NCBI GenBank assembly: GCA_021323755.1
Contig: JAJPKJ010000045.1
Span: forward strand, 62,001-126,000
DNA from: Chitinophagales bacterium
Lineage (GTDB): Bacteria; Bacteroidota; Bacteroidia; Chitinophagales; Chitinophagaceae
Reading direction: 5' to 3'
DNA: 64,000 nt
The notes under the pieces were generated by a model. It saw only the letters and a list, made by a program, of their open reading frames with translations, was not told where the DNA came from and made no database searches. Positions 1 to 64,000 of this stretch are shown here, piece after piece. Within the stretch, counting starts at the first letter, position 1. Every line of letters begins with the position of its first letter. Position numbers and translations under genes: made by a program.

Positions 1-513
1 CGCATCGACCATTTGTTTCAATAGCGCGTTCATGCTGATCGGATCAGGTGTCGTGTGTGTTGCCGGTATAACGGTGCTGCCCACCTGATTTTGAACCGTA
101 CTCAATAATCCGCTTTTATATCCCAATGCTTCAAAGAGCTTGTATAACAATGTTGCGATCGTTGTTTTTCCGTTTGTTCCGGTAACGCCAATCAATTTTA
201 TTTTTTCCGAAGGCTGGCCATAAAAATTATGCGCCATCAAACCCACTGCCATCGCGCTGTTTTCAACCATTACATAAACAATGGCGCCGCTCAATTGTGC
301 AGGCAATTGTTCACATACAATTGCCATCGCCCCTTTTTCAATTACAGAATCAATGAACTGATGTCCATCAGCACTCACCCCTTTCACCGCGATAAACACC
401 GAGCCCTTGTTCACTTTTCGCGAATCAGTTTGCAGATCATTTACAACCACATCAAGATTTCCTTGCACAGAGCGAATGTTGACCTTGTATAATATATCCT
501 GCAATGTTGCCAT
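1..513 (-). CDS. murE: UDP-N-acetylmuramoyl-tripeptide synthetase MurE, N-terminal part
   Basis: This gene is missing from the ORF track because it runs off the left edge; I translated it from the minus strand. The visible 171 codons begin MATLQDILYK and contain the Mur ligase ATP-binding loop GVTGTNGKTT near residue 110, preceded by the MurE-type N-terminal domain with DSRKV. MurE adds the third amino acid, usually meso-diaminopimelate in Gram-negative bacteria, to UDP-MurNAc-L-Ala-D-Glu in the cytoplasm. Its ATG shares one base with the ftsI stop codon (TGATG), so the two genes are probably translationally coupled. The substrate-specificity region lies outside the window, so the third amino acid cannot be read here. 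Confidence 0.96.
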   Translation of the reverse strand, partial: MATLQDILYKVNIRSVQGNLDVVVNDLQTDSRKVNKGSVFIAVKGVSADGHQFIDSVIEKGAMAIVCEQLPAQLSGAIVYVMVENSAMAVGLMAHNFYGQPSEKIKLIGVTGTNGKTTIATLLYKLFEALGYKSGLLSTVQNQVGSTVIPATHTTPDPISMNALLKQMVDA

Positions 514-2624
514 CAATTCAGTTCCAGCGTGATTGTTTGATTTTTATTTAATAATGTTCCGGGCTGAATGGATTGCATCTTCACTTTTCCTTTTCCTTTT
601 GCAATCACTTTCATATCCATCGTTTCGAGCAAATACAAAGCATCTTTCAATCCCATTCCTTTTACATCGGGAACTTGCTGTTTGCTGATCGTTTCTTTAT
701 TCAACACTGCCTGGTAATTATCGGCGTACAATCTTCCCCAACTATTACTCGCTGAGGAGTCATGATAATTCATATCAACTGCCTGCATAACCAATTTCAT
801 GTCGCTGGTTGCGCCCGCATAATAAAATTGTGAACTGTCTTTTTTCAAACCCGCGCTAAGCATGGTGATATTATGATCATTATTAAGCGCGTACAACTGA
901 TCGGTTATTTCACGGAACACCGGCGCAGCAACCTCGCCACCCATATGTTTTGCCGGATGTGGTTTTGTTCTGATGACCACGATACAACTATATTGCGGCT
1001 TATCGAAAGGAAAATATCCTACAAAAGATGCCTGGTAAATTCCATCATCATAACCGATATTTTTCCCGGCAACATGTGCCGTTCCTGTTTTGCCGCCAAC
1101 GCGATACAATGCATCGCTGAAAACTTTTTTTCCGGTACCCATTGTAGTTACCGCGAGCATACATTCCTGCGCATCTTTCACCACATTACTGTCCGCAATT
1201 TTTTCTTCAACAACCTGGGGCTGAAATTCTCTTGTGAGAGATCCGTTATTCTGAATGCGATTCACCAAATAGGGCCTCATCATTTTACCATTATTGGCAA
1301 TCGCGTTGTAAAGCATTAATGTTTGCAGTGGTGTCACATTGATGGCGTATCCAAAACTCATGGTAACCATATTATGCAATCCCTCGTTGTTGTGTTTGAT
1401 CTGAATTGCCGCAGGTTGTCTTTCACCCATGAGGTCAATTCCGGTTTTTTGATCAAAATGAAATTTGTGCAGATAATTGGTGAAGCGTTCGGGCTGTGAT
1501 GCAAATGATTGATAGGCGAGTTTGCTCATGCCCACATTAGAGCTGTGAGCAAAACATTCTTTTACGGTGAGAACCGGTTTGGGAGCGCGTTCTGCATCAT
1601 TAACCATTCTCACGCCAACCCACTCTTTACCTTCGGAACCAACAGTCACTTCATTATTTAATGTGGTTTTCCCTTCGCTTAATACTGATAATAGAGTAGC
1701 TAGTTTTATGGTAGAACCGGGTTCAGTGGCGCTTAAAGCGTAATTATAATCTTCCCAATAAGTTCCGTCATGTTGTCTTCCCAGATTTGCGATGGCTTTT
1801 ATTTTTCCTGTTGCCACTTCCATCACCACACAGGTACCGTGATCGGCCTCGTTTTCGGTCATGCCTTTTAATAAAGCGTTCTCTGCAATATCTTCTATGT
1901 TGACATCAATATTGGTGACAATATCTTTCCCGTTTTCAGGATCAATCTCATACCCATCAACCGGAACGTAATTGCCCGCAGCGATATATCTTACCAATTG
2001 CTTTCCATTCTGACCCTTTAATGCAGTATCGTAAGTTCGCTCCAGACCTACGTTTTGCGAGTTCTCCCTGGCAAGACCAATTGTACGGTTTGCCAATAAT
2101 TTAAAAGGATTTAATCTCTTGCTGTTGGTTTGAATAATAAAACCGCTTTTATTTCTTCCCAGGCGCACCAATGGGAAGCTTCTTAATAATTTATACTGTT
2201 CGAAAGAAATATTATCCTGCAAAGCAAAATACCGGTCGTTATTTCGATAACCTTCAAGCAACTCTCTTTTATATATTGCCGAAGAATGATCTTTAAATAA
2301 TCCTGCAAGACAAACTGATAATGAATCAAGATTCTCTTTGAATCGTTTACCATTTTTTTCTCTCAGGCCGTCGGCCCCAAAGTCAATATAGACATTGAAA
2401 TAAGGGATCGAGGTGCTGAGAATGCTTCCATCATCGCTGTAAATCGTACCTCGTTCGGCATTTAACTCTACATATTTTTGATGAAGGCTATCACTCAGGT
2501 TCTTCCAGTAATTTCCCTGCGCGCGTTGAATATAAATTGCCTTGCCCAAAACAAGCAAGCATATTATCGCTATGCCGATAAAGCACAGATACACTCTCCA
2601 TAATATGTCGCGCTTAACTTCCAA
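513..2624 (-). CDS. ftsI: Penicillin-binding protein FtsI/PBP3-type transpeptidase with PASTA domain
   Basis: A 703-residue septal peptidoglycan transpeptidase. A short cytoplasmic tail and one membrane helix (about residues 9-30) anchor it in the inner membrane. A dimerisation domain follows, then the transpeptidase domain with the three active-site motifs STIK (about 304-307), SSN (about 365) and KTG in GGKTGTAHV (about 510). The last 55 residues, starting VPDVKGMG, form one PASTA domain. The start appears to be TTG: an in-frame stop lies just upstream and no ATG precedes the membrane helix. It sits 41 bp after the ftsL-like gene and overlaps murE, the normal order of the division and cell wall cluster. 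Confidence 0.95.
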   Translation of the reverse strand: MEVKRDILWRVYLCFIGIAIICLLVLGKAIYIQRAQGNYWKNLSDSLHQKYVELNAERGTIYSDDGSILSTSIPYFNVYIDFGADGLREKNGKRFKENLDSLSVCLAGLFKDHSSAIYKRELLEGYRNNDRYFALQDNISFEQYKLLRSFPLVRLGRNKSGFIIQTNSKRLNPFKLLANRTIGLARENSQNVGLERTYDTALKGQNGKQLVRYIAAGNYVPVDGYEIDPENGKDIVTNIDVNIEDIAENALLKGMTENEADHGTCVVMEVATGKIKAIANLGRQHDGTYWEDYNYALSATEPGSTIKLATLLSVLSEGKTTLNNEVTVGSEGKEWVGVRMVNDAERAPKPVLTVKECFAHSSNVGMSKLAYQSFASQPERFTNYLHKFHFDQKTGIDLMGERQPAAIQIKHNNEGLHNMVTMSFGYAINVTPLQTLMLYNAIANNGKMMRPYLVNRIQNNGSLTREFQPQVVEEKIADSNVVKDAQECMLAVTTMGTGKKVFSDALYRVGGKTGTAHVAGKNIGYDDGIYQASFVGYFPFDKPQYSCIVVIRTKPHPAKHMGGEVAAPVFREITDQLYALNNDHNITMLSAGLKKDSSQFYYAGATSDMKLVMQAVDMNYHDSSASNSWGRLYADNYQAVLNKETISKQQVPDVKGMGLKDALYLLETMDMKVIAKGKGKVKMQSIQPGTLLNKNQTITLELN

Positions 2625-2665
2625 ATTATCTGATTTTATTAATTAGTCTTCTTAATGCTCTTACT

Positions 2666-3007
2666 TCACTTCTCCCCTCCTGCTTCAATCGTATCATTCA
2701 ACATTATCGGCGGCTTTGTTAATTCTTTTAATCCGAATGCGCCTACCGCTTTTGCCAGTTCACTTTCTTTGCTATGAAACATCACTTCACTTTTAAGGGT
2801 CTTGTATTCATATTGCAATTCCTTCAATTGGTTTTGTGCCTGATTGATATTGCGAATTGTTTTGTCAGCATAATGCCCGTTATATATATATATGACCGCA
2901 AGCAATGCGAGAAACAAAAAAAAAGGAACATTCTTCACCATCCAACGATGGCTGAGCCATTGTTTCCATTCTATTTTTGATTCTTTATTTTGATTTGATT
3001 CGTTCAT
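2666..3007 (-). CDS. FtsL-like cell division protein
   Basis: A 113-residue bitopic membrane protein. It has a basic cytoplasmic N-terminus, one membrane helix around residues 28-43 (VPFFLFLALLAVIYIY) and a predicted coiled coil rich in Q, L and E (NQAQNQLKELQYEYKTLKSE). Size, topology and position between rsmH and ftsI match the divergent FtsL of Bacteroidota, which in other bacteria joins FtsB and FtsQ to activate FtsWI at the septum. Primary sequence in this family is poorly conserved, so the call rests mostly on position and shape. Confidence 0.85.
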   Translation of the reverse strand: MNESNQNKESKIEWKQWLSHRWMVKNVPFFLFLALLAVIYIYNGHYADKTIRNINQAQNQLKELQYEYKTLKSEVMFHSKESELAKAVGAFGLKELTKPPIMLNDTIEAGGEK

Positions 3008-3044
3008 TAAGATTTTAAAAAATATTTATGCAGATACGCGAAGC

Positions 3045-3992
3045 TTATAGCTTCTCCGCTATTCTCAATTTTGCACTACGCGATCTTGGGTTTTGTTTTA
3101 TTTCTTTTTCTGTTGGAACAATTGGTTTTTTTGTTACAACTTGTAAAGGGGGTGTAATACTTTGTCCGAATGGGTTGATATCCTCTATTGGTTCCGTTAT
3201 TCCTTTTTTATAGAAGTTTTTTACGATCCTGTCCTCCAATGAATGAAAGGTGATCACCGCAATACGCCCGCCGGACTTGAGTAAAGCCGGCGATTGTTGC
3301 AACATTTCTTTTAAAGCACCTAATTCGTCATTTACTTCAATTCGCAAACTCTGAAAAACCTGGGCAAAGTATTTATTTGGGTTTCCTTTCACAACGGAGC
3401 TCAACACATTCTTAAAATTGCGGATGGTGGTTAAGGCTTGTTTTTTTCTTTCTTCAACAATTTTCTTCGCTAAGGTTTTAGCATTGGTTACTTCGCCGTA
3501 CCGTTCAAATAGTTTGTGCAGCCTTGCCTCATCGTAATGATTGACTATTTCTGCCGCTGTCAGTGACTGCTCTTTATTCATTCTCATGTCAAGAGGTCCG
3601 TCAAACCTGAGGGAGAAACCACGTTCAGCTTCATCGAACTGATGACTGCTTACGCCAAGATCTGCCAGAATCCCATTGACCGCAGTGACCTTATACAATC
3701 TTAAGAAGCGCTGGAGGTGACGAAAGTTTTGCGGCACAAATATTACCCGGTTATCATTGGGTAAATTCTGTTTTGCCTGCGCATCCTGATCAAATGCAAA
3801 CAATCTGCCTGATTCATTGAGTCTTTGTAAAATCCCTGAAGAATGTCCCCCACCACCAAAGGTGCAATCAACATAAATACCTGAGGGATCGATATTCAAT
3901 CCATCAAGCACTTCTTTCAACATGACCGGCACGTGATAAATTGCGGATTCAGCATTTGCTATGAGCGGATTGAAATTTTCTTTCTTAGCCAT
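3045..3992 (-). CDS. rsmH: 16S rRNA (cytosine(1402)-N(4))-methyltransferase RsmH
   Basis: A 315-residue SAM-dependent methyltransferase that modifies C1402 of 16S rRNA in the decoding centre. It opens with the family hallmark HVPVMLKEVLDGL. The SAM-binding motif DCTFGGGGHS is near residue 43, and conserved blocks GILADLGVSSHQ, GFSLRFDGPLDMRM and ITFHSLEDRIVK follow, ending in the RSRSAKLR tail. Length is normal for the family. It lies 27 bp downstream of mraZ and upstream of the ftsL-like gene, the usual mra/dcw arrangement. Confidence 0.97.
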   Translation of the reverse strand: MAKKENFNPLIANAESAIYHVPVMLKEVLDGLNIDPSGIYVDCTFGGGGHSSGILQRLNESGRLFAFDQDAQAKQNLPNDNRVIFVPQNFRHLQRFLRLYKVTAVNGILADLGVSSHQFDEAERGFSLRFDGPLDMRMNKEQSLTAAEIVNHYDEARLHKLFERYGEVTNAKTLAKKIVEERKKQALTTIRNFKNVLSSVVKGNPNKYFAQVFQSLRIEVNDELGALKEMLQQSPALLKSGGRIAVITFHSLEDRIVKNFYKKGITEPIEDINPFGQSITPPLQVVTKKPIVPTEKEIKQNPRSRSAKLRIAEKL

Positions 3993-4019
3993 ATGCTTGT
4001 TGCTTCAGTTCTGCAATTA

Positions 4020-4487
4020 TCAGTTATCGGGATCCTTAGGTTTTTTCCCCATCAACTTATGAACCATACTGCTGTATGTGTCCGTTGGAAAGTTTTCAAA
4101 GAACTTGTCGTACTTACTTTTATCCCAGATTTCGATTATTTCGCCTGTGCCCAAAAGCACAATGTCTTTTTCTAATTCTGCATGTGGTTTTAAATTGGGA
4201 GGGACCAATAATCGTCCTGCCGAATCCAATTCCATGATCGTGGCCCCATTCAAAAAAAGCCGTTTTAATTGCCTAACTTCAGGGTCATATTCATCCAAGT
4301 CACTCATCATGCGAATTACCTTTTGCCAGGCCTCCCAGGAATATAAGCTGAGGTATTTTTCCATCCCCCGGTTCATCACAAAGCGTTTATCCGATCCCTC
4401 TGCCATCTGCTTTTTCAAGCCGACGGGTAGTAGAAAGCGACCTTTTACGTCCAAAGTAGCTTCGTATTCACCAAGAAAACCAGACAT
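4020..4487 (-). CDS. mraZ: Division/cell wall cluster transcriptional regulator MraZ
   Basis: A 155-residue protein with two tandem AbrB-like SpoVT domains. The first carries GEYEATLDVKGRFLLPVGLK; the second carries LDSAGRLLVPP followed by KDIVLLGTGEIIEIWDK. MraZ forms ring-shaped multimers that bind tandem TGGG-type boxes upstream of its own gene and usually represses the cluster. I did not find an obvious tandem TGGG array upstream here, so the operator is unresolved. It is the first gene of the minus-strand mraZ-rsmH-ftsL-ftsI-murE operon. Confidence 0.96.
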   Translation of the reverse strand: MSGFLGEYEATLDVKGRFLLPVGLKKQMAEGSDKRFVMNRGMEKYLSLYSWEAWQKVIRMMSDLDEYDPEVRQLKRLFLNGATIMELDSAGRLLVPPNLKPHAELEKDIVLLGTGEIIEIWDKSKYDKFFENFPTDTYSSMVHKLMGKKPKDPDN

Positions 4488-4504
4488 TTATGAATTAGAT
4501 TTAT

Positions 4505-4538
4505 CAAAGCTTATAAAATTCCCACATTCTTGCACAAA
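4505..4538 (-). promoter_or_regulatory. Possible Bacteroidota-type promoter of mraZ
   Basis: Read on the minus strand, TTTG (4535-4538) is followed after 22 bases by TAAGCTTTG (4505-4513), which resembles the TAnnTTTG -7 element with one extra base or one mismatch. This would place the transcript start only about ten bases before the mraZ ATG. The match is imperfect and the spacing is at the long end. Confidence 0.3.
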
Positions 4539-4730
4539 ATAACCTTTTTTACCACTAAATAACCAAATTTTGGAAAATTTAATTTTTCCACAGGAAAAAA
4601 CCTGCTGAAAATGCTATAAATGATGGGGTTTTGATGAGTTTGATAGATCATTAATGTAGATAGGATGTCAATTACGGTGGATAGATGTGGATAACTGAAT
4701 TATTCCCACAAAATTCTAAACAAATTAGCT

Positions 4731-5141
4731 ATGCCTGTTGCTGGTTATTCCGGAACGCCATTGATAAAAAAATTGGGCATCAAAGATGAAATGGAAGTGA
4801 TGCTCATTAATGCCCCGAAGGATTATTTTCAACTGCTTGAAAAAGACATTTCGAATCAATTGGCTGATAATAAAACCACGCCGGATCTTATTCATCTGTT
4901 CGTCAAAACAAGAAAGGATCTTTTAGCAGAGAGGCAAAACCTGAAAAAATTATGCCTGCGCAATACAAATATCATTATCTGGGTATCATGGTATAAAAAA
5001 AGTTCAGGGATCAATACCGATATAACGGAAACGGATATTCGTAATTATGCCTTGCAAAATGATTTGGTTGACATTAAAGTATGTGCTGTGAGTGATACCT
5101 GGAGCGGGTTGAAATTGGTGATACCAAAAAATAAAAGATAA
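4731..5141 (+). CDS. DUF3052-like conserved protein
   Basis: A 136-residue soluble protein without signal peptide or membrane helix. The opening GYSGTPLIKKLGIKDEMEV and the following INAPKDY closely resemble DUF3052 proteins, small conserved bacterial proteins of unknown function. The C-terminus ends in DTWSGLKLVIPK, also typical of that family. It is transcribed away from mraZ and followed 40 bp later by queA, so it may share a transcript with it, although a TAACTTTG promoter-like element lies between them. No catalytic residues can be proposed. Confidence 0.75.
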   Translation: MPVAGYSGTPLIKKLGIKDEMEVMLINAPKDYFQLLEKDISNQLADNKTTPDLIHLFVKTRKDLLAERQNLKKLCLRNTNIIIWVSWYKKSSGINTDITETDIRNYALQNDLVDIKVCAVSDTWSGLKLVIPKNKR

Positions 5142-5146
5142 CTTTG
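5139..5146 (+). promoter_or_regulatory. Possible -7 promoter element for queA
   Basis: TAACTTTG is an exact match to the Bacteroidota TAnnTTTG element, 35 bp before the queA ATG. I see no clean TTTG at the -33 position, so this is only half of the consensus. Confidence 0.35.
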
Positions 5147-5181
5147 CCCAAATAAGAACGCAGCAGTTAGCTGCAATTTTT

Positions 5182-6417
5182 ATGAATCCGAAAAATATCT
5201 CCATTGCCGATTTTGATTACGATCTTCCCGAAAATAAAATTGCCAAATATCCATTAGCGGAAAGAGATGCTTCCGCGCTATTAATATATAAAGAGGGGAA
5301 AATCACTGCTGATATCTTTAAGAATATCGCGGATCATCTTCCTGATAATTCATTATTGGTCATTAACAACACAAAGGTCATTGAAGCGAGAATCAGGTTC
5401 CAAAAGATCACCGGTGGTATGATCGAGATCTTTTGTCTCGAACCGGATGACCGGTATGCGGACATCAGCGCTGCCATTCAGCAAACAAAAATAGTATTCT
5501 GGAAATGCCTGGTGGGCGGAGCTTCCAAATGGAAGCGCGGCCAAATATTATTTAAAGAAATCACTGTAAACGATCAGAAAATCATTTTGTCTGCCTCATT
5601 TATAGAAAAGAAAAGTGATTGTTTCATAATTGAATTTAGCTGGGAGCCGGATTATTTTTCGTTTGCGGAAATCATTCATCAATTCGGAGTAACGCCATTA
5701 CCCCCTTATATCAAACGTGATGTTGAAATAGCTGATAGTGAAAGATATCAAACGATTTATGCGCTTAATGACGGTTCAGTAGCCGCGCCCACTGCGGGTC
5801 TGCATTTCACAGACGCTGTTTTCCAAAAATTGTCTTTTAAAAATATTACCAAAGAATTTGTAACGCTTCATGTTGGCGCGGGAACTTTCAAACCGGTAAA
5901 AAATGAAACGATCCAGGACCATGAAATGCATGCAGAGTTCATTGAAGTAAATGCATCAGCCATCCATACCCTCATTAATAATCTTGATAACCATATTATT
6001 GCTGTCGGCACCACCTCATTAAGAACGCTGGAAAGCCTTTACTGGCTTGGTATAAAAACGGTTACGAATATCGATATCCTTGAAAAAGAGCTGATCGTTA
6101 ACCAATGGGATCCCTATGAAATGAGGACTCAAGAAATAACAGTCAAAGAATCTCTCAACAGCCTGCTTGATTGGATGAAGAAAAATGATCGTGAAATATT
6201 GTATACGAAAACACAATTATTAATCGCGCCTGCTTACCGGTATAAAATCGTGAATGTGCTGATCACAAATTTTCATCAACCCAAATCCACCTTATTATTA
6301 TTGGTTGCAGCTTTTATCGGCGATGACTGGAAAAAAATTTATGGTCATGCACTGCAAAATGAATTCCGTTTTTTGAGTTACGGAGACAGCTGTTTATTAT
6401 TTTGCAATAATTCGTGA
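5182..6417 (+). CDS. queA: S-adenosylmethionine:tRNA ribosyltransferase-isomerase QueA
   Basis: A 411-residue enzyme that transfers and isomerises the ribose of SAM onto 7-aminomethyl-7-deazaguanine in tRNA, giving epoxyqueuosine. Family blocks are visible in order: FDYDLPENKIAKYP, LLVINNTKVIEARI, GVTPLPPYIKR, YQTIYA, GSVAAPTAGLHFT, LHVGAGTFKPV and NFHQPKSTLLLLVAAF. It is longer than the roughly 340-350 residues of many QueA proteins, with extra sequence in the first half. Its last 40 bp overlap the 3' end of the convergent histidine kinase gene. Confidence 0.95.
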   Translation: MNPKNISIADFDYDLPENKIAKYPLAERDASALLIYKEGKITADIFKNIADHLPDNSLLVINNTKVIEARIRFQKITGGMIEIFCLEPDDRYADISAAIQQTKIVFWKCLVGGASKWKRGQILFKEITVNDQKIILSASFIEKKSDCFIIEFSWEPDYFSFAEIIHQFGVTPLPPYIKRDVEIADSERYQTIYALNDGSVAAPTAGLHFTDAVFQKLSFKNITKEFVTLHVGAGTFKPVKNETIQDHEMHAEFIEVNASAIHTLINNLDNHIIAVGTTSLRTLESLYWLGIKTVTNIDILEKELIVNQWDPYEMRTQEITVKESLNSLLDWMKKNDREILYTKTQLLIAPAYRYKIVNVLITNFHQPKSTLLLLVAAFIGDDWKKIYGHALQNEFRFLSYGDSCLLFCNNS

Positions 6418-7757
6418 TCATTCCTGAATGGAAATTCCAAAGTGAAAGCGGTACCTTTTCCAATGGTGCTCTCTACTTTTATTTTTCCGTGATGGGCGTC
6501 AACAACGGTTCTGACATAACTCAATCCCAATCCAAATCCTTTCACATTATGCACGTTGCCGGTATGCGCGCGATAAAATTTTTCAAATATGCGACGCTGT
6601 GTTTCCTTGTTCATGCCGATCCCATTGTCTTCAATGCGAAGCACAAAGTTTTTATTGGTACTATGCGTTGTGATCTTTATGTTCAACTGATCTTTCGAAT
6701 ACTTCACGGCATTATCAATAAGATTGGAAACCAAATTGGTAAAATGAACTTCATCAACGAGTAAAAAATCATTTGATGCATTTAACTGAAGATCTGCTTT
6801 CCCATGTTTATCTTCTAATTGCAGCTTGAAATTATCGGCAACATCTTTTATGATTTCATGAACATGCACCGGGTAAAGATTGAGTTGCATTTCATTTCTG
6901 TCAAGCAAAGCAGCCTGCAAAATCGTTTCCACTTGTTTGTTCATCCGTTTATTTTCTTCCTTGATGATGCTGCTGAAATAATTTGATTTTTGTTTATCCT
7001 GTGAAACTTTTTCATTACGCAATGCATCAACCGCCAAAGAAATGGTCGCGAGCGGTGTTTTGAATTCATGCGTCATATTATTGATGAAATCATTTTTTAT
7101 TTCACTTATTTTCTTTTGCTGCAATAAGGTGCGAATGGTAAGATAAAATGCCGTGATGATGATCAGCGTAAAAAAAATAGCGCCAACAATCATCAGGCGC
7201 ATTTCTTTTAAAGCTATATTCTTATAATTGGGAACGATCACCATTAATGTTTCTGCAGGGGTAAGATTATTAAAAGTTGTTCCGCTTGCTTCCTGTAAGA
7301 GATAAACCTCACGTAAGTTATGAACGGTATCTTCTACTTCTTTTAAAAAATTTTTCGATTGTAATTCGTAAGTAATAAAATTGATGTCGGAGCTCACGCC
7401 AAATTCAAACTTCGTATCTTTTAATCCGCGATTATTAAATGCCTTTTGAATTTTATCGCCAATTTCAGAAACGGTAAATTTTTGAGCAATGGTCGATGGT
7501 TTTAATAATTCCATTAAAATCTGTTCACTGGGATGAAAGGTTTCCCCTGGTTTGAATTTAAAATTTCTGAGACTGGATGAGAGCGCTTTTTGTTCTATCA
7601 ATTCCGATCCCACGTCATTCATGGCATATTCCAGTTTTTGCAATAATTGTTCCTGCTTATTTTCAAACATCGTGCGCACCCAATTCACCTGGATATAAAT
7701 TATTCCAATAAGTGAAAGTGTGATCAATATGATAATAACAGGAAAGATTTTTTTCAC
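6378..7757 (-). CDS. Sensor histidine kinase, orphan
   Basis: A 459-residue membrane histidine kinase. Two membrane helices (about residues 4-25 and 186-208) flank a periplasmic sensor region of about 160 residues that I do not recognise. The cytoplasmic part has a HisKA domain with the phospho-acceptor in MTHEFKTPLA and a HATPase domain with N-box NLIDNAVKYS, DNGIGM and GFGLGLSYV. The start codon is GTG. No response regulator gene is adjacent: the flanking genes are queA and yqgE. The partner must be elsewhere in the genome. The gene end overlaps queA by 40 bp. Confidence 0.93.
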   Translation of the reverse strand: MKKIFPVIIILITLSLIGIIYIQVNWVRTMFENKQEQLLQKLEYAMNDVGSELIEQKALSSSLRNFKFKPGETFHPSEQILMELLKPSTIAQKFTVSEIGDKIQKAFNNRGLKDTKFEFGVSSDINFITYELQSKNFLKEVEDTVHNLREVYLLQEASGTTFNNLTPAETLMVIVPNYKNIALKEMRLMIVGAIFFTLIIITAFYLTIRTLLQQKKISEIKNDFINNMTHEFKTPLATISLAVDALRNEKVSQDKQKSNYFSSIIKEENKRMNKQVETILQAALLDRNEMQLNLYPVHVHEIIKDVADNFKLQLEDKHGKADLQLNASNDFLLVDEVHFTNLVSNLIDNAVKYSKDQLNIKITTHSTNKNFVLRIEDNGIGMNKETQRRIFEKFYRAHTGNVHNVKGFGLGLSYVRTVVDAHHGKIKVESTIGKGTAFTLEFPFRNDHELLQNNKQLSP

Positions 7758-8038
7758 CGGCTGCCTTTTATGCTTTCGTCAATTTAGTTGTTTTATCAAA
7801 AACAAAATTAAAAAACAGTAAAGTTTTGGTTTATTACTGATTATTTACAAATTTATTAAAACGATAGAAGCTTTACGCGTTTTTGTGTAGAAGGTAAGCG
7901 GGTATTTAACGAAGGTTTCACAAAGTAGGTCGCTTTTGAAGTGCATTGGATTTTTTTTGTTGAATTTGCCAAAAACCAGCACATAAAAAAATTTGGAACA
8001 ACTAATATTTATGTGGAAGTTTATTTAATTTAGATAAT

Positions 8039-8590
8039 ATGGATAATCCATCCGCAGGCATATTGCTGATCGCTGATCCTTTTTTAAAGGACCCGAATTT
8101 CAAGCGCACTGTTGTTTTTTTATGCGAGCACCAGGAGCAGGGCAGTTTTGGTTTTGTGTTGAATAAGAATTACGAATACACCCTTGATGAATTGGTGAGC
8201 GGCGCGGACGATTTGAAGATCAGTGTTTATTTTGGCGGACCTGTACAAATGGATACCATTCATTTCTTACATCTTTATCCCGATAAAATCCCCGGTGGCT
8301 ATGAAATCACCAATGGTGTTTTTTGGGGAGGTGATTTTGAAATCGCCATTGAATTGATCCGGGCAGGAGAAGTTGATATCAATAAGATACGCTTCTTTAT
8401 CGGCTATTCTGGCTGGGGAAGCGGGCAATTGGACGATGAACTGAAAGAAAAATCATGGCTAACGGCGCCGGCTACACGAAAATTGGTTTTTCATAAACAA
8501 GCTGATGAGATCTGGAAAGATGCTCTACGCCATCTCGGCGGCGATTATGAGGCGCTGATCAATTATCCCACCGATCCTACATTAAATTAA
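8039..8590 (+). CDS. YqgE/AlgH family protein
   Basis: A 183-residue cytoplasmic protein of the DUF179 (UPF0301) family. Characteristic blocks are SAGILLIADPFLKDPNFKR, VVFLCEH, GSFGFVLN, FGGPVQ and FFIGYSGWGSGQLDDEL. The molecular role of the family is not settled; AlgH was named from alginate regulation in Pseudomonas. It stands alone: the convergent atpC gene ends 27 bp downstream, and the divergent histidine kinase lies upstream. Confidence 0.95.
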   Translation: MDNPSAGILLIADPFLKDPNFKRTVVFLCEHQEQGSFGFVLNKNYEYTLDELVSGADDLKISVYFGGPVQMDTIHFLHLYPDKIPGGYEITNGVFWGGDFEIAIELIRAGEVDINKIRFFIGYSGWGSGQLDDELKEKSWLTAPATRKLVFHKQADEIWKDALRHLGGDYEALINYPTDPTLN

Positions 8591-8617
8591 AGCGAAAACT
8601 GATTTGACTGATCATGA

Positions 8618-8881
8618 TCAGTTATTACCGGTCTCTTTTGCCCCTTCAACAAGAACGGTCACATTGTTATTAATGACCTCAACAAAACCAGTCTGAATTT
8701 CAAAAAAGGCGAGGTGATTATTTTTATCCTTTAAAATCTTTACACGACCGGATTTTAGCGCATTGATCAATGGGGCATGCCTGTCGAGTACTTCAAACAT
8801 TCCATTGATGCCCGGAAGCTGCACTCCGTAAACATCTCCGCTGAATAATTTTTTTTCCGGTGTTAGTATTTCCAAATTCAT
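8618..8881 (-). CDS. atpC: ATP synthase F1 subunit epsilon, short form
   Basis: The ORF track starts at 8932, but homology begins at the internal ATG at 8881 (MNLEILTPEKKLF), giving 87 residues. The protein covers only the N-terminal beta-sandwich domain (GINGMFEVLDRHAPLI, LKSGRVKI, FFEIQTGFVEV) and stops where longer homologues continue into the two-helix C-terminal domain that can inhibit ATP hydrolysis. Such short epsilon subunits are common in Bacteroidota. It lies 75 bp downstream of atpD; the other F1Fo genes are not in this window. Confidence 0.93.
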   Translation of the reverse strand: MNLEILTPEKKLFSGDVYGVQLPGINGMFEVLDRHAPLINALKSGRVKILKDKNNHLAFFEIQTGFVEVINNNVTVLVEGAKETGNN

Positions 8882-8956
8882 ATTTCCGCTATTTAAAAAT
8901 TGCCCGATCTGAGCATTCATTGAACTGAGCAATTACCCTGTTTTCGAATTTTCACA

Positions 8957-10639
<1,683 letters not shown>

Positions 10640-10651
10640 TCATTTTTATCT

Positions 10652-11812
10652 ATGCAATTAATAGAAGTTATTGATAATAAAACCGCAAAGGATTTTTTAC
10701 GCGTAAATGTTGCGCTAAACAGCATTGATCCAAATTACATTCGCCCATTGGATAAGGACGTCAATGATGTCTTTGATGAAACCAAGAACAAAGCATTTCG
10801 TTTCGGGGAATGCAAAAGATGGATACTGATCAATGATGAAGGAAAGTTTATTGGAAGGATCGCCGCCTTTGTAAATAAAAAATATAAGAACAAAAACGAT
10901 GATTGTCCGGTTGGCGGCGTTGGTTTTTTTGATTGTATCAATAATCAGCAGGCTGCCGATATGCTTTTTGACGTTTCCAAACATTGGTTAATACAAAAAG
11001 GAATGGAAGCAATGGACGGCCCGATCAATTTTGGTGAACGGGATCGTTGGTGGGGTTTGGTAGTGCAGGGTTTTCAACCGCCATTATACTGCATGAATTA
11101 TAATCCGCCTTATTATAAGGATCTTTTTGAACACTATGGTTTTAAAAATTTTTTTAACCAGGTCTGTTTCGGATTAAGGGTTTCCGACAGGGTCCAGCAA
11201 AAGTTTTATGACAGGCATGACGCGTGCGCAGCAGATCCGAATTTTTCTGCCAGACACATTAGAAAAGATCAGTTACAGAAATTTGCAAAGGATTTCACCA
11301 TCGTTTACAACAAATCATTTGCCGGTCATGGTGGAATGAAAGAAATGGCGGAGCCTGTCGTTCAGAAGATGTTCCAATCCATGAAACCGGTGATGGATGA
11401 AAAAATAAGTTGGTTCGTGTATTATAAAGATGAGCCTATTGCCATGTGGCTCAATTTGCCGGACCTGAATCAATGGTTCAAATCCCTTGATGGAAAATTC
11501 AGTCTTTATCATAAACTGAAATTTCTATGGTTGAAGAGAACAAAAAAATGTAACAAATTTGTTGGATTGGCATTTGGACTTGTTCCGGAATGGCAGGGCA
11601 AAGGCGTGGATAGTTATATGATCATGGAAGGCGCAAAAGTCATCCAGGACGAAAATCTGTACGAAAATTATGAAATGCAATGGATTGGCGAATTCAATCC
11701 AAAAATGATAAATATCGCAGAAAATCTTCCCACGAACCGCAGCCGCATATTAACTACCTATCGCTATTTATTTGACAGGACAAAAGAATTTAAACGCCAT
11801 CCCATTTTATAA
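10652..11812 (+). CDS. GNAT-like conserved protein
   Basis: A 386-residue soluble protein. The N-terminal third (RWILINDEGKFIGRIAAFVN) and the later stretch LAFGLVPEWQGKGVDSYMI look like the beta-strand and acetyl-CoA binding regions of GNAT N-acyltransferases; QGKGVD resembles the R/Q-x-x-G-x-G/A loop. The middle carries conserved aromatic sequence (RWWGLVVQGFQPPLYCMNYNPPYY). Proteins of this shape are widespread and uncharacterised in Bacteroidota, so the substrate is unknown. It is divergent from atpD and upstream of dnaX, with a dispersed intergenic repeat between it and dnaX. Confidence 0.7.
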   Translation: MQLIEVIDNKTAKDFLRVNVALNSIDPNYIRPLDKDVNDVFDETKNKAFRFGECKRWILINDEGKFIGRIAAFVNKKYKNKNDDCPVGGVGFFDCINNQQAADMLFDVSKHWLIQKGMEAMDGPINFGERDRWWGLVVQGFQPPLYCMNYNPPYYKDLFEHYGFKNFFNQVCFGLRVSDRVQQKFYDRHDACAADPNFSARHIRKDQLQKFAKDFTIVYNKSFAGHGGMKEMAEPVVQKMFQSMKPVMDEKISWFVYYKDEPIAMWLNLPDLNQWFKSLDGKFSLYHKLKFLWLKRTKKCNKFVGLAFGLVPEWQGKGVDSYMIMEGAKVIQDENLYENYEMQWIGEFNPKMINIAENLPTNRSRILTTYRYLFDRTKEFKRHPIL

Positions 11813-11824
11813 TTCAGGAAATAG

Positions 11825-11842
11825 GATTTTAGATTTACGATT
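11825..11842 (-). repeat. Dispersed intergenic repeat, inverted copy
   Basis: GATTTTAGATTTACGATT is close to the reverse complement of the repeat at 11911-11928 (both contain ATCTAAAATC/CGTAAATC blocks in swapped order), so the two could pair in the RNA between the GNAT-like gene and dnaX. A third related copy lies before ubiE. Confidence 0.5.
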
Positions 11843-11910
11843 CTTTTTGAGCGCATTTGCATCCTAAATAAATGGGTGAATAAATAGTAATGAAGAAATT
11901 GCAGCTCGTA

Positions 11911-11928
11911 GATCTAAAATCGTAAATC
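11911..11928 (+). repeat. Dispersed intergenic repeat before dnaX
   Basis: GATCTAAAATCGTAAATC lies 21 bp before the chosen dnaX ATG. The same 18-mer with one substitution occurs at 27008-27025, 18 bp before the ubiE ATG. It may be a small dispersed repeat or a shared leader/promoter element. Confidence 0.55.
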
Positions 11929-11949
11929 AGCATGTATCTTGCAAATGAT

Positions 11950-13743
11950 ATGGATAGATTCATTGTTTCGGCAAGAAAATACAGACCACAGCATTTTTCT
12001 TCTGTCGTTGGACAATCGCACATTACGACTACACTAAAAAATGCCATTAAAAACAATCAGCTTGCACATGCATTTTTATTTTGTGGTCCACGCGGCGTTG
12101 GGAAAACAACCTGCGCGCGCATTCTGGCCAAAACCATCAATTGCGAAAATCCCACGGCCGATGGTGAAGCCTGTGATCAATGTAATTCCTGCATTTCTTT
12201 TAATGAAGGAACTTCTTTGAATATTCACGAGCTGGATGCCGCGTCCAATAATTCCGTTGATGATATCAGAACATTGGTTGAGCAAGTTCGTTTCGCACCA
12301 CAAGCTGGCAAATACAAAGTCTACATCATTGATGAAGTGCACATGCTCAGTTCATCCGCATTCAACGCATTCTTAAAAACCCTTGAAGAGCCGCCGCCTT
12401 ATGCCATCTTTATTTTGGCGACAACAGAAAAACACAAAATCCTTCCAACCATATTGAGTCGTTGCCAGATTTTTGATTTCAAGCGCATTACTATTCACGA
12501 TACCATCGAGCATTTACAGGAAATTTGTCAAAAGGAAAATATAGAAGCGCAAAAAGAAGCGCTGCAGATCATTGCACAAAAAAGCGAAGGCTGCATGCGC
12601 GACGCCTTAAGCATTCTTGACAAAATTGTAAGTTTTACCAATGGCGAATTAACTTATCAAAACACACTCGAACATCTTAATATTCTTGATGCGGATTATT
12701 ATTTTAAATTAATCGAAGCCATGCTGGGTCAACATCTTGCTGATGCTATGCTTTTGTATGACGACATCAACAGAAAAGGCTTTGAAGGAGATTTGGTATT
12801 GAATGGCTTCAGTGAATTTATTAGGAACCTGCTCATTTGCAAAGATGAAAAAGTGGCAAGATTATTAGAAGTGGTAGAAAGTTTTCGCGATAAATACATC
12901 AGCACCGCAAATAAGATTGAAACTGCCTTTCTCATCAGCGCGCTGAATATTTTGAGCGAATCAGAAATAAATTATAAAGCGGCGCGTAACAAAAGATTGC
13001 ATGTCGAACTTGCCATTATCAAATTGTGTTACCTCCAACAAGCGCTTGAATTGACCAACGGAGATTTTGCCGGTAAAAAAAAAGTAATTGAATCTTTAAA
13101 ACCCGTTGCCTTCAGAAATATTGCACCCGTTGAGATCAGTAAAAACAAGGCTGAACCCCCTGGCAACAAATCAAAGACCGCCACGAACGGAAATGCAAAA
13201 CTCCTGGTCGAAACTTCATTTTTAAAAGATGAAAATATTTTAGCAGCACAACCTCTTGCAGCCAATCATGCAAATACCCTTACCAGCGCACCGACTGTTG
13301 GCGCATTATCAAAAATCCGTGAACAGTTCGCCAACCGCCGCCAAAGCATCGTTGAAGATCAAGCAAAACTGCTGGAAGAAAAAATCCTTGTTGATCTGTG
13401 GAAACAGTACACAGAAAAACTCAGGCAAAATAAAAACTCGGCAACACAAAGTTTTGAGCGCGCTACATTATTGATCACCGCGTCGAACATCTTTGAAGTC
13501 GCTGCCAATAATAATCTTGAACAAAAATTTATTGAACAGGAAAAACGGAATGTTACCGAATTTCTACAAAAAGAATTCAATAATAAAAAACTCACTTTCT
13601 CTGTCATTATCCGCGAAAGCACCGATGTGATAGAAACTGATCAAAAAATGTTCAGCAAAAGAGAACAATATCAAAAAATCATTGAACAATATCCTTTGGT
13701 GAAAGAATTAAAAGATCGTTTAAAACTGGAATTGGATTATTGA
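11950..13743 (+). CDS. dnaX: DNA polymerase III subunit gamma/tau
   Basis: The clamp-loader ATPase of the replisome. I prefer the ATG at 11950 (MDRFIVSARKYRPQHF), seven codons into the listed ORF, because family similarity starts there; this gives 597 residues. Walker A is CGPRGVGKTTCARILAK. A four-cysteine zinc module follows (CENP...CDQCNSC). Walker B is VYIIDEVHMLS, and the SRC arginine-finger motif is in ILSRCQIFDFK. Domain III and a variable tau-like C-terminus (from about residue 370) follow. I saw no evident slippery A-run followed by a hairpin, so no frameshift product is proposed. Confidence 0.96.
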   Translation: MDRFIVSARKYRPQHFSSVVGQSHITTTLKNAIKNNQLAHAFLFCGPRGVGKTTCARILAKTINCENPTADGEACDQCNSCISFNEGTSLNIHELDAASNNSVDDIRTLVEQVRFAPQAGKYKVYIIDEVHMLSSSAFNAFLKTLEEPPPYAIFILATTEKHKILPTILSRCQIFDFKRITIHDTIEHLQEICQKENIEAQKEALQIIAQKSEGCMRDALSILDKIVSFTNGELTYQNTLEHLNILDADYYFKLIEAMLGQHLADAMLLYDDINRKGFEGDLVLNGFSEFIRNLLICKDEKVARLLEVVESFRDKYISTANKIETAFLISALNILSESEINYKAARNKRLHVELAIIKLCYLQQALELTNGDFAGKKKVIESLKPVAFRNIAPVEISKNKAEPPGNKSKTATNGNAKLLVETSFLKDENILAAQPLAANHANTLTSAPTVGALSKIREQFANRRQSIVEDQAKLLEEKILVDLWKQYTEKLRQNKNSATQSFERATLLITASNIFEVAANNNLEQKFIEQEKRNVTEFLQKEFNNKKLTFSVIIRESTDVIETDQKMFSKREQYQKIIEQYPLVKELKDRLKLELDY

Positions 13744-13815
13744 GAAAGTTAAATTCTTCCCGCCGATTTTGATATGTTTATAAATGATTGGAAATTTGCG
13801 GTTCTGTAAAACACC

Positions 13816-16800
13816 ATGTCGGGCAATTCTACATACCAGGTTTTTCAAACAAGCTCAACAGGCAGATGGCAGCGTTTCAAATGGGCAGGACGTTTTCTTC
13901 TTTTCCTGCTGTTACTGGGAATTGCAGTTATTATCATTACATTATCGCAGACACATATTCCCGATCTTCCCAAATTTGTAAATGCACAGGAAAAGCAAGT
14001 GTTGCTCGATACCAACAGCAGTTGGCTCACCAAAAAAAGTAAAATCCTTAAACAATACGATGGCTTTAGAAAATATATAAATGAAAAAGAAGCCTACAAA
14101 GCCGGTAACTATCCAATTCCAAAACGATTTAGAAAAAAGAACGGGATCATAGTACAGGCAGATTCCAGTTTTTATTCCTTCAAAAAATTTACGACAGGAA
14201 TACGCGCCGCATTTTATGTAAACTGGAATCCATTATCCTATTCTTCGCTGGAACAAAACATCTCGCATTTGAACATGGTAATTCCGGAATGGCTTTTTAT
14301 TGATCCCAATGAAGATACATTGGTTACTAAAATTGATAGAAAAGCGTTAGACCTGATGAATAAATCGGGCGTAAAAACCCTTCCGCTTCTCACCAATAAT
14401 GATAATGGAATTTTTCGCGGAGATGTGCTGCACAAAATATTTTCTGATCGCAAAAAGAAAGAGCGCTTAATAAATGACATTATTAATGTCTTAAGAAAAG
14501 ATAGTCTGGATGGAATCAATATTGATTTTGAAGAATTGAAAGAATCAAAAAATGAGACCCTGGTCCTGTTTCAAAAAGAATTGTATCAAAGATTACATGC
14601 CAATGGATTTTTAGTTACCCAAGATGTTGAGCCTTTTAATGATGATTATAATCTGACCGAGCTTTCCAGATATAATGATTATATCTGTTTGATGGCCTAT
14701 GATCAATCTTCAGAAAGCACGGACCCCGGTCCGATCTGTCATCAAAAATGGATTGAAGCTGCGGTAGACCAGGCTGCACAAAAAATCCCCCCGCAAAAAA
14801 TGATATTGGCTCTTGCCGCCTTTGGATACGATTGGAAGTTGAATGATAAAGAAAAACCGGTTTCTGCAAATCCCGTCACTTACCAGGAAGCTTTAACGCT
14901 GGCCAGAAGTTACCAGGGCGAAATTGATTTTGACAATAATTCCTACAATTTGCATTTTAGTTATGGAGATGATCGCGGCGAAGATCACGAAGTTCATTTT
15001 ACCGATGCAGCCACTGCATTTAATTCATTGCGCTTTGCTGTTGAATACGGATTAAGCGGCGTATCCCTGTGGAGGCTTGGCTCCGAGGATTCACGCATCT
15101 GGGATTTCTATGACCACGACATGGGCAAAGACAGTCTTCAAAAACATTTCGACTTCTCCACTTTCGATAATGTGAAAACATTGATCACCAATGAAACGGT
15201 TTCTTATTCCGGCCAAGGAGAAGTATTGGATATTCTGGGCGGTCCATCAAGCGGAAAAATAACTCCTGAAATTGATTCCAGCGAATTGTTGATCAGTGAA
15301 GAAAGATATGATAGTCTTCCCTCAAAATGGATAGCCAGAAAATATGGCACCCGCGATAAAAAGAAATTGGTACTGACTTTTGATGATGGACCGGATCCAA
15401 AATATACTCCGCAAATATTAGATATCCTCAGCCGCGAAAAAGTTCCGGCAGCATTTTTTCTTGTAGGCATTAATGCAGAAAATAATATTCCGATAGTAAA
15501 AAGAATTTATCGCGAGGGGCATGAAATAGGCAATCATACATTTACGCATCCAAACATTGCAAAGGTCAGCACCAAGAGAGCAAAACTTGAAATTGAAGCA
15601 ACGCGATTATTGCTGGAATGTATCACCGGTCATTCAACGGTCATGTTTCGCGCGCCATTCAATGCCGATTTCGAGCCACAGAAATACGAAGAGTTGGTTC
15701 CGGTTGCCATTGCACGCCAACTCAATTATTTGGATATCGGCGAATCCATCGATCCGCTTGACTGGGAACCTGGAACCTCCGCCGATTCTATCGTCGCCAG
15801 GGTTATTCGCCACAAGCAGGAGATGACGAACCAGGATCTCAGCGGTAATATTATTCTTCTGCATGATGCTGGCGGCGAAAGCAGGGCTGCCACCGTTGAA
15901 GCTCTGCCCCAGATCATTCATTATTTCAAGCAACGTGGTTATACATTCACAACCGTTGCCGACCTGCTGGGAAAGAAAAAAGATGACCTGATGCCCCCTG
16001 TCTCAAAAGGAAGCGGTTATGTGCTTTTACAGATAAACTATTATCTCGCCGAGTTTGGTTATTGGGGGGGAAATATTTTATCTTCTTTATTTATCGTATT
16101 TATTATTCTTTCTGTATCTCGCATTATCTTTTTAGGTTTTATCGCAACCTATCAATATTTATGGGAAAGAAAACTTGCCTTACAACCTTTCTGGCTTGCC
16201 AATATTAGACAGGCCCCGCTGGTCAGTGTAATTGTTCCGGCATATAATGAAGAAGTGAACGCAGTAAGTTCACTCAATAATCTCTTACAAACTGATTATC
16301 CCAATTTTGAAATAATCTTTATTGATGATGGCAGCAAGGATAATACATTCAATAAAGTGAGCAGTGCTTTTGCCAACAATGCAAAAGTGAAAGTCTTGAC
16401 CAAACCCAATGGCGGAAAGGCTTCTGCATTGAATTATGGTATCATGCGATCCAGCGCAGATTATGTTATTTGCATTGATGCCGATACAAAACTCTTACCC
16501 AATGCTGTTTCAAAATTAATGATGCATTTTTATCCGACGCCCGAAGGGCGCGCGGAAATCGGCGCTGTGGCAGGTAACGTAAAAGTGGGTAACCAGGTTA
16601 ATTTACTCACTAAGTGGCAGGCGATTGAATACGTAAGCAGTCAAAATTTTGACCGAAAAGCTTTTGCTTACCTGAATGCAATAACTGTTGTGCCCGGTGC
16701 GATCGGCGCCTTCAGAAAACAAGCCCTTGAAGACGCCGGCGGATTTACAACAGACACGTTAGCTGAAGATTGCGATCTCACCATTCGCATTTTGCGTTGT

Positions 16801-17313
16801 GGCTATAGCGTGGAGAACGAAGCAAAGGCGATCGCCATGACCGAATCTCCAGAAACTTTAAAAATGTTCTTTAAACAACGTTTTCGCTGGAGTTATGGTG
16901 TAATGCAGACCTTCTGGAAAAACCGGGATGTGTTATTCAACTGGAAATACAAAGCGCTTGGCTGGGCTGCCTTTCCGAACATACTGATCTTTCAATATAT
17001 CATTCCATCCATTATCCCACTGGCAGACCTGTTCATGTTTATCGGCCTATGGACAGGCAACACAGAAAAGATCCTGGCATATTATCTTGTGTTCATGTTG
17101 GTGGATGCTGCCGTAGCCTTTCTCGCATTTAGTTTTGAAAAGGAAAATAAATGGAAATTATTATGGCTTATTCCGCAAAGATTGGTTTGGCGATGGTTAA
17201 TGTGGTTTGTGCTGTTCAAAGCGATACGACGCGCATTTAAAGGTGAGTTACAACATTGGGGGGTTTTGAAAAGAACCGGTAATGTAAAAGATATCACTCC
17301 GGTAAGAGCCTGA
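13816..17313 (+). CDS. Trifunctional GH18-like hydrolase / CE4 polysaccharide deacetylase / GT2 glycosyltransferase
   Basis: One 1165-residue membrane protein joins three carbohydrate-active domains. A membrane helix (about 24-45) precedes a GH18-like domain (about 110-430) with the motif DGINIDFEE, the YaaH-type form of the GH18 signature that keeps the catalytic glutamate. A NodB/CE4 deacetylase domain (about 515-720) shows LTFDDGPDP, HTFTH and RAPFN. After another membrane segment (about 750-780) comes a GT2 domain (about 800-1050) with IVPAYNEE, DADTK, AEDCDL and QRFRW (QxxRW, a processive synthase mark), then further membrane helices. By analogy with PgaC (GT2) and PgaB (deacetylase plus hydrolase), it probably makes, trims and deacetylates a beta-linked GlcNAc-type glycan; the product is inferred. 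The catalytic domains flank the membrane, as export would need. Confidence 0.9.
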   Translation: MSGNSTYQVFQTSSTGRWQRFKWAGRFLLFLLLLGIAVIIITLSQTHIPDLPKFVNAQEKQVLLDTNSSWLTKKSKILKQYDGFRKYINEKEAYKAGNYPIPKRFRKKNGIIVQADSSFYSFKKFTTGIRAAFYVNWNPLSYSSLEQNISHLNMVIPEWLFIDPNEDTLVTKIDRKALDLMNKSGVKTLPLLTNNDNGIFRGDVLHKIFSDRKKKERLINDIINVLRKDSLDGINIDFEELKESKNETLVLFQKELYQRLHANGFLVTQDVEPFNDDYNLTELSRYNDYICLMAYDQSSESTDPGPICHQKWIEAAVDQAAQKIPPQKMILALAAFGYDWKLNDKEKPVSANPVTYQEALTLARSYQGEIDFDNNSYNLHFSYGDDRGEDHEVHFTDAATAFNSLRFAVEYGLSGVSLWRLGSEDSRIWDFYDHDMGKDSLQKHFDFSTFDNVKTLITNETVSYSGQGEVLDILGGPSSGKITPEIDSSELLISEERYDSLPSKWIARKYGTRDKKKLVLTFDDGPDPKYTPQILDILSREKVPAAFFLVGINAENNIPIVKRIYREGHEIGNHTFTHPNIAKVSTKRAKLEIEATRLLLECITGHSTVMFRAPFNADFEPQKYEELVPVAIARQLNYLDIGESIDPLDWEPGTSADSIVARVIRHKQEMTNQDLSGNIILLHDAGGESRAATVEALPQIIHYFKQRGYTFTTVADLLGKKKDDLMPPVSKGSGYVLLQINYYLAEFGYWGGNILSSLFIVFIILSVSRIIFLGFIATYQYLWERKLALQPFWLANIRQAPLVSVIVPAYNEEVNAVSSLNNLLQTDYPNFEIIFIDDGSKDNTFNKVSSAFANNAKVKVLTKPNGGKASALNYGIMRSSADYVICIDADTKLLPNAVSKLMMHFYPTPEGRAEIGAVAGNVKVGNQVNLLTKWQAIEYVSSQNFDRKAFAYLNAITVVPGAIGAFRKQALEDAGGFTTDTLAEDCDLTIRILRCGYSVENEAKAIAMTESPETLKMFFKQRFRWSYGVMQTFWKNRDVLFNWKYKALGWAAFPNILIFQYIIPSIIPLADLFMFIGLWTGNTEKILAYYLVFMLVDAAVAFLAFSFEKENKWKLLWLIPQRLVWRWLMWFVLFKAIRRAFKGELQHWGVLKRTGNVKDITPVRA

Positions 17314-17435
17314 TTGATGGAGAATAGATCATTATCGTTTCAGGATTTCCTTTGCTGTTTTATTCTTGGGACTTCCAACAACAGACTTCCGACTTTTTTA
17401 CTAATTTCGGGCTTCGTTAAAAAATAAATTACATT

Positions 17436-19109
17436 ATGGCTGAAGTTATTTTGATGCCGCGATTAAGTGATACCATGACTGAAGGTGTAATTGCCGACTG
17501 GCATAAAAAAGTTGGCGATCCGGTAAAAAAAGGCGACCTGCTTGCTGATGTGGAAACAGATAAGGCTACAATGGAATTGGAGAGTTATAAAGATGGGACC
17601 CTCTTGCATCTTGGTGCCAGCAAAGGCGCTAAACTTCAGGTGAATGATCTGCTTGCCATTATTGGCAAACCTGGCGAAGATATTTCATCCTTAATAAAAG
17701 GAAATGCCGGCGGAGCTGCCGCAGCACAAAATGCGCAACCTGCAAAGACAGAAACAAAAAAAGCTGCAGATGCGCCGCCACAGCCAAAACCAACAGCCGC
17801 TCCTTCCGTTGATATTTCAAAAATGGAAGAAGTGATATTAATGCCCAGGTTAAGTGATACCATGACTGAAGGGGTGATCGCAGATTGGCATAAGAAAGTT
17901 GGCGATGATGTAAAGAAAGGGGAAGTACTGGCTGATATCGAAACTGATAAGGCAACAATGGAATTGGAAAGTTATAAGACCGGAAAATTATTATACGTCG
18001 GCGCAAATAAGGGAGATAAAATTGCGGTTAATGATCTGCTGGCAATAATCGGCGATGAAAAAAAAGTAGATGTGAAGAAAATTGTCGAAGCGTCGAAAAA
18101 TAAAATCGGGGCTCCCCCTACCGCAGAACAAGCGCCTGAACAAAAAGCGACGGCAACAACTCCAGCTGCTGATACCCAGCAACAGTCAACCCTTTCGGTA
18201 AACGGTGATGGAAGAATTAAAGCATCACCACTTGCAAAAAAATTAGCCGAAGAGAAAGGAATTGATATTTCTCAGGTTGCTGGTAGCGGCGATGGCGGAA
18301 GAATTATTAAAAGTGATATCGATAATTATAAGGCTTCGGAAGCCGGAACTCAGCAACCAACGGCAAAAACAACCGGAGGTGGCGGTGAAATCCCCAGAGG
18401 GATTGTTTCTTCTGCTCCCGCAGGCCAGGTAAGTTTCGATGAAGTTCCCGTCTCGCAGATGCGCAAAGTAATTGCCAAACGTTTGGCAGAAAGCAAATTC
18501 ACTGCGCCCCATTTTTATCTGACGATGAGCATTGATATGGATAAAGCTGTCGAAGGACGGGCAAAGCTGAATGAAGTTGCCCCCGTAAAAATTTCTTTCA
18601 ATGATATCGTACTCAAGGCAGTCGCCGTCGCATTAAAACAACATCCTGCCGTTAACAGCAGTTGGCTGGGGGATAAAATAAGAATCAATCATCACATAAA
18701 TATTGGCGTTGCCGTTGCCGTTGAAGACGGATTACTGGTTCCTGTTGTTCGCTTTGCGGACACCAAATCACTTTCTCAAATTGCTGTTGAAGTAAAAGAT
18801 TTTGCACAAAGAGCAAAAAATAAAAAATTACAACCTGCCGACTGGGAAGGAAGCACTTTCACCATTTCGAATTTAGGAATGTTTGGCATTGATGAATTCA
18901 CCGCGATCATTAATCCACCCGATGCCTGCATATTGGCAGTGAGCGCCATCCAACAAATTCCGGTAGTGAAAAATGGCACAGTTGTTCCGGGCAATGTAAT
19001 GAAAGTTACATTAAGCTGTGATCATCGCGTTGTTGACGGAGCAACCGGCTCTGCATTTTTGCAAACACTCAAAAGCTTATTGGAAGAGCCTTTGCGCATG
19101 TTGGTGTGA
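17436..19109 (+). CDS. pdhC: Pyruvate dehydrogenase complex dihydrolipoyllysine acetyltransferase (E2)
   Basis: A 557-residue E2 core subunit. Two N-terminal lipoyl domains each carry ETDKATMELE with the lipoylated lysine (about residues 45 and 175), joined by Ala/Pro-rich linkers. A peripheral subunit-binding domain follows (ASPLAKKLAEEKGIDISQVAGSG). The C-terminal catalytic domain has MRKVIAKRLAESK, TFTISNLGMFG and the active-site DHRVVDG. The enzyme passes acetyl groups from E1-bound thiamine diphosphate to CoA. E1 and E3 genes are not adjacent. The two lipoyl domains are nearly identical at DNA level over their cores, suggesting recent duplication or gene conversion. Confidence 0.95.
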   Translation: MAEVILMPRLSDTMTEGVIADWHKKVGDPVKKGDLLADVETDKATMELESYKDGTLLHLGASKGAKLQVNDLLAIIGKPGEDISSLIKGNAGGAAAAQNAQPAKTETKKAADAPPQPKPTAAPSVDISKMEEVILMPRLSDTMTEGVIADWHKKVGDDVKKGEVLADIETDKATMELESYKTGKLLYVGANKGDKIAVNDLLAIIGDEKKVDVKKIVEASKNKIGAPPTAEQAPEQKATATTPAADTQQQSTLSVNGDGRIKASPLAKKLAEEKGIDISQVAGSGDGGRIIKSDIDNYKASEAGTQQPTAKTTGGGGEIPRGIVSSAPAGQVSFDEVPVSQMRKVIAKRLAESKFTAPHFYLTMSIDMDKAVEGRAKLNEVAPVKISFNDIVLKAVAVALKQHPAVNSSWLGDKIRINHHINIGVAVAVEDGLLVPVVRFADTKSLSQIAVEVKDFAQRAKNKKLQPADWEGSTFTISNLGMFGIDEFTAIINPPDACILAVSAIQQIPVVKNGTVVPGNVMKVTLSCDHRVVDGATGSAFLQTLKSLLEEPLRMLV

Positions 19110-19146
19110 ATGTCAAGGGTGGTGAATAGGTGATGATAAAATACTG

Positions 19147-19170
19147 ATCCCGCTTGTTGCGGGATTTTTT
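19147..19170 (+). terminator. Intrinsic terminator after pdhC
   Basis: Perfect 7-bp stem ATCCCGC / GCGGGAT around loop TTGTT, followed directly by a run of six T. It lies 37 bp after the pdhC stop codon. Confidence 0.9.
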
Positions 19171-19249
19171 ATTTTTTCAACTAACAGAAACTTTGCAGCA
19201 TCATTTTGTGGAATATTATCACCAGAAAATCTAAAATAAAAGATTTATC

Positions 19250-19951
19250 ATGAAATACTCCATTTTGCTTCTTCCCATTTTATTCCTTGCCTGTCAAACA
19301 AAAGAAAAAAGAGAAATGATAAAAGTATCCGGAGAAGGTAAGATAAGAATGAAACCAAATTTGGTAATATTAACGATTGATGTTTCATTTACCAGACCGA
19401 GGATGGCTGAGGCTGTAAAGATGACTCAGGCAACAGTGGACTCCGTTTTGAATATCCTGAGCCAGTTTAGTAATATCAGTAGTGACATTAAAACAAGCAG
19501 TATTTCTGCAAATAAAGATTATGGCTATGATGGAAGAACGCAGACATTCTTAGGTTATCAGGCCGAACAATCAATTGACTTTGTTCTTAATGATATAAAT
19601 AAATTCACGGACTTAACCGGCAAGCTTCTTGAAACAAAAATAAATAGCATCAGTCAGGTCCAGTTTGGTCACTCGAAATCCGATAGTTTATTCAGGGAAG
19701 CCGATTTGCTTGCCTATGATGATGCGCAGCAATCGGCACTTAAACTTTGCAAAAGAGCGAATATAAAATTAGGGAAACTCGTTTTCCTGAGTAATACGGA
19801 AGAAACAGATAATAATGATCAGGGAATATACAGCTCTGGTGAAAGGATCAATACATATTCCAAAGCTTATGGCGGGCGAGGTTTTAAAATTGCCCCTGAA
19901 GTGATTGAGTTCAGGAGAAATATTATTTCAGAATATGAAATAAATTATTGA
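19250..19951 (+). CDS. SIMPL domain (DUF541) lipoprotein
   Basis: A 233-residue exported protein. The N-terminus is a lipoprotein signal peptide with lipobox LFLAC near residue 15, so it is probably anchored to a membrane facing the periplasm. The mature part is a SIMPL/DUF541 domain: VSGEGKIRMKPNLVILTIDV at the start, TSSISANKDYGYDG and a YQAEQSIDFVL strand. Family members have diverse or unknown roles, some in stress protection. It is flanked by a terminator upstream and a long inverted repeat downstream, so it is probably a single-gene unit. Confidence 0.88.
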   Translation: MKYSILLLPILFLACQTKEKREMIKVSGEGKIRMKPNLVILTIDVSFTRPRMAEAVKMTQATVDSVLNILSQFSNISSDIKTSSISANKDYGYDGRTQTFLGYQAEQSIDFVLNDINKFTDLTGKLLETKINSISQVQFGHSKSDSLFREADLLAYDDAQQSALKLCKRANIKLGKLVFLSNTEETDNNDQGIYSSGERINTYSKAYGGRGFKIAPEVIEFRRNIISEYEINY

Positions 19952-19960
19952 AAAATATAA

Positions 19961-19999
19961 GATCCGTGAAGCTTTTAAAAACTAAAAACTTCACGGATC
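19961..19999. terminator. Long inverted repeat between convergent genes, probable terminator
   Basis: An 11-bp perfect inverted repeat, GATCCGTGAAG and CTTCACGGATC, separated by a 17-base A/T-rich loop that can extend the stem (TTTT/AAAA). It lies between the SIMPL gene and the convergent SnoaL-like gene. There is no strong T-run directly after either arm, so efficiency as a terminator is uncertain. Confidence 0.6.
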
Positions 20000-20012
20000 A
20001 TGGCCGCTAAAC

Positions 20013-20375
20013 TCAAACCGTGTAAAAAAATTGTTCTTTTACAATTTTTCCGTCTTTTACCTCATATACGGCAAGCTCTTCCATTTTTTGACGGCCCATA
20101 CCTTTGAAGGTAGCATCAATGGTGGCAGCAAATGCAAAATGATTGCCAATGATCACCGGTTCAGTGTGGTGCCCACCGTGGATCGCTTCAACCATAGCCA
20201 TGAATTGATGTCCTTTTGCAATAATATTATCCAATCCTTCCACTGTTTGTAAGCCAGGCGAGCCGGGAGGTTCATGGCTCACTGCATTTGTAGCATATAA
20301 TTCACTTTGCGCTTGCTCATATTGCCCTGCATCGGTAAGTTCAAGTAGACGTTTTGCAATTTCCTGTATTGTCAT
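20013..20375 (-). CDS. SnoaL/NTF2-like protein
   Basis: A 120-residue soluble protein with the size and layout of the SnoaL-like NTF2 fold: N-terminal helix (IQEIAKRLLELTDAGQYEQAQSELY), a helix with GLDNIIAKGHQFM, and C-terminal strands with ELAVYEVKDGKIVKEQFFY. These cone-shaped proteins include isomerases, hydrolases and non-catalytic ligand binders. The specific substrate is not deducible. It is convergent with the SIMPL gene and divergent from the UbiA gene. Confidence 0.82.
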   Translation of the reverse strand: MTIQEIAKRLLELTDAGQYEQAQSELYATNAVSHEPPGSPGLQTVEGLDNIIAKGHQFMAMVEAIHGGHHTEPVIIGNHFAFAATIDATFKGMGRQKMEELAVYEVKDGKIVKEQFFYTV

Positions 20376-20558
20376 AAATAAAAGTTTTGTTGGGAAAAAT
20401 AGAATTTTTTACAGCAATAAAAAAAATAAGCTCATTTTTAAAAAGTTATTTTTTTATTAAGACCGCCGCTTATTGGCAAGGCAACCGATGAACGGATCAG
20501 ACAGCGATGTCGAAAGAAATTCAAATGCCGGTTAGAAAATAATTATTTACCTTAATAG

Positions 20559-21413
20559 ATGCTTCATCGTTCCACGATTCAACTTCTTCGATTTCATTTT
20601 TCTTTTTTTTTGATGCCTGTATATTGGTATGCGTTGGGACAGGTTACCCATAAAAACTGGTGGCATGCTGTATTGATATTCATCATTCTTCACGCTCTGG
20701 TTTATCCGGCCAGCAATGGCTACAACAGTTTTATGGACAGGGATGAAACGAGCATCGGGGGATTAAAAAATCCCGCACCCCCTACAAAACAACTTTTTTA
20801 TGTTTCCGCATCAATGGATCTTATTGCCGTATTATTGAGTTTTTTAGTGAGTATATATCTCGCCGCCGGAATTTTTGCGTATATACTTGCATCTAGAGCT
20901 TATAGTTATCGGGGAATCCGCTTAAAAAAATTTCCATTTATCGGCTATCTCACGGTAATTATTTTTCAGGGTGCGGTGATCTTTTTTTTGGTTTATTGCG
21001 GCAGTGCTCAGAACAAAATTTTACAAGCACCGGTATTATGTATGTTGTCAAGTCTTTTGCTGATTGGTGGTTTCTATCCGCTCACGCAAATTTATCAGCA
21101 TGAAGCGGACATAAAAGACAATGTTAAAACCATCAGTTATGTATTGGGTTATCGCGGCGTGTTTATTTTTTGCGGAACCCTGTACTGTGCTGCATTTACC
21201 ATGATGGGCATTTATTTTTTTACAACCAATCAGGCAAAGGAATTTTTCGTTTTAACAACCGCGATGCTGCCCGTCATCGTATATTTTTTACAATGGGCGG
21301 TTAAAGTCTGGAAAGATACCAATGAAGCAAATTTTTCAAACACCATGCGGATGAACATGGTCGCATCGGTTTGTACCAATATTGGCTTTATAGTTGTACT
21401 GATAATGAAGTGA
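20559..21413 (+). CDS. UbiA family prenyltransferase
   Basis: A 284-residue polytopic membrane protein, about eight or nine helices. The first aspartate-rich motif NGYNSFMDRDE (about residues 50-60) matches the UbiA Mg2+/diphosphate-binding signature NxxxDxxxD in modified form. The second region near YPLTQIYQHEADIKDN fits the position of the second Asp-rich motif. UbiA enzymes attach a prenyl chain to an aromatic acceptor or to a related lipid. It opens the unit with the type III polyketide synthase, methyltransferase and FAD oxidoreductase, which suggests that a polyketide phenol or quinone is the acceptor; that is inference. Confidence 0.85.
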   Translation: MLHRSTIQLLRFHFSFFLMPVYWYALGQVTHKNWWHAVLIFIILHALVYPASNGYNSFMDRDETSIGGLKNPAPPTKQLFYVSASMDLIAVLLSFLVSIYLAAGIFAYILASRAYSYRGIRLKKFPFIGYLTVIIFQGAVIFFLVYCGSAQNKILQAPVLCMLSSLLLIGGFYPLTQIYQHEADIKDNVKTISYVLGYRGVFIFCGTLYCAAFTMMGIYFFTTNQAKEFFVLTTAMLPVIVYFLQWAVKVWKDTNEANFSNTMRMNMVASVCTNIGFIVVLIMK

Positions 21414-21464
21414 GGGTTGATCAAATTATTTTCTCAACAAATGATCTAAAAATATCTATAAATT

Positions 21465-22553
21465 TTGAGTAAGATTATTTCAATTGGCACAGCTGTTCCG
21501 CAGTTTAAGCATAAACAAAATGACATTGCGGTTTTCATGAACCGCGTTTTTGCAATGAATGAAGGCGAAAAAAGAAAATTAAAATTTCTTTACCATCAAA
21601 GCGGAATTGAACATCGTTATTCAGTGATCGGAGACTACAGCAATAATATCAATGACTGGACATTTTATCCGCAATCAGAAAATCTCGAGCCATTTCCTTC
21701 ACTTGAAAAAAGAATGCTGTGGTATAATAAATATTCGGCTCCGCTTTCTGCACAAGCCATTAAAAATTGCATCACCAATAAAATTCATTCGCATCAGGTC
21801 ACTCATCTTATCACCGTAAGCTGCACGGGCATGAGTGCGCCGGGATTGGATTTGCAGCTAATGGAATTATTGCAATTACCTAAAAATATTTTCCGTACAT
21901 CGGTAAACTTTATGGGTTGCTATGCGGCAATTCATGCCCTTAAGATTGCCGATGCCATTTGTTCTGCTGAAAAAAAGGCAAAAGTATTGATCGTCTGCAC
22001 AGAATTATGTTCATTGCATTTTCAACGAGGAGCAACCACAGATAATATCACCTCAACACTTTTATTTGGTGACGGCGCTGCCGCAGCATTGATCACTGGT
22101 GATGAAAATGACAATAAAGGCATTGGCTTAAAACATTTTTATGCCGAGGTCGTACCAAAAGGGAAAAATGACATGGTGTGGGAATTGTCATCAACAGGTT
22201 TTTTAATGACACTGAGCAGTTATATCCCCGATTTTATTGAAGAAGATTTTAAAAAACTTACCGTTACTGCCTTACAGCAATCCGATCTTTCAGTGGCTGA
22301 TGTTACGCATTGGTGCATCCATCCCGGAGGGAAAAAAATACTAGCAGCCATTGCCAAAAGCCTCGACTTAAAAAATAATGAATTGGATCATTCTTACGAT
22401 ATTTTAAAAGATTATGGCAATATGTCGTCGCCAACGATATTATTTGTTTTGGAAAAAATGATGAATACGCTTGATCATAAAAAATCAAACACCATTTTTG
22501 GCGCAGCATTCGGACCTGGATTAACCATGGAAACCTTTATTGCACAGACATAA
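21465..22553 (+). CDS. Type III polyketide synthase (chalcone/alkylresorcinol synthase-like)
   Basis: A 362-residue homodimeric thiolase-fold ketosynthase that extends a starter acyl-CoA with malonyl-CoA and cyclises the chain without an acyl carrier protein. The Cys-His-Asn triad is visible: cysteine in NFMGCYAAIHAL, histidine in CIHPGGKK and asparagine in DYGNMSSPT. TAVPQ at the start and GAAFGPGLTMET at the end are typical. The start codon is TTG (21465); the nearest upstream ATG is followed by a stop. It lies 51 bp after the UbiA gene and 41 bp before the methyltransferase. Confidence 0.94.
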   Translation: MSKIISIGTAVPQFKHKQNDIAVFMNRVFAMNEGEKRKLKFLYHQSGIEHRYSVIGDYSNNINDWTFYPQSENLEPFPSLEKRMLWYNKYSAPLSAQAIKNCITNKIHSHQVTHLITVSCTGMSAPGLDLQLMELLQLPKNIFRTSVNFMGCYAAIHALKIADAICSAEKKAKVLIVCTELCSLHFQRGATTDNITSTLLFGDGAAAALITGDENDNKGIGLKHFYAEVVPKGKNDMVWELSSTGFLMTLSSYIPDFIEEDFKKLTVTALQQSDLSVADVTHWCIHPGGKKILAAIAKSLDLKNNELDHSYDILKDYGNMSSPTILFVLEKMMNTLDHKKSNTIFGAAFGPGLTMETFIAQT

Positions 22554-22594
22554 TTTCTTGCAGGTCCGTATCTTGTCATGTTTATTATTCGTGT

Positions 22595-23293
22595 ATGGAT
22601 TTTTCAATTCGGTCACATAAGAAAGAATTGCTCGATCGCGATGATATTCCTTTCAACGCCATTCAAAAAAATATGGAAGAACTGGAATTCATCAATCGAT
22701 ATCTTGGAGGGCATCGCATCACCATCAGGGGTTTCAGGCAATTGCTGCGCACTAAAAAGGAAATTACGGTTTGCGAAATTGGATGTGGCGGTGGTGACAA
22801 TTTGATAGCCATTGATAAATGGTGCAAAAAGAAAAAGATCATTGCAAAATTTATTGGCATTGACATTAACCCAAATTGCATCACCATTGCAAGATCAAAA
22901 ATACAAAATGAGCATTTTCATTTTTTCATTTCCGATTATCGCAAATTCGTTTTCACCGACCCAAAACCGGATATTATTTTTTCCTCATTGTTCTTTCATC
23001 ATTTTACCGATGAAGAATTAATATTCATGTTGCAATGGATGATGAACAATTCAAGAACAGGAATTTTCATTAATGACCTGCATCGTCACCCGCTGGCCTA
23101 TCATTCTATAAGCTGGCTGACAAAAATCTTTTCCGAGTCTTATCTCGTTAAAAACGATGCTCCTTTATCTGTATTAAGAGGATTCAAAAAAAAAGATTGG
23201 AAATTGCTAATGGAGAAATCAGACCTCATTGATTATTCATTAACCTGGCAATGGGCTTTCCGATGGTTGCTCGTTGTTCAACACCGCGAATAA
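22595..23293 (+). CDS. SAM-dependent methyltransferase of the type III PKS locus
   Basis: A 232-residue class I methyltransferase. The SAM-binding glycine motif VCEIGCGGGDNL is near residue 60, followed by an acidic strand end GIDINPNC and the motif IIFSSLFFHHFTDEEL. It resembles methyltransferases found beside bacterial type III polyketide synthases. The stop codon abuts the ATG of the FAD oxidoreductase (TAAATG), so co-translation is likely. Expected substrate: the phenolic product of the polyketide synthase (inference). Confidence 0.87.
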   Translation: MDFSIRSHKKELLDRDDIPFNAIQKNMEELEFINRYLGGHRITIRGFRQLLRTKKEITVCEIGCGGGDNLIAIDKWCKKKKIIAKFIGIDINPNCITIARSKIQNEHFHFFISDYRKFVFTDPKPDIIFSSLFFHHFTDEELIFMLQWMMNNSRTGIFINDLHRHPLAYHSISWLTKIFSESYLVKNDAPLSVLRGFKKKDWKLLMEKSDLIDYSLTWQWAFRWLLVVQHRE

Positions 23294-24436
23294 ATGAAAG
23301 ACGCCAATCGACAATATGATGTAGCCATAGTTGGCGGCGGATTAGCCGGATTATCGCTATCCATTCTATTGTCAAAAGCAAACTACCGGGTATGCTTATT
23401 CGAAAAAGAAAAATATCCGTTTCATAAAGTCTGCGGCGAATATATCAGTTTTGAGAGCTGGAATTTTTTGGAAGAGTTGGGAATTCCATTGAGCGATTGG
23501 GATCTTCCGGTTATTGATCATTTACTGGTTTCTTCGCCCAATGGTCTTTTTCTGGAACATGACCTCCCATTCGGTGGATTTGGGATAAGCAGGTATAAGT
23601 TGGATTCAGCACTGGCAGGGGTGGCAAGGACATCCGGTGTTTCATTGCATGAGGAGGATAAGGTCACCGATATTGAATTCGATGGTACTTTATTCAATAT
23701 TAGGAGTTCTGGCAATAATTGCACTGCAAGAATTGTTTGCGGAAGTTTCGGCAAACGCAGCAACCTGGATATTAAATGGAAAAGAAATTTTACCCTAAAA
23801 AAGAATAACAAACTTAATAATTATGTGGGTGTGAAATATCATATCAAAACAACATTTCCCGGCGGGCTGATTGCCTTACACAATTTCAAGAACGGGTATT
23901 GCGGTATTTCACAAATAGAAGAAGGAAAATATTGTTTGTGTTATTTGACTTCGGCAGGGAATCTTGGCACTAGCAATAACTCCATTCAGAAAATGGAAAA
24001 AGAAGTTCTGCAGAAAAATCCATTTCTAAATAAAATATTCGCTGAGTCTGAATTTTTATTCGGGGAACCAATCACCATTTCACAAATTAGTTTTGAAAAG
24101 AAGAAGCAGGTTGAAAATAATATCATCTTCCTTGGCGATGCAGCGGGAATGATCACTCCACTATGCGGAAACGGAATGAGCATGGCGCTTCACAGTGGTA
24201 AAATTGTCTTTCATTATATCGATGATTTTCTTCAAAACAAGATCACCCGGGATGAGATGGAAAGGAATTACACAACACAATGGAATAAGGAATTTGGCAA
24301 AAGGTTAAGAGCTGGGAGAGCCCTACAATATTTCTTTGGAAATGAATTTCTTTCAAACCTATTCATTCGTACCGTAAAACCATTCCCAAAATTTATATCC
24401 TACCTGATAAATCAAACGCATGGCGGTGCATTTTAG
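23294..24436 (+). CDS. FAD-dependent oxidoreductase (geranylgeranyl reductase/hydroxylase-like)
   Basis: A 380-residue flavoprotein. The N-terminal Rossmann motif DVAIVGGGLAGLSLS is followed by the acidic strand LFEKEKYPFHKVCGEYIS, and the second FAD motif is IIFLGDAAGMITPLCGNGM near residue 280. The HKVCGE sequence is typical of the geranylgeranyl-reductase-like/flavin monooxygenase group. In Streptomyces srsABC, a type III PKS, methyltransferase and flavoprotein make methylated phenolic lipids, and this gene fills the third role here. The exact reaction, hydroxylation or double-bond reduction, cannot be told from sequence. Confidence 0.88.
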   Translation: MKDANRQYDVAIVGGGLAGLSLSILLSKANYRVCLFEKEKYPFHKVCGEYISFESWNFLEELGIPLSDWDLPVIDHLLVSSPNGLFLEHDLPFGGFGISRYKLDSALAGVARTSGVSLHEEDKVTDIEFDGTLFNIRSSGNNCTARIVCGSFGKRSNLDIKWKRNFTLKKNNKLNNYVGVKYHIKTTFPGGLIALHNFKNGYCGISQIEEGKYCLCYLTSAGNLGTSNNSIQKMEKEVLQKNPFLNKIFAESEFLFGEPITISQISFEKKKQVENNIIFLGDAAGMITPLCGNGMSMALHSGKIVFHYIDDFLQNKITRDEMERNYTTQWNKEFGKRLRAGRALQYFFGNEFLSNLFIRTVKPFPKFISYLINQTHGGAF

Positions 24437-24541
24437 AAATGTATTCTTAATTCCCAAAATCTGCTCATGGAGGAAGTTGATTGCAATAAAAGATTTTTGC
24501 GCAAATTTGTTGATTATCCAAAAGCCGAAAAAAACCGGATT

Positions 24542-24718
24542 ATGAAAAAATCAATCTATCTGCTTACATTTTTTATACTGCTGCTGAATGATCTGCGAGC
24601 ACAGGAAAAAATAAGTTCCTCAGATCTGAATGGGCAAAAAGCTCCAAAAAGCGATGGTAACTTATTACTCGATCAAACAAAATTAAATGACACAGTCTGG
24701 CAATGGGATACCCGCTGA
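24542..24718 (+). CDS. Small secreted protein, unrecognised
   Basis: A 58-residue protein from the ATG at 24542. The listed ORF starts 25 codons earlier, but a clean signal peptide begins at this ATG (MKKSIYLLTFFILLLNDLRAQ). The mature peptide is only about 38 residues, polar, ending in WQWDTR. No family recognised. It follows the FAD oxidoreductase by about 100 bp. Confidence 0.5.
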   Translation: MKKSIYLLTFFILLLNDLRAQEKISSSDLNGQKAPKSDGNLLLDQTKLNDTVWQWDTR

Positions 24719-24879
24719 GTTGATGGGCATAAAAAAAAGGTCATATAAAAAACAGCCCATAAATTTTTCCAATGGCAGTCTGTGATAATGAACAGGTAAG
24801 ATAAAATAAAAAACCTCTGATCATTTTATGGCAAAAACAATATGACGAACAAAACCGTTCTTTAATTGTAAATACAATA

Positions 24880-25254
24880 ATGACTGAATCAGCGCAGAAA
24901 AAAACTTTGGTACTTGGCGCTTCCGCAAATCCTCGCCGGTATAGTTTTCTTGCAGTAAATAAACTTCGGGAAAACGATCATCCTGTTGTTGCCATTGGAA
25001 AGAACAAAGTAAGGGTTGCAGATGTCGATGTGGAAACGGAGAAAAAAAATTATCATGACATTGATACCGTCACCCTTTACCTTAATCCACAAAATCAAAA
25101 AGAATACTACGATTATATTTTATCCCTTCATCCCAAACGAATCATTTTTAATCCCGGCGCTGAGAATAACGAATTGGCCGATCTGGCCAAAGCCAATGGC
25201 ATAGATACTTTGGAAGCATGTTCGCTTGTTTTATTAAGCACTCATCAGTTTTAG
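24880..25254 (+). CDS. CoA-binding domain protein (YccU-like)
   Basis: A 124-residue single-domain Rossmann-fold protein. TLVLGASANPRRYSFLAVNKL resembles the nucleotide/CoA-binding segment of the CoA_binding_2 family, and the central block DTVTLYLNPQNQKEYYDYI fits too. The end, RIIFNPGAENNELADLAKANGI, is characteristic (NPGAEN). Members bind CoA or its derivatives and lack a known reaction. It stands alone between the small secreted ORF and a long non-coding stretch. Confidence 0.88.
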   Translation: MTESAQKKTLVLGASANPRRYSFLAVNKLRENDHPVVAIGKNKVRVADVDVETEKKNYHDIDTVTLYLNPQNQKEYYDYILSLHPKRIIFNPGAENNELADLAKANGIDTLEACSLVLLSTHQF

Positions 25255-25673
25255 TACAATATTTTTACCGACTTCCCGTTTAAATAACAGCGTGATAAAC
25301 GCATATTATCAGAGTACCTTAAGAAATAAAATCCAGTTATATCCGATGAATTATACCAGCATACTCAGGTCAATGGCAATGTCATCTGTTGCCAATAAAG
25401 TAAAAAAAATTATTTCTTCTTTCCCCTCAATCGCAAACATCTTAAATCCTTTTTTCAATAATCAACATAAGACAGAAAATATAATTGTTTCGCCAGTGTG
25501 CATTTCACCAAAGCGAAATATAACGTTAATACTTAACCGTAAAAAGAACCCGATTTAATCCCAAGCCCTAAACCCTATGCCTCAGTCCGTACCCATGAAA
25601 ACTGTTTTTGATCCCACCATGCGACCGGCTCAAAAAATAATAAAACGGTAACACGTATACGATTTTGCCGGTA
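25255..25673. other. Non-coding stretch upstream of ykuK
   Basis: About 420 bp without a convincing gene. An 88-codon plus-strand ORF (25292-25558) has no recognisable domain, signal peptide or credible composition, so I do not call it. No clear repeat was found before the terminator hairpin at 25674. Confidence 0.5.
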
Positions 25674-25708
25674 ATGGGTTTTTCGCTAAATTCGAAAAAC
25701 CCATTTTT
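25674..25708 (+). terminator. Strong terminator-like hairpin just before ykuK
   Basis: Perfect 12-bp stem ATGGGTTTTTCG / CGAAAAACCCAT with loop CTAAATT, followed by TTTTTATTTT. It ends only about six bases before the ykuK ATG. It could end an upstream transcript or act as an attenuator in the ykuK leader. Confidence 0.8.
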
Positions 25709-25713
25709 ATTTT

Positions 25714-26187
25714 ATGTTATGGAGAAAATTTAATGGCGACCCGATTGAATTGCCAATTGTTGATGCTGTTGAACAAGCCATACACAGAGAAACGGAAAAA
25801 GGACATCACCTCAAAGTATGTATTGGCACAGACTCACAAGTAAAAGGTGCTGAAACTGAATTTGCCACCGTAATTGTTTTTTTGCGTGAAGGTCATGGCG
25901 GTTTTATGTTCATTCACAATGAAAAAACAAAACAACAATTCAGTATTAAAGAGCGCATGCTCGTTGAAGTTGCAAAAAGTATTGAGATCGCTTATGAACT
26001 ATGTGATCTCTTTACCCGGTACAATGTTGACATGGAAGTTCATGCCGACATTAACACCAACCCGCACTTCAAAAGCAATGATGCTTTAAAAGAAGCCATG
26101 GGCTATATTCTTGGGATGGGCTTTGCCTTCAAAGCAAAACCCGAAGCCTTTGCCAGCAGCAGCTGCGCGAATAAAGTAGTGAATTAG
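25714..26187 (+). CDS. RNase H-like YkuK family protein (DUF458)
   Basis: A 157-residue soluble protein of the YkuK/DUF458 family, predicted to adopt an RNase H-like fold. Visible blocks are CIGTDSQVKG with a likely metal-binding aspartate, FATVIVFLREG, ERMLVEVAKSIEIA and EVHADINTNPHFKSN. The C-terminus FKAKPEAFASSSCANKV is typical of the family. Biological function is unknown. Translation starts directly after a strong hairpin with a T-tract, so the mRNA leader may be unusually structured. Confidence 0.88.
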   Translation: MLWRKFNGDPIELPIVDAVEQAIHRETEKGHHLKVCIGTDSQVKGAETEFATVIVFLREGHGGFMFIHNEKTKQQFSIKERMLVEVAKSIEIAYELCDLFTRYNVDMEVHADINTNPHFKSNDALKEAMGYILGMGFAFKAKPEAFASSSCANKVVN

Positions 26188-26204
26188 AAAGGCGTTGCGT
26201 CTTT

Positions 26205-26222
26205 GGCTATGAGCTCATAGCC
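26205..26222. repeat. Perfect 18-bp palindrome
   Basis: GGCTATGAGCTCATAGCC is its own reverse complement. It lies between the convergent ykuK and engB genes, 17 bp after the ykuK stop, without a T-run on either side. A related TGAGCTCGATAGC occurs nearby on the minus strand at about 26288-26300. Confidence 0.7.
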
Positions 26223-26229
26223 TATTTGT

Positions 26230-26307
26230 TGCCGGCAGCGGCCCTCCCTTCTCATCGCTGCCCCGCATCAGGTTCATCAGCATTGCTGCTATCGAGCTCA
26301 ATGTTCC
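26230..26307 (-). ncRNA. Structured stretch resembling the 3' half of a TPP riboswitch
   Basis: On the minus strand, GATGAACCTGATGCGG and, about 18 bases later, AGAAGGGAGGG resemble the conserved GAACCTGAT and AAGGGA parts of the thiamin pyrophosphate riboswitch. GGCAGCG/CGCTGCC can form a 7-bp stem. The conserved CUGAGA and the TAAT loop bases are absent or altered, and no thiamin gene lies downstream, so it may be decayed or a chance match. Confidence 0.22.
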
Positions 26308-26326
26308 TTTATGCACTTTGCATTGC

Positions 26327-26929
26327 TCATATCTTAAATTCCTCATTCATCTCTGCGATAAATGCCAGGATTTTTTCTCGTCCTGTTTTTTTTACCACGC
26401 TCGTTACAAAATGATTTGGCAAAAACTGCCAGGTCTCTTTCATTTTGTTTAGAAATGATTTTACATTGGCGCTCACGGTTTTTTGATTTTCCTTATCCGC
26501 TTTTGTAAAAACAAGGCTGAATGGGATTTGCCATTTCCCCAGTTGGTTTATGAATTCAATGTCCAGTTTCTGCGGATCATGACGACTATCTATCAACACA
26601 AAAACATTCACCAGGTTCTCACGCTTACGCAAATAATCTTCAATCATCTTTTCCCAATTTTTCCTTTGCTTCTGGGAAACTTTGGCAAAACCATAACCGG
26701 GCAAATCGACAATATAAAAATCATCATTAATAATAAAATGATTGAGCAATTGTGTTTTGCCGGGCGTCCTTGATGTTTTTGCCAGTGAACTGCTATTGCA
26801 AAGCATATTTATTAACGAAGATTTGCCAACATTACTTCTGCCAATAAACGCATATTCGGGTCTATCCGGCGACGGACATTTTGTATAATCCGGGCTGCTG
26901 ATAATATAGGCTGATGATTTTATTTCCAT
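26327..26929 (-). CDS. engB: Ribosome biogenesis GTP-binding protein EngB (YihA/YsxC)
   Basis: A 200-residue GTPase. I choose the ATG at 26929 (MEIKSSAYIISSPDY) over the upstream in-frame GTG, since family members start in this way. G1 is FIGRSNVGKSSLINML, the switch region carries TPGKTQ, G3 is VDLPGYGFA, G4 is TKAD and G5 includes SAN. EngB assists assembly of the 50S ribosomal subunit. It is convergent with ykuK and divergent from ubiE. Confidence 0.96.
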   Translation of the reverse strand: MEIKSSAYIISSPDYTKCPSPDRPEYAFIGRSNVGKSSLINMLCNSSSLAKTSRTPGKTQLLNHFIINDDFYIVDLPGYGFAKVSQKQRKNWEKMIEDYLRKRENLVNVFVLIDSRHDPQKLDIEFINQLGKWQIPFSLVFTKADKENQKTVSANVKSFLNKMKETWQFLPNHFVTSVVKKTGREKILAFIAEMNEEFKI

Positions 26930-27007
26930 AACAGGCACGCAAGATACAAATCTGCTAACGGTTCATGATTATGGGCAGCAACCGGATAGAAAGAAAACCG
27001 CATCTTA

Positions 27008-27025
27008 GATCTAAGATCGTAAATC
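27008..27025 (+). repeat. Dispersed intergenic repeat before ubiE
   Basis: GATCTAAGATCGTAAATC matches the element before dnaX (11911-11928) at 17 of 18 positions, and both lie about 20 bp before a start codon. TTAGATCTAA at its left is palindromic. Confidence 0.55.
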
Positions 27026-27043
27026 GTACATAACTTCGCGGCA

Positions 27044-27787
27044 ATGGATAAATATTCCCACGATGAAGTAGTCCCGTTTAAAGATTCCGGGCAAAGCAAA
27101 AAGCAACAGGTTGCCGAAATGTTCAATAAAATCGCTTTTCGCTACGACTTTTTAAATCGTTTTTTAAGCGCCGGCATTGATATTTACTGGAGAAAACGCG
27201 CAATAAAAGAACTGAATGCTGCCAATCCCCAAATAATCCTTGATATGGCTACGGGAACCGCAGACGTTGCCATAATGATGACCAAATATCTACACCCCAA
27301 AAAAATAATCGGCATGGATATTTCTGAAGCTATGCTGCAAATAGGTGAAAATAAGATTACTAAGCTTAAGTTAAATGACATTATTGAGCTCCAAACAGGC
27401 GACAGCGAAGCAATAAACCTTCCTGACGAAACGTTTGATGCTGTAACCGTAGCCTTTGGTGTGCGTAATTTTGAAAACCTCGAAAAAGGGCTTTCTGAAA
27501 TACTGCGTGTGTTGAAACCAACAGGCAAATTAGTTGTGCTAGAATTTTCCAAACCCAAACAACCTTTTTTCCGCATGTTCTATAACTCATACATGAGTTT
27601 GGCAGCAACAGGAATTGGGAAATGGGTGGCAAAAAATCGTGAAGCATATGAATATCTGCATGAATCAGTGAATGCTTTTCCGGAAGGGAAGAATTTTGCA
27701 GATATCTTGAGTAAGATTGGTTATAGAAACATTTATTTTAAAAAGCTCAGTCTAGGAATATGCACCATTTATTGCGGATCAAAATAA
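27044..27787 (+). CDS. ubiE: Demethylmenaquinone methyltransferase UbiE/MenG
   Basis: A 247-residue SAM-dependent C-methyltransferase for the last step of menaquinone synthesis; Bacteroidota generally use menaquinone. Family marks: VAEMFNKIAFRYDFLNRFLSAGID near residues 25-50, SAM-binding LDMATGTADVAI, GMDISEAML, FDAVTVAFGVRNFENLEKGL and the C-terminal EYLHESVNAFPEG. The stop codon is two bases before the porT start, indicating an operon. A repeat shared with dnaX lies just upstream. Confidence 0.95.
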   Translation: MDKYSHDEVVPFKDSGQSKKQQVAEMFNKIAFRYDFLNRFLSAGIDIYWRKRAIKELNAANPQIILDMATGTADVAIMMTKYLHPKKIIGMDISEAMLQIGENKITKLKLNDIIELQTGDSEAINLPDETFDAVTVAFGVRNFENLEKGLSEILRVLKPTGKLVVLEFSKPKQPFFRMFYNSYMSLAATGIGKWVAKNREAYEYLHESVNAFPEGKNFADILSKIGYRNIYFKKLSLGICTIYCGSK

Positions 27788-27789
27788 AA

Positions 27790-28506
27790 ATGCTTACCCG
27801 TTTCTCCATCGTTTGTAGTTTGCTGGCATTAACACTAAATGTATCCGCACAATTTCTGCGCGATGAAGAAAATCTTCCTGATCACGATGATAAATTTTAT
27901 CATCTCGGCATTGCCCTTATTTATAACAACTCGCATTTCCAGGTGAGCGCGCATCCAAAATTTTTACAGAGCGACAGTGTGATGTATGTAAATCCTGAAA
28001 ACACCGGCGGTTTTGGACTTGCGGGTCTTCATACTTTTCATTTGTCGCCACATTGGGAATTCAGGATCGTTTTCCCGCAATTAATGTTCTCTTATAAAAA
28101 TCTCACTTATAGCATTTCTTATCCGCAAGCCGGAGAAAAGCCTGTTGCCACCAAACAGGTTGAGTCCATCTTGCTAGGCTTTCCAACCCAGGTAAAATTC
28201 TTGTCTGATCGAATTAATAATTTCCGCATTTATATGCTTGGCGGTTTCAATTATCAATATGATCTCGCGTCAAATGCAACATCGCGCAAAGCGCAGGACC
28301 TGGTAAAATTAAGACCTTACGACTTTAGCATTGAAGCAGGCATTGGTTGCCAGATATTTTTTCCCGTATTTATTTTATCACCTGAACTAAAAGTCAGCGA
28401 AGGGATCATTAATATCCACAGTCGCGACCCAAGCCTGATCTACTCCAACGTAATTGATAAGCTTAACTCAAGGATGGTAGTCTTTTCCCTGATTTTTGAA
28501 GGGTAA
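27790..28506 (+). CDS. porT: PorT family outer membrane protein of type IX secretion
   Basis: A 238-residue beta-barrel protein from the ATG at 27790; the listed ORF begins ten codons earlier, inside ubiE. A signal peptide (MLTRFSIVCSLLALTLNVSAQ) is followed by the PorT-like pattern of paired strands with FYHLGIALIYNNSHF, the loop GGFGLAGLHTFHL, QVESILLGFPTQVKF and SDRINNFRIYMLGG. PorT is needed for the T9SS that exports gliding adhesins and enzymes in Bacteroidota. The ubiE-porT neighbourhood is recurrent in the phylum. A T9SS cargo protein is encoded 8 kb away. Confidence 0.85.
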   Translation: MLTRFSIVCSLLALTLNVSAQFLRDEENLPDHDDKFYHLGIALIYNNSHFQVSAHPKFLQSDSVMYVNPENTGGFGLAGLHTFHLSPHWEFRIVFPQLMFSYKNLTYSISYPQAGEKPVATKQVESILLGFPTQVKFLSDRINNFRIYMLGGFNYQYDLASNATSRKAQDLVKLRPYDFSIEAGIGCQIFFPVFILSPELKVSEGIINIHSRDPSLIYSNVIDKLNSRMVVFSLIFEG

Positions 28507-28634
28507 ACAAAGGGATGATTTTTCCCCGCAAGGTTCTCCAGACTTTATTCAACTGTTCGGCTTGAAGATCGCTAACATTTCAATTGAGAAAAACCATCGG
28601 AAACAAATATCAATTCCCGATTGTCATTTATCAA

Positions 28635-30350
28635 TCAATAGTCATACTGTCTTCTAAAAGTATTTAATCTTATTCCTACGCTGAAAATGGTAGAATTTGA
28701 ACTTGAAATTCCGGCGGCGGTCGGATTGCTGACAGAATACTTTCTGTACATCACCGAAGCATCAATGTATAAATTTTCTCTCAACTCATACGAAGCAGCG
28801 ATGGAAGCATTCACGCAATTTGCAGGAACGCCGGAACCAATACCAAAGCCATAATCGCGGGGACGAGTAGTGTAATTTTCCAAAACATTACTGCCAAAAT
28901 TCACCCCTGCGGAATCGAGTCCCTGTTTGTAATAAATGATCTTCCCCTCAAAATTCAATTTGGTGGATGGCTGATAACGCGCAATGGTAATGAGTTCATA
29001 GAAGTTGGCTCCAAGCGGATGCGCTAATGGCTGATTGTAATTTGAATAATTAGAAACACTGTCATTATGCTGATAGGTGTAAGGGCGAACCAAATTGGTT
29101 TCAAATTGCAGGTCGAAATTCTTTACATCAAATGCATCGATATATTTAAGCCCGAATTGCAAGCCTTGTTTATTTGCCCAATATCCACGCGAATAATGAA
29201 TCACCTGGTTCAATATAAATTCATTGATCAACACCTGTCCGTAAACCTGAACAGTATTTCCAAAATTCGCTTTAAAATCAAAGCCAACCGTGGTTTTATC
29301 AGGACTTCCATTTTGCTGTTGTGCAGATACGAGGAAGATCACCGGGTTGAGGTAAGAAAAATCAAAATAATTTTGACGGCTGAATGTTACATTTTCATAC
29401 AACCCAAGGTTCAACCATTTTGCAGCATTAAAACTGAGGTGATGCACAACGGCATATTTCCTCGGATATTGATAATCGCCCAACTGATGCTGGCTTACCA
29501 ATTCCATAAAGATATTCTGGTAATCGAGCTTCCAAATTTTGGTATCAATTTTTAAAAATAAATAGGGAGCGGCATAATCACTTAAAAATAGGCTTCGATA
29601 TCCGTTGCCGATAAAATTTTTATCGTATCCAAATTGAAAATCAAAATATTTCCACACCTTAAAATAAATGGATGCGCGATTTTCAAAATAGTCAAAAGCT
29701 GTTTTCTTAAAATCTTTATAATAGCCGAAACCCGGAACAGCAGGGAATCCCGAGGCAGTTACGCGTTGCTGAAAATACGCAGGGCCGCGCTCCTGGTTAT
29801 CGGTCAAATATGCAGAGAACCCGACCTTATCTGCAATTGTGCCGCGAAGCGTTAATCCTTTTGAATTTAAAAAAACACGCTGCCCGTTACCGGTCTCCAC
29901 CGATTGAATTTGTTGTACCACCGGATCGATGACCATAAAAAAATCTTTCTCATTCACCTCATAAAAATTCGCTTTATGAATATAAAAAGTGCTCCACAAA
30001 TTATTCTTGCTTAAAAAACTATCTTTATTACCGTTATACCATTCAATATTATTCATTAATAAATCGCGCAAATTGTACTGATCGATTTTTGAAAGGCGGT
30101 AAAAATAATCGTAAGGATAACGATGATGGAGCGAATCGGAAATATCTGCAATTTGCACAGCCAGTTTTCGGCTCATGGGCTTAACAGTTGTTACATTTAG
30201 ATCAGGATTGGTTTGTAATAGAATTTCCATCCTGTCAAGAAAATGATCCGACTTTGATTCTTGGGGTAAAAAAGAAGATTGAGCTAAACCAAAATAAGGG
30301 AATAATAAAATAATAAGATGTCTTGCATGGGTTTTAATAAATTGCGTCAT
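28635..30350 (-). CDS. Wzi-like outer membrane beta-barrel protein
   Basis: A 571-residue secreted protein. An N-terminal signal segment (LIILLFPYFGLAQ) leads into a helical region (about 30-120) and a long stretch of alternating aromatic beta strands up to the C-terminal RLNTFRRQYDY. The block FQFGYDKNFIGNGYRSLFLSDY is typical of the Bacteroidota family related to capsule assembly protein Wzi and often left as hypothetical. A role in surface polysaccharide attachment is possible but not shown. It is divergent from pyrC by 30 bp. Confidence 0.65.
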   Translation of the reverse strand: MTQFIKTHARHLIILLFPYFGLAQSSFLPQESKSDHFLDRMEILLQTNPDLNVTTVKPMSRKLAVQIADISDSLHHRYPYDYFYRLSKIDQYNLRDLLMNNIEWYNGNKDSFLSKNNLWSTFYIHKANFYEVNEKDFFMVIDPVVQQIQSVETGNGQRVFLNSKGLTLRGTIADKVGFSAYLTDNQERGPAYFQQRVTASGFPAVPGFGYYKDFKKTAFDYFENRASIYFKVWKYFDFQFGYDKNFIGNGYRSLFLSDYAAPYLFLKIDTKIWKLDYQNIFMELVSQHQLGDYQYPRKYAVVHHLSFNAAKWLNLGLYENVTFSRQNYFDFSYLNPVIFLVSAQQQNGSPDKTTVGFDFKANFGNTVQVYGQVLINEFILNQVIHYSRGYWANKQGLQFGLKYIDAFDVKNFDLQFETNLVRPYTYQHNDSVSNYSNYNQPLAHPLGANFYELITIARYQPSTKLNFEGKIIYYKQGLDSAGVNFGSNVLENYTTRPRDYGFGIGSGVPANCVNASIAASYELRENLYIDASVMYRKYSVSNPTAAGISSSNSTIFSVGIRLNTFRRQYDY

Positions 30351-30380
30351 GTTGGCTTATAATTATTCTCAATTCAAGAT

Positions 30381-31721
30381 ATGCAAAATTACCTGATAAA
30401 AAATATTTCAATCGTTAACGAAGGACGGATAATTGTTGGCGATATTCTTATCAAAAATAACCGCATTGAAAAAATCGCTGCGAATATACAACCATCATTT
30501 TTAGTAACTGAAATCAATGGCACCGGAAAATATTTATTACCCGGGGCAATTGACGACCAGGTTCATTTTCGTGAGCCAGGATTAACCCATAAAGCAACCA
30601 TCTACACGGAGGCAAAGGCAGCGGTAGCTGGCGGTGTTACCTCATTTATGGAGATGCCAAACACCATTCCGCCGGCATTTACGCAGGAGTTGCTGGAAGA
30701 AAAATATGCCATTGCTGCTCAGCATTCTCTGGCTAATTATTCTTTTTTCATGGGCACCTCAAACAATAATGCGGATGAAGTGCTCAAAACAAATGATAAG
30801 AAAAGAGATGTTTGCGGTGTAAAAATATTTATGGGCGCATCAACCGGAAACCTACTGGTTGATAATTATCTTACGCTCGATAAATTGTTTCGCGAAACGG
30901 AAGTTTTAATATCAACACATTGCGAAGAAGAAAAAATAATCAAACAAAATCTTGAAAAGATAAAGCAGGAGAAAAAAGAATTAACCGCGAGTGATCATCC
31001 ATTGATAAGAAATGATGAAGCCTGCTTTGAGTCTTCGCTTACAGCTATTCAGTTTGCAAAAAAATATGATACACGCCTGCACATTCTTCACATATCCACA
31101 GAAAAAGAATTGCAGCTTTTCACCAATTTAATTCCCTTAAAAGATAAGCGCATTACAGCAGAAGTATGTGTTCATCATCTACATTTTACAAGTGATGATT
31201 ATGCGCGACTGGGGAATTTGATAAAATGCAATCCTGCAATTAAGTCTCCGCATAATAAAGAAGCATTGTGGAAAGCTTTGCTGGATGACCGTTTGGACCT
31301 TATCGCCACGGATCACGCGCCCCATACCTGGGCTGAAAAAAATGAACCGTATGAAAAAGCGCATGCCGGTTTGCCATTGGTGCAGCATCCGTTATTACTG
31401 ATGTTGCATTATGTGAAGCAGGGAAGAATAGGTCTGGAAAAAGTGGTGGAGAAAATGAGTCACGCCGTAGCTACCTGCTTTCAAATTGCGGAAAGGGGCT
31501 TTATTCGGGAAGGTTATTTCGCTGATCTGGTGATTGTTGACCTGAATGAATCTACGCTGGTTTCAAAAGATAATATCCTTTACAAATGCGGATGGAGCCC
31601 CCTGGAAGGTTTTCGTTTTCCCGCAGCGATCACCCATACTTTTATAAATGGAGATTTGGTTTATGGAAACGGAAGCTTTGATGAATCTAATAGAGGCGCA
31701 AGGCTAATTTTTAACCGGTAA
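30381..31721 (+). CDS. pyrC: Dihydroorotase
   Basis: A 446-residue amidohydrolase of the type I dihydroorotase family, catalysing reversible ring closure of carbamoyl-aspartate in pyrimidine synthesis. The metal-binding pair sits in DDQVHFREPG, a further metal/substrate region is in HILHIST, and the catalytic aspartate lies in LIATDHAPH. AVAGGVTSFMEMPNT is also characteristic. The usual carboxylated lysine is probably in CGVKIFMGAST (about residue 150). No other pyrimidine gene is nearby. Confidence 0.93.
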   Translation: MQNYLIKNISIVNEGRIIVGDILIKNNRIEKIAANIQPSFLVTEINGTGKYLLPGAIDDQVHFREPGLTHKATIYTEAKAAVAGGVTSFMEMPNTIPPAFTQELLEEKYAIAAQHSLANYSFFMGTSNNNADEVLKTNDKKRDVCGVKIFMGASTGNLLVDNYLTLDKLFRETEVLISTHCEEEKIIKQNLEKIKQEKKELTASDHPLIRNDEACFESSLTAIQFAKKYDTRLHILHISTEKELQLFTNLIPLKDKRITAEVCVHHLHFTSDDYARLGNLIKCNPAIKSPHNKEALWKALLDDRLDLIATDHAPHTWAEKNEPYEKAHAGLPLVQHPLLLMLHYVKQGRIGLEKVVEKMSHAVATCFQIAERGFIREGYFADLVIVDLNESTLVSKDNILYKCGWSPLEGFRFPAAITHTFINGDLVYGNGSFDESNRGARLIFNR

Positions 31722-31768
31722 TATTGAAGAAGGAATGCACCCAGATCAAATCAGCATACTGAACAACA

Positions 31769-33085
31769 ATGGAAATTGACAAAGTAACATACGAAGACCT
31801 TTCTGTCTTTAATAAAGAAGAAGAATTTTCCATTTTTCAAAAATTGAATTTTGCCAATACCAGCGGAGGAAAAGATTGGCTGAACAAATTGATGCATGAA
31901 CCCTTCAGTGACCTGAAAAAAATCAGAGAAACCCAGGCAATAATTTCACTCATTATCAAACATGAAGATCAATGGCCGGTTTCCATCAGCAACGGGACAA
32001 TTATGGTAATGCAAAAATTCTATGAAACGTCCATTGATGATATTCCCGCGAGTCATGATTTTTTCAACACATTCATTTATCAGTTCTTTCATAAAGAAGA
32101 TCATTCGCTGGTTAAATATTCTATTGGACATTTTGCAGATTTTATAAAGGGAATGAATGCATTATTAGATCTGTTACACAATGATGAATCGCCTCAGCTT
32201 CTTCGCTTTTATTTGCAACGCGCGAAAGACCTGTTGAACAATGAAATACTTTTTTCATTAGGCAAAACGGAAAAAAATCATAAATACCTACCATTACAGG
32301 TTGTGCATTACGGGAATTATATCCGTAATCGTTTTAAAAGCGCTGCACTAGAACTGATTGACATTTACGGAAGATTAGATGCGTGGTATTCCATGGCGAT
32401 GGCGACAAAAAAATATAATTTATTGTTACCTACTTTTATCAACGACCAACAGCCATGTATAAACGCAAAATCATTATATCATATTTTGCTGGCTGAAGCA
32501 GTTGCCTACGATGTTGGATTAAATCAACAAAATAATTTTCTGTTTTTGACGGGCGCTAATATGGCCGGGAAAAGCACATTCATCAAAGCGGTCGGCATTG
32601 CGGTATATCTTGCGCATTTGGGCATGGGCGTGCCTGCCCGACAAATGCAATTGAGTTTATTCGACGGTATTTTGAGCAACATTAATATTGAAGACAATAT
32701 TTCAAAAGGTGAAAGTTATTTTTTTAATGAAGTACAGCGCGTGAAAAATACAATCCTAAAAATAAATGATAATCGGAAATGGCTTGTTTTGATCGATGAA
32801 TTGTTCAAGGGAACAAATGTTCAGGATGCTATGAAATGTTCATCAACCGTTATCAAGGGATTGATAAAAATAAAAAACTCCCTGTTCATCCTTTCTACTC
32901 ATCTATATGAAATCGGTGAAGAGCTAAAACAATATTCCAACATCTCATTTAAATATTTTGAAACCGCTGTTAAAGATGAGCAGCTTGATTTTAATTATCA
33001 GTTAAAGGATGGCATAAGCAATGATCGATTGGGTTATTTGATCTTGAAAAGAGAAAAAGTAGTTGACTTGTTGGAGAAATTGTAA
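31769..33085 (+). CDS. MutS-related ATPase lacking the mismatch-recognition domain
   Basis: A 438-residue protein, about half the length of MutS. The N-terminal 260 residues form a helical region like the MutS core/lever domains. The C-terminal ATPase has Walker A TGANMAGKSTFIKAVG, the stretch NIEDNISKGESYFFNEV, Walker B WLVLIDELFKGTN and FILSTHLYEI. No mismatch-binding FxE domain or Smr nuclease is present. Bacteroidota commonly carry such short MutS homologues; the substrate is unknown. It lies 47 bp after pyrC. Confidence 0.85.
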   Translation: MEIDKVTYEDLSVFNKEEEFSIFQKLNFANTSGGKDWLNKLMHEPFSDLKKIRETQAIISLIIKHEDQWPVSISNGTIMVMQKFYETSIDDIPASHDFFNTFIYQFFHKEDHSLVKYSIGHFADFIKGMNALLDLLHNDESPQLLRFYLQRAKDLLNNEILFSLGKTEKNHKYLPLQVVHYGNYIRNRFKSAALELIDIYGRLDAWYSMAMATKKYNLLLPTFINDQQPCINAKSLYHILLAEAVAYDVGLNQQNNFLFLTGANMAGKSTFIKAVGIAVYLAHLGMGVPARQMQLSLFDGILSNINIEDNISKGESYFFNEVQRVKNTILKINDNRKWLVLIDELFKGTNVQDAMKCSSTVIKGLIKIKNSLFILSTHLYEIGEELKQYSNISFKYFETAVKDEQLDFNYQLKDGISNDRLGYLILKREKVVDLLEKL

Positions 33086-33109
33086 ATTGTTGCCAATAAC
33101 CTTCTTACA

Positions 33110-34306
33110 ATGACCAAGGCTTTTCTACTCTTCATCGGATTGCTGATTCTTCTTGCCACCGAAATATTACGCGTTTATTTTATTATGCCTTTTCCCGGCA
33201 GCCAGCACAACAATACAATTGATATTGCTTATTTCATCAGCAAGAATATCTGGCTCTTCCGCGCCATCGGATTTTTAATAGTCATCTTCCCATTAATCTC
33301 TTTTTTTGAACGCGGAAGGCTTTGGCTGAAAATATTATTAAGTGTGTTTGTGTTATTTTATCTCTTCATTTTTTACATGTTCAATTTTAGATTCTTGGCA
33401 GACAAAATGTTTTATCAGCCAAAAAATAAATTTCTCGCGTCGGTTGCTGAGAATAAAGTTGACACTAACGGTCTTGTCATCGCAGCAGTTATCAATGGTG
33501 AGGCAAAAGCATATCCTATTGAAATTATAGGATATCACCACCAGGTACAGGATACGATCGGGAGCGAACCGGTAATCGTTACTTATTGCACCGTTTGCAG
33601 AACCGGCGCAGTCTTCAGCCCATTCATCAATAATCAATTTCAGCATTTTCGTTTGGTGGGCATGGATCATTTTAATGCGATGTTTGAAGATGAGAAAACA
33701 AAGAGTTGGTGGCGGCAAGTTAATGGTCAGGCAATTGCAGGCCCCTTAAAAGGAAGTTCGCTGAAAGAATTGCCTTCGTCACAAATGCGGCTTGGCGCCT
33801 GGATCCGGGAATATCCAAATACCTTGATTTTACAACCTGATACCATTTATAAGAAAGAATATGAAGGTTTGCAAGGATATGATTCCGGAACGATAAAAGG
33901 AAGCCTGGAAAAAAGAGACAGCCTTTCATGGAATAAAAAATCATGGGTCGTAGGCGTTGTAAAAAATAACTTTGCAAAAGCGTACGACTGGAATGAACTG
34001 GTAAAGGAAAAAATCATTAATGATACATTCCATGCTGTTCCGGTTGTGATGATTCTTGAAAATGATTCAGTAACATTCCATGCATTCAGCAGGATCGTAA
34101 ATGGACAAACATTGCAATTTAGCTGGAATGACAATTTGAAAATGGTACAGGATGATGTTACCCATTCCTCATGGGGCTGGGACGGAAAATGTATTGACGG
34201 GATACTTAAGAATTCCAAATTGACACCGCTCCAATCCTACCAGGAGTTCTGGCATTCATGGCAAACTTTTCATCCCAACACAACTACGTATTCACCGAAA
34301 AAATAA
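33110..34306 (+). CDS. DUF3179 domain membrane protein
   Basis: A 398-residue protein with three N-terminal hydrophobic segments (about residues 3-25, 43-65 and 72-95) and a C-terminal DUF3179 domain. The domain shows AYPIEIIGYHHQVQDTIG and VTYCTVCRTGAVFSP, where the CxxC pair is conserved in the family, then FRLVGMDHFNAMFED and SSWGWDGKCIDG. The function of DUF3179 is unknown; a metal or redox role for the cysteines is conceivable only. It follows the MutS-like gene closely and precedes the M1 peptidase gene by 17 bp. Confidence 0.85.
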   Translation: MTKAFLLFIGLLILLATEILRVYFIMPFPGSQHNNTIDIAYFISKNIWLFRAIGFLIVIFPLISFFERGRLWLKILLSVFVLFYLFIFYMFNFRFLADKMFYQPKNKFLASVAENKVDTNGLVIAAVINGEAKAYPIEIIGYHHQVQDTIGSEPVIVTYCTVCRTGAVFSPFINNQFQHFRLVGMDHFNAMFEDEKTKSWWRQVNGQAIAGPLKGSSLKELPSSQMRLGAWIREYPNTLILQPDTIYKKEYEGLQGYDSGTIKGSLEKRDSLSWNKKSWVVGVVKNNFAKAYDWNELVKEKIINDTFHAVPVVMILENDSVTFHAFSRIVNGQTLQFSWNDNLKMVQDDVTHSSWGWDGKCIDGILKNSKLTPLQSYQEFWHSWQTFHPNTTTYSPKK

Positions 34307-34323
34307 AACCGAACTTCTGGTTC

Positions 34324-35925
34324 ATGAAAAAAATATTATTGTGCTCATTTTTCCAGGCAATCATTTTTTGTGTCCTCGCTCAAACTGCAAATAATGCGGT
34401 CATTGACGTGAAACATTATGTTTTCGAACTGCAACTATCAGATTCAATAGATGATATTATTGGTAAGGCAACAATAACCATAAATTTTTTGCAACCGGGT
34501 TCGTCATTTCAACTCGATCTGGAAAATAAAAAGCCGGATGGAAAAGGAATGGTTGTAAAAAAAGTAGTCGAAAACAATAATGAACTTTCTTTTACGCATA
34601 ATAATAACACGCTCACCATAAATATTTCGTCGCCGGCTCCAAAAAATGAATCGCGAACTTTTGAAATTTACTATTCCGGTATTCCGGATGATGGATTGAT
34701 CATCGCTCAAAATAAATACCATCACAGAACTTTTTTTTCAGACAATTGGCCAAACCGTGCTCACCATTGGATTCCATGCGTTGACAGACCTGCCGACAAG
34801 GCTTCCGTAGAATTTATTGTTACCGCGCCTGCTCATTACAAAATAATTTCCAACGGGGAGTTGATCGAGGAAAGCAATCTTGACAGCACAAAAAAGATTA
34901 CACACTGGAAAGAAGCTGTTGAATTACCTACGAAGGTAATGGTGATCGGAGCTGCAGATTTTGCGGTGAATTATGCCGGAAGTGTTGGTTGTGTTCCCGT
35001 TTACAGTTGGGTGTATCCTGAAAATAAGGAAAAAGGATTTTTTGATTATGCTGAAGCAATGGAAATTCTTCCATTCTTTATCACTAACGTAGGCGCCTAT
35101 CCGTATAAGAAATTAGCGAATGTCCAATCAAAGACAATCTTTGGCGGAATGGAGAACGCAAGCGCTATTTTTTATTTTGAAAATTCTGTTACCGGTGATA
35201 GAAGATCTGAAAGTCTGTTGACACACGAGATCGCACATCAATGGTTTGGGGATTTCGCAACGGAAACAGATTTCAGCCATTTGTGGCTGAGCGAGGGATT
35301 TGCCACCTATATGACCGATCTGTATTTCGAACATAAATATGGAAAAGACACGCTGATCAGTATGCTGAAACAGCAAAGAGCCGAGGTGATCGAATTTGCG
35401 AAGAAAAAACTGATGCCTGTTGTGGACACCTTTACGACCAATTATATGGATCTGTTAAATGCCAACAGTTATCAAAAAGGCGGATGGATATTACACATGC
35501 TGCGCAGAAAGATCGGTGATGTGCTATTTTGGAAAAGCATGAGAAAATATTATGAAGAATATGGGGGAAAAAACGCATCAACAAAAGATTTTGAAAAAGT
35601 AGTTGAAAAAATGAGCGAGCTTGATCTGCATATTTTTTTTAGACAATGGTTGTACACCGGAGGTTATCCAAAATTGAATATCAACTGGAAGTATAATGCA
35701 AATAAAAAATCAGTGACGATCACTATTGAGCAAATGCAATTCCCGTTGTTTGACCTACCCTTACAAATCACTTTACTGCAGAATACCGAACAACAAGTGC
35801 ACAATATCATTGTAAAAGAAAAAATGACGACAATTGATATTCCCCTAAAATCAAGACCTGCTCAACTCATCGCCGACCCGAATACAAATTTGTTATTTGA
35901 CGGAACGGTAAAAGAAATTAAATAA
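34324..35925 (+). CDS. M1 family metallopeptidase, secreted
   Basis: A 533-residue exported zinc aminopeptidase-like protein from the ATG at 34324, where a signal peptide begins (MKKILLCSFFQAIIFCVLAQ); the listed ORF extends 22 codons upstream into the preceding gene. An N-terminal beta domain precedes the exopeptidase motif FGGMENAS and the zinc site HEIAHQWFGD with the third ligand in LWLSEGFATY. It lacks the large C-terminal helical domain of full-length M1 aminopeptidases and ends in a beta domain. Probable role: cleavage of peptides in the periplasm or outside the cell. Confidence 0.92.
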   Translation: MKKILLCSFFQAIIFCVLAQTANNAVIDVKHYVFELQLSDSIDDIIGKATITINFLQPGSSFQLDLENKKPDGKGMVVKKVVENNNELSFTHNNNTLTINISSPAPKNESRTFEIYYSGIPDDGLIIAQNKYHHRTFFSDNWPNRAHHWIPCVDRPADKASVEFIVTAPAHYKIISNGELIEESNLDSTKKITHWKEAVELPTKVMVIGAADFAVNYAGSVGCVPVYSWVYPENKEKGFFDYAEAMEILPFFITNVGAYPYKKLANVQSKTIFGGMENASAIFYFENSVTGDRRSESLLTHEIAHQWFGDFATETDFSHLWLSEGFATYMTDLYFEHKYGKDTLISMLKQQRAEVIEFAKKKLMPVVDTFTTNYMDLLNANSYQKGGWILHMLRRKIGDVLFWKSMRKYYEEYGGKNASTKDFEKVVEKMSELDLHIFFRQWLYTGGYPKLNINWKYNANKKSVTITIEQMQFPLFDLPLQITLLQNTEQQVHNIIVKEKMTTIDIPLKSRPAQLIADPNTNLLFDGTVKEIK

Positions 35926-36313
35926 CAAAGGCTTCAATCTATTGCTGACTTGCTTCATTATCAGACCTTATCTGTACCCGGATTTGATTAGGGGATCTCA
36001 TAAAACCGGAACATTTAACAGATTGCATTCAATACAGGCGTTTAGACAGAGAAGTTTGGGGCCGATAAACAAGGAAATGATAAATCATTTTTTTTCAGCC
36101 TTTATTTATATATTTATTTAGCAAATCAAACCTTATCTGTTATGCGAAAAAATTTTTTCTCTCGCGATCTGCGAAAACTATTTTCTGTTTCTCAATTAAG
36201 TCTGCACAAAAATTTTCTACTATTTTCAGAAAATTTTGTAGAAAAATATTTGCGCTAACCCTTCTTGCAAAAAATATTTATTTGTTTATTTTTTAACCCT
36301 TAATACAATTCAC
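35926..36313. other. AT-rich non-coding stretch
   Basis: About 390 bp with no gene. The right half contains an imperfect inverted repeat, TTTTCTAC...GTAGAAAA around 36215-36246, with an internal TTTTCAGAAAA, which could fold in RNA. No recognisable riboswitch or promoter consensus was found. Confidence 0.4.
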
Positions 36314-36556
36314 ATGGACATTGTAATTTTTCTGTTGATTGGCGCCGTATCCGGATGGCTTGCCGGAGAAATTTTTAAAGGTGGCGGATTCGGACTTATT
36401 GGTAACATCATCGTTGGCGTTATCGGAGGTTTTATTGGCGGATGGCTTGCCGGCAAATTAGGCATAGGCGGCGGTGGCCTGCTATGGCAAATTATTATTT
36501 CTGTTGCAGGCGCTTGGGTCTTGCTTTTTGTTATCAGCCTGATAAAAAAAGCATAG
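36314..36556 (+). CDS. GlsB/YeaQ/YmgE family membrane protein
   Basis: An 80-residue protein of three glycine-rich membrane helices. GAVSGWLAGEIFKGGGFGLIGNI, then VGVIGGFIGGWLAGKLGI, are the hallmark repeats of the transglycosylase-associated (GlsB/YeaQ/YmgE) family. Members are often induced by stress but their activity is not known. It is a single-gene unit followed by a clear terminator. Confidence 0.92.
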   Translation: MDIVIFLLIGAVSGWLAGEIFKGGGFGLIGNIIVGVIGGFIGGWLAGKLGIGGGGLLWQIIISVAGAWVLLFVISLIKKA

Positions 36557-36579
36557 TCCGTTTTAATCATCCAATAAAG

Positions 36580-36610
36580 AGCCAGGGCAAATAATGTCCT
36601 GGCTTTTTTA
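36580..36610 (+). terminator. Intrinsic terminator after the GlsB-type gene
   Basis: Stem AGCCAGGGC / GTCCTGGCT (nine pairs with one G-U) around loop AAATAAT, followed by TTTTTT. It lies 23 bp after the stop codon. Confidence 0.88.
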
Positions 36611-36844
36611 ATTCAAGAATATTTCCAATTATCTGCCTTTTCGGAAAATTGTTCCCGATTCGGGAACGATGCCAAAAATCCTTCCTTCATATAGCTATGT
36701 GAATTAATGCATTATATGTTGGCATTACAGTTGAATATCCATAGCGCATCAGTTTTATAAGAACCTTCCTAATTAAATAAACCTTTCCAACGATTAAAAC
36801 TTAAAATCCTTCCTAAGAATTTTTTTATCACAACCCTATTTAAA

Positions 36845-38236
36845 ATGAAAACTATTCTTACAAAGGTTTTATCAAACCTCTCAAAAATTTGCGCAATCAG
36901 TGCTGCTTTTATTTGCAGCATAAATTTTGCAAGCGCACAGGTTTGTACAAGTCCATCCACCACAATTTATTCTTTATCGAATGCAGGAGGTATCTATCCC
37001 GTTAGCGTGAGCAATGCCAATGTGGGATCCATAGTAAACTCCACTTCGTACGGAAGTACTGCTTCAGCAAATGGCATAGGCTATAATGTGCTTAATGGAT
37101 CTTTCTATTATTTTCAAAATGCTATTTCAGGCACACAGCAATTCATATCATATAATCCGATAACAAATACATATGCTACATTAGCCCCAAGCCCGATGAC
37201 GGGAACAGTGAACAAAGGTTGTGTGAATTTCAACGGGACCGGTTATTATTGTTTGGACAATAATGGAAACCTATGTTACTATAATATTTTATTAAACACC
37301 TGGGTTCTGATTTGTTCGAATTTTACAGATCAGTTTAGTAACAATGTAACTTCCATTTTTACTTCACAGGGTAGCGGAGATATGGCAATTGATGGATTAG
37401 GGAATTTATGGATCGTCACATCAAAAGCTTCTAATTATGGACTTTATAAATTGTCTGCTCCTTTGCCAACGACTAGCACAGCGAGCATTACCGTAAAACA
37501 ATTAATAGCACCAACCACAGCAACACCCACAGGTGTGAATTTTGTGGGTATTGCATTTGATCCAACTGGAAATATTTACATGGCCACGAATACTGATTTA
37601 TACATTCTAAAAAGTGATCTGTCGCTATCTCATCTGGGTGTTTTTAGCGTGGCAGGAACTTGCGGAGATCTTACTTCCTGTAATTATCCTTTCTCAGTAC
37701 TGCCCGTTATTTGGCAAAGATTTTCAGCAGTGTTACAACAGAATAATACCGTCGCTGTTCAGTGGCAGGTATCCCAGCAAAATACGAAAGGCTATTACGT
37801 TGAACAAAGCATTGACGGATCAAACTGGAAGCAAATTGGTTTTGTTGAAAACAATAATAGTACATCAAATTCAGCAGACTATTCTTTCATTGATAATAAT
37901 CCTGCTGCAGGAAAAAATTATTATCGCATTTGTGAAGTAGATATGGATGGCACAGAAACTTATTCTGAAATAAAAATGATAAATGTTGATAACAACAACA
38001 ATAATGTCACGAGCATTTGGCCTAATCCTGCAAAAGATGTGATACATGTACAAAACAGCAATAATGTTTCAGGATTTGCGCTGATCTATAATCAATCCGG
38101 TGCTTTGGTTAGTGAAAATAAATTACAGAACGGAGTTAATAATATCAATGTAAATAATCTTTCTTTTGGTATCTACATCGTTAAAGTCAGTTTGGCAGAT
38201 GGAGAATCATACAATAAAAAATTCATAAAGCAGTAG
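36845..38236 (+). CDS. Secreted protein with T9SS type A sorting domain
   Basis: A 463-residue exported protein. It has a long signal peptide ending in SAAFICSINFASAQ, a beta-propeller-like body with repeated strands (GIGYNVLNGSFYYF, GDMAIDGLGNLWIVTSK, FVGIAFDPTGNIYMAT), a fibronectin-like region (AVQWQVSQQNTKGYYVEQS) and a C-terminal domain starting SIWPNPAKDVIHV and ending in YNKKFIKQ. That tail is the type A sorting signal used for T9SS export and surface attachment. The substrate is unknown. It links to the porT gene functionally, not by operon. Confidence 0.88.
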   Translation: MKTILTKVLSNLSKICAISAAFICSINFASAQVCTSPSTTIYSLSNAGGIYPVSVSNANVGSIVNSTSYGSTASANGIGYNVLNGSFYYFQNAISGTQQFISYNPITNTYATLAPSPMTGTVNKGCVNFNGTGYYCLDNNGNLCYYNILLNTWVLICSNFTDQFSNNVTSIFTSQGSGDMAIDGLGNLWIVTSKASNYGLYKLSAPLPTTSTASITVKQLIAPTTATPTGVNFVGIAFDPTGNIYMATNTDLYILKSDLSLSHLGVFSVAGTCGDLTSCNYPFSVLPVIWQRFSAVLQQNNTVAVQWQVSQQNTKGYYVEQSIDGSNWKQIGFVENNNSTSNSADYSFIDNNPAAGKNYYRICEVDMDGTETYSEIKMINVDNNNNNVTSIWPNPAKDVIHVQNSNNVSGFALIYNQSGALVSENKLQNGVNNINVNNLSFGIYIVKVSLADGESYNKKFIKQ

Positions 38237-38255
38237 TTTTCATTTTAGGTTTTGA

Positions 38256-38297
38256 AAGCTGCACGAAAAGATATTCAATTCGTCGCAGCTTTTTTTA
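38256..38297 (+). terminator. Intrinsic terminator after the T9SS cargo gene
   Basis: Stem AAGCTGCACGAA / TTCGTCGCAGCTT with a one-base bulge, followed by a seven-base T-run. It lies between convergent genes; the T-run favours the plus-strand direction. Confidence 0.85.
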
Positions 38298-38314
38298 TTG
38301 ATAAGAATCTGGCG

Positions 38315-41300
38315 CTAAAATCTGTAATTGATCGGTGAAATATTTTCTTTTTTTAATTCAGCATTGAGATCAGGCAGATCAACTGTGCTCAGTTTTTTCC
38401 AGTCTGCGTTTAATTTCTGAAATTCATTCTGGGAATTTTTTACAGCCTTTACCACCTGCCCGGTCGCAGGCATATCAGCACCCTGAAGGGTATTGAATAA
38501 GCCGGCAAATCGATAATTCAATCGTATAAAATTAAGTTCTGTATTTCTCCTGTTGGTGCCTTGCAATGCCGCAAGTTTATTGTCAAATTTTTTTAATGAG
38601 TCGATTAAAGGCGTTTTGGCCACAGCGATGACTTCTTTTAGCAGCTTTCTCAAGTTGCCGATCTCACTCACTATTTCCATTGTTTGGTTTCTTCCTTCAT
38701 AACATATCACCGAAAGATCATGCTGCTTTTGCAGTTCAACAAAAGCAGTTTTTACCCGGGGATCCATTTTTACGATGAGGCGGGAAGAAAGAGTTTTTCC
38801 ATTTGCAGAAAGTCTTACGATATATTCTCCAGGCATTACCCACGGTGACGTAGACTCGGGAGCAGTATTATGAAATATGGCGCCTATATCGTATGATGGC
38901 GGAACATGCAATGGTGTGTAATGCAGGTCCCACAAAAAACGATGGGAGCCTTTTTCAGCAGAAAGTATCTGCTGCGGACGGACCCAATATAATGGAATAT
39001 TTACATCAGGAATTTCGTAAGGTTTATCATCACTGCTGTACTTACGAATTAATTTTCCTTTTATATCAGTAATTTCCAATGATACCGATCCTGTTGCTTT
39101 AGCGAGATAATAGTCTATCACTGCGCCATCAGGAGGATTCTGACCGGCAGGTTCTTCCTGGGGCAATGGGGTGTCGGTATTCATATTCCACCTGATGCGA
39201 AGCGCTTTTTGCGGCTTGTACAAGACCATTTCATCAGCGATATTTTTTTCCCCTAGCTGACGAAGTGGAGTAATATCATCCAGTATCCAAAAACCACGGC
39301 CATGTGTACCCGCGATCAGGTCATCATCTTTGATGTACAGATCGCGAATGGAAGTTGCCGGCATATTCAAACGCAATGACTGCCAATGGCCGCCATCGTC
39401 AAAGGAAACATAAGCAAAATTCTCCGAGCCGGCAAACAACAGGCCTTTTGTATAGGGGTCTTCTTTGATGGTATTGATCGGATCATTTGCCAATCCGTTT
39501 ACAATTTCCGTCCATGTTTTTCCATCGTCCGTCGTTTTGTAAATATGCGGATGCATATCATCGCAACGAATTCGGTTAATAGCAGCATAGGCAGTATGAA
39601 TATTAAAATGACTGGCTTCAATGATGGAAATTTTACTCCATGAGGTAATTGATGCCGGTGTTATGTCCTTCCAATTTTTTCCGCCGTCTTTTGTTATATG
39701 GATCAAACCATCATCGGTTCCGGCCCAGATCGTATTGCTATCGAGAGGGGAAGGAGCAATAGTATAGATCACGCCGCGGCGTGGCATTTTCTTTAAGTCT
39801 TCTGAGCTGTAGATACCGACACTCGCGGGGACATCCCAGCTCTCTCGCGTAAGATCAGGGCTAATGACCTGCCAACTCATTCCACCATTTCTTGTTTTAA
39901 AAAGAACATTGCCTGCGAAGAATAAAGTTTTTGGATCAATTGGAGAAAATAATACGGGAGAGGTTCTGAGAAAACGATATTTACCCCCCCGGGTTGCCTC
40001 CGGAGATATATCCTGCACCTGTCCGGTTCTTTTATCATATTTTGTAATTTTCCCGCCATAAATAATGTTTGGATCAAGTGGATCGGGCGCTACGTATCCA
40101 TATTCTTCAACACCTACCGGATGCCATTCCCGAAAAGTAATTTGTCCATCGTTACCACGACTGGCAATACCCACTGACCCACTCTCCTGCTGTCCGCCAT
40201 AAACATTATACGGGAAAGCGTTATCTGCAATTACATGATAGAATTGTGCGGTTGGTTGATTATACCATGATGAAAAAGTTTGTCCCCCATTAACAGTGAT
40301 TATTGCACCCTGATCGCTTGCGATCAAAATGATATTGGGATCGATGGGGTTGATCCAGATGCGATGATAATCATCCCCACCCGGAGCGCCGCGAAATGCA
40401 CTCCAGGTTTTTCCGCCATCTTCCGATTTCCAGGTAACTACGTCCAAAGTATAAACAACATCTGCATTTTTTGGGTCAGCTTTTATTTCTGCAAAATCAT
40501 CTCCCCTGCCCCACAGTCTCGAATCCGTTTGAATTTTATTCCACGTTTCGCCTGCATCATCACTCCGGTAAATTCCACCAAGCGAATCCGAGTTTACCGT
40601 CGCATACAATCGCTGTGTATTACTCTGTGCGATACAGAATCCAATCCTCCCAAGTCCCTGGCTGGTGGACGGGAGACCGTTGGTAAGTTGTTTCCACGTA
40701 TTTCCGCCATCTGTTGATTTGAACAATCCGCTCCCTGGTCCATCCCAAGCGCCATTTTCCCATGGACCCTGTCTGGCGGACCACATATCTGCATAAATTA
40801 TGTTTGGATCTTTCGGATCGATCGCCACTTGTATTGCGCCGGTGTTTTCATCTTTATACAGGACTTTCTCCCAAGTCTTGCCTCCATCGACTGAGCGATA
40901 TACTCCGCGTTCAGCATTTGGCCCATAAGGATGACCAAGAGCTGCAACAAATATTCTGTTCTCATTGGTCGGGTCAATGGCTAATCCGCCAATCTGTTGA
41001 GCATCTTCTAATCCAATATGCATCCAGTTCTTACCAGCATCTGTAGACTTATAGATGCCATTGCCAACAGAAAGATCCGGACGTTGAATACCTTCGCCGG
41101 TCCCAACATAAATTACATTTGGATTTGAAGGGGCGACCACGATATCTCCCACCGAACCGGTTTGCTGATCATCAAAAATCGGCACCCAGGTTCTTCCATA
41201 ATCCGTCGTCTTCCATACGCCCCCATTATTTACACCAATATAAAATACATTGGGTTGTTGCGGAACGCCCACTGCACCAACAGTTCTCCCGCCGCGAAAA

Positions 41301-41419
41301 GGACCGATCATTCTCCATTGCATGCCATTAAAAAAAGAAGGATCATGAGTTTGAGAGAATGACAAAAAAGAAATGAAGAAGAAACCTAAAATCATTAAGC
41401 GCTGAAGGATTTTTCTCAT
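38315..41419 (-). CDS. Large secreted BNR/sortilin-like beta-propeller protein
   Basis: A 1034-residue exported protein with signal peptide (MILGFFFISFLSFSQ). About 750 residues are built of BNR/Asp-box repeats of the type SxDxGxTW: TTDYGRTW, STDAGKNW, SVDGGKTW, STDGGNTW, SDDAGETW, SEDGGKTW, TKDGGKNW and TTDDGKTW are all visible. This predicts one or two sortilin/VPS10-like beta-propellers. The C-terminal part has a beta domain (PGEYIVRLSANGKTLSSRL) and a helical tail. No T9SS sorting tail is present. These proteins are usually called glycosyl hydrolase in databases, but no catalytic residues support that. Confidence 0.85.
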   Translation of the reverse strand: MRKILQRLMILGFFFISFLSFSQTHDPSFFNGMQWRMIGPFRGGRTVGAVGVPQQPNVFYIGVNNGGVWKTTDYGRTWVPIFDDQQTGSVGDIVVAPSNPNVIYVGTGEGIQRPDLSVGNGIYKSTDAGKNWMHIGLEDAQQIGGLAIDPTNENRIFVAALGHPYGPNAERGVYRSVDGGKTWEKVLYKDENTGAIQVAIDPKDPNIIYADMWSARQGPWENGAWDGPGSGLFKSTDGGNTWKQLTNGLPSTSQGLGRIGFCIAQSNTQRLYATVNSDSLGGIYRSDDAGETWNKIQTDSRLWGRGDDFAEIKADPKNADVVYTLDVVTWKSEDGGKTWSAFRGAPGGDDYHRIWINPIDPNIILIASDQGAIITVNGGQTFSSWYNQPTAQFYHVIADNAFPYNVYGGQQESGSVGIASRGNDGQITFREWHPVGVEEYGYVAPDPLDPNIIYGGKITKYDKRTGQVQDISPEATRGGKYRFLRTSPVLFSPIDPKTLFFAGNVLFKTRNGGMSWQVISPDLTRESWDVPASVGIYSSEDLKKMPRRGVIYTIAPSPLDSNTIWAGTDDGLIHITKDGGKNWKDITPASITSWSKISIIEASHFNIHTAYAAINRIRCDDMHPHIYKTTDDGKTWTEIVNGLANDPINTIKEDPYTKGLLFAGSENFAYVSFDDGGHWQSLRLNMPATSIRDLYIKDDDLIAGTHGRGFWILDDITPLRQLGEKNIADEMVLYKPQKALRIRWNMNTDTPLPQEEPAGQNPPDGAVIDYYLAKATGSVSLEITDIKGKLIRKYSSDDKPYEIPDVNIPLYWVRPQQILSAEKGSHRFLWDLHYTPLHVPPSYDIGAIFHNTAPESTSPWVMPGEYIVRLSANGKTLSSRLIVKMDPRVKTAFVELQKQHDLSVICYEGRNQTMEIVSEIGNLRKLLKEVIAVAKTPLIDSLKKFDNKLAALQGTNRRNTELNFIRLNYRFAGLFNTLQGADMPATGQVVKAVKNSQNEFQKLNADWKKLSTVDLPDLNAELKKENISPINYRF

Positions 41420-41627
41420 ATTGAAATTTTTTGGCGATAAAAATCGAAATTATGCAGAAAATCCATTTATTGATTCCGATATCCGGCAGACGGAATTCTT
41501 TTAATCAATTATTGTTAATTTCGGAGTCAATAATTTTATCAGGGATTGATTGAATATTTCGGTTCTCAAATTCTCCGTATTGATGATGTGAGACGTTGGT
41601 GTTTCTCTTTAACTAAACAGTTTGAGC

Positions 41628-42398
41628 ATGAAAAAGCAATTTAAGCAATGGATATTTCGACTGATGGTTACAGGATTCTTCCTGTTTGGACTTTTAGTGA
41701 GTTTTATGCTTAGTCCAATACTTCTTTATGGAAATAAAACAACCATTGGAAATTATTCAATATATCATAGTAAGCCATTAGACAATAATTTCCTGAAGCA
41801 ACTCAAACAGTCCGGCATGCTCATAAAATCGAGTGAACTCTACGACCCAAGACTACAAATGGATGTATGCTTAAAAGACCGTTCAAATTATCCAAAACTG
41901 ATCAGGACTGTCATGGGAAAAGATTTCCTTTCCTCATTTTATAACAAAATTATTCTTACAGGCGACACGGTAAATTTTGATGATAATTACGTTCAACTTG
42001 ATGGACACAAATGGAACCTGACCCAAATGCTCGCCCACGCCCAGGTTCATTGTTTGGAATTTAATCATTATGGCTTATGGCAATCAAATCCGATCGCAAA
42101 GCATCCCGTCTGGAAATGGGAAGGCTATCCGGAATACATAGCGAGAAAAAATTTTGACCAAACAGATCTACACAGCAACATCAAAAAACATTTGGAAATG
42201 GAAACCACTAATAATAACGGGTGGATGAAATTTTCCGATAACACAGAAGACCTTATTGTTTTTGATGAGTATCGATTGCTTATTCAGTACTGCATAGAAA
42301 TAAAAAAGATGACTTTTATAGAATTAATGAAGGATACAACAAAACAAGAGTTAGTGAGACAACAAATGATAAATTGGTATAACAAAAGACCAGGTTGA
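41628..42398 (+). CDS. Membrane-anchored protein with a degenerate zinc-peptidase signature
   Basis: A 256-residue protein from the ATG at 41628; the listed ORF begins at a TTG two codons earlier. One N-terminal membrane helix (about residues 9-32) is followed by an extracytoplasmic domain. The stretch LAHAQVHCLEF followed by WEGYPEYIA resembles the HExxH plus downstream EGxxEY layout of gluzincins, but the catalytic glutamate of HExxH is alanine (HAQVH). I do not recognise a named family. It could be a non-catalytic metal-binding or substrate-binding relative of a peptidase. Confidence 0.6.
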   Translation: MKKQFKQWIFRLMVTGFFLFGLLVSFMLSPILLYGNKTTIGNYSIYHSKPLDNNFLKQLKQSGMLIKSSELYDPRLQMDVCLKDRSNYPKLIRTVMGKDFLSSFYNKIILTGDTVNFDDNYVQLDGHKWNLTQMLAHAQVHCLEFNHYGLWQSNPIAKHPVWKWEGYPEYIARKNFDQTDLHSNIKKHLEMETTNNNGWMKFSDNTEDLIVFDEYRLLIQYCIEIKKMTFIELMKDTTKQELVRQQMINWYNKRPG

Positions 42399-42523
42399 GA
42401 CGAAAGAAAAGCGAACGCACAAGATCATGATTCGTAAAAAAATACTCCAATATTGTAAATCAGGAGATCCCGCAGTCTGATGATTTGGCCAACTACAAAT
42501 TATCCTAAATCAATAAACTGAAT

Positions 42524-43270
42524 ATGGAAGTACAAAAACATTCGCAAAATGAAGTACATAAAAAGAGATGGAAAGAATATTTGTTTGAATTCTTCATGTT
42601 ATTTCTTGCAGTATTTCTGGGCTCATTGGCAGAAAACATACGAGAACATAATGTTGAAAATGAAAAAGAGAAAGTGTATATGCAAAATGTGCTGGATGAT
42701 CTGAAGACTGATACGGCAATCTATAATAATTATGCAAAGAACAATAAGTCCTTATTTCAATCAATCGATACGCTAATACAACTTATCAAAAGCCCAAGCA
42801 GAAAAGAGCACGTAGGCAAACTTGCCTACGCCGCACGTATGATATTACCAAAATACAAGGCACTCTACATAACAGACCGCACTTATGAACAAATGAAAAG
42901 TTCCGGAGATCTTCGGCTTATAAGAGACAAACAGGTGGCAAACGATATTTCTTACTATTATTACTCTGTCATTGATCTAAAAAAATACAATGATGCTGCT
43001 TTTGCATGGGGTTCCGATTATGGAAAAGAAATGGGAAAAATTTTCGATGCAGAATTATTGCTTAAAATAGTGAAAGAACAAAAAGAGCAACCAGCAACTC
43101 CAAACGATCTGCTTACGGATGACAGGGCTACCTTAAACGAATTAATTACAAGCGCACAATATTTATACGGTGCATTTACCCTTGGCGAAAAAATCGGCGA
43201 CGAAAGAAATATTGCGGCAAAGAATCTTATTGAATTAATAAAAAAGGAATATCATTTTGAAAATGAATGA
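42524..43270 (+). CDS. One-helix membrane protein, paralogue A
   Basis: A 248-residue protein. A short cytoplasmic start ending in KRWKEYLFEFF leads into one membrane helix (about 24-40, MLFLAVFLGSLAEN), then IREHNVENEKEKVYMQNVLDDLKTD and a long helical domain. It is clearly related to the protein at 47041-47814: both share WKEYL-E-F/L-M followed by F-AENIRE/AESLRE, an EKE block, LKTDTA, MKSSGDLRLIR versus LKSSGMLRLIR, and a YHFENE/YHYE end. Function unknown; the architecture recalls DUF6090 proteins but I cannot assign it. Confidence 0.7.
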   Translation: MEVQKHSQNEVHKKRWKEYLFEFFMLFLAVFLGSLAENIREHNVENEKEKVYMQNVLDDLKTDTAIYNNYAKNNKSLFQSIDTLIQLIKSPSRKEHVGKLAYAARMILPKYKALYITDRTYEQMKSSGDLRLIRDKQVANDISYYYYSVIDLKKYNDAAFAWGSDYGKEMGKIFDAELLLKIVKEQKEQPATPNDLLTDDRATLNELITSAQYLYGAFTLGEKIGDERNIAAKNLIELIKKEYHFENE

Positions 43271-43463
43271 AAAAATGACCTTTTTCATAATCATTATTTT
43301 TCAAACACGCATTTGCTTTAGAAATTTCCCCGTCCCAGCTGCGTTATTTTCTGCTAACAAAAAATCAATCCCCTGATCTTTACCCGAATGATGTGTGGGA
43401 TTCATAATTATATTTTTCGATATTTATATGTAATAGACATATTTTCCCCTCAATACCGCTGAC

Positions 43464-43964
43464 ATGACAGAAACTAAAAATCGTAAAAATCATTCCGACA
43501 CCAACAAACAATATATCATCGTTGTTTCGATCTTGACATTTGTTTTGCCGGCAATTGCCTGTATTGCTGAACACCTGATCTATAATACAGCACTGACATT
43601 TACATTATTCGGCAAATGGTTTGTTTTTTCTGCGGTTGGCCTTCGCTTATTTTTAGCTGGGATCAGGCAGACTACAAAACCCTCTTTCACAGCCAAAGAA
43701 ATTTTCCATATCGAGGATCCCGATAGTTACCCCATTGTTGTTGAGCTAGGTTTTGCAAACCTCTGTTTTGGGCTAGTTGGCATTGTTTCCTTATTTAAGC
43801 CCGAATGGAGAGTGGTAAGTGCTTTCGCAAGCGGCCTATATTATGCTTTTGCGGGGCTTATGCATTGGACAAAAAAACCAGCAGGAACAAATGAAAAATT
43901 TGCCTTGTGGACAGACCTGATCATATTTGCATTCCTTTGTTTTTATTTCATCATAACGGTATGA
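43464..43964 (+). CDS. Multi-pass membrane protein, unrecognised
   Basis: A 166-residue protein with about four membrane helices (residues 20-40, 48-65, 90-110 and 145-165). After the second helix a polar segment (QTTKPSFTAKEIFHIEDPDSYPIVVELGFANLC) resembles a conserved loop seen in DUF6790-type proteins, but I am not certain of the assignment. It is not in an obvious operon: 190 bp separate it from the preceding gene and 130 bp from the ArsR-type unit. Confidence 0.6.
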   Translation: MTETKNRKNHSDTNKQYIIVVSILTFVLPAIACIAEHLIYNTALTFTLFGKWFVFSAVGLRLFLAGIRQTTKPSFTAKEIFHIEDPDSYPIVVELGFANLCFGLVGIVSLFKPEWRVVSAFASGLYYAFAGLMHWTKKPAGTNEKFALWTDLIIFAFLCFYFIITV

Positions 43965-44040
43965 CCGAAATGGTTCACAGCCACCATTCATATAATTGAC
44001 CTCTCAAATTTCTCAATTCCTAAAAATTTTTTCCAAAAAA

Positions 44041-44072
44041 TTTGCGTAACTCAAAAGTTACCTATACATTTG
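44041..44072 (+). promoter_or_regulatory. Bacteroidota promoter of the SRPBCC-ArsR operon
   Basis: TTTG at 44041-44044 and TACATTTG at 44065-44072 match the TTTG / TAnnTTTG consensus exactly, separated by 20 bases. The predicted transcript start is about 44078-44080, leaving a leader of about 15 bases before the ATG at 44095. Confidence 0.75.
44046..44061. promoter_or_regulatory. Operator palindrome 1 for the ArsR-family regulator
   Basis: GTAACTCAAAAGTTAC: six-base inverted half-sites GTAACT / AGTTAC around a four-base spacer. It lies between the -33 and -7 elements. The same half-sites recur in operator 2, centred 28 bp downstream. Confidence 0.75.
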
Positions 44073-44073
44073 T

Positions 44074-44089
44074 GTAACTTTTAAGTTAC
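44074..44089. promoter_or_regulatory. Operator palindrome 2 for the ArsR-family regulator
   Basis: GTAACTTTTAAGTTAC: the same half-sites and spacer length as operator 1. It begins just after the -7 element and covers the predicted transcript start, a position well suited to repression by the HTH protein encoded in the same operon. Confidence 0.75.
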
Positions 44090-44094
44090 TCAAT

Positions 44095-44523
44095 ATGCAA
44101 AAAGAAATAAAACAAAGCTGGCATTTTGATCAGTCGCCGGAAGAAGTTTGGGAATATCTTACCAAGCCTGAACTGATTGAACTATGGCTGATGAAAACGG
44201 ATTTTCAGCCAATATCAGGACATAGATTCCTCTTCACTTTCACGCCAAAAGCGGAAAGCAAATATGACGGTCTGGTTCAATGCGAAGTATTGGAGGTGAA
44301 ACCCTTTTCAAAACTATCGTATTCGTGGAACGGCAGTTCAGGTAGCGGAAACAGTACTTTCAATTCAAAAGTTGTCTGGATACTTGTTCCCAAAGAGCAG
44401 GGAACTGAACTCCGGCTTCAGCACGATGGTTTTACATTGCTGGAAGATGTAATCAACCACGCCAATGGTTGGAATAATTGCTTAAAACGATTTGAAGAAA
44501 TAATAAACACAGCCAAAAAATGA
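44095..44523 (+). CDS. SRPBCC (AHSA1-type) domain protein
   Basis: A 142-residue soluble START/Bet v1-fold protein. The opening IKQSWHFDQSPEEVWEYLTKPELIELWL, the central GLVQCEVLEVKPFSKLSYSWNG and the end TELRLQHDGF...GWNNCLKRFEEII match the AHSA1-like family, which binds hydrophobic ligands in a large cavity. It is the first gene of an operon: its TGA overlaps the ATG of the ArsR-type regulator (ATGA). Pairing of AHSA1-like proteins with small ArsR regulators is common; the ligand is unknown. Confidence 0.9.
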   Translation: MQKEIKQSWHFDQSPEEVWEYLTKPELIELWLMKTDFQPISGHRFLFTFTPKAESKYDGLVQCEVLEVKPFSKLSYSWNGSSGSGNSTFNSKVVWILVPKEQGTELRLQHDGFTLLEDVINHANGWNNCLKRFEEIINTAKK

Positions 44524-44846
44524 ATACACAAACTTTAGACGCATTCCAGGTAATTGCTGACCCTAGCCGCAGACAAATGCTCCAACTGCTTTCAAAAAAC
44601 AATATGACGATAAACGCTTTGGCAGAAAACTTTGATATGAGCCGTCCCGCAGTTTCCAAACATATAAAAATCATGTACCACGCAGGCTTTATTTCTATTA
44701 CCGACATTGGCAGGGAACGCTATTGCACTTTGAAACAGGACGGCTTTAACGAGTTGCAAAATTTCATCAACTACTTTGATAAATTCTGGAATAATAAACT
44801 GAAGAAATTGGAGGCACTATTGAATAACAAAATAAAAGATAACTAA
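44520..44846 (+). CDS. ArsR-family winged-helix transcriptional repressor
   Basis: A 108-residue winged-helix protein. Helix-turn-helix residues lie in LLSKNNMTINALAENFDMSRPAVSKHIKIM with the recognition helix SRPAVSKHIKIM, and the wing is in GFISITDIGRERYCTL. The cysteine metal site of classical ArsR proteins (ELCVCDL) is absent, so it is more like the SRPBCC-linked subgroup that may sense an organic signal. It overlaps the upstream SRPBCC gene by four bases. Two palindromes in the operon promoter are its likely operators. Confidence 0.92.
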   Translation: MNTQTLDAFQVIADPSRRQMLQLLSKNNMTINALAENFDMSRPAVSKHIKIMYHAGFISITDIGRERYCTLKQDGFNELQNFINYFDKFWNNKLKKLEALLNNKIKDN

Positions 44847-44848
44847 GT

Positions 44849-45358
44849 ATGAATAAGAAGAGTTTCACAATAGCGATAATAGTGGCAAAATCCGCAAAAG
44901 AAGTTCTCCATGCAATCAAAGAAGTGCCCAAATGGTGGAACAGCGAGGATTTTGAGGGCGACAGCTCAACACTTAACGATGAATTTATTATTTATCACCC
45001 AAATCAACATTATTCAAAATAAAGATTGATCGAAGTTATTCCTGACAAAAAAATCGTGTGGCTTGTCACTGAAAACAAACTGTCTTGGTTGAATAAGGAT
45101 AAGGAAGAATGGACAAATACAAAAATGATTTTTGAAATAAGCACACAAGACGAAAAAACCATTCTTCACTTCACACACGAAGGACTTGTTCCAGAAAAGG
45201 AATGTTTCGCAATGTGCGAAAAAGGTTGGACAATGATTGTAAAAGATTGGTTGTTTCACTTCATTGGTTTTGGCACAGCTTCGGGGGAAATGTCTAAAGC
45301 GGCAGAAATAAGAAACCGGCTTTTGGAAGACCGGATCTTAGAGGGGAAACATCAATAA
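44849..45358 (+). pseudogene. SRPBCC-domain gene interrupted by one in-frame stop
   Basis: Reading from the ATG at 44849, two nucleotides after the ArsR stop codon, gives MNKKSFTIAI...YHPNQHYSK, then TAA at 45020-45022, and the same frame continues RLIEVIPDKKIVWLV to the stop at 45358. Intact homologues read HYSKQ(R/K)LVEVIPDKKVVWLV, so one C-to-T change in a CAA codon explains the break. The ORF track lists only the second half, with a TTG start at 45026. Without the stop the protein would be 169 residues. It is probably inactive unless the stop is read through or the base call is wrong. Confidence 0.8.
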
Positions 45359-45451
45359 AAGTAAATGCATTACGCTAACCTGGATTTCTCGACGAGTAAA
45401 CAAAAATTCATTTCATTGGTCAAAATGCGAAATCTCCTGCTCTTTTTTTAG

Positions 45452-46651
45452 TTATTGGTTACCATTATACTGGAACAGATCTTTTTTTGGCCAACGGATA
45501 GCCGAATCGCCGATGATTTCCCAGATCATCCTGTCCAGATCGTCGTCGGAACCACCATGCTGGGGTGTTTTATTCGTCAACATCACCCAGCAATAACCAT
45601 TGTCTGCTCTTGCCATCTCCGATACGGTTCCGGACCCCCAAAAAGAGCTTACCGCAAACCAGTTATTGAATTTATTATTGGACCACCATCCCCCGGAAAA
45701 ATGGGAATTGGAATCATAGGGAGAAAGCAAAACGTTCATCATAGAATCATTAAAAATATCCGGTTTATTGCGGAATTTATCTACCCTGACCATCAGTCTG
45801 ATCAAATCCTCAGCCGATCCCATCCAGCCGCAGGCAGCCTGCATTTCCGAAATATTCTGTGAATAAGGTTCCCCTTGGTAGTTATGATTAAGGAAGGTCC
45901 ACACATAATGCGTGACCTCATTTTTTTGGCGATCCTCGATCCTGTTTCCACTTATTTTCATATCTGCATCTCCAACAGGATCCAGAATTTCTTTATGGAC
46001 ATATTCGGCATAAGGCCTGCCGCTAACCTTCTCAATTATTTTTCCGAGAACAATATATCCCAAAAAAGAGAAATTAAAATTCCTGCCGGGCGCCGATTGT
46101 AATGGCACCGAATCCAATACCAGGCTCAGCAATTGCGAATCACTGAACGAGGTGTTGACAAAGGTGGTATTGTTGTCGTTTTCCCAACCTGCATAATGAT
46201 CGAGCAACTCTTTTATGGTGATTTGGTTGACTCTTGCATCATAGGGCTTATTCCCATATTCATTGCCAAGTATGCCTTCCTTGCCAAATACTTTTTCATC
46301 GAGGGATATTTTACCCAGCTCCGCCATTTTTAGGATAGCCATTGCCGTTATAGGCTGCGACAGACAACCGATCCGAAAAAGACTTGAATCCGTGACTTCC
46401 GCCTGAGCAGAAATATCTGCGTATCCATATCCCTTTACATAGAGCAGCGAGTCGTTTCTGGCAATGGCAAGTGAGAGACCGGGCATGTCATATTTTTCCA
46501 TGAACTTTTCTACGATGCTGTCTATTTCAGGGATAGAACCAGGCTCGAGTTTTTGTTTAGCCATAACATCAGACCAACCGGACCCGCAGCCTGAACAAAT
46601 TGCCAGCGAAATAACAATATATAAAAGAGGATGGGGAAAGCGACTACACAT
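45452..46651 (-). CDS. Beta-lactamase-fold (serine hydrolase family) lipoprotein, probably non-catalytic
   Basis: A 399-residue protein with a signal sequence and a probable lipobox (LAICSGC). The body follows the class C beta-lactamase/DD-peptidase fold: IDSIVEKFMEKYDMPGLSLAIARNDSLLYVKGYGYAD, then ITIKELLDHYAGW and LGYIVLGKIIEKVSGRPYAEYV. The nucleophile motif, normally SxxK, reads CLSQ (residues 96-99), the YxN motif reads FSF, and the third HxG/KTG-type motif is replaced near FWGSGTVSEM. All three catalytic positions are thus altered, so it is likely a binding protein or pseudoenzyme. Confidence 0.82.
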   Translation of the reverse strand: MCSRFPHPLLYIVISLAICSGCGSGWSDVMAKQKLEPGSIPEIDSIVEKFMEKYDMPGLSLAIARNDSLLYVKGYGYADISAQAEVTDSSLFRIGCLSQPITAMAILKMAELGKISLDEKVFGKEGILGNEYGNKPYDARVNQITIKELLDHYAGWENDNNTTFVNTSFSDSQLLSLVLDSVPLQSAPGRNFNFSFLGYIVLGKIIEKVSGRPYAEYVHKEILDPVGDADMKISGNRIEDRQKNEVTHYVWTFLNHNYQGEPYSQNISEMQAACGWMGSAEDLIRLMVRVDKFRNKPDIFNDSMMNVLLSPYDSNSHFSGGWWSNNKFNNWFAVSSFWGSGTVSEMARADNGYCWVMLTNKTPQHGGSDDDLDRMIWEIIGDSAIRWPKKDLFQYNGNQ

Positions 46652-47040
46652 AAAGTTTAACTATAAAATTGATGCCATTTTTTTAAACTATTAATCTAAA
46701 ATGATTTAAGAAAATAAAGCTTCTTAAGATGTTCATTTTCGAACAATATCAAAATAGAACTGTATCGATTTCGCTTAGCAGGACATGATACGATGTTCGC
46801 TTTCGAAAAACAATAATGTTATTTTCAAAATGGATCATTCACAGCCAACAAAAGGTTTACCGCAATGCTGTCAAACATAAAGAACTTCGGCGGTAAAACA
46901 TCATTCGGCATTGGTTCCCGCCAACATCATTCTATTCTGCGATTGTTGTAACTTCAATTAGGCAAGCCGGAAATTCTTCTGATTAAAATGCTGATGTTCA
47001 AATCACGAAGACCATTACTCAAAATCAAGAAAATGAAAAT
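46652..47040. other. Intergenic stretch between divergent genes
   Basis: About 390 bp with no convincing gene. It separates the beta-lactamase-fold gene (minus) from paralogue B (plus), so it should contain both promoters. I see no clear TTTG/TAnnTTTG pair or strong hairpin. Confidence 0.4.
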
Positions 47041-47814
47041 ATGGAAGTGCATCATCATCCTCAACTGCATCACCAACCAAAACCCTGGAAAGAATATTTG
47101 CTGGAAGGTCTAATGATATTTATTGCCGTAACCATGGGATTTTTTGCAGAAAGTTTAAGAGAATATTTTAGCGACAGGGAGAAAGAAAAACAGAGTATAG
47201 AAAGCGTGTTACGCTGCTTAAAAACTGATACAGCAAAATTGAATAGTATTATAGCCGGCAATATACTGCAGGTGAAATTTATTGACAGTTTGTTGGCTTT
47301 GAAGGGCAAAAATCTACATGACTCCTTAACCAACCATCAATTTTACTTCTATGCTACTAACGGCTTATTTGTAGATGTTTATTTTAAGTCGAATGATGCG
47401 GCTATGCAACAACTGAAATCTTCTGGCATGTTGAGATTGATCCGTAAACAAAAAATAATCGACCAACTCCTGCAGTATGAAATTGATAGCAGGGATTTGA
47501 AATCACAACAGGATGATCATTATCTGTATGCTCAAAAATCATGGTCAGCTTTGGACCAGGTTATTGACGAATCCAGCTTTATGGATTCGTCGAAATTCAA
47601 TTTAAGTGAATATAATTACGATAATCAGACATTTCGCTATTCTGATCCTGAAACATCTTATATTACGGATGATCCAAAATTAATCAGGCTATTGTTTAGT
47701 AACGCTGCAACACTGGGAGTAATTACAAAACTTTATATTTCACTATTAAAAGGCCAGCAGGAAGAAGCAAAGTCCATCATTTCATCGCTTAACGCAGAAT
47801 ATCATTATGAATAA
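47041..47814 (+). CDS. One-helix membrane protein, paralogue B
   Basis: A 257-residue protein with the same plan as the gene at 42524: a histidine-rich start (VHHHPQLHHQ), WKEYLLEGLMIFIAVTMGFFAESLREYF forming the membrane helix, an EKEKQ block, LRCLKTDTAKL, LKSSGMLRLIRKQKIID and a final AEYHYE. The two copies are diverged, so the duplication is not recent. The long helical C-terminal part faces one side of the membrane. No known family could be assigned. Confidence 0.7.
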   Translation: MEVHHHPQLHHQPKPWKEYLLEGLMIFIAVTMGFFAESLREYFSDREKEKQSIESVLRCLKTDTAKLNSIIAGNILQVKFIDSLLALKGKNLHDSLTNHQFYFYATNGLFVDVYFKSNDAAMQQLKSSGMLRLIRKQKIIDQLLQYEIDSRDLKSQQDDHYLYAQKSWSALDQVIDESSFMDSSKFNLSEYNYDNQTFRYSDPETSYITDDPKLIRLLFSNAATLGVITKLYISLLKGQQEEAKSIISSLNAEYHYE

Positions 47815-47917
47815 GGGGATAATGGCATGAACGCAGGACAACCAAATTTGATTTTAAAAAACAACAGGTAAACCGAAACTGGAAAGTGCAGATAATCACC
47901 AAAAAAATAAAAACAAG

Positions 47918-48958
47918 ATGGAACAACATGGCAATCTCCCAACTCCCGAAAACATTATGAAAATAGGTACCGGATTTTGGGCATCAAAAATTCTTTTGTC
48001 CGCAGTCAGATTTCAAATTTTTACTACAATTTCCCAAAGCAAAACAATGTCGGCAGCTGAAATAAAATCTCATTTGGGATTAAAGTGTTCCGACCGCAAT
48101 ACCTACGATTATCTGGATGCCTTAACGGCATTTGGTTTTCTTAATCGTGAAGGCTTACTTGAAAAGGCAAAATATTCCAACACCATCGATACAGACTTTT
48201 TCCTGGACAAGAATAAACCCAGTTATATTGGAGGAATGCTGGAAATGCTGAACAATCGCCTTTACCAATTCTGGGGCAATCTGGAAGATGGCTTATTAAG
48301 CGGTCTTCCACAGAATGAAGCAAAAAAAGGAGGAAATCTTTTTGATGCCTTATATTCAGATGCTGACAGACTAAAAGAATTCACCCATGCGATGAGTGGA
48401 ATCCAAATGGGAAATTTTATGGCGTTTTCACAAGCCTTTGATTTCTCTAAATACAGGACGCTGGTGGATGTCGGAGGTTCTGCTGGATTACTTTCGCTGA
48501 TGGTTGCCAAAAATCAGGTACACATGAATTGCATCACCTTGGATTTACCCCCCATCGAACCCATCGCCAATGCGACAATAGAACAGTTCCAATTGTCAGA
48601 CCGTGTAAAGGCGGCAAAGGGTGATTTCTTTCACGATGAGATTCCAAAAGCAGACGTTGTTGTCATGGGAAATATTCTGCACGACTGGGATGAAGAAACA
48701 AAAATAATGCTGATGCAGAAAGCCTATGATGCCTTGCCAAGTGGTGGTGCTTTTGTTGCCATTGAAGGGGTAATAGACGATGAGCGGATCAAAAATATTT
48801 TTGGTTTGATGATGAGTCTGAATATGCTGATTGAAACAGGTAAAGGCTTTGATTACACTTTTGCCGACTTCAATAAATGGGCAAATAAAGTTGGCTTCAG
48901 GTCAACTAAGCTCACTCCATTGGCGGGACCGTCAAGTGCCGCGATTGCATACAAATAA
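47918..48958 (+). CDS. O-methyltransferase, hydroxyindole/caffeate-like
   Basis: A 346-residue SAM-dependent methyltransferase. An N-terminal winged-helix dimerisation domain (WASKILLSAVRFQIF...AAEIKSHLGLK, then YLDALTAFGFLNREG) precedes the Rossmann domain with SAM motif LVDVGGSAGLLSLMVAK, the acidic LDLPPIEPIA, GDFFHDEIPKADVVVMGNILHDWDEE with the conserved HDW of the catalytic region, and MSLNMLIETGKGFDYTFADFNKW. This matches small-molecule O-methyltransferases such as acetylserotonin or polyketide types. The substrate cannot be inferred; no biosynthetic neighbours are present. Confidence 0.9.
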   Translation: MEQHGNLPTPENIMKIGTGFWASKILLSAVRFQIFTTISQSKTMSAAEIKSHLGLKCSDRNTYDYLDALTAFGFLNREGLLEKAKYSNTIDTDFFLDKNKPSYIGGMLEMLNNRLYQFWGNLEDGLLSGLPQNEAKKGGNLFDALYSDADRLKEFTHAMSGIQMGNFMAFSQAFDFSKYRTLVDVGGSAGLLSLMVAKNQVHMNCITLDLPPIEPIANATIEQFQLSDRVKAAKGDFFHDEIPKADVVVMGNILHDWDEETKIMLMQKAYDALPSGGAFVAIEGVIDDERIKNIFGLMMSLNMLIETGKGFDYTFADFNKWANKVGFRSTKLTPLAGPSSAAIAYK

Positions 48959-49459
48959 ATACCGCTAATGAGATACTTGCAATCTGAGGTCAGATAATTT
49001 GAAGCGTACGATCGGCTGCGTGCTATCTTTTATGGTATACATCTCCAGCCCCTATATCACCGATTCCATGGTCTTGTCCAGGCGGAAGCCTCCGGGAAAA
49101 TTGTCTTGTCTCTGATTGTCCCTTGCAGAAGCAGTGTCCGGCCTATTTGGCATGCCCCGCTTCTGGATCCTGTTAACGCGGTCACATTCGTCTTTTAAAA
49201 ACCGATCAGCTATTAAAGAGACCAAATTCTTCTTGCATTGTCTAACGTTGCAAAAAAGAAAACTCACCAGAACTTCACTTAACTATCAACGTTAGTGCGG
49301 TCTGATATTTAAGATCGCGCTTTATCAATATCCATAAACATTTGTAAATTTAGTCAGGCATTTGTGTGTGTTGGCAGAATTCTAATTTCGCCACTAACAA
49401 GATGCCTGGATTTTTGAGCGCACTGCCCCGAAACTGTTTGTTAACCAAAACTATATATT
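48959..49459. other. Intergenic stretch with a possible GC-rich gene remnant
   Basis: About 500 bp without a confident gene. The segment around 49060-49200 is visibly richer in G and C (33 of 60 in one line) than its surroundings and holds a 71-codon minus-strand ORF ending RQDNFPGGFRLDKTMESVI. I could not link it to a family. It may be the decayed end of a gene lost by deletion. Confidence 0.35.
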
Positions 49460-50014
49460 ATGGAACGTCGTTTGTTTCTCCAATTACCACTTGTAGCCTC
49501 AGTGTTAACTGCTCAAGCTAAAAAAAATGAACCCGACAGACCCAACAAAGGTTTTAAAGTTGGAGCAAAAAAAGACAGGTACCAGGAAGAGTTATTAATA
49601 ATGGGAGGATTATTTGATTGTAAAGTTTCTTCCAAAGACACGGATGGCGATCTCCTTATATACGATACAATTCGGCATTCAAAAGGTGGACCACCCGTGC
49701 ATCTTCACTACTCCCAGGATGAGTGGTTTTATGTAATCAAGGGTGATTTTTTAGTGCAGGTTGGCCAAGAGAAATTCACGTTATCTGCCGGAGATTCAGC
49801 CTTTGCTCCCCGTACCATTCCTCACACTTTCGCTAAAATAAGTGAGGACGAAGGGCAAATGCTGATCCTTTTCCAGCCGGCCGGTACAATGGAAGACTAT
49901 TTTTCACAAGTAGCAAAAATCAGTAAAGAAATACCCAAGAACCAGGAAGAAATACTGAAGGATTTATATACGTCTCATGGGATGAAAATAGTAGGACCGC
50001 CATTAAAATTCTGA
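49460..50014 (+). CDS. Cupin domain protein with possible export signal
   Basis: A 184-residue single cupin. The first cupin motif is GGPPVHLHYSQDEWFYVIKGDFLVQVG and the second is LSAGDSAFAPRTIPHTF, with potential metal ligands His, His, Glu and His. The first about 20 residues (RRLFLQLPLVASVLTAQA) look like a signal or Tat-type leader with an RR pair near the start. Substrate and reaction are unknown. It is a single-gene unit. Confidence 0.85.
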   Translation: MERRLFLQLPLVASVLTAQAKKNEPDRPNKGFKVGAKKDRYQEELLIMGGLFDCKVSSKDTDGDLLIYDTIRHSKGGPPVHLHYSQDEWFYVIKGDFLVQVGQEKFTLSAGDSAFAPRTIPHTFAKISEDEGQMLILFQPAGTMEDYFSQVAKISKEIPKNQEEILKDLYTSHGMKIVGPPLKF

Positions 50015-50128
50015 CAATACTGATAACGAGATCCAAAAACATCGCATTGAATGTAACGGGATGTTATTGAGAACTATTGAAGCAACGCGCCCACTACAGT
50101 CAATTATATGAGTTCATAAAATAGTAGC

Positions 50129-50560
50129 ATGAATATTGAAATCCTAACGAATAGTCTTCAATTGAACATTTATGGTTTTGGCAGTGTAGCAATAAATAAA
50201 GACTACATCAATACTGCGTTTTCATTAAGTGACAAAATGTGGAAAGAAGTTAAAACCAAAGGGATTGATAATAAAGGAAAAAACATTTGGGTCTACGAAA
50301 ATAATGACAAGGTGTTTGCGGGAATTGAAATTGAAAATTATAATGGCAATATCCTTGAATACAAAAAGATCATTCTGGACAAATATGCTTATTACAAACA
50401 CATCGGACCTTACCATCTCATAAAGAAAATAGGACAAGACATGAGAAATGAGCTGACAAAAAATAGGTACGAGATTATACTTCCTTATATCGAGATCTAT
50501 GGACATTGGACAAAAGATGAAAACAAACTGGAAACAGAATTATTCATGTGCTTAAAATAG
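50129..50560 (+). CDS. GyrI-like small-molecule-binding domain protein
   Basis: A 143-residue protein without DNA-binding part. It resembles the AraC effector-binding/GyrI-like fold: VYENNDKVFAGIEIENY, a strand-turn with KKIILDKYAYYKHIGPYHLI (the YxxHxGPY block is characteristic), and LPYIEIYGHWTKDENKLETELFMCL at the end. Stand-alone versions may bind drugs or metabolites or hydrolyse small electrophiles. It lies in a locally very AT-rich segment directly before the GC-rich permease gene. Confidence 0.82.
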   Translation: MNIEILTNSLQLNIYGFGSVAINKDYINTAFSLSDKMWKEVKTKGIDNKGKNIWVYENNDKVFAGIEIENYNGNILEYKKIILDKYAYYKHIGPYHLIKKIGQDMRNELTKNRYEIILPYIEIYGHWTKDENKLETELFMCLK

Positions 50561-50789
50561 TTTGTATTCCAAATAGCCACTATTTGATCCTATACCATGC
50601 TTCTCAGAGGAATAAATCGATCTTTCATTCAAACAATCAAACAATGGGTGAGTTGACTGACCGGCGGCGGACGGTCATTGTATCGAAAACAGACATCCTT
50701 GCTGCGCTCGCTACCATTAATTAAAACATTCTCAGCCTGTTTTAAAAATGGCCTTTTGTTTGTCGCGCATTAATATATCTTCCAACATC

Positions 50790-53267
50790 ATGATAAAAAA
50801 ACAACTGCTTTTTGCCCTGCGCCGTCTCGGCTGGCATAAACTTACTACCAGCATCAACATTCTTGGCCTCACATTCGGGATATTGTCCTGTGTAGTGATA
50901 TATCTGTATGTAACCTTCGAATTCAGCTACGACAAATTCCACGCTGACACTGACCGGATATACCGGCTTATGGTTTCGACGAGCCGCGGCAACGACGTTT
51001 GGATGGCTGAGCCCGTTGGCTCTGCTTTGCGCAGGGAAACGACAAGTTTCAGCGCTGTTACGACTCTCTTTACCGACGACACCAAAGTGTTGGTTCCGAA
51101 AAAAGGCCAGCCGCCCCGCGTCATCCCCGGAGTCAGCGGTGACGAGCAGTATCACATCACCTTCGCAGATACGGACTACCTGAAAATATTTCATTACCAA
51201 TGGCTCGCTGGCAACCCGGCGACGGCTCTGCAGAAACCTTTCTCTGTTGTGCTGACTGAATCGGAGGCGAAGCGTTATTTCCAAAGCGGAACACCGCAAG
51301 ACTGGATGGGCCGCTCTCTCGTGTATGAAGATTCGCTCATGGTTTCAGTTACGGGAATCATTAAAGACTGGGACAAGAACACCGACTTTGGCTTCAAAGA
51401 CCTTATCTCTTATAATACCCTCGAAAGCAGCTTTCTTAAATCCTATACCGGACAGGGGAACATGTTGGGAAGCAATATCAATGTCTATGTTAAGCTTGCC
51501 CCCGGAATAACAGCCGCGCAGGCGGAACAACAATCATCCGCCTTTTACAGGCGGCAAACGCATGTCAAACCTGGTGTGAAACTCGGCATAGCGCTGCAAC
51601 CACTTTCGGACGTACATTTTAATGCAACGTATAGCGATACCTATAGCCGGCATGCACACAAACCTACTCTGCTCGCGCTGGCTGGCATTGCGCTGTTTAT
51701 TCTGATCATTGCCGCTATTAACTTTATCAATCTGTCTACTGCGCAGTCGATACTGCGCGCAAAGGAAGTAGGCATACGAAAAGTAATGGGTAGCAGCATC
51801 GGGGGCATTGTGCGGCAGTTTCTCATCGAGACCGGTATCATCGTTGTTGCCGCCATGGCGCTTGCGCTCCTGCTCGCCGATCCTGTTATTTCAGCGCTGC
51901 ATGGCTTTATCCCCCAAGGCGTACGGCTGCATATCACCGACCCAAATGTCTGGCTCTTTATAGGAATTACTATTGTGGTCACTTGCCTGATCGCGGGCTG
52001 GTACCCCGGGCGGGTTCTCTCTTCTTTCCTTCCGGTTATCAGTCTTAAGGGGCAGGGCGTTCGACAGCTCAACTCTAAAAGTTATCTCCGAAAGGGGTTA
52101 ATCGTTTTCCAGTTTACAGTGAGCTTGCTCTTTATCATCGGCACCATAATGGTAGGCCGGCAGATCAGCTTTATGCTCAACACCGACCTGGGTTTTAATA
52201 AAGACGCAATCGTTACGATCGATCTTCCCCGCGACCAAACAAACAACAAAAAAGATCTTCTGGCTGGCGAAATACGCAACCTGGCAGGCGTGCGGCAGGT
52301 GAGCCTCAACACGGCTGACCCCCAGAGCTTGCACCATGAATTGTTCGGAACACAACTTAAATATAATGGACCCACCGAAGTTACGATCATGCCCGGAGGC
52401 GACTTTATAGATACAGGCTACATTTCCCTGTACGGACTGACGCTCGTAGCCGGGAGAAATTTCTATCTCTCCGACACAGCACGAAGGAACACGCCGGCTT
52501 CAGATTCCACTCCGGCACAACCCGGCTACCGGGCCTTTATCCTGAATGAAACTGCGGCAATGGAACTGGGCTTTAACCGACCGGCCGATGCCCTTGGCAA
52601 ACAGATGATCAACGGCCCGGTTTCGGGGCCGGTAGTTGGAGTCGTAAAGGATTTCCATTTGGAAGATATGCACTCGAAGATCAGACCCTTTATTTTTTCG
52701 ACGAAGACAGGTGAGGCGAGCCAGCTGAGCATAAAACTTTCCAGCACCGGACTCTCTGCATCCGAAGTGAAGGCGCTAATGACAAACTTGCAATCGATCT
52801 TTAAAAAAGTATACCCCACAACCGACTTTCAGTCCCGCTTCTTTGACGAAGCGCTGGAGCAGCTTTACACGCAGGAACGCCAAACAGCACAGATAATGAA
52901 CATCGCCATGGGCATGGCCATTTTTATTTCCTGTATGGGGCTTTTCGGTCTTGCAGCATTCACTGCCAACCAACGCACGCGAGAGATCGGCATCCGCAAA
53001 GTGCTGGGTGCAGGTGTTCCTCAATTGGTTTCGTTGCTATCGCGGGAGTTTATTTTGCTTGTAGTGCTTTCAACAATTATTGCCGCGCCGGTAGCAGGCT
53101 GGGCTATACACCGGTGGCTGCAGGATTACGCTTATCGTACATCCATGCCGTGGTGGATCTATGTGGTTGCCGGCGTTGCGGCGGTAGTGATAGCAATGCT
53201 CACGGTCAGTTACCAGGCAATTCATGCGGCAACGGCCAACCCAGTGAAAAGTTTGAGGACGGAGTGA
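50790..53267 (+). CDS. MacB/FtsX-type ABC transporter permease, orphan
   Basis: An 825-residue permease from the ATG at 50790 (MIKKQLLFALRRLGWHK); the listed ORF starts 14 codons earlier without support. Two MacB-type halves are visible. Each has a periplasmic domain and three to four membrane helices, with conserved FINLSTAQSILRAKEVGIRKVMGSS in the first and ANQRTREIGIRKVLGAG in the second. No ABC ATPase gene is adjacent. The coding sequence is far richer in G and C (57% in one line sampled at 51001) than its neighbours (32% at 50281), a sign of acquisition from another source. Confidence 0.9.
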   Translation: MIKKQLLFALRRLGWHKLTTSINILGLTFGILSCVVIYLYVTFEFSYDKFHADTDRIYRLMVSTSRGNDVWMAEPVGSALRRETTSFSAVTTLFTDDTKVLVPKKGQPPRVIPGVSGDEQYHITFADTDYLKIFHYQWLAGNPATALQKPFSVVLTESEAKRYFQSGTPQDWMGRSLVYEDSLMVSVTGIIKDWDKNTDFGFKDLISYNTLESSFLKSYTGQGNMLGSNINVYVKLAPGITAAQAEQQSSAFYRRQTHVKPGVKLGIALQPLSDVHFNATYSDTYSRHAHKPTLLALAGIALFILIIAAINFINLSTAQSILRAKEVGIRKVMGSSIGGIVRQFLIETGIIVVAAMALALLLADPVISALHGFIPQGVRLHITDPNVWLFIGITIVVTCLIAGWYPGRVLSSFLPVISLKGQGVRQLNSKSYLRKGLIVFQFTVSLLFIIGTIMVGRQISFMLNTDLGFNKDAIVTIDLPRDQTNNKKDLLAGEIRNLAGVRQVSLNTADPQSLHHELFGTQLKYNGPTEVTIMPGGDFIDTGYISLYGLTLVAGRNFYLSDTARRNTPASDSTPAQPGYRAFILNETAAMELGFNRPADALGKQMINGPVSGPVVGVVKDFHLEDMHSKIRPFIFSTKTGEASQLSIKLSSTGLSASEVKALMTNLQSIFKKVYPTTDFQSRFFDEALEQLYTQERQTAQIMNIAMGMAIFISCMGLFGLAAFTANQRTREIGIRKVLGAGVPQLVSLLSREFILLVVLSTIIAAPVAGWAIHRWLQDYAYRTSMPWWIYVVAGVAAVVIAMLTVSYQAIHAATANPVKSLRTE

Positions 53268-53403
53268 TCTTGACCTCAGGTTTATAAAATGGATCTTTAA
53301 TTTTTTCTGGCGAGGTCAGGCCCCCCTAACAGACAGTTTTTGAAGAATTGTATTTGATTTTTTTAGAATAAAAAGAAACCGCCAGCCTTGCCTCTTTTTT
53401 TTA

Positions 53404-55383
53404 CTAGGTCTTTTTGATTATTAAGTTCACCAGGGTTGGACTATTGATAATTTCTTCCAGCTTTTGATCAACGATCAATTGTATATCTTTTTTGATTTGA
53501 AAATAATTATCCAGAATTTTTTGTTTGTCAACCTGCACTTGCGGTAATTCCTTCCATTCAATTGCTTTTCCTTTTTTTAATGTCTTATTGATCATTTCGC
53601 AATGAAATTTTTTTAATTGAATTTTTTGATGGGGCTCATCAGCAACCATCCCTACAAATTCCCCGGATGACAATGATGAAATTGTTGATTGTGGTATCGC
53701 CATTTCGAGTTGCGTTGAATTCGTGACAGATGTTTTATTTTCATTTATCGAAACACTTTGTTTGTCTTGTATGATTTTCCCGAAACGTTCGGCAAGCTGC
53801 TTAGCTGTTTCGCCAGACACCTGTCCGCTAATAATATTACCGACGATATTTATGATGACTTCCGCTTGCTCTTTTCCATAATGTAATTTGAGTTGACTAG
53901 CGTCTTGAATTGCCACTGTAGTGGCAACTTTATTACTGCGTGCAGTCGCCAGTAAATTATCAATCCCTTTAAAATATATGGAAGGAAATTCATCCAGGAT
54001 GATACTGCATTTCATCTTATTCCTTTTATTGAGTTGCCTGGTCAGCGCAGTGGTATACAGTGATAAGACCGCGCCATAGATATGTGCCTTATGAGGGCTG
54101 TTTCCTACACAAACTATCTTTGGTCTCTCAGGATCATTAATGTCGAGCGTAAATTCATTTCCGGAAAGAACATAATATATGTTCGGTGAAGATAATTTTC
54201 CAAGACTTACCGTTGCGCCCGCGATCTGACCTTCCAGTTGTGCGCTTGCATTATTTAAATACGCGGTTACAAATGGCATGATGAGCGCCTCGATCTGCGG
54301 TTCTGTCCTCAAGATTGAAAATAATTTATCATAAGGCGTTTGTAGCAATTCAATCACATGCGCGAGGGTGCAGTATTTTCCATCTTCATAAAGACGCAGG
54401 TACCAAATTATTGCTGTCAAGAAATTTATTGGCGATTCGACCCAGAAATCGCCCTGTTTTTTTATCCATGCTTGGTTCAGCCCCAACAATATTGTTCTTG
54501 CAGATTCCGCTGCGTCGGTTATGTCTTGCATTGAGTTTATATCAATGGGATTACAACGATGCGAAATATTTTCAAAATCGATCACATAAAATTCAGGCTT
54601 TACTTTGTATGACGATTCACACTGCAAAAAATAATTGTAGGCGATGGTAGTGAGGTCAGGATATTTAAAATCATAGATGAACATCGCAAAACCTTTTCGG
54701 GTATGTTGTCTTATGATATTCTGAATGATGAAAAAAGTTTTCCCGCTTCCGGGAGTTCCAAGAATCAAGGTCCCGCGAAATGGGTTAGTGATATTTATCC
54801 AGGATGATCTTTTTCTTCCCCTGAGATTGTATTCAGCCGGCAGGTTGATTGAATATCCGTTTTCAATTAATCTCTCTTCCTGCGGGAAAGTTTCATTGTA
54901 CGTGTTGAAGATTTGTTTTTGTGAAAATTTCGAACTGACTAGTTTTGAAAAAATAGTAAGTCCCGTCAATAAAAAAATATATCCAAGAATTGTTGAGATC
55001 GTATAAGCGTAACAAAGAATCAGCGGGTCATAATCCAGGTTCAGGATTTCGCGGGAAAGAAAATATAGCGGCGATCCAAAGATCAAATATATAATGGCGG
55101 ATTTTAGATTCAGTCTTTCATTTTCCTTTGGGATCATTCCAATGCTAGAGAACGCTAATGTCGCAAGTGCTGTCAGCTTCACTTTAAAATAGTCTCTTAT
55201 GAAATTTATTTTTAGAAAATTTTGTGCCAGCCTGTCTGTGACCTTATTTGTCAAATGCCAGTGCTGGAAAGCCAAATAACAGTAACCATAAAAATGAATA
55301 ATAATGATAGCGATGCTGATTATTCTGAACAGTTCACCTAATTTTCTTGTGCCGCCATCTGCAGCGGGCAAATTGTTTTGCAT
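53404..55383 (-). CDS. Type IV coupling protein of the mobilisation module (TraG/VirD4 family)
   Basis: A 659-residue membrane ATPase that would couple the relaxase-DNA complex to a type IV secretion channel. The N-terminal part has membrane helices (about residues 18-38, 80-100 and 110-140). The cytoplasmic part has Walker A LGTPGSGKTFFIIQN near 210, FMFIYDFKYPDLT, and Walker B MKCSIILDEFPSIYF near 445, followed by VATTVAIQDASQLK. It resembles the MobC/TraG coupling proteins of Bacteroidota mobile elements. It lies 16 bp downstream of the relaxase gene. Confidence 0.92.
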   Translation of the reverse strand: MQNNLPAADGGTRKLGELFRIISIAIIIIHFYGYCYLAFQHWHLTNKVTDRLAQNFLKINFIRDYFKVKLTALATLAFSSIGMIPKENERLNLKSAIIYLIFGSPLYFLSREILNLDYDPLILCYAYTISTILGYIFLLTGLTIFSKLVSSKFSQKQIFNTYNETFPQEERLIENGYSINLPAEYNLRGRKRSSWINITNPFRGTLILGTPGSGKTFFIIQNIIRQHTRKGFAMFIYDFKYPDLTTIAYNYFLQCESSYKVKPEFYVIDFENISHRCNPIDINSMQDITDAAESARTILLGLNQAWIKKQGDFWVESPINFLTAIIWYLRLYEDGKYCTLAHVIELLQTPYDKLFSILRTEPQIEALIMPFVTAYLNNASAQLEGQIAGATVSLGKLSSPNIYYVLSGNEFTLDINDPERPKIVCVGNSPHKAHIYGAVLSLYTTALTRQLNKRNKMKCSIILDEFPSIYFKGIDNLLATARSNKVATTVAIQDASQLKLHYGKEQAEVIINIVGNIISGQVSGETAKQLAERFGKIIQDKQSVSINENKTSVTNSTQLEMAIPQSTISSLSSGEFVGMVADEPHQKIQLKKFHCEMINKTLKKGKAIEWKELPQVQVDKQKILDNYFQIKKDIQLIVDQKLEEIINSPTLVNLIIKKT

Positions 55384-55399
55384 GCGGTGGAATTAACCT

Positions 55400-56671
55400 T
55401 TAAAAATCCAGTGAATACTCTTGCTCATTTATTTGTTTGTGTTCTTCGCCTGATTCAGTAGTAAGTTCTTTTTTTGATTCCTTTGGTCTCATGACCAGTT
55501 CCAGCGCTTTTGATAAATCATGTCCGTCCTCATTTTCCAGCTGTTTGGTTTTTGAATTGCTGATCTCATTTTCTTGTGCGAGTGTTTTTTCTTTTGACAG
55601 GGCAATACCTAATCTTTCCAGAATTCGTTCTGCTGAATATTCTTTTCCCATATTCATTTCACTGAAAACCGATTTGGTCTGATGGTCGATATAAATAAAT
55701 CCATTGCCCCGTTGCTCTTTATCACGACTTAATATTATTGATACTCCTTCCTTCTCCAGCGCCTGTACAAATTCGCTGAATGACTTTTGCGGTTTAACCA
55801 GTATCCACTCAATGGCGATTCTCAGCCGTTTTATTTCTGTTGCGCGTTTGACTTCATTTTCCAAAAATTTCTTTTCCAGATTTGAAAGCGTTGGTTTGTT
55901 TTCGATGCTGCTTGCTTTTATCGGCATACCGATTTTTTTGCCGTACTCATTTAGAATACTATAGGTTAATCCATGGTGTTTGTAAATCCAGCCTCCCTCG
56001 CGTCCACGATCAGCAAACACGTTATATTGTTGTAATGCTGCGTTGAACTCTTGCAACGTGGTGAATTTATATTGGTTAATAACAAGGTCGAGAACATTGG
56101 AAATGCTTTGTTTGGTCTCTGCTTTTCCATATTTCAATTTTTGAACATGTATTGGTTTTCGTCCTAATTCTTGCGCTTGCTTTTTTTGCGGTTTTTTTTT
56201 ATTTGCACTGACGAGCTCATAAATATGTTCCAATTCCTTGCGCGCTTTTCTGGATTGATTGCAACCGATATTATGCGTTGATATTCTGCTGCCGTCATTG
56301 CGAATGAGCGTCGAAACAATATGAACATGGGGATGACCAGTATCATGATGCTGGTAAACAAGGTAAGGCTGCATTTCAAAGCCAATCCGTTTCATGTATT
56401 CATCGGTAATTTGCCGGAGCAATTCTTTATTCAATTTTTCTTTTTCGGATGGATGAAAATTTAGCGAGATATGAATCGCTTTTGTTTGCGCGCGCTCGTT
56501 GCACATCATCAAATTTTCAAATCGATTCAATTTGTGTTCAAGATTCATCTGGTGGGGAAATCTTAGAAAATTCTCAGCATGAATTAATTCAGCCTTACCA
56601 AGCTTCAACTTTCGTTCATTGTAATGGAGTGCACTCTTTGGACTCCGGGTTATCTTTATTTCCGGGACCAT
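55400..56671 (-). CDS. Relaxase/mobilisation nuclease (MOBP-like)
   Basis: A 423-residue relaxase that would nick oriT and stay bound to the 5' end of the transferred strand. The three-histidine metal motif is HHDTGHPHVHIV (about residues 108-119), preceded by the motif II region AIHISLNFHPSEKEKL. The expected catalytic tyrosine is probably the Y in the N-terminal ALHYNERKLKLGKAE segment. The C-terminal half is helical without a recognised domain. It overlaps the upstream accessory gene by 16 bp and precedes the coupling protein. Confidence 0.92.
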   Translation of the reverse strand: MVPEIKITRSPKSALHYNERKLKLGKAELIHAENFLRFPHQMNLEHKLNRFENLMMCNERAQTKAIHISLNFHPSEKEKLNKELLRQITDEYMKRIGFEMQPYLVYQHHDTGHPHVHIVSTLIRNDGSRISTHNIGCNQSRKARKELEHIYELVSANKKKPQKKQAQELGRKPIHVQKLKYGKAETKQSISNVLDLVINQYKFTTLQEFNAALQQYNVFADRGREGGWIYKHHGLTYSILNEYGKKIGMPIKASSIENKPTLSNLEKKFLENEVKRATEIKRLRIAIEWILVKPQKSFSEFVQALEKEGVSIILSRDKEQRGNGFIYIDHQTKSVFSEMNMGKEYSAERILERLGIALSKEKTLAQENEISNSKTKQLENEDGHDLSKALELVMRPKESKKELTTESGEEHKQINEQEYSLDF

Positions 56672-57003
56672 AATTCATAGATTTGATCAAGGCGAAGAGC
56701 AATTTCTTCAACTTTTGAAATGAGTATTTCTTTGGACGATCCGCTTTCCCCAGAAAGCATCTTAAGCGCAGTCTGCAAGCTCTTTTTTAACTCAAGCATC
56801 TGGGTTAAGAAGTCTTCTGCCGTTTGGTTGCGATAGACAATGACGACTGGTTTTTGAAGCAAGATTTTGCGTGCATATTCACCTAAATTCCTGCAAAGGG
56901 TTTCAGAATAGAAAGAATAAATCTTATTGTAGTCATCTTTTTTGACGCGAAATTCAACCCTATATTCCATTTTTTCATTCTCTTCTTTAATCACATTATT
57001 CAT
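56656..57003 (-). CDS. Small relaxosome accessory protein
   Basis: A 115-residue protein from the ATG at 57003 (MNNVIKEENEKMEYRVEFRVKKDDY); the listed ORF starts 18 codons upstream in probable oriT sequence. VEFRVKKDDYNKIYSFYSETLCRNLGEYARKILL has the strand-helix-helix pattern of ribbon-helix-helix mobilisation proteins that bind oriT. The rest is a helical tail. Its end overlaps the relaxase start by 16 bp, as expected for a mob operon. Confidence 0.82.
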   Translation of the reverse strand: MNNVIKEENEKMEYRVEFRVKKDDYNKIYSFYSETLCRNLGEYARKILLQKPVVIVYRNQTAEDFLTQMLELKKSLQTALKMLSGESGSSKEILISKVEEIALRLDQIYELWSRK

Positions 57004-57240
57004 TTTCACTTTTGAAATTGTGCATGATGCACCCCAGCATTCCAGAAATTTGCCCAAATTTCATTTATTTTCAAAAAAACTTCCTTTGATTATTTGGCAA
57101 AATTAAACCGTGCCGTGGCGCAAAACAAGATGTTCATTTGGTGTACAGGTAACGCCTAAAAAAATTTAAAAAACATAAGGCAAAAAAATCAATGGAACCC
57201 TAATTTTATATCGAAAGAAAAGAACTGCATTAATTAAACA
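57004..57240. other. Probable oriT region of the mobilisation module
   Basis: A 237-bp divergent intergenic region between the mob operon and the winged-helix-like gene, the usual place for oriT and the mob promoter. It contains a perfect inverted repeat GTGCATGATGCAC (57020-57032) and the short run CCGTGCCGTGGCGCA near 57108. The nic site cannot be identified from sequence alone. Confidence 0.45.
57020..57032. repeat. Inverted repeat upstream of the mob operon
   Basis: GTGCATGATGCAC, a perfect 6+1+6 palindrome, lies 17 bp upstream of the accessory-protein ATG on its coding strand. It may be a relaxosome-protein or relaxase recognition site. Confidence 0.55.
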
Positions 57241-57585
57241 ATGGACAAGGTTTTTTTAGGATGGACAAGAGAAAAAGTGAAGAAAGACATGGAGAATTTA
57301 AGTAGATTTTTTATTGCCGCTGAAAATGATGCACGTATAACAGCTACACATATCCTAATATATCTGGCCCTTTTTGAATGCTGGAATCTAAACCAATTTC
57401 AAAATCCAGTTTTTATTTCGCGAAGAATAATCATGCGCATGACGAAGATCCATTCTATTACGACCTATCATAAATATATAAAAGAGTTGGATCAGTTTGG
57501 ATATATTGGATATGAGCCGAGCTATAGGACGAAGATGGGGACCAGAGTGTGGGTGAATGAAAATGTCGGGACAGCGTTTGTCTAA
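57241..57585 (+). CDS. Winged-helix-like protein of the mobilisation module
   Basis: A 114-residue protein. Helical sequence (ATHILIYLALFECWNLNQF) leads into FISRRIIMRMTKIHSITTYHKYIKELDQFGYIGYEPSYRTKMGTRVWV, which resembles the DNA-binding helices and wing of small regulators found next to relaxase genes in Bacteroidota elements. It is divergently transcribed from the mob operon across the probable oriT. A role as regulator of mobilisation is inferred from position. Confidence 0.7.
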   Translation: MDKVFLGWTREKVKKDMENLSRFFIAAENDARITATHILIYLALFECWNLNQFQNPVFISRRIIMRMTKIHSITTYHKYIKELDQFGYIGYEPSYRTKMGTRVWVNENVGTAFV

Positions 57586-57853
57586 CTATTTGGCTCTGCA
57601 CTGGACAAAAATCATGCATATCCATTTGTCGACGATCTTCTTCAACTGCTTTGGCACTCCTTTCAACATCGTGTTCAAGGCGGCTGAATTCCGGACCCTA
57701 CTATGTCCTTAATATCTATGCCAAATCTTCATTTATCGTCAGCATCGCATGACCGCCTTCCGGGTCATCGATCATGACAGTTATCGAAAGCAGCAAGGAA
57801 TAGATGCAAGTGCTATATAAAATAGTTAGACCTATCCTGGTTTATTCATTTTC
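57586..57853. other. Stretch with possible decayed coding fragments
   Basis: About 270 bp without an intact gene. On the minus strand two unlinked readable fragments occur, one with RLEHDVERSAKAVEEDRRQMDM and one with TVMIDDPEGGHAMLTINEDLA followed by a stop. They look like coding remnants, but I cannot name the family. Confidence 0.3.
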
Positions 57854-58111
57854 ATGTGTGAATCATGTAAGTCTTTGCAGAAGTTATATAACAATATGGA
57901 ACTCAAAAGCACTCATCTTTACCATTCACAAAAATTTATGCTCGTCTATTACTGGTTTTTTTTGCTCATTTTACTATACATCATTATTCTTTCAAGTATC
58001 ATACCTCCTTCAGAAAAAAAAATCTTTTTGAATTTTTTGCTGGAGCCTACAAGAAAAAGAATTAGAGAAATTCATTTTCATCAGATAATAGCCACAAGCC
58101 ATAAATATTAA
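57854..58111 (+). CDS. Small membrane ORF, doubtful
   Basis: An 85-codon ORF with one strong hydrophobic segment (MLVYYWFFLLILLYIIILSSII) and a basic tail. It ends nine bases before the acidic-protein gene, which would allow co-transcription. No family similarity is recognised, and base composition alone could explain the hydrophobic run. Confidence 0.28.
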   Translation: MCESCKSLQKLYNNMELKSTHLYHSQKFMLVYYWFFLLILLYIIILSSIIPPSEKKIFLNFLLEPTRKRIREIHFHQIIATSHKY

Positions 58112-58120
58112 AAGTCGATA

Positions 58121-58459
58121 ATGAAAAAAATTAGACAGCGCCATAAGATAAACAAACGGGAAGAAGGGAATTCTTCGAATTTACCCCTTTACCCGACAAC
58201 GGATGATATTTATAATAAGGAAAAAAAGATAGGGGAACTGAGCGAGGACAGCAATGATGAAATCAATGGACCTTCAAGTGAAATAACTGATTGGCATGAT
58301 AAGGAATTTAACCCAGATTCAAAAAGAGATAAATTGGATGTGCCCGGTGCTGAACTGGATGATAAAGATGAAGTGATCGGGGAAGAAGATGAAGAAAATA
58401 ATTATTACAGTATTGGTGGAGATAATCATAACGATTTGGAAGAGGGTGGCGAAGATTAA
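58121..58459 (+). CDS. Acidic conserved hypothetical protein
   Basis: A 112-residue protein with a basic start (MKKIRQRHKINKREE) and a very acidic rest. The block LDVPGAELDDKDEVIGEEDEENNYYSIGGDNHNDLEE is conserved among many Bacteroidota hypothetical proteins as I remember them. It is probably intrinsically disordered and has no signal peptide. It lies upstream of a ferritin-like and a YceI gene, which suggests a general stress setting. Function unknown. Confidence 0.75.
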   Translation: MKKIRQRHKINKREEGNSSNLPLYPTTDDIYNKEKKIGELSEDSNDEINGPSSEITDWHDKEFNPDSKRDKLDVPGAELDDKDEVIGEEDEENNYYSIGGDNHNDLEEGGED

Positions 58460-58623
58460 TGACATATTCCTTTCGCTCAGTTCAGAGAAGGATCACCATA
58501 GGAAATAAGAACAGTACTTGTACGGTTATGGGCTCCGAAAAATATAGCCAATAAGTCATTACCATCATATTCATCAAGAAAAAAGGGATTAGAAATTTTC
58601 AGTTAGTGCTAAATACAAAAAAG

Positions 58624-59220
58624 ATGAAAAATACGGCTACACCACATGTTGAAAATGTTTCTCAGATAAAACACAGAGCAAACGCAGAAAAAATTAAATC
58701 TGCCTTAGCTCAAAGTTTGCACGACTTATTTTTGGATGAACTGAAAAATGCTTATTGGTCAGAAAAAGCACTGTTTGTCGTGATCCCGAAAATGATTAGA
58801 CAAACTACTTCCCCTCAGCTTAATGCAGTTCTTACCGGGCATCTGGCAATTATTGAAGAACATATAACTCGATTGGAAGAGGTTTTCAATTCGGTTAATG
58901 AAAAAGCAAAATCAGACAGATGTGAGGCGATAGAAGGCCTGATCAAGGAAGGGACTCAAATAATGGAGCGAACTGAAAAAGGAAAAGTAAGGGACGCGGG
59001 GATTATTTCGATTGCACTGAAAGTGGAGCACTATGAGATAGCTACTTATGGCATTCTTTACTTTTTCGCAAAAACTTTAGGAGAAATCGATGCGGCCTCG
59101 CTATTGCATGAAACCTTAGAACAGGAAAAACAAGCCAATGAAAAACTTTCGGGGGTTATTGAATCAATGCAGTTGGAAATAGCTGATTCAAGTCATGCAA
59201 TCAATCATTCTATTCTTTAA
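58624..59220 (+). CDS. YciE/YciF-type ferritin-like protein (DUF892)
   Basis: A 198-residue helical protein from the ATG at 58624 (MKNTATPHVENV); the listed ORF begins at an upstream GTG. LHDLFLDELKNAYWSEKALFVVIPKMI and HLAIIEEHITRLEEVF, then KVEHYEIATYGILYFFAKTLGE and LLHETLEQEKQANEKL, match the four-helix DUF892 family with carboxylate and histidine ligands for a possible di-iron site. Family members are induced by osmotic and other stresses. The YceI gene follows after 20 bp, probably in the same transcript. Confidence 0.9.
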   Translation: MKNTATPHVENVSQIKHRANAEKIKSALAQSLHDLFLDELKNAYWSEKALFVVIPKMIRQTTSPQLNAVLTGHLAIIEEHITRLEEVFNSVNEKAKSDRCEAIEGLIKEGTQIMERTEKGKVRDAGIISIALKVEHYEIATYGILYFFAKTLGEIDAASLLHETLEQEKQANEKLSGVIESMQLEIADSSHAINHSIL

Positions 59221-59240
59221 ACAAAACATAAACAACCGCA

Positions 59241-59834
59241 ATGACAAATGAAACAAAATGGTCAATAGATCAGGCACATAGTGAGATTGGATTTAAAGTA
59301 AAACACCTGATGATCTCGCATGTTAAAGGGTCCTTTAAAATATTCGATGCAAGCATCTATACGACCGGTAAAGATTTTGAAACTGGAGAGATTGATCTAT
59401 GGATAGACGCCTCTTCAATATCAACAGGGGATGCCAAACGTGATGAACATTTAAAAAGCGCTGATTTTTTTGATGTTGGGAAACATAAAGAAATAACATT
59501 TTCGTCAAGCACTATGGGAAAAACCGATGCCCAAGGGAAGCGTGAATTATGGGGAGAGCTCACCATGAAAGGTATCACCAAAAAAATAAAGCTGAGCGTC
59601 GAATTCGGAGGTATGATTAACGACCCCTGGGGAAAAGAAAAAGCAGGTTTTACGGTCACAGGAAAAATAAATAGAAATGATTGGGGACTCAACTGGAACT
59701 CAGCAATTGAAACTGGTGGCGTTGTGGTTAGCGAGGAAGTTTCCATTTCCTGCGAAATTGAACTTATGAATGCGGGGAAAAGACCACTTACGATGGAATT
59801 AGAGCCTGAAGTAAGAGAAAAGAGCAGTCTATGA
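59241..59834 (+). CDS. YceI family lipid-binding protein
   Basis: A 197-residue protein with the YceI lipocalin-like fold: WSIDQAHSEIGFKVKHLMISHVKGSFKIFDASI, DASSISTGDAKRDEHLKSADFFDVGKHKEITFSS, GELTMKGITKKIKLSVEFGG and GFTVTGKINRNDWGLNWN. Such proteins bind isoprenoid or amphiphilic ligands. No signal peptide is visible, so this copy is probably cytoplasmic. It follows the DUF892 gene in a likely stress operon. Confidence 0.94.
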   Translation: MTNETKWSIDQAHSEIGFKVKHLMISHVKGSFKIFDASIYTTGKDFETGEIDLWIDASSISTGDAKRDEHLKSADFFDVGKHKEITFSSSTMGKTDAQGKRELWGELTMKGITKKIKLSVEFGGMINDPWGKEKAGFTVTGKINRNDWGLNWNSAIETGGVVVSEEVSISCEIELMNAGKRPLTMELEPEVREKSSL

Positions 59835-59993
59835 TTTGGAAATTATCTGCAATCGGATCATGCTTCAAGTTGACCCCCTTTTATAGCTGAAGCTGAACGC
59901 CGAAAAGAATGCGGAATAAGAAGAAGCTATCTTATCATCAAGATCAACCCTTCAATGATATTTACACCATTACTAAAACAAAACAAACTTAAA

Positions 59994-60737
59994 ATGAAAC
60001 AGAAATTTAATGCAAGAATCAACGCTTTGTTGCTTCTAGTTATGCTGATACCAGCGCTGGGCATGGCTCAATCAAAGAATCTAGTTGCCTCCCGCAGGGT
60101 ATTCCCTAAAATGGATAAGATTGGGGAGTTTGAAAAAGCACTTGCCAACCATGCACAAAAATATCATTCCGGAGATGTTGCATGGCGGGTGTTTGACATT
60201 CGAACCGGCCCCGATGCAGGCGGCTATCATATTACTGAAGGACCTAAAAGTTGGGCATCCGAAGACGAAAGAGGAGATATAAGCCCGGAACATGAGGCGG
60301 ACTGGAATAAAAATGTTGCCATCTATTTAACTGACCGGCATTCTACCAGTTACTCCATTTATCAGGATTCATTAAGCACGATTGCTTTGGGCGATTTTAC
60401 GGACAAGATCAACATTTCACATGTATATCCCAAAATTGGTAAAAGCGATAACGTGGTGATCATGATTAAAAAACTGAAAAAATACTGGACTTCTGTTGGT
60501 ATCACGGTTGCGGTATATGCTGCCAGTTCATCAGGGCCAGCACAATATACTTTAGTAACAAGGTATAAGCAGGGTTTAAAAGAAAGAGAACCGGGTTTTC
60601 GCAAACCTTTTAAACAAGCTTATGAAGAAGCAAACGGAGAAGGTTCTTATGCGCAGTATTTAAAAGATGCATCAGAATACGTTCAGGAAAACTGGAGTGA
60701 ACTGCTGTTTCTGCGCAAAGATTTAAGTTCCAAGTAG
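59994..60737 (+). CDS. Secreted protein, unrecognised
   Basis: A 247-residue exported protein from the ATG at 59994, where a signal peptide starts (MKQKFNARINALLLLVMLIPALGMAQ); the listed ORF is 13 codons longer. The mature part contains KMDKIGEFEKALANHAQKYHSG and VAWRVFDIRTGPDAGGYHITEGPKSW, reminiscent of dimeric alpha-beta barrel domains that may occur twice, since a similar strand order recurs after residue 160 (AQYTLVTRYKQGLKEREPGF). Family and role are not recognised. A terminator follows. Confidence 0.72.
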   Translation: MKQKFNARINALLLLVMLIPALGMAQSKNLVASRRVFPKMDKIGEFEKALANHAQKYHSGDVAWRVFDIRTGPDAGGYHITEGPKSWASEDERGDISPEHEADWNKNVAIYLTDRHSTSYSIYQDSLSTIALGDFTDKINISHVYPKIGKSDNVVIMIKKLKKYWTSVGITVAVYAASSSGPAQYTLVTRYKQGLKEREPGFRKPFKQAYEEANGEGSYAQYLKDASEYVQENWSELLFLRKDLSSK

Positions 60738-60761
60738 ACCCTCAACCATATTGATATTATA

Positions 60762-60799
60762 CAGCCCCGCATTATTAATTATTAGCGGGGGTTGTTTTG
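60762..60799 (+). terminator. Intrinsic terminator after the secreted protein gene
   Basis: Stem CCCCGC / GCGGGG with a 14-base AT-rich loop that is itself partly self-complementary, followed by GTTGTTTTGTT. It lies 25 bp after the stop codon. Confidence 0.65.
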
Positions 60800-60895
60800 T
60801 TAATTGGATAGTTTTGTTTTTTGCATCAGCCCATCTAATATCATAAATTCGAGTCTTGGCAGTAACAAGGATTGATAATTTATAACCCAAAATAA

Positions 60896-61312
60896 ATGAC
60901 AAGGAAATTTTTTTTGATTTTATTGACACTGGCGTTTTCGACAATCACCTTTTCATATTCTCAAGATACCGGAACGAGACAAAAATTAATAGGTAGTTGG
61001 ATTTATGCAGGTTTGCAATTCAAAAGCTCTATGACCGAGTCCGACAAAGTGGAATCAGAGAAAGCTGACAAGAAGAATAAAGATTTAATTATAACTTTTG
61101 AATCGAACGGAAACTATATTGTTTGGAATAAACAATCTGGGAAAAATAATCCATTTGCAAAAGGAGCTGTTAGTTTAACTAATAAAGGACGACACTTGAA
61201 AATTGAAGGTCTTGAAGGTGACATAGACAAACTGAACGAGGAGTTGCTAATGCTTAGTCATCCTAATCGACCACTCATGGTCTTCAAAAAATATATGCCT
61301 GAAAATAAATAG
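60896..61312 (+). CDS. Small secreted protein, possibly lipocalin-like
   Basis: A 138-residue exported protein with signal peptide (MTRKFFLILLTLAFSTITFSYSQ). The mature start QKLIGSWIYAG and the later strand pattern LIITFESNGNYIVWN resemble lipocalin-like domains (GTW/GSW motif then a beta barrel), a frequent type in Bacteroidota. The match is loose. No operon partner. Confidence 0.7.
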   Translation: MTRKFFLILLTLAFSTITFSYSQDTGTRQKLIGSWIYAGLQFKSSMTESDKVESEKADKKNKDLIITFESNGNYIVWNKQSGKNNPFAKGAVSLTNKGRHLKIEGLEGDIDKLNEELLMLSHPNRPLMVFKKYMPENK

Positions 61313-61432
61313 TCCGTGATGGATAAAATACAAATAATAGGCTCGTCGAAATCCTTTAAACAGAGTTAATCTCTGCTATGGGACGGCTGTTGCCAGCTTC
61401 GCGATCATTTTATCTCGGCAGATCGATAATCC

Positions 61433-61465
61433 AAAATAAAAAGTGCCCGATTTCTCAGACACTTT
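61433..61465 (-). terminator. Terminator of tRNA-Pro
   Basis: Read on the minus strand, AAAGTGTC and GGCACTTT form an eight-pair stem including one G-U, followed by TTTTTATTTT. It begins six bases after the tRNA 3' end. Confidence 0.75.
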
Positions 61466-61470
61466 CTCGG

Positions 61471-61545
61471 TCGGGGCGGCAGGATTCGAACCTGCGACCT
61501 CCTGCTCCCAAAGCAGGCGCGATAACCGGGCTACGCTACGCCCCG
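61471..61545 (-). tRNA. tRNA-Pro (anticodon UGG)
   Basis: The minus strand gives a complete cloverleaf: acceptor CGGGGCG / CGCCCCG with A73, D-arm with AGCGTAGCCCGGTTATCGC, anticodon stem CCTGC / GCAGG with loop TTTGGGA (anticodon TGG), variable loop AGGTC, and T-arm GCAGGTTCGAATCCTGC. The CCA end is not encoded (CCG follows), so it must be added after transcription. Confidence 0.97.
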
Positions 61546-61688
61546 AACTTTTCTCATCAGCAATTCGCTTGAAATTGGGGACGCAAAACTAAGCATTTGC
61601 TTTATATGCAACAAACAATTCTGGATTTCATATTTCTTGCGTAAACCAGCCTTATTTCTTTAGTAATTTCATACAAGAAAAATATTTT

Positions 61689-62570
61689 ATGCCGGTAAAA
61701 GATCTTAGCGCCATTCATTCATTAATCACTAACCTGTTTCAATGGCCAAAAACAACAGATGAATGGAATCAATATAAACTCTCGCAAGAACAAATTGATT
61801 TTTTTAATGAGAATGGGTTTTTAGGAGGCATAAAAATGCTCGATATAATGCAGATCGAACAATTAAAAAAAGAATTGAATGAATTAGCCAATACCGATCA
61901 TCCCGCACATCATTTGTTTTATGAGTTTCACAGTAACGAATCATCAGACACCAACACCATTTTATTTCATGCACTTGGCGCCTGGCGCATCACGCCTGCA
62001 TTTCATGATGTATTGTGGAACCCGCGTTTTGTAATGGCCGCAAGTCAGTTGCTCGGGAGTGTTCCGGTTCGTTTTTGGCACGATCAGTTGTTTTGCAAGC
62101 CTGCAAAAAAAGGCGGAGTTGTTGCCTGGCACCAGGATTATTCATATTGGACGCGTACCAAACCACTTGCCCATCTAACCTGTTGGTGCGGATTGGACGA
62201 TTCAACAAAAGAAAATGGATGTCTTCAATATGTTCCCGGCAGTCATCGGTGGGGGTTATTGGATAAGCCCGAGCTCGCCGGAGATCTATTGGGCATTATA
62301 GATTATCTTACCCCTCAACAACAATCGCAATTTCTTCCGGTGCCTGTTGAAACAAAAGCCGGAGAAGCTATTTTTCATCATCCACTCACCTTACATGGTT
62401 CTGGTGAAAATAAAAGCGCACAACCACGGCGCGCTTTTGTAATTAATGTTTTTGCAGATGGAGTTCGTTCTGACACTGACCAATCTCTGCTAAATGGTGT
62501 TCCTGTAATTAAGAAAGACGAAAAGATGCAAGGGCAATTTTTCCCATTGTTATTCGAAGGACCACAATAG
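61689..62570 (+). CDS. Phytanoyl-CoA dioxygenase (PhyH) family protein
   Basis: A 293-residue Fe(II)/2-oxoglutarate oxygenase. The iron-binding HxD is in AWHQDYSYW (about residue 140), the distal histidine in LTLHGSGEN and the 2-oxoglutarate-binding arginine in QPRRAFVINVFADG. LTCWCGLDDSTKENGCLQYVPGSHRWG is the typical central block. It probably hydroxylates a small molecule or lipid; the substrate is unknown. It is a single-gene unit convergent with the next gene, with only 7 bp between the stops. Confidence 0.92.
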   Translation: MPVKDLSAIHSLITNLFQWPKTTDEWNQYKLSQEQIDFFNENGFLGGIKMLDIMQIEQLKKELNELANTDHPAHHLFYEFHSNESSDTNTILFHALGAWRITPAFHDVLWNPRFVMAASQLLGSVPVRFWHDQLFCKPAKKGGVVAWHQDYSYWTRTKPLAHLTCWCGLDDSTKENGCLQYVPGSHRWGLLDKPELAGDLLGIIDYLTPQQQSQFLPVPVETKAGEAIFHHPLTLHGSGENKSAQPRRAFVINVFADGVRSDTDQSLLNGVPVIKKDEKMQGQFFPLLFEGPQ

Positions 62571-62577
62571 ATCTTTT

Positions 62578-63105
62578 TTAAAAATTAAAGCCTATTCTTA
62601 ATGCAACAACTCCACCATCGCTGTTTGTAATGTTAAAACCATAGCGCAACCCTATTTCAAACGCATTAAACTGAACTCCGGCAGAAGGCGCAAAAGTCAA
62701 CGAATTTCTATTTGCAGACGCCACATTACCATCATTGTCTTTATAATAATATTTAAAATAGGAATATCCCAGTTCGCCCATAATAAAATAACGATGCTGC
62801 ATGATGTATTTGTATCCTGCACGCACGGGAATTTGAATGGCAGCTTGTTTTGGCACGCCAGCTTCTGTTTTTGGTGCATATCCCAACAGTCCGGTAGTCA
62901 ATGTTACAAAACCCGGACCTGCATGATGAGAATAACGTAATGTTAATCCTGCAGAAACACTATAGAGGTTTGAAATATTTCCTGTCGGCGCGCCCACTTC
63001 AATTCCGAACCCAAAACTGTTTTGTTTTGATTCTTTTTGCGCGATTGTTTTAACTGCGCCAACCGTGATCAATAAAATGATAATAGCAAAAGATTTCTTT
63101 TTCAT
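62578..63105 (-). CDS. Outer membrane beta-barrel protein
   Basis: A 175-residue exported protein from the ATG at 63105; the six extra codons in the ORF track come from an upstream TTG. A signal peptide (MKKKSFAIIILLITVGAVKTIAQ) precedes alternating strands typical of an eight-stranded barrel: FGFGIEVGAPTGNI, AGLTLRYSHH, VTLTTGLLGY, PVRAGYKYIM, HRYFIMGELGYSYF, LTFAPSAGVQF, FEIGLRYGF and a C-terminal VALRIGFNF ending in the aromatic residue favoured by the BAM complex. Role unknown. Confidence 0.82.
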   Translation of the reverse strand: MKKKSFAIIILLITVGAVKTIAQKESKQNSFGFGIEVGAPTGNISNLYSVSAGLTLRYSHHAGPGFVTLTTGLLGYAPKTEAGVPKQAAIQIPVRAGYKYIMQHRYFIMGELGYSYFKYYYKDNDGNVASANRNSLTFAPSAGVQFNAFEIGLRYGFNITNSDGGVVALRIGFNF

Positions 63106-63180
63106 GTTGATGTTTTTGTTCAATTATAAAAATGGATGGCATTGCGATTTTTAAAACAAACTTCACATGCAATAAAAAGT

Positions 63181-63660
63181 TCAATAAGTCCCGCTTCCTG
63201 TTATCTGAAATGTGTCTGCTGAATTATTTTGGTCTACAACAGCAGAAGAAAATGTGAATGATGTAGCGCTGTTTTTTGTGATGGTCCCGCTTCCCGCAAA
63301 AGACGCGTAATGAACGGATGTGCTGCCATTAAGAAAATATCCGGTTACAGATGGAACAACACTACTGTTATTGCTCACTGCTCCAATGGCTACACTGCCG
63401 GAACTTTGAGAGGGGATATCGAAAATGAATAAAAGATCGTTACCGGCAGGGTCAGCGGTTGGCCAAAGAGTAAGATCGTTGCCGGAATTGACAAAGTCTG
63501 GACCCAAAGTGTCGTTGGTTGTGAACGTAATATTATTAACAGTAATACTGGCTGTACCTGTACTAAACTTGGGTTTGGATTGACTTTTTTTGCAAGACAT
63601 AATTAGGACAACTGTAATCAATGCAATCAAAAAGGGGGAAAGTTTTGATAAATTTTTCAT
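63181..63660 (-). CDS. Lipoprotein, unrecognised
   Basis: A 159-residue protein with lipoprotein signal peptide and lipobox LIMSC (about residues 19-23), so it should be membrane-anchored. The mature part is a small beta-rich domain with TGTASITVNNITFTT and many Ser/Thr/Asn residues, ending in DTFQITGSGTY. This layout is common among Bacteroidota surface lipoproteins of unknown role. It lies between the barrel protein and the truncated gene at the edge. Confidence 0.75.
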   Translation of the reverse strand: MKNLSKLSPFLIALITVVLIMSCKKSQSKPKFSTGTASITVNNITFTTNDTLGPDFVNSGNDLTLWPTADPAGNDLLFIFDIPSQSSGSVAIGAVSNNSSVVPSVTGYFLNGSTSVHYASFAGSGTITKNSATSFTFSSAVVDQNNSADTFQITGSGTY

Positions 63661-63701
63661 GACATTATATTTGAATGATAAAACAATTTTCTGCCGACAG
63701 C

Positions 63702-64000
63702 CTAATGAAGTGTTTCAGATTCCAGTATCCAGGCAAGTTTTAAAAAGCGATTTCCTGAAGCATTATAAACGTATTGCACGTAACGGACCAATCCCAATCC
63801 ATTTTGCACAAAAAATATTTGCGCGCTGTTTTTTTGTGCTGAGCAATCATAAATCACCGCATCATTCTTTATCGAATTTGTATAAACAGTTCCGTCAAGA
63901 TCAATCAAAGTTGTATCAGCGTAGTAGGCATATAATTTTTCGGTTCCTATGCAGGGAGTTCCGCTCGTATTTAAGTTAACCGGCCAGGAGCTAATGCTTT
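63702..64000 (-). CDS. C-terminal part of an unidentified protein, cut by window edge
   Basis: The minus-strand frame of the listed 68-codon ORF stays open upstream to the window edge, so the TTG start at 63908 is probably internal and the gene is truncated. The visible 98 residues include SSWPVNLNTSGTPCIGTEKLYAYYADTT and end YNASGNRFLKLAWILESETLH. The composition fits a secreted or surface protein with beta structure. No family recognised. Confidence 0.6.
   Translation of the reverse strand, partial: SISSWPVNLNTSGTPCIGTEKLYAYYADTTLIDLDGTVYTNSIKNDAVIYDCSAQKNSAQIFFVQNGLGLVRYVQYVYNASGNRFLKLAWILESETLH

Follow-up and report, generated by a model that had tools for sequence, protein, structure and literature searches.

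A GH18-CE4-GT2 fusion protein in a Chitinophagales bacterium: a probable synthase of an amino-sugar polymer with attached tailoring domains

The gene described here occupies positions 13816..17313 of the plus strand of the window, the whole 64,000-nucleotide stretch of Chitinophagales DNA that was analysed, and encodes a protein of 1165 aa in which a GH18 hydrolase domain, a CE4 deacetylase domain and a GT2 glycosyltransferase domain follow one another in this order (all features of this gene given below are on the same strand). The frame starts with ATG, is open over 1167 aa and contains no internal stops, and the Pfam matches are all far above the curated cut-offs, namely, GH18 at residues 185-422 (PF00704, 8.7e-22), CE4 at residues 512-616 (PF01522, 4.3e-31), and GT2 at residues 804-973 (PF00535, 2.1e-28) and 803-1028 (PF13641). 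The signature residues of the three families are all present, with the exception of an Asn at one acidic position of the GH18 domain. The intact frame, the Pfam matches and the motifs bear out the preliminary description, which had placed the three domains in one membrane polypeptide; direct reading found its motifs where it had put them, along with every further catalytic motif of CE4 and GT2. Most of the genomes sampled from its genus contain full-length orthologues with 66-82% identity, and a search for the three-domain order across 297 Bacteroidota genomes, which the preliminary description had proposed, recovered full-length homologues with 48-64% identity in 16 genomes beyond the one under study, so that the fusion is not a product of chance.

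The distribution of hydrophobic segments and charges suggests how this protein sits in the membrane. The N-terminal tail carries a conserved motif (Q-V-F-Q-T..RW.RFKW..R; residues 8-26, 13837..13893), in which Q8, F10, R17, W18, W23 and R26 are invariant in 39 Bacteroidota proteins. It is followed by transmembrane helix 1 (residues 27-45, 13894..13950; hydropathy 2.67), with a net charge of +4 before the helix and, by the positive-inside rule, the N-terminus inside; helix 2 (residues 758-776, 16087..16143; hydropathy 2.71) is predicted to run from outside to inside, and the ectodomain of about 700 residues that separates the two contains no convincing helix by hydropathy. Past the GT2 domain, a membrane region covers residues ~1051-1135 (16966..17220), where hydropathy shows one helix at 1056-1074 and another at 1086-1104, to which the AlphaFold2 model adds, with low confidence, a long C-terminal helix at 1118-1153; by analogy with the processive GT2 family, these helices and helix 2 presumably form the translocation path. 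The hydropathy pattern and the positive N-terminal tail thus support a topology with the tail and GT2 in the cytoplasm and with GH18 and CE4 outside, and the helix/ectodomain/helix/GT2 pattern is alike, by hydropathy, in distant homologues. The placement of GH18 and CE4 away from the cytoplasm, on which the proposal of the preliminary description depended, holds up on hydropathy, charge and the published layout of MatB (see below). The full-length AlphaFold2 model, built on a shallow alignment of 16 sequences, reached a pLDDT of 55.9 and a pTM of 0.38, and the ectodomain model, also from a shallow alignment, scored 64.6 and was good over the GH18 barrel and part of CE4 only.

Strong homologues of the fusion were found in 17 of the 297 Bacteroidota genomes (~6%, its own genome included) and in 22 of the 395 genomes of a separate class-level sample. 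Outside the Bacteroidota, plasmid-borne full-length homologues with 30-37% identity are present in Novosphingobium, Sphingobium, Sphingomonas, Sulfitobacter and Deinococcus; Pfam detects all three domains in the Deinococcus protein, in the same order as in Bacteroidota, and this order is found in Sphingomonadales as well. Kocuria and Streptomyces possess a two-domain CE4-GT2 form, and phage records yielded partial GT2 matches only. In RefSeq, the homologues go by the names 'glycosyltransferase' or 'bifunctional polysaccharide deacetylase/glycosyltransferase family 2'. The N-terminal tail motif is recognizable in the Deinococcus protein and the two-domain Kocuria protein and is weaker in Sphingomonadales and Sulfitobacter; its core before helix 1, VF.T/D....RW.R, is common to the three-domain fusions and the Kocuria protein (L053, L055, L059), which suggests a single origin of both forms. 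Finally, a table published in 2012 (PMC3413522, Table 4) includes a GH18-CE4-GT2 protein of Acetivibrio cellulolyticus (ZP_09465738) among multifunctional enzymes. This protein comes from another phylum, and the table entry, which gives neither function nor topology, allows a comparison by listing, not by sequence; by that listing, the three CAZy families and their order are the same as here. The fusion is therefore not unique to this organism, and a view of it as an unusual invention of this organism finds no support, given that Deinococcus, Sphingomonadales and the Acetivibrio listing share the order and that the CE4-GT2 part follows the plan of MatB.

Some further loci carry possible variants or partners of this system. 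A 'chitinase' next to the Kocuria fusion was considered as a GH18 counterpart and rejected, the match being weak and under the cut-off (22.9 vs 29.6). The plasmid copy of Sulfitobacter sp. OXR-159 (L058:5221-8730), annotated as two genes, was likewise rejected as a natural two-gene form; it has an in-frame stop inside CE4 and is probably a broken copy. In another Sulfitobacter sequence (L057:9015-11552), the end of the fusion gene is overlapped by a gene for a DUF3131 protein, a possible local partner. In the haloarchaeon Halorussus (L061:3550-6077), a related GT2 gene has its start overlapped by a DUF2334 gene, and the pair might be a split counterpart in archaea.

The GH18 barrel (residues ~125-435, 14188..15120) is of the YdhD/SleL type: sequence matches in the PDB are 3cz8, 5jh8 and 4s3j, and a Foldseek search with the barrel model recovered 5jh8, a Chromobacterium chitinase, as the best match (E 8.4e-24, TM 0.86 by target), with SleL also matched. 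SleL/YaaH, YdhD and 5jh8, the closest solved relatives by both sequence and fold, are stand-alone or wall-targeted enzymes and, unlike the fusion, have no synthase attached. The catalytic strand DGINIDFE (residues 232-239, 14509..14532) is part of the DGINIDFEE motif, which direct reading places at residues 232-240; Glu239 is expected to be the proton donor, Asn235 replaces Asp at the second acidic position, and D232, the first Asp of the motif, varies even inside the genus. The preliminary description had seen here a YaaH-type GH18 with Asn at this position and the catalytic Glu kept. Both residues are as it said, but the Asn is not a rule of the subfamily, as YdhD has Thr there, SleL/YaaH has His and 5jh8 has Asn; by the same token, Asn235 is no objection to a functional site, and with D237, E239, Y295 and W419 all in place, the GH18 site of this protein looks usable.

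The same four residues are kept in 45 of the 51 Bacteroidota proteins and in those from Deinococcus and Sphingomonadales. In the Bacteroidota genus g43, by contrast, all six members carry Ile instead of the Tyr of the MxYD motif (Tyr295); four of them also lack the catalytic Glu239, which is substituted, and in one the supporting Asp is changed. A sister genus in the same family, g42, has an intact site. The Sulfitobacter protein has lost the site, and its GH18 region gives no Pfam match; in the actinobacterial CE4-GT2 fusions, the domain is absent. Conservation, too, is lowest for GH18 among the three domains (in the homologue L048, 38% identity vs 63% and 65% for the other two). These losses and the low conservation, together with Asn235, could indicate that GH18 is a mere glycan-binding guide in the whole family and that no hydrolysis takes place. 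We consider such a reading rather unlikely in view of the retention of the four residues in the present protein and most of its homologues, the occurrence of residues other than Asp at the same position in SleL/YaaH and 5jh8, and the fact that SleL-type enzymes are active. A second GH18 gene, with a stronger match of 207 bits, lies on the same contig on the minus strand (L066; G000:C19:4411-5364) and is the sole other GH18 found in the genome.

A linker with its own conservation (residues ~436-507, 15121..15336), in which G466, G468, E469, P477, G480 and P502 are invariant in Bacteroidota and which can also be seen in Deinococcus and Alphaproteobacteria, connects the barrel to CE4 (residues ~508-722, 15337..15981). 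The latter contains the motifs LTFDDGPDP (520-528), GNHTFTH (572-578), FRAPFN (611-616), DPLDW (646-650) and ILLHD (680-684) by direct reading; the residues D523, D524, H574, H578, R612, D649 and H683, which cover the Asp-His-His metal triad and the catalytic Asp, Arg and His motifs of a CE4 deacetylase, are invariant in 57 homologues, and the nine catalytic or metal-binding positions that were checked are unchanged in every one of the 57. The best NCBIfam scores are those of PdaB, PgdA and NodB, and PgaB and IcaB are far from the fusion in the CE4 tree; as with PdaB, PgdA and NodB, the domain belongs to a kind whose substrates are beta-1,4-linked. The GT2 domain (residues ~796-1040, 16201..16935) shows comparable constancy: the DxD, ED and QxxRW signatures of processive enzymes, here IDAD (887-890), LAED (982-985) and QRFRW (1021-1025) by direct reading, are invariant in the 57 homologues, and so are all eight positions checked. 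Its closest NCBIfam model is PgaC/IcaA (TIGR03937), with 206.6 bits against 95 for NodC and 85 for cellulose synthase; the score does not reach the equivalog cut-off of 422.3 bits. PgaC/IcaA is also the closest model in seven of the seven distant homologues tested, MatB-like ones included. A tree that also contained three NodC proteins, staphylococcal IcaA and, from E. coli, PgaC and BcsA groups the fusions with the MatB-like proteins on the PgaC/IcaA side, apart from NodC and BcsA (97/95), with some of the joins on long branches. By both score and tree, the domain thus falls on the PgaC/MatB side.

The preliminary description had further held that loss of catalytic residues in homologues would speak against coupled synthesis and trimming. 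Such loss affects GH18, in g43 and Sulfitobacter, and never CE4 or GT2 in the 57 homologues, which weakens the case for an obligatory coupling of hydrolysis and strengthens that for the coupling of synthesis and deacetylation. Given that the CE4 and GT2 residues never change whereas the GH18 site is lost or absent in some lineages, synthesis and deacetylation are the constant core of the system, and hydrolysis is an optional or accessory activity, perhaps one of binding.

A guide to the function of this core is MatB of Streptomyces, a protein with an extracellular CE4, a helix and an intracellular GT2, that is needed, together with MatA, for PNAG production, the product being reported as beta-1,6 PNAG (PMC5972031); it is also needed for hyphal aggregation (PMC4391728). 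The fusion shares with MatB a PgdA/NodB-type CE4 outside the cell membrane, the single helix after it and an intracellular GT2 closest to PgaC, the topology of the fusion being defined by hydropathy only, and the homologous CE4-GT2 fusions of Streptomyces and Kocuria group with its GT2 domain. In contrast to the fusion, MatB has no GH18, works with MatA and resides in a Gram-positive envelope without an outer membrane. The fusion thus follows the plan of MatB, with a GH18 of the YdhD/SleL type placed in front. In E. coli, PgaB and PgaC together provide an inner-membrane synthase and, outside, a CE4 and a TIM-barrel hydrolase (PMC5933820), so that the same activities are arranged round one polymer on two proteins (GH153, CE4 and GT2); the fusion differs in having GH18 instead of GH153, another domain order and a distant CE4, and searches of its genome recovered neither PgaA nor PgaD. 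We therefore reject the notion of PgaB joined to PgaC: the hydrolase is GH18 by Pfam and of the YdhD/SleL type, and the CE4 tree sets PgaB and IcaB apart, so that these two parts do not derive from PgaB. NodB and NodC of rhizobia likewise pair a deacetylase, with a CE4 of the same broad type, with a GT2 chitin-oligomer synthase; however, they are separate proteins, NodC groups apart in GT2, and there is no GH18.

The fusion gene stands alone, as neither a conserved neighbour nor PgaA, PgaD or a second PgaC-like match accompanies it. In an all-against-all comparison of the neighbours at 29 loci, the two flanking genes, dnaX on the upstream side and one for a 2-oxoacid dehydrogenase acyltransferase on the downstream side, recur in the genus and a few close relatives only; no partner gene is conserved beyond these, and unrelated housekeeping genes flank the fusion elsewhere, in agreement with the earlier suggestion that no separate operon is needed. 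In the genome of 4.08 Mb, which is 99.8% complete, model searches detected no PgaD above the cut-off, and the sole TIGR03937 match above 100 bits is the fusion gene itself. No PgaA exporter scored above the model cut-off in this genome or in 21 fusion-bearing genomes. The description of the fusion as a 'self-contained machine' was, however, too strong because no part of the protein crosses the outer membrane.

From the domains, their intact active sites, the topology pattern and the relationships laid out above, we infer that the fusion is probably a synthase of amino-sugar polymers that sits in the inner membrane and carries tailoring domains, namely, a MatB-like poly-GlcNAc synthase, a tethered deacetylase and an accessory GH18. 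Under this scenario, the cytoplasmic GT2 would use a UDP donor to polymerize a GlcNAc-type sugar processively, and would pass the chain through its own membrane helices; on the periplasmic side, the emerging chain would meet the tethered CE4 and lose some of its acetyl groups, and the tethered GH18 barrel would bind it and, where Glu and Tyr are intact, as in this protein, might cut it at sites that are still acetylated. The preliminary proposal of coupled glycan synthesis, deacetylation and trimming would then be right in outline, with trimming a probable part of it, and overstated with respect to novelty and self-sufficiency. The most likely product is partly deacetylated poly-N-acetylglucosamine, with beta-1,6 linkage slightly favoured over beta-1,4; the latter may apply since the CE4 is of a beta-1,4-acting type and GH18 enzymes, too, are associated with bonds of this kind. 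The PgaC score under the cut-off, the beta-1,4-type CE4, the long branches at some joins of the GT2 tree and the absence of a PgaA exporter from the genome count against the PNAG-synthase reading.

Alternatively, the product could be a chitosan-like beta-1,4 polymer or oligomer, such as the backbones of Nod factors, with GT2 making chitin, CE4 acting as a chitin deacetylase and GH18 as a chitinase that sets the length. The CE4, closest to PgdA, PdaB and NodB and apart from PgaB and IcaB, and the GH18, whose nearest solved structures are named chitinase or SleL, would fit; the preference of GT2 for PgaC/IcaA over NodC in both score and tree, and the reported beta-1,6 PNAG made by MatB with the same CE4 type, make this an unlikely solution. 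It is more improbable still that GH18 and CE4 modify or open peptidoglycan, rather than the polymer, so that the GT2 product can pass or be anchored: relatives of both, of the SleL/YdhD and PgdA/PdaB types, do act on peptidoglycan or spore cortex, but MatB has the same CE4 type and yet a PNAG product, and the simpler reason for joining them to a synthase would be that they act on what it makes.

Why polysaccharide synthases keep a hydrolase nearby, as in the case of PgaB, BcsZ, AlgL and PslG, is a standing question (PMC5933820). The GH18-CE4-GT2 architecture itself has been on record since the 2012 table, and the CE4-GT2 plan is known from MatB. A literature search, with subscription journals mostly outside its reach, found nothing published on what the three-domain form does, and it seems that nobody has tested this. 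In the fusion, synthase, deacetylase and hydrolase are inseparable, and natural versions exist in which the hydrolase site is intact, broken or missing against unchanging CE4 and GT2 sites, so that this series of GH18 losses in one gene renders the role of an attached hydrolase testable. With the poly-GlcNAc synthase reading extended across the family, one might tentatively envisage a widespread one-gene route to partly deacetylated poly-GlcNAc in pga-less Gram-negatives, in which a single protein provides synthesis, inner-membrane transport, deacetylation and length control, with GH18 turned from cutter into binder in some lineages. If true, this cutter-to-binder series would be natural material for understanding why glycan synthases carry hydrolases, and the findings suggest that even Bacteroidota lacking pga genes may be able to produce poly-GlcNAc. 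Elsewhere in the window, at 20559-24436, genes for a UbiA-type prenyltransferase, a type III polyketide synthase (chalcone/stilbene synthase family), a methyltransferase and an FAD-dependent oxidoreductase adjoin one another; this four-gene set, kept in several relatives, resembles a small pathway of the quinone or alkylresorcinol type.
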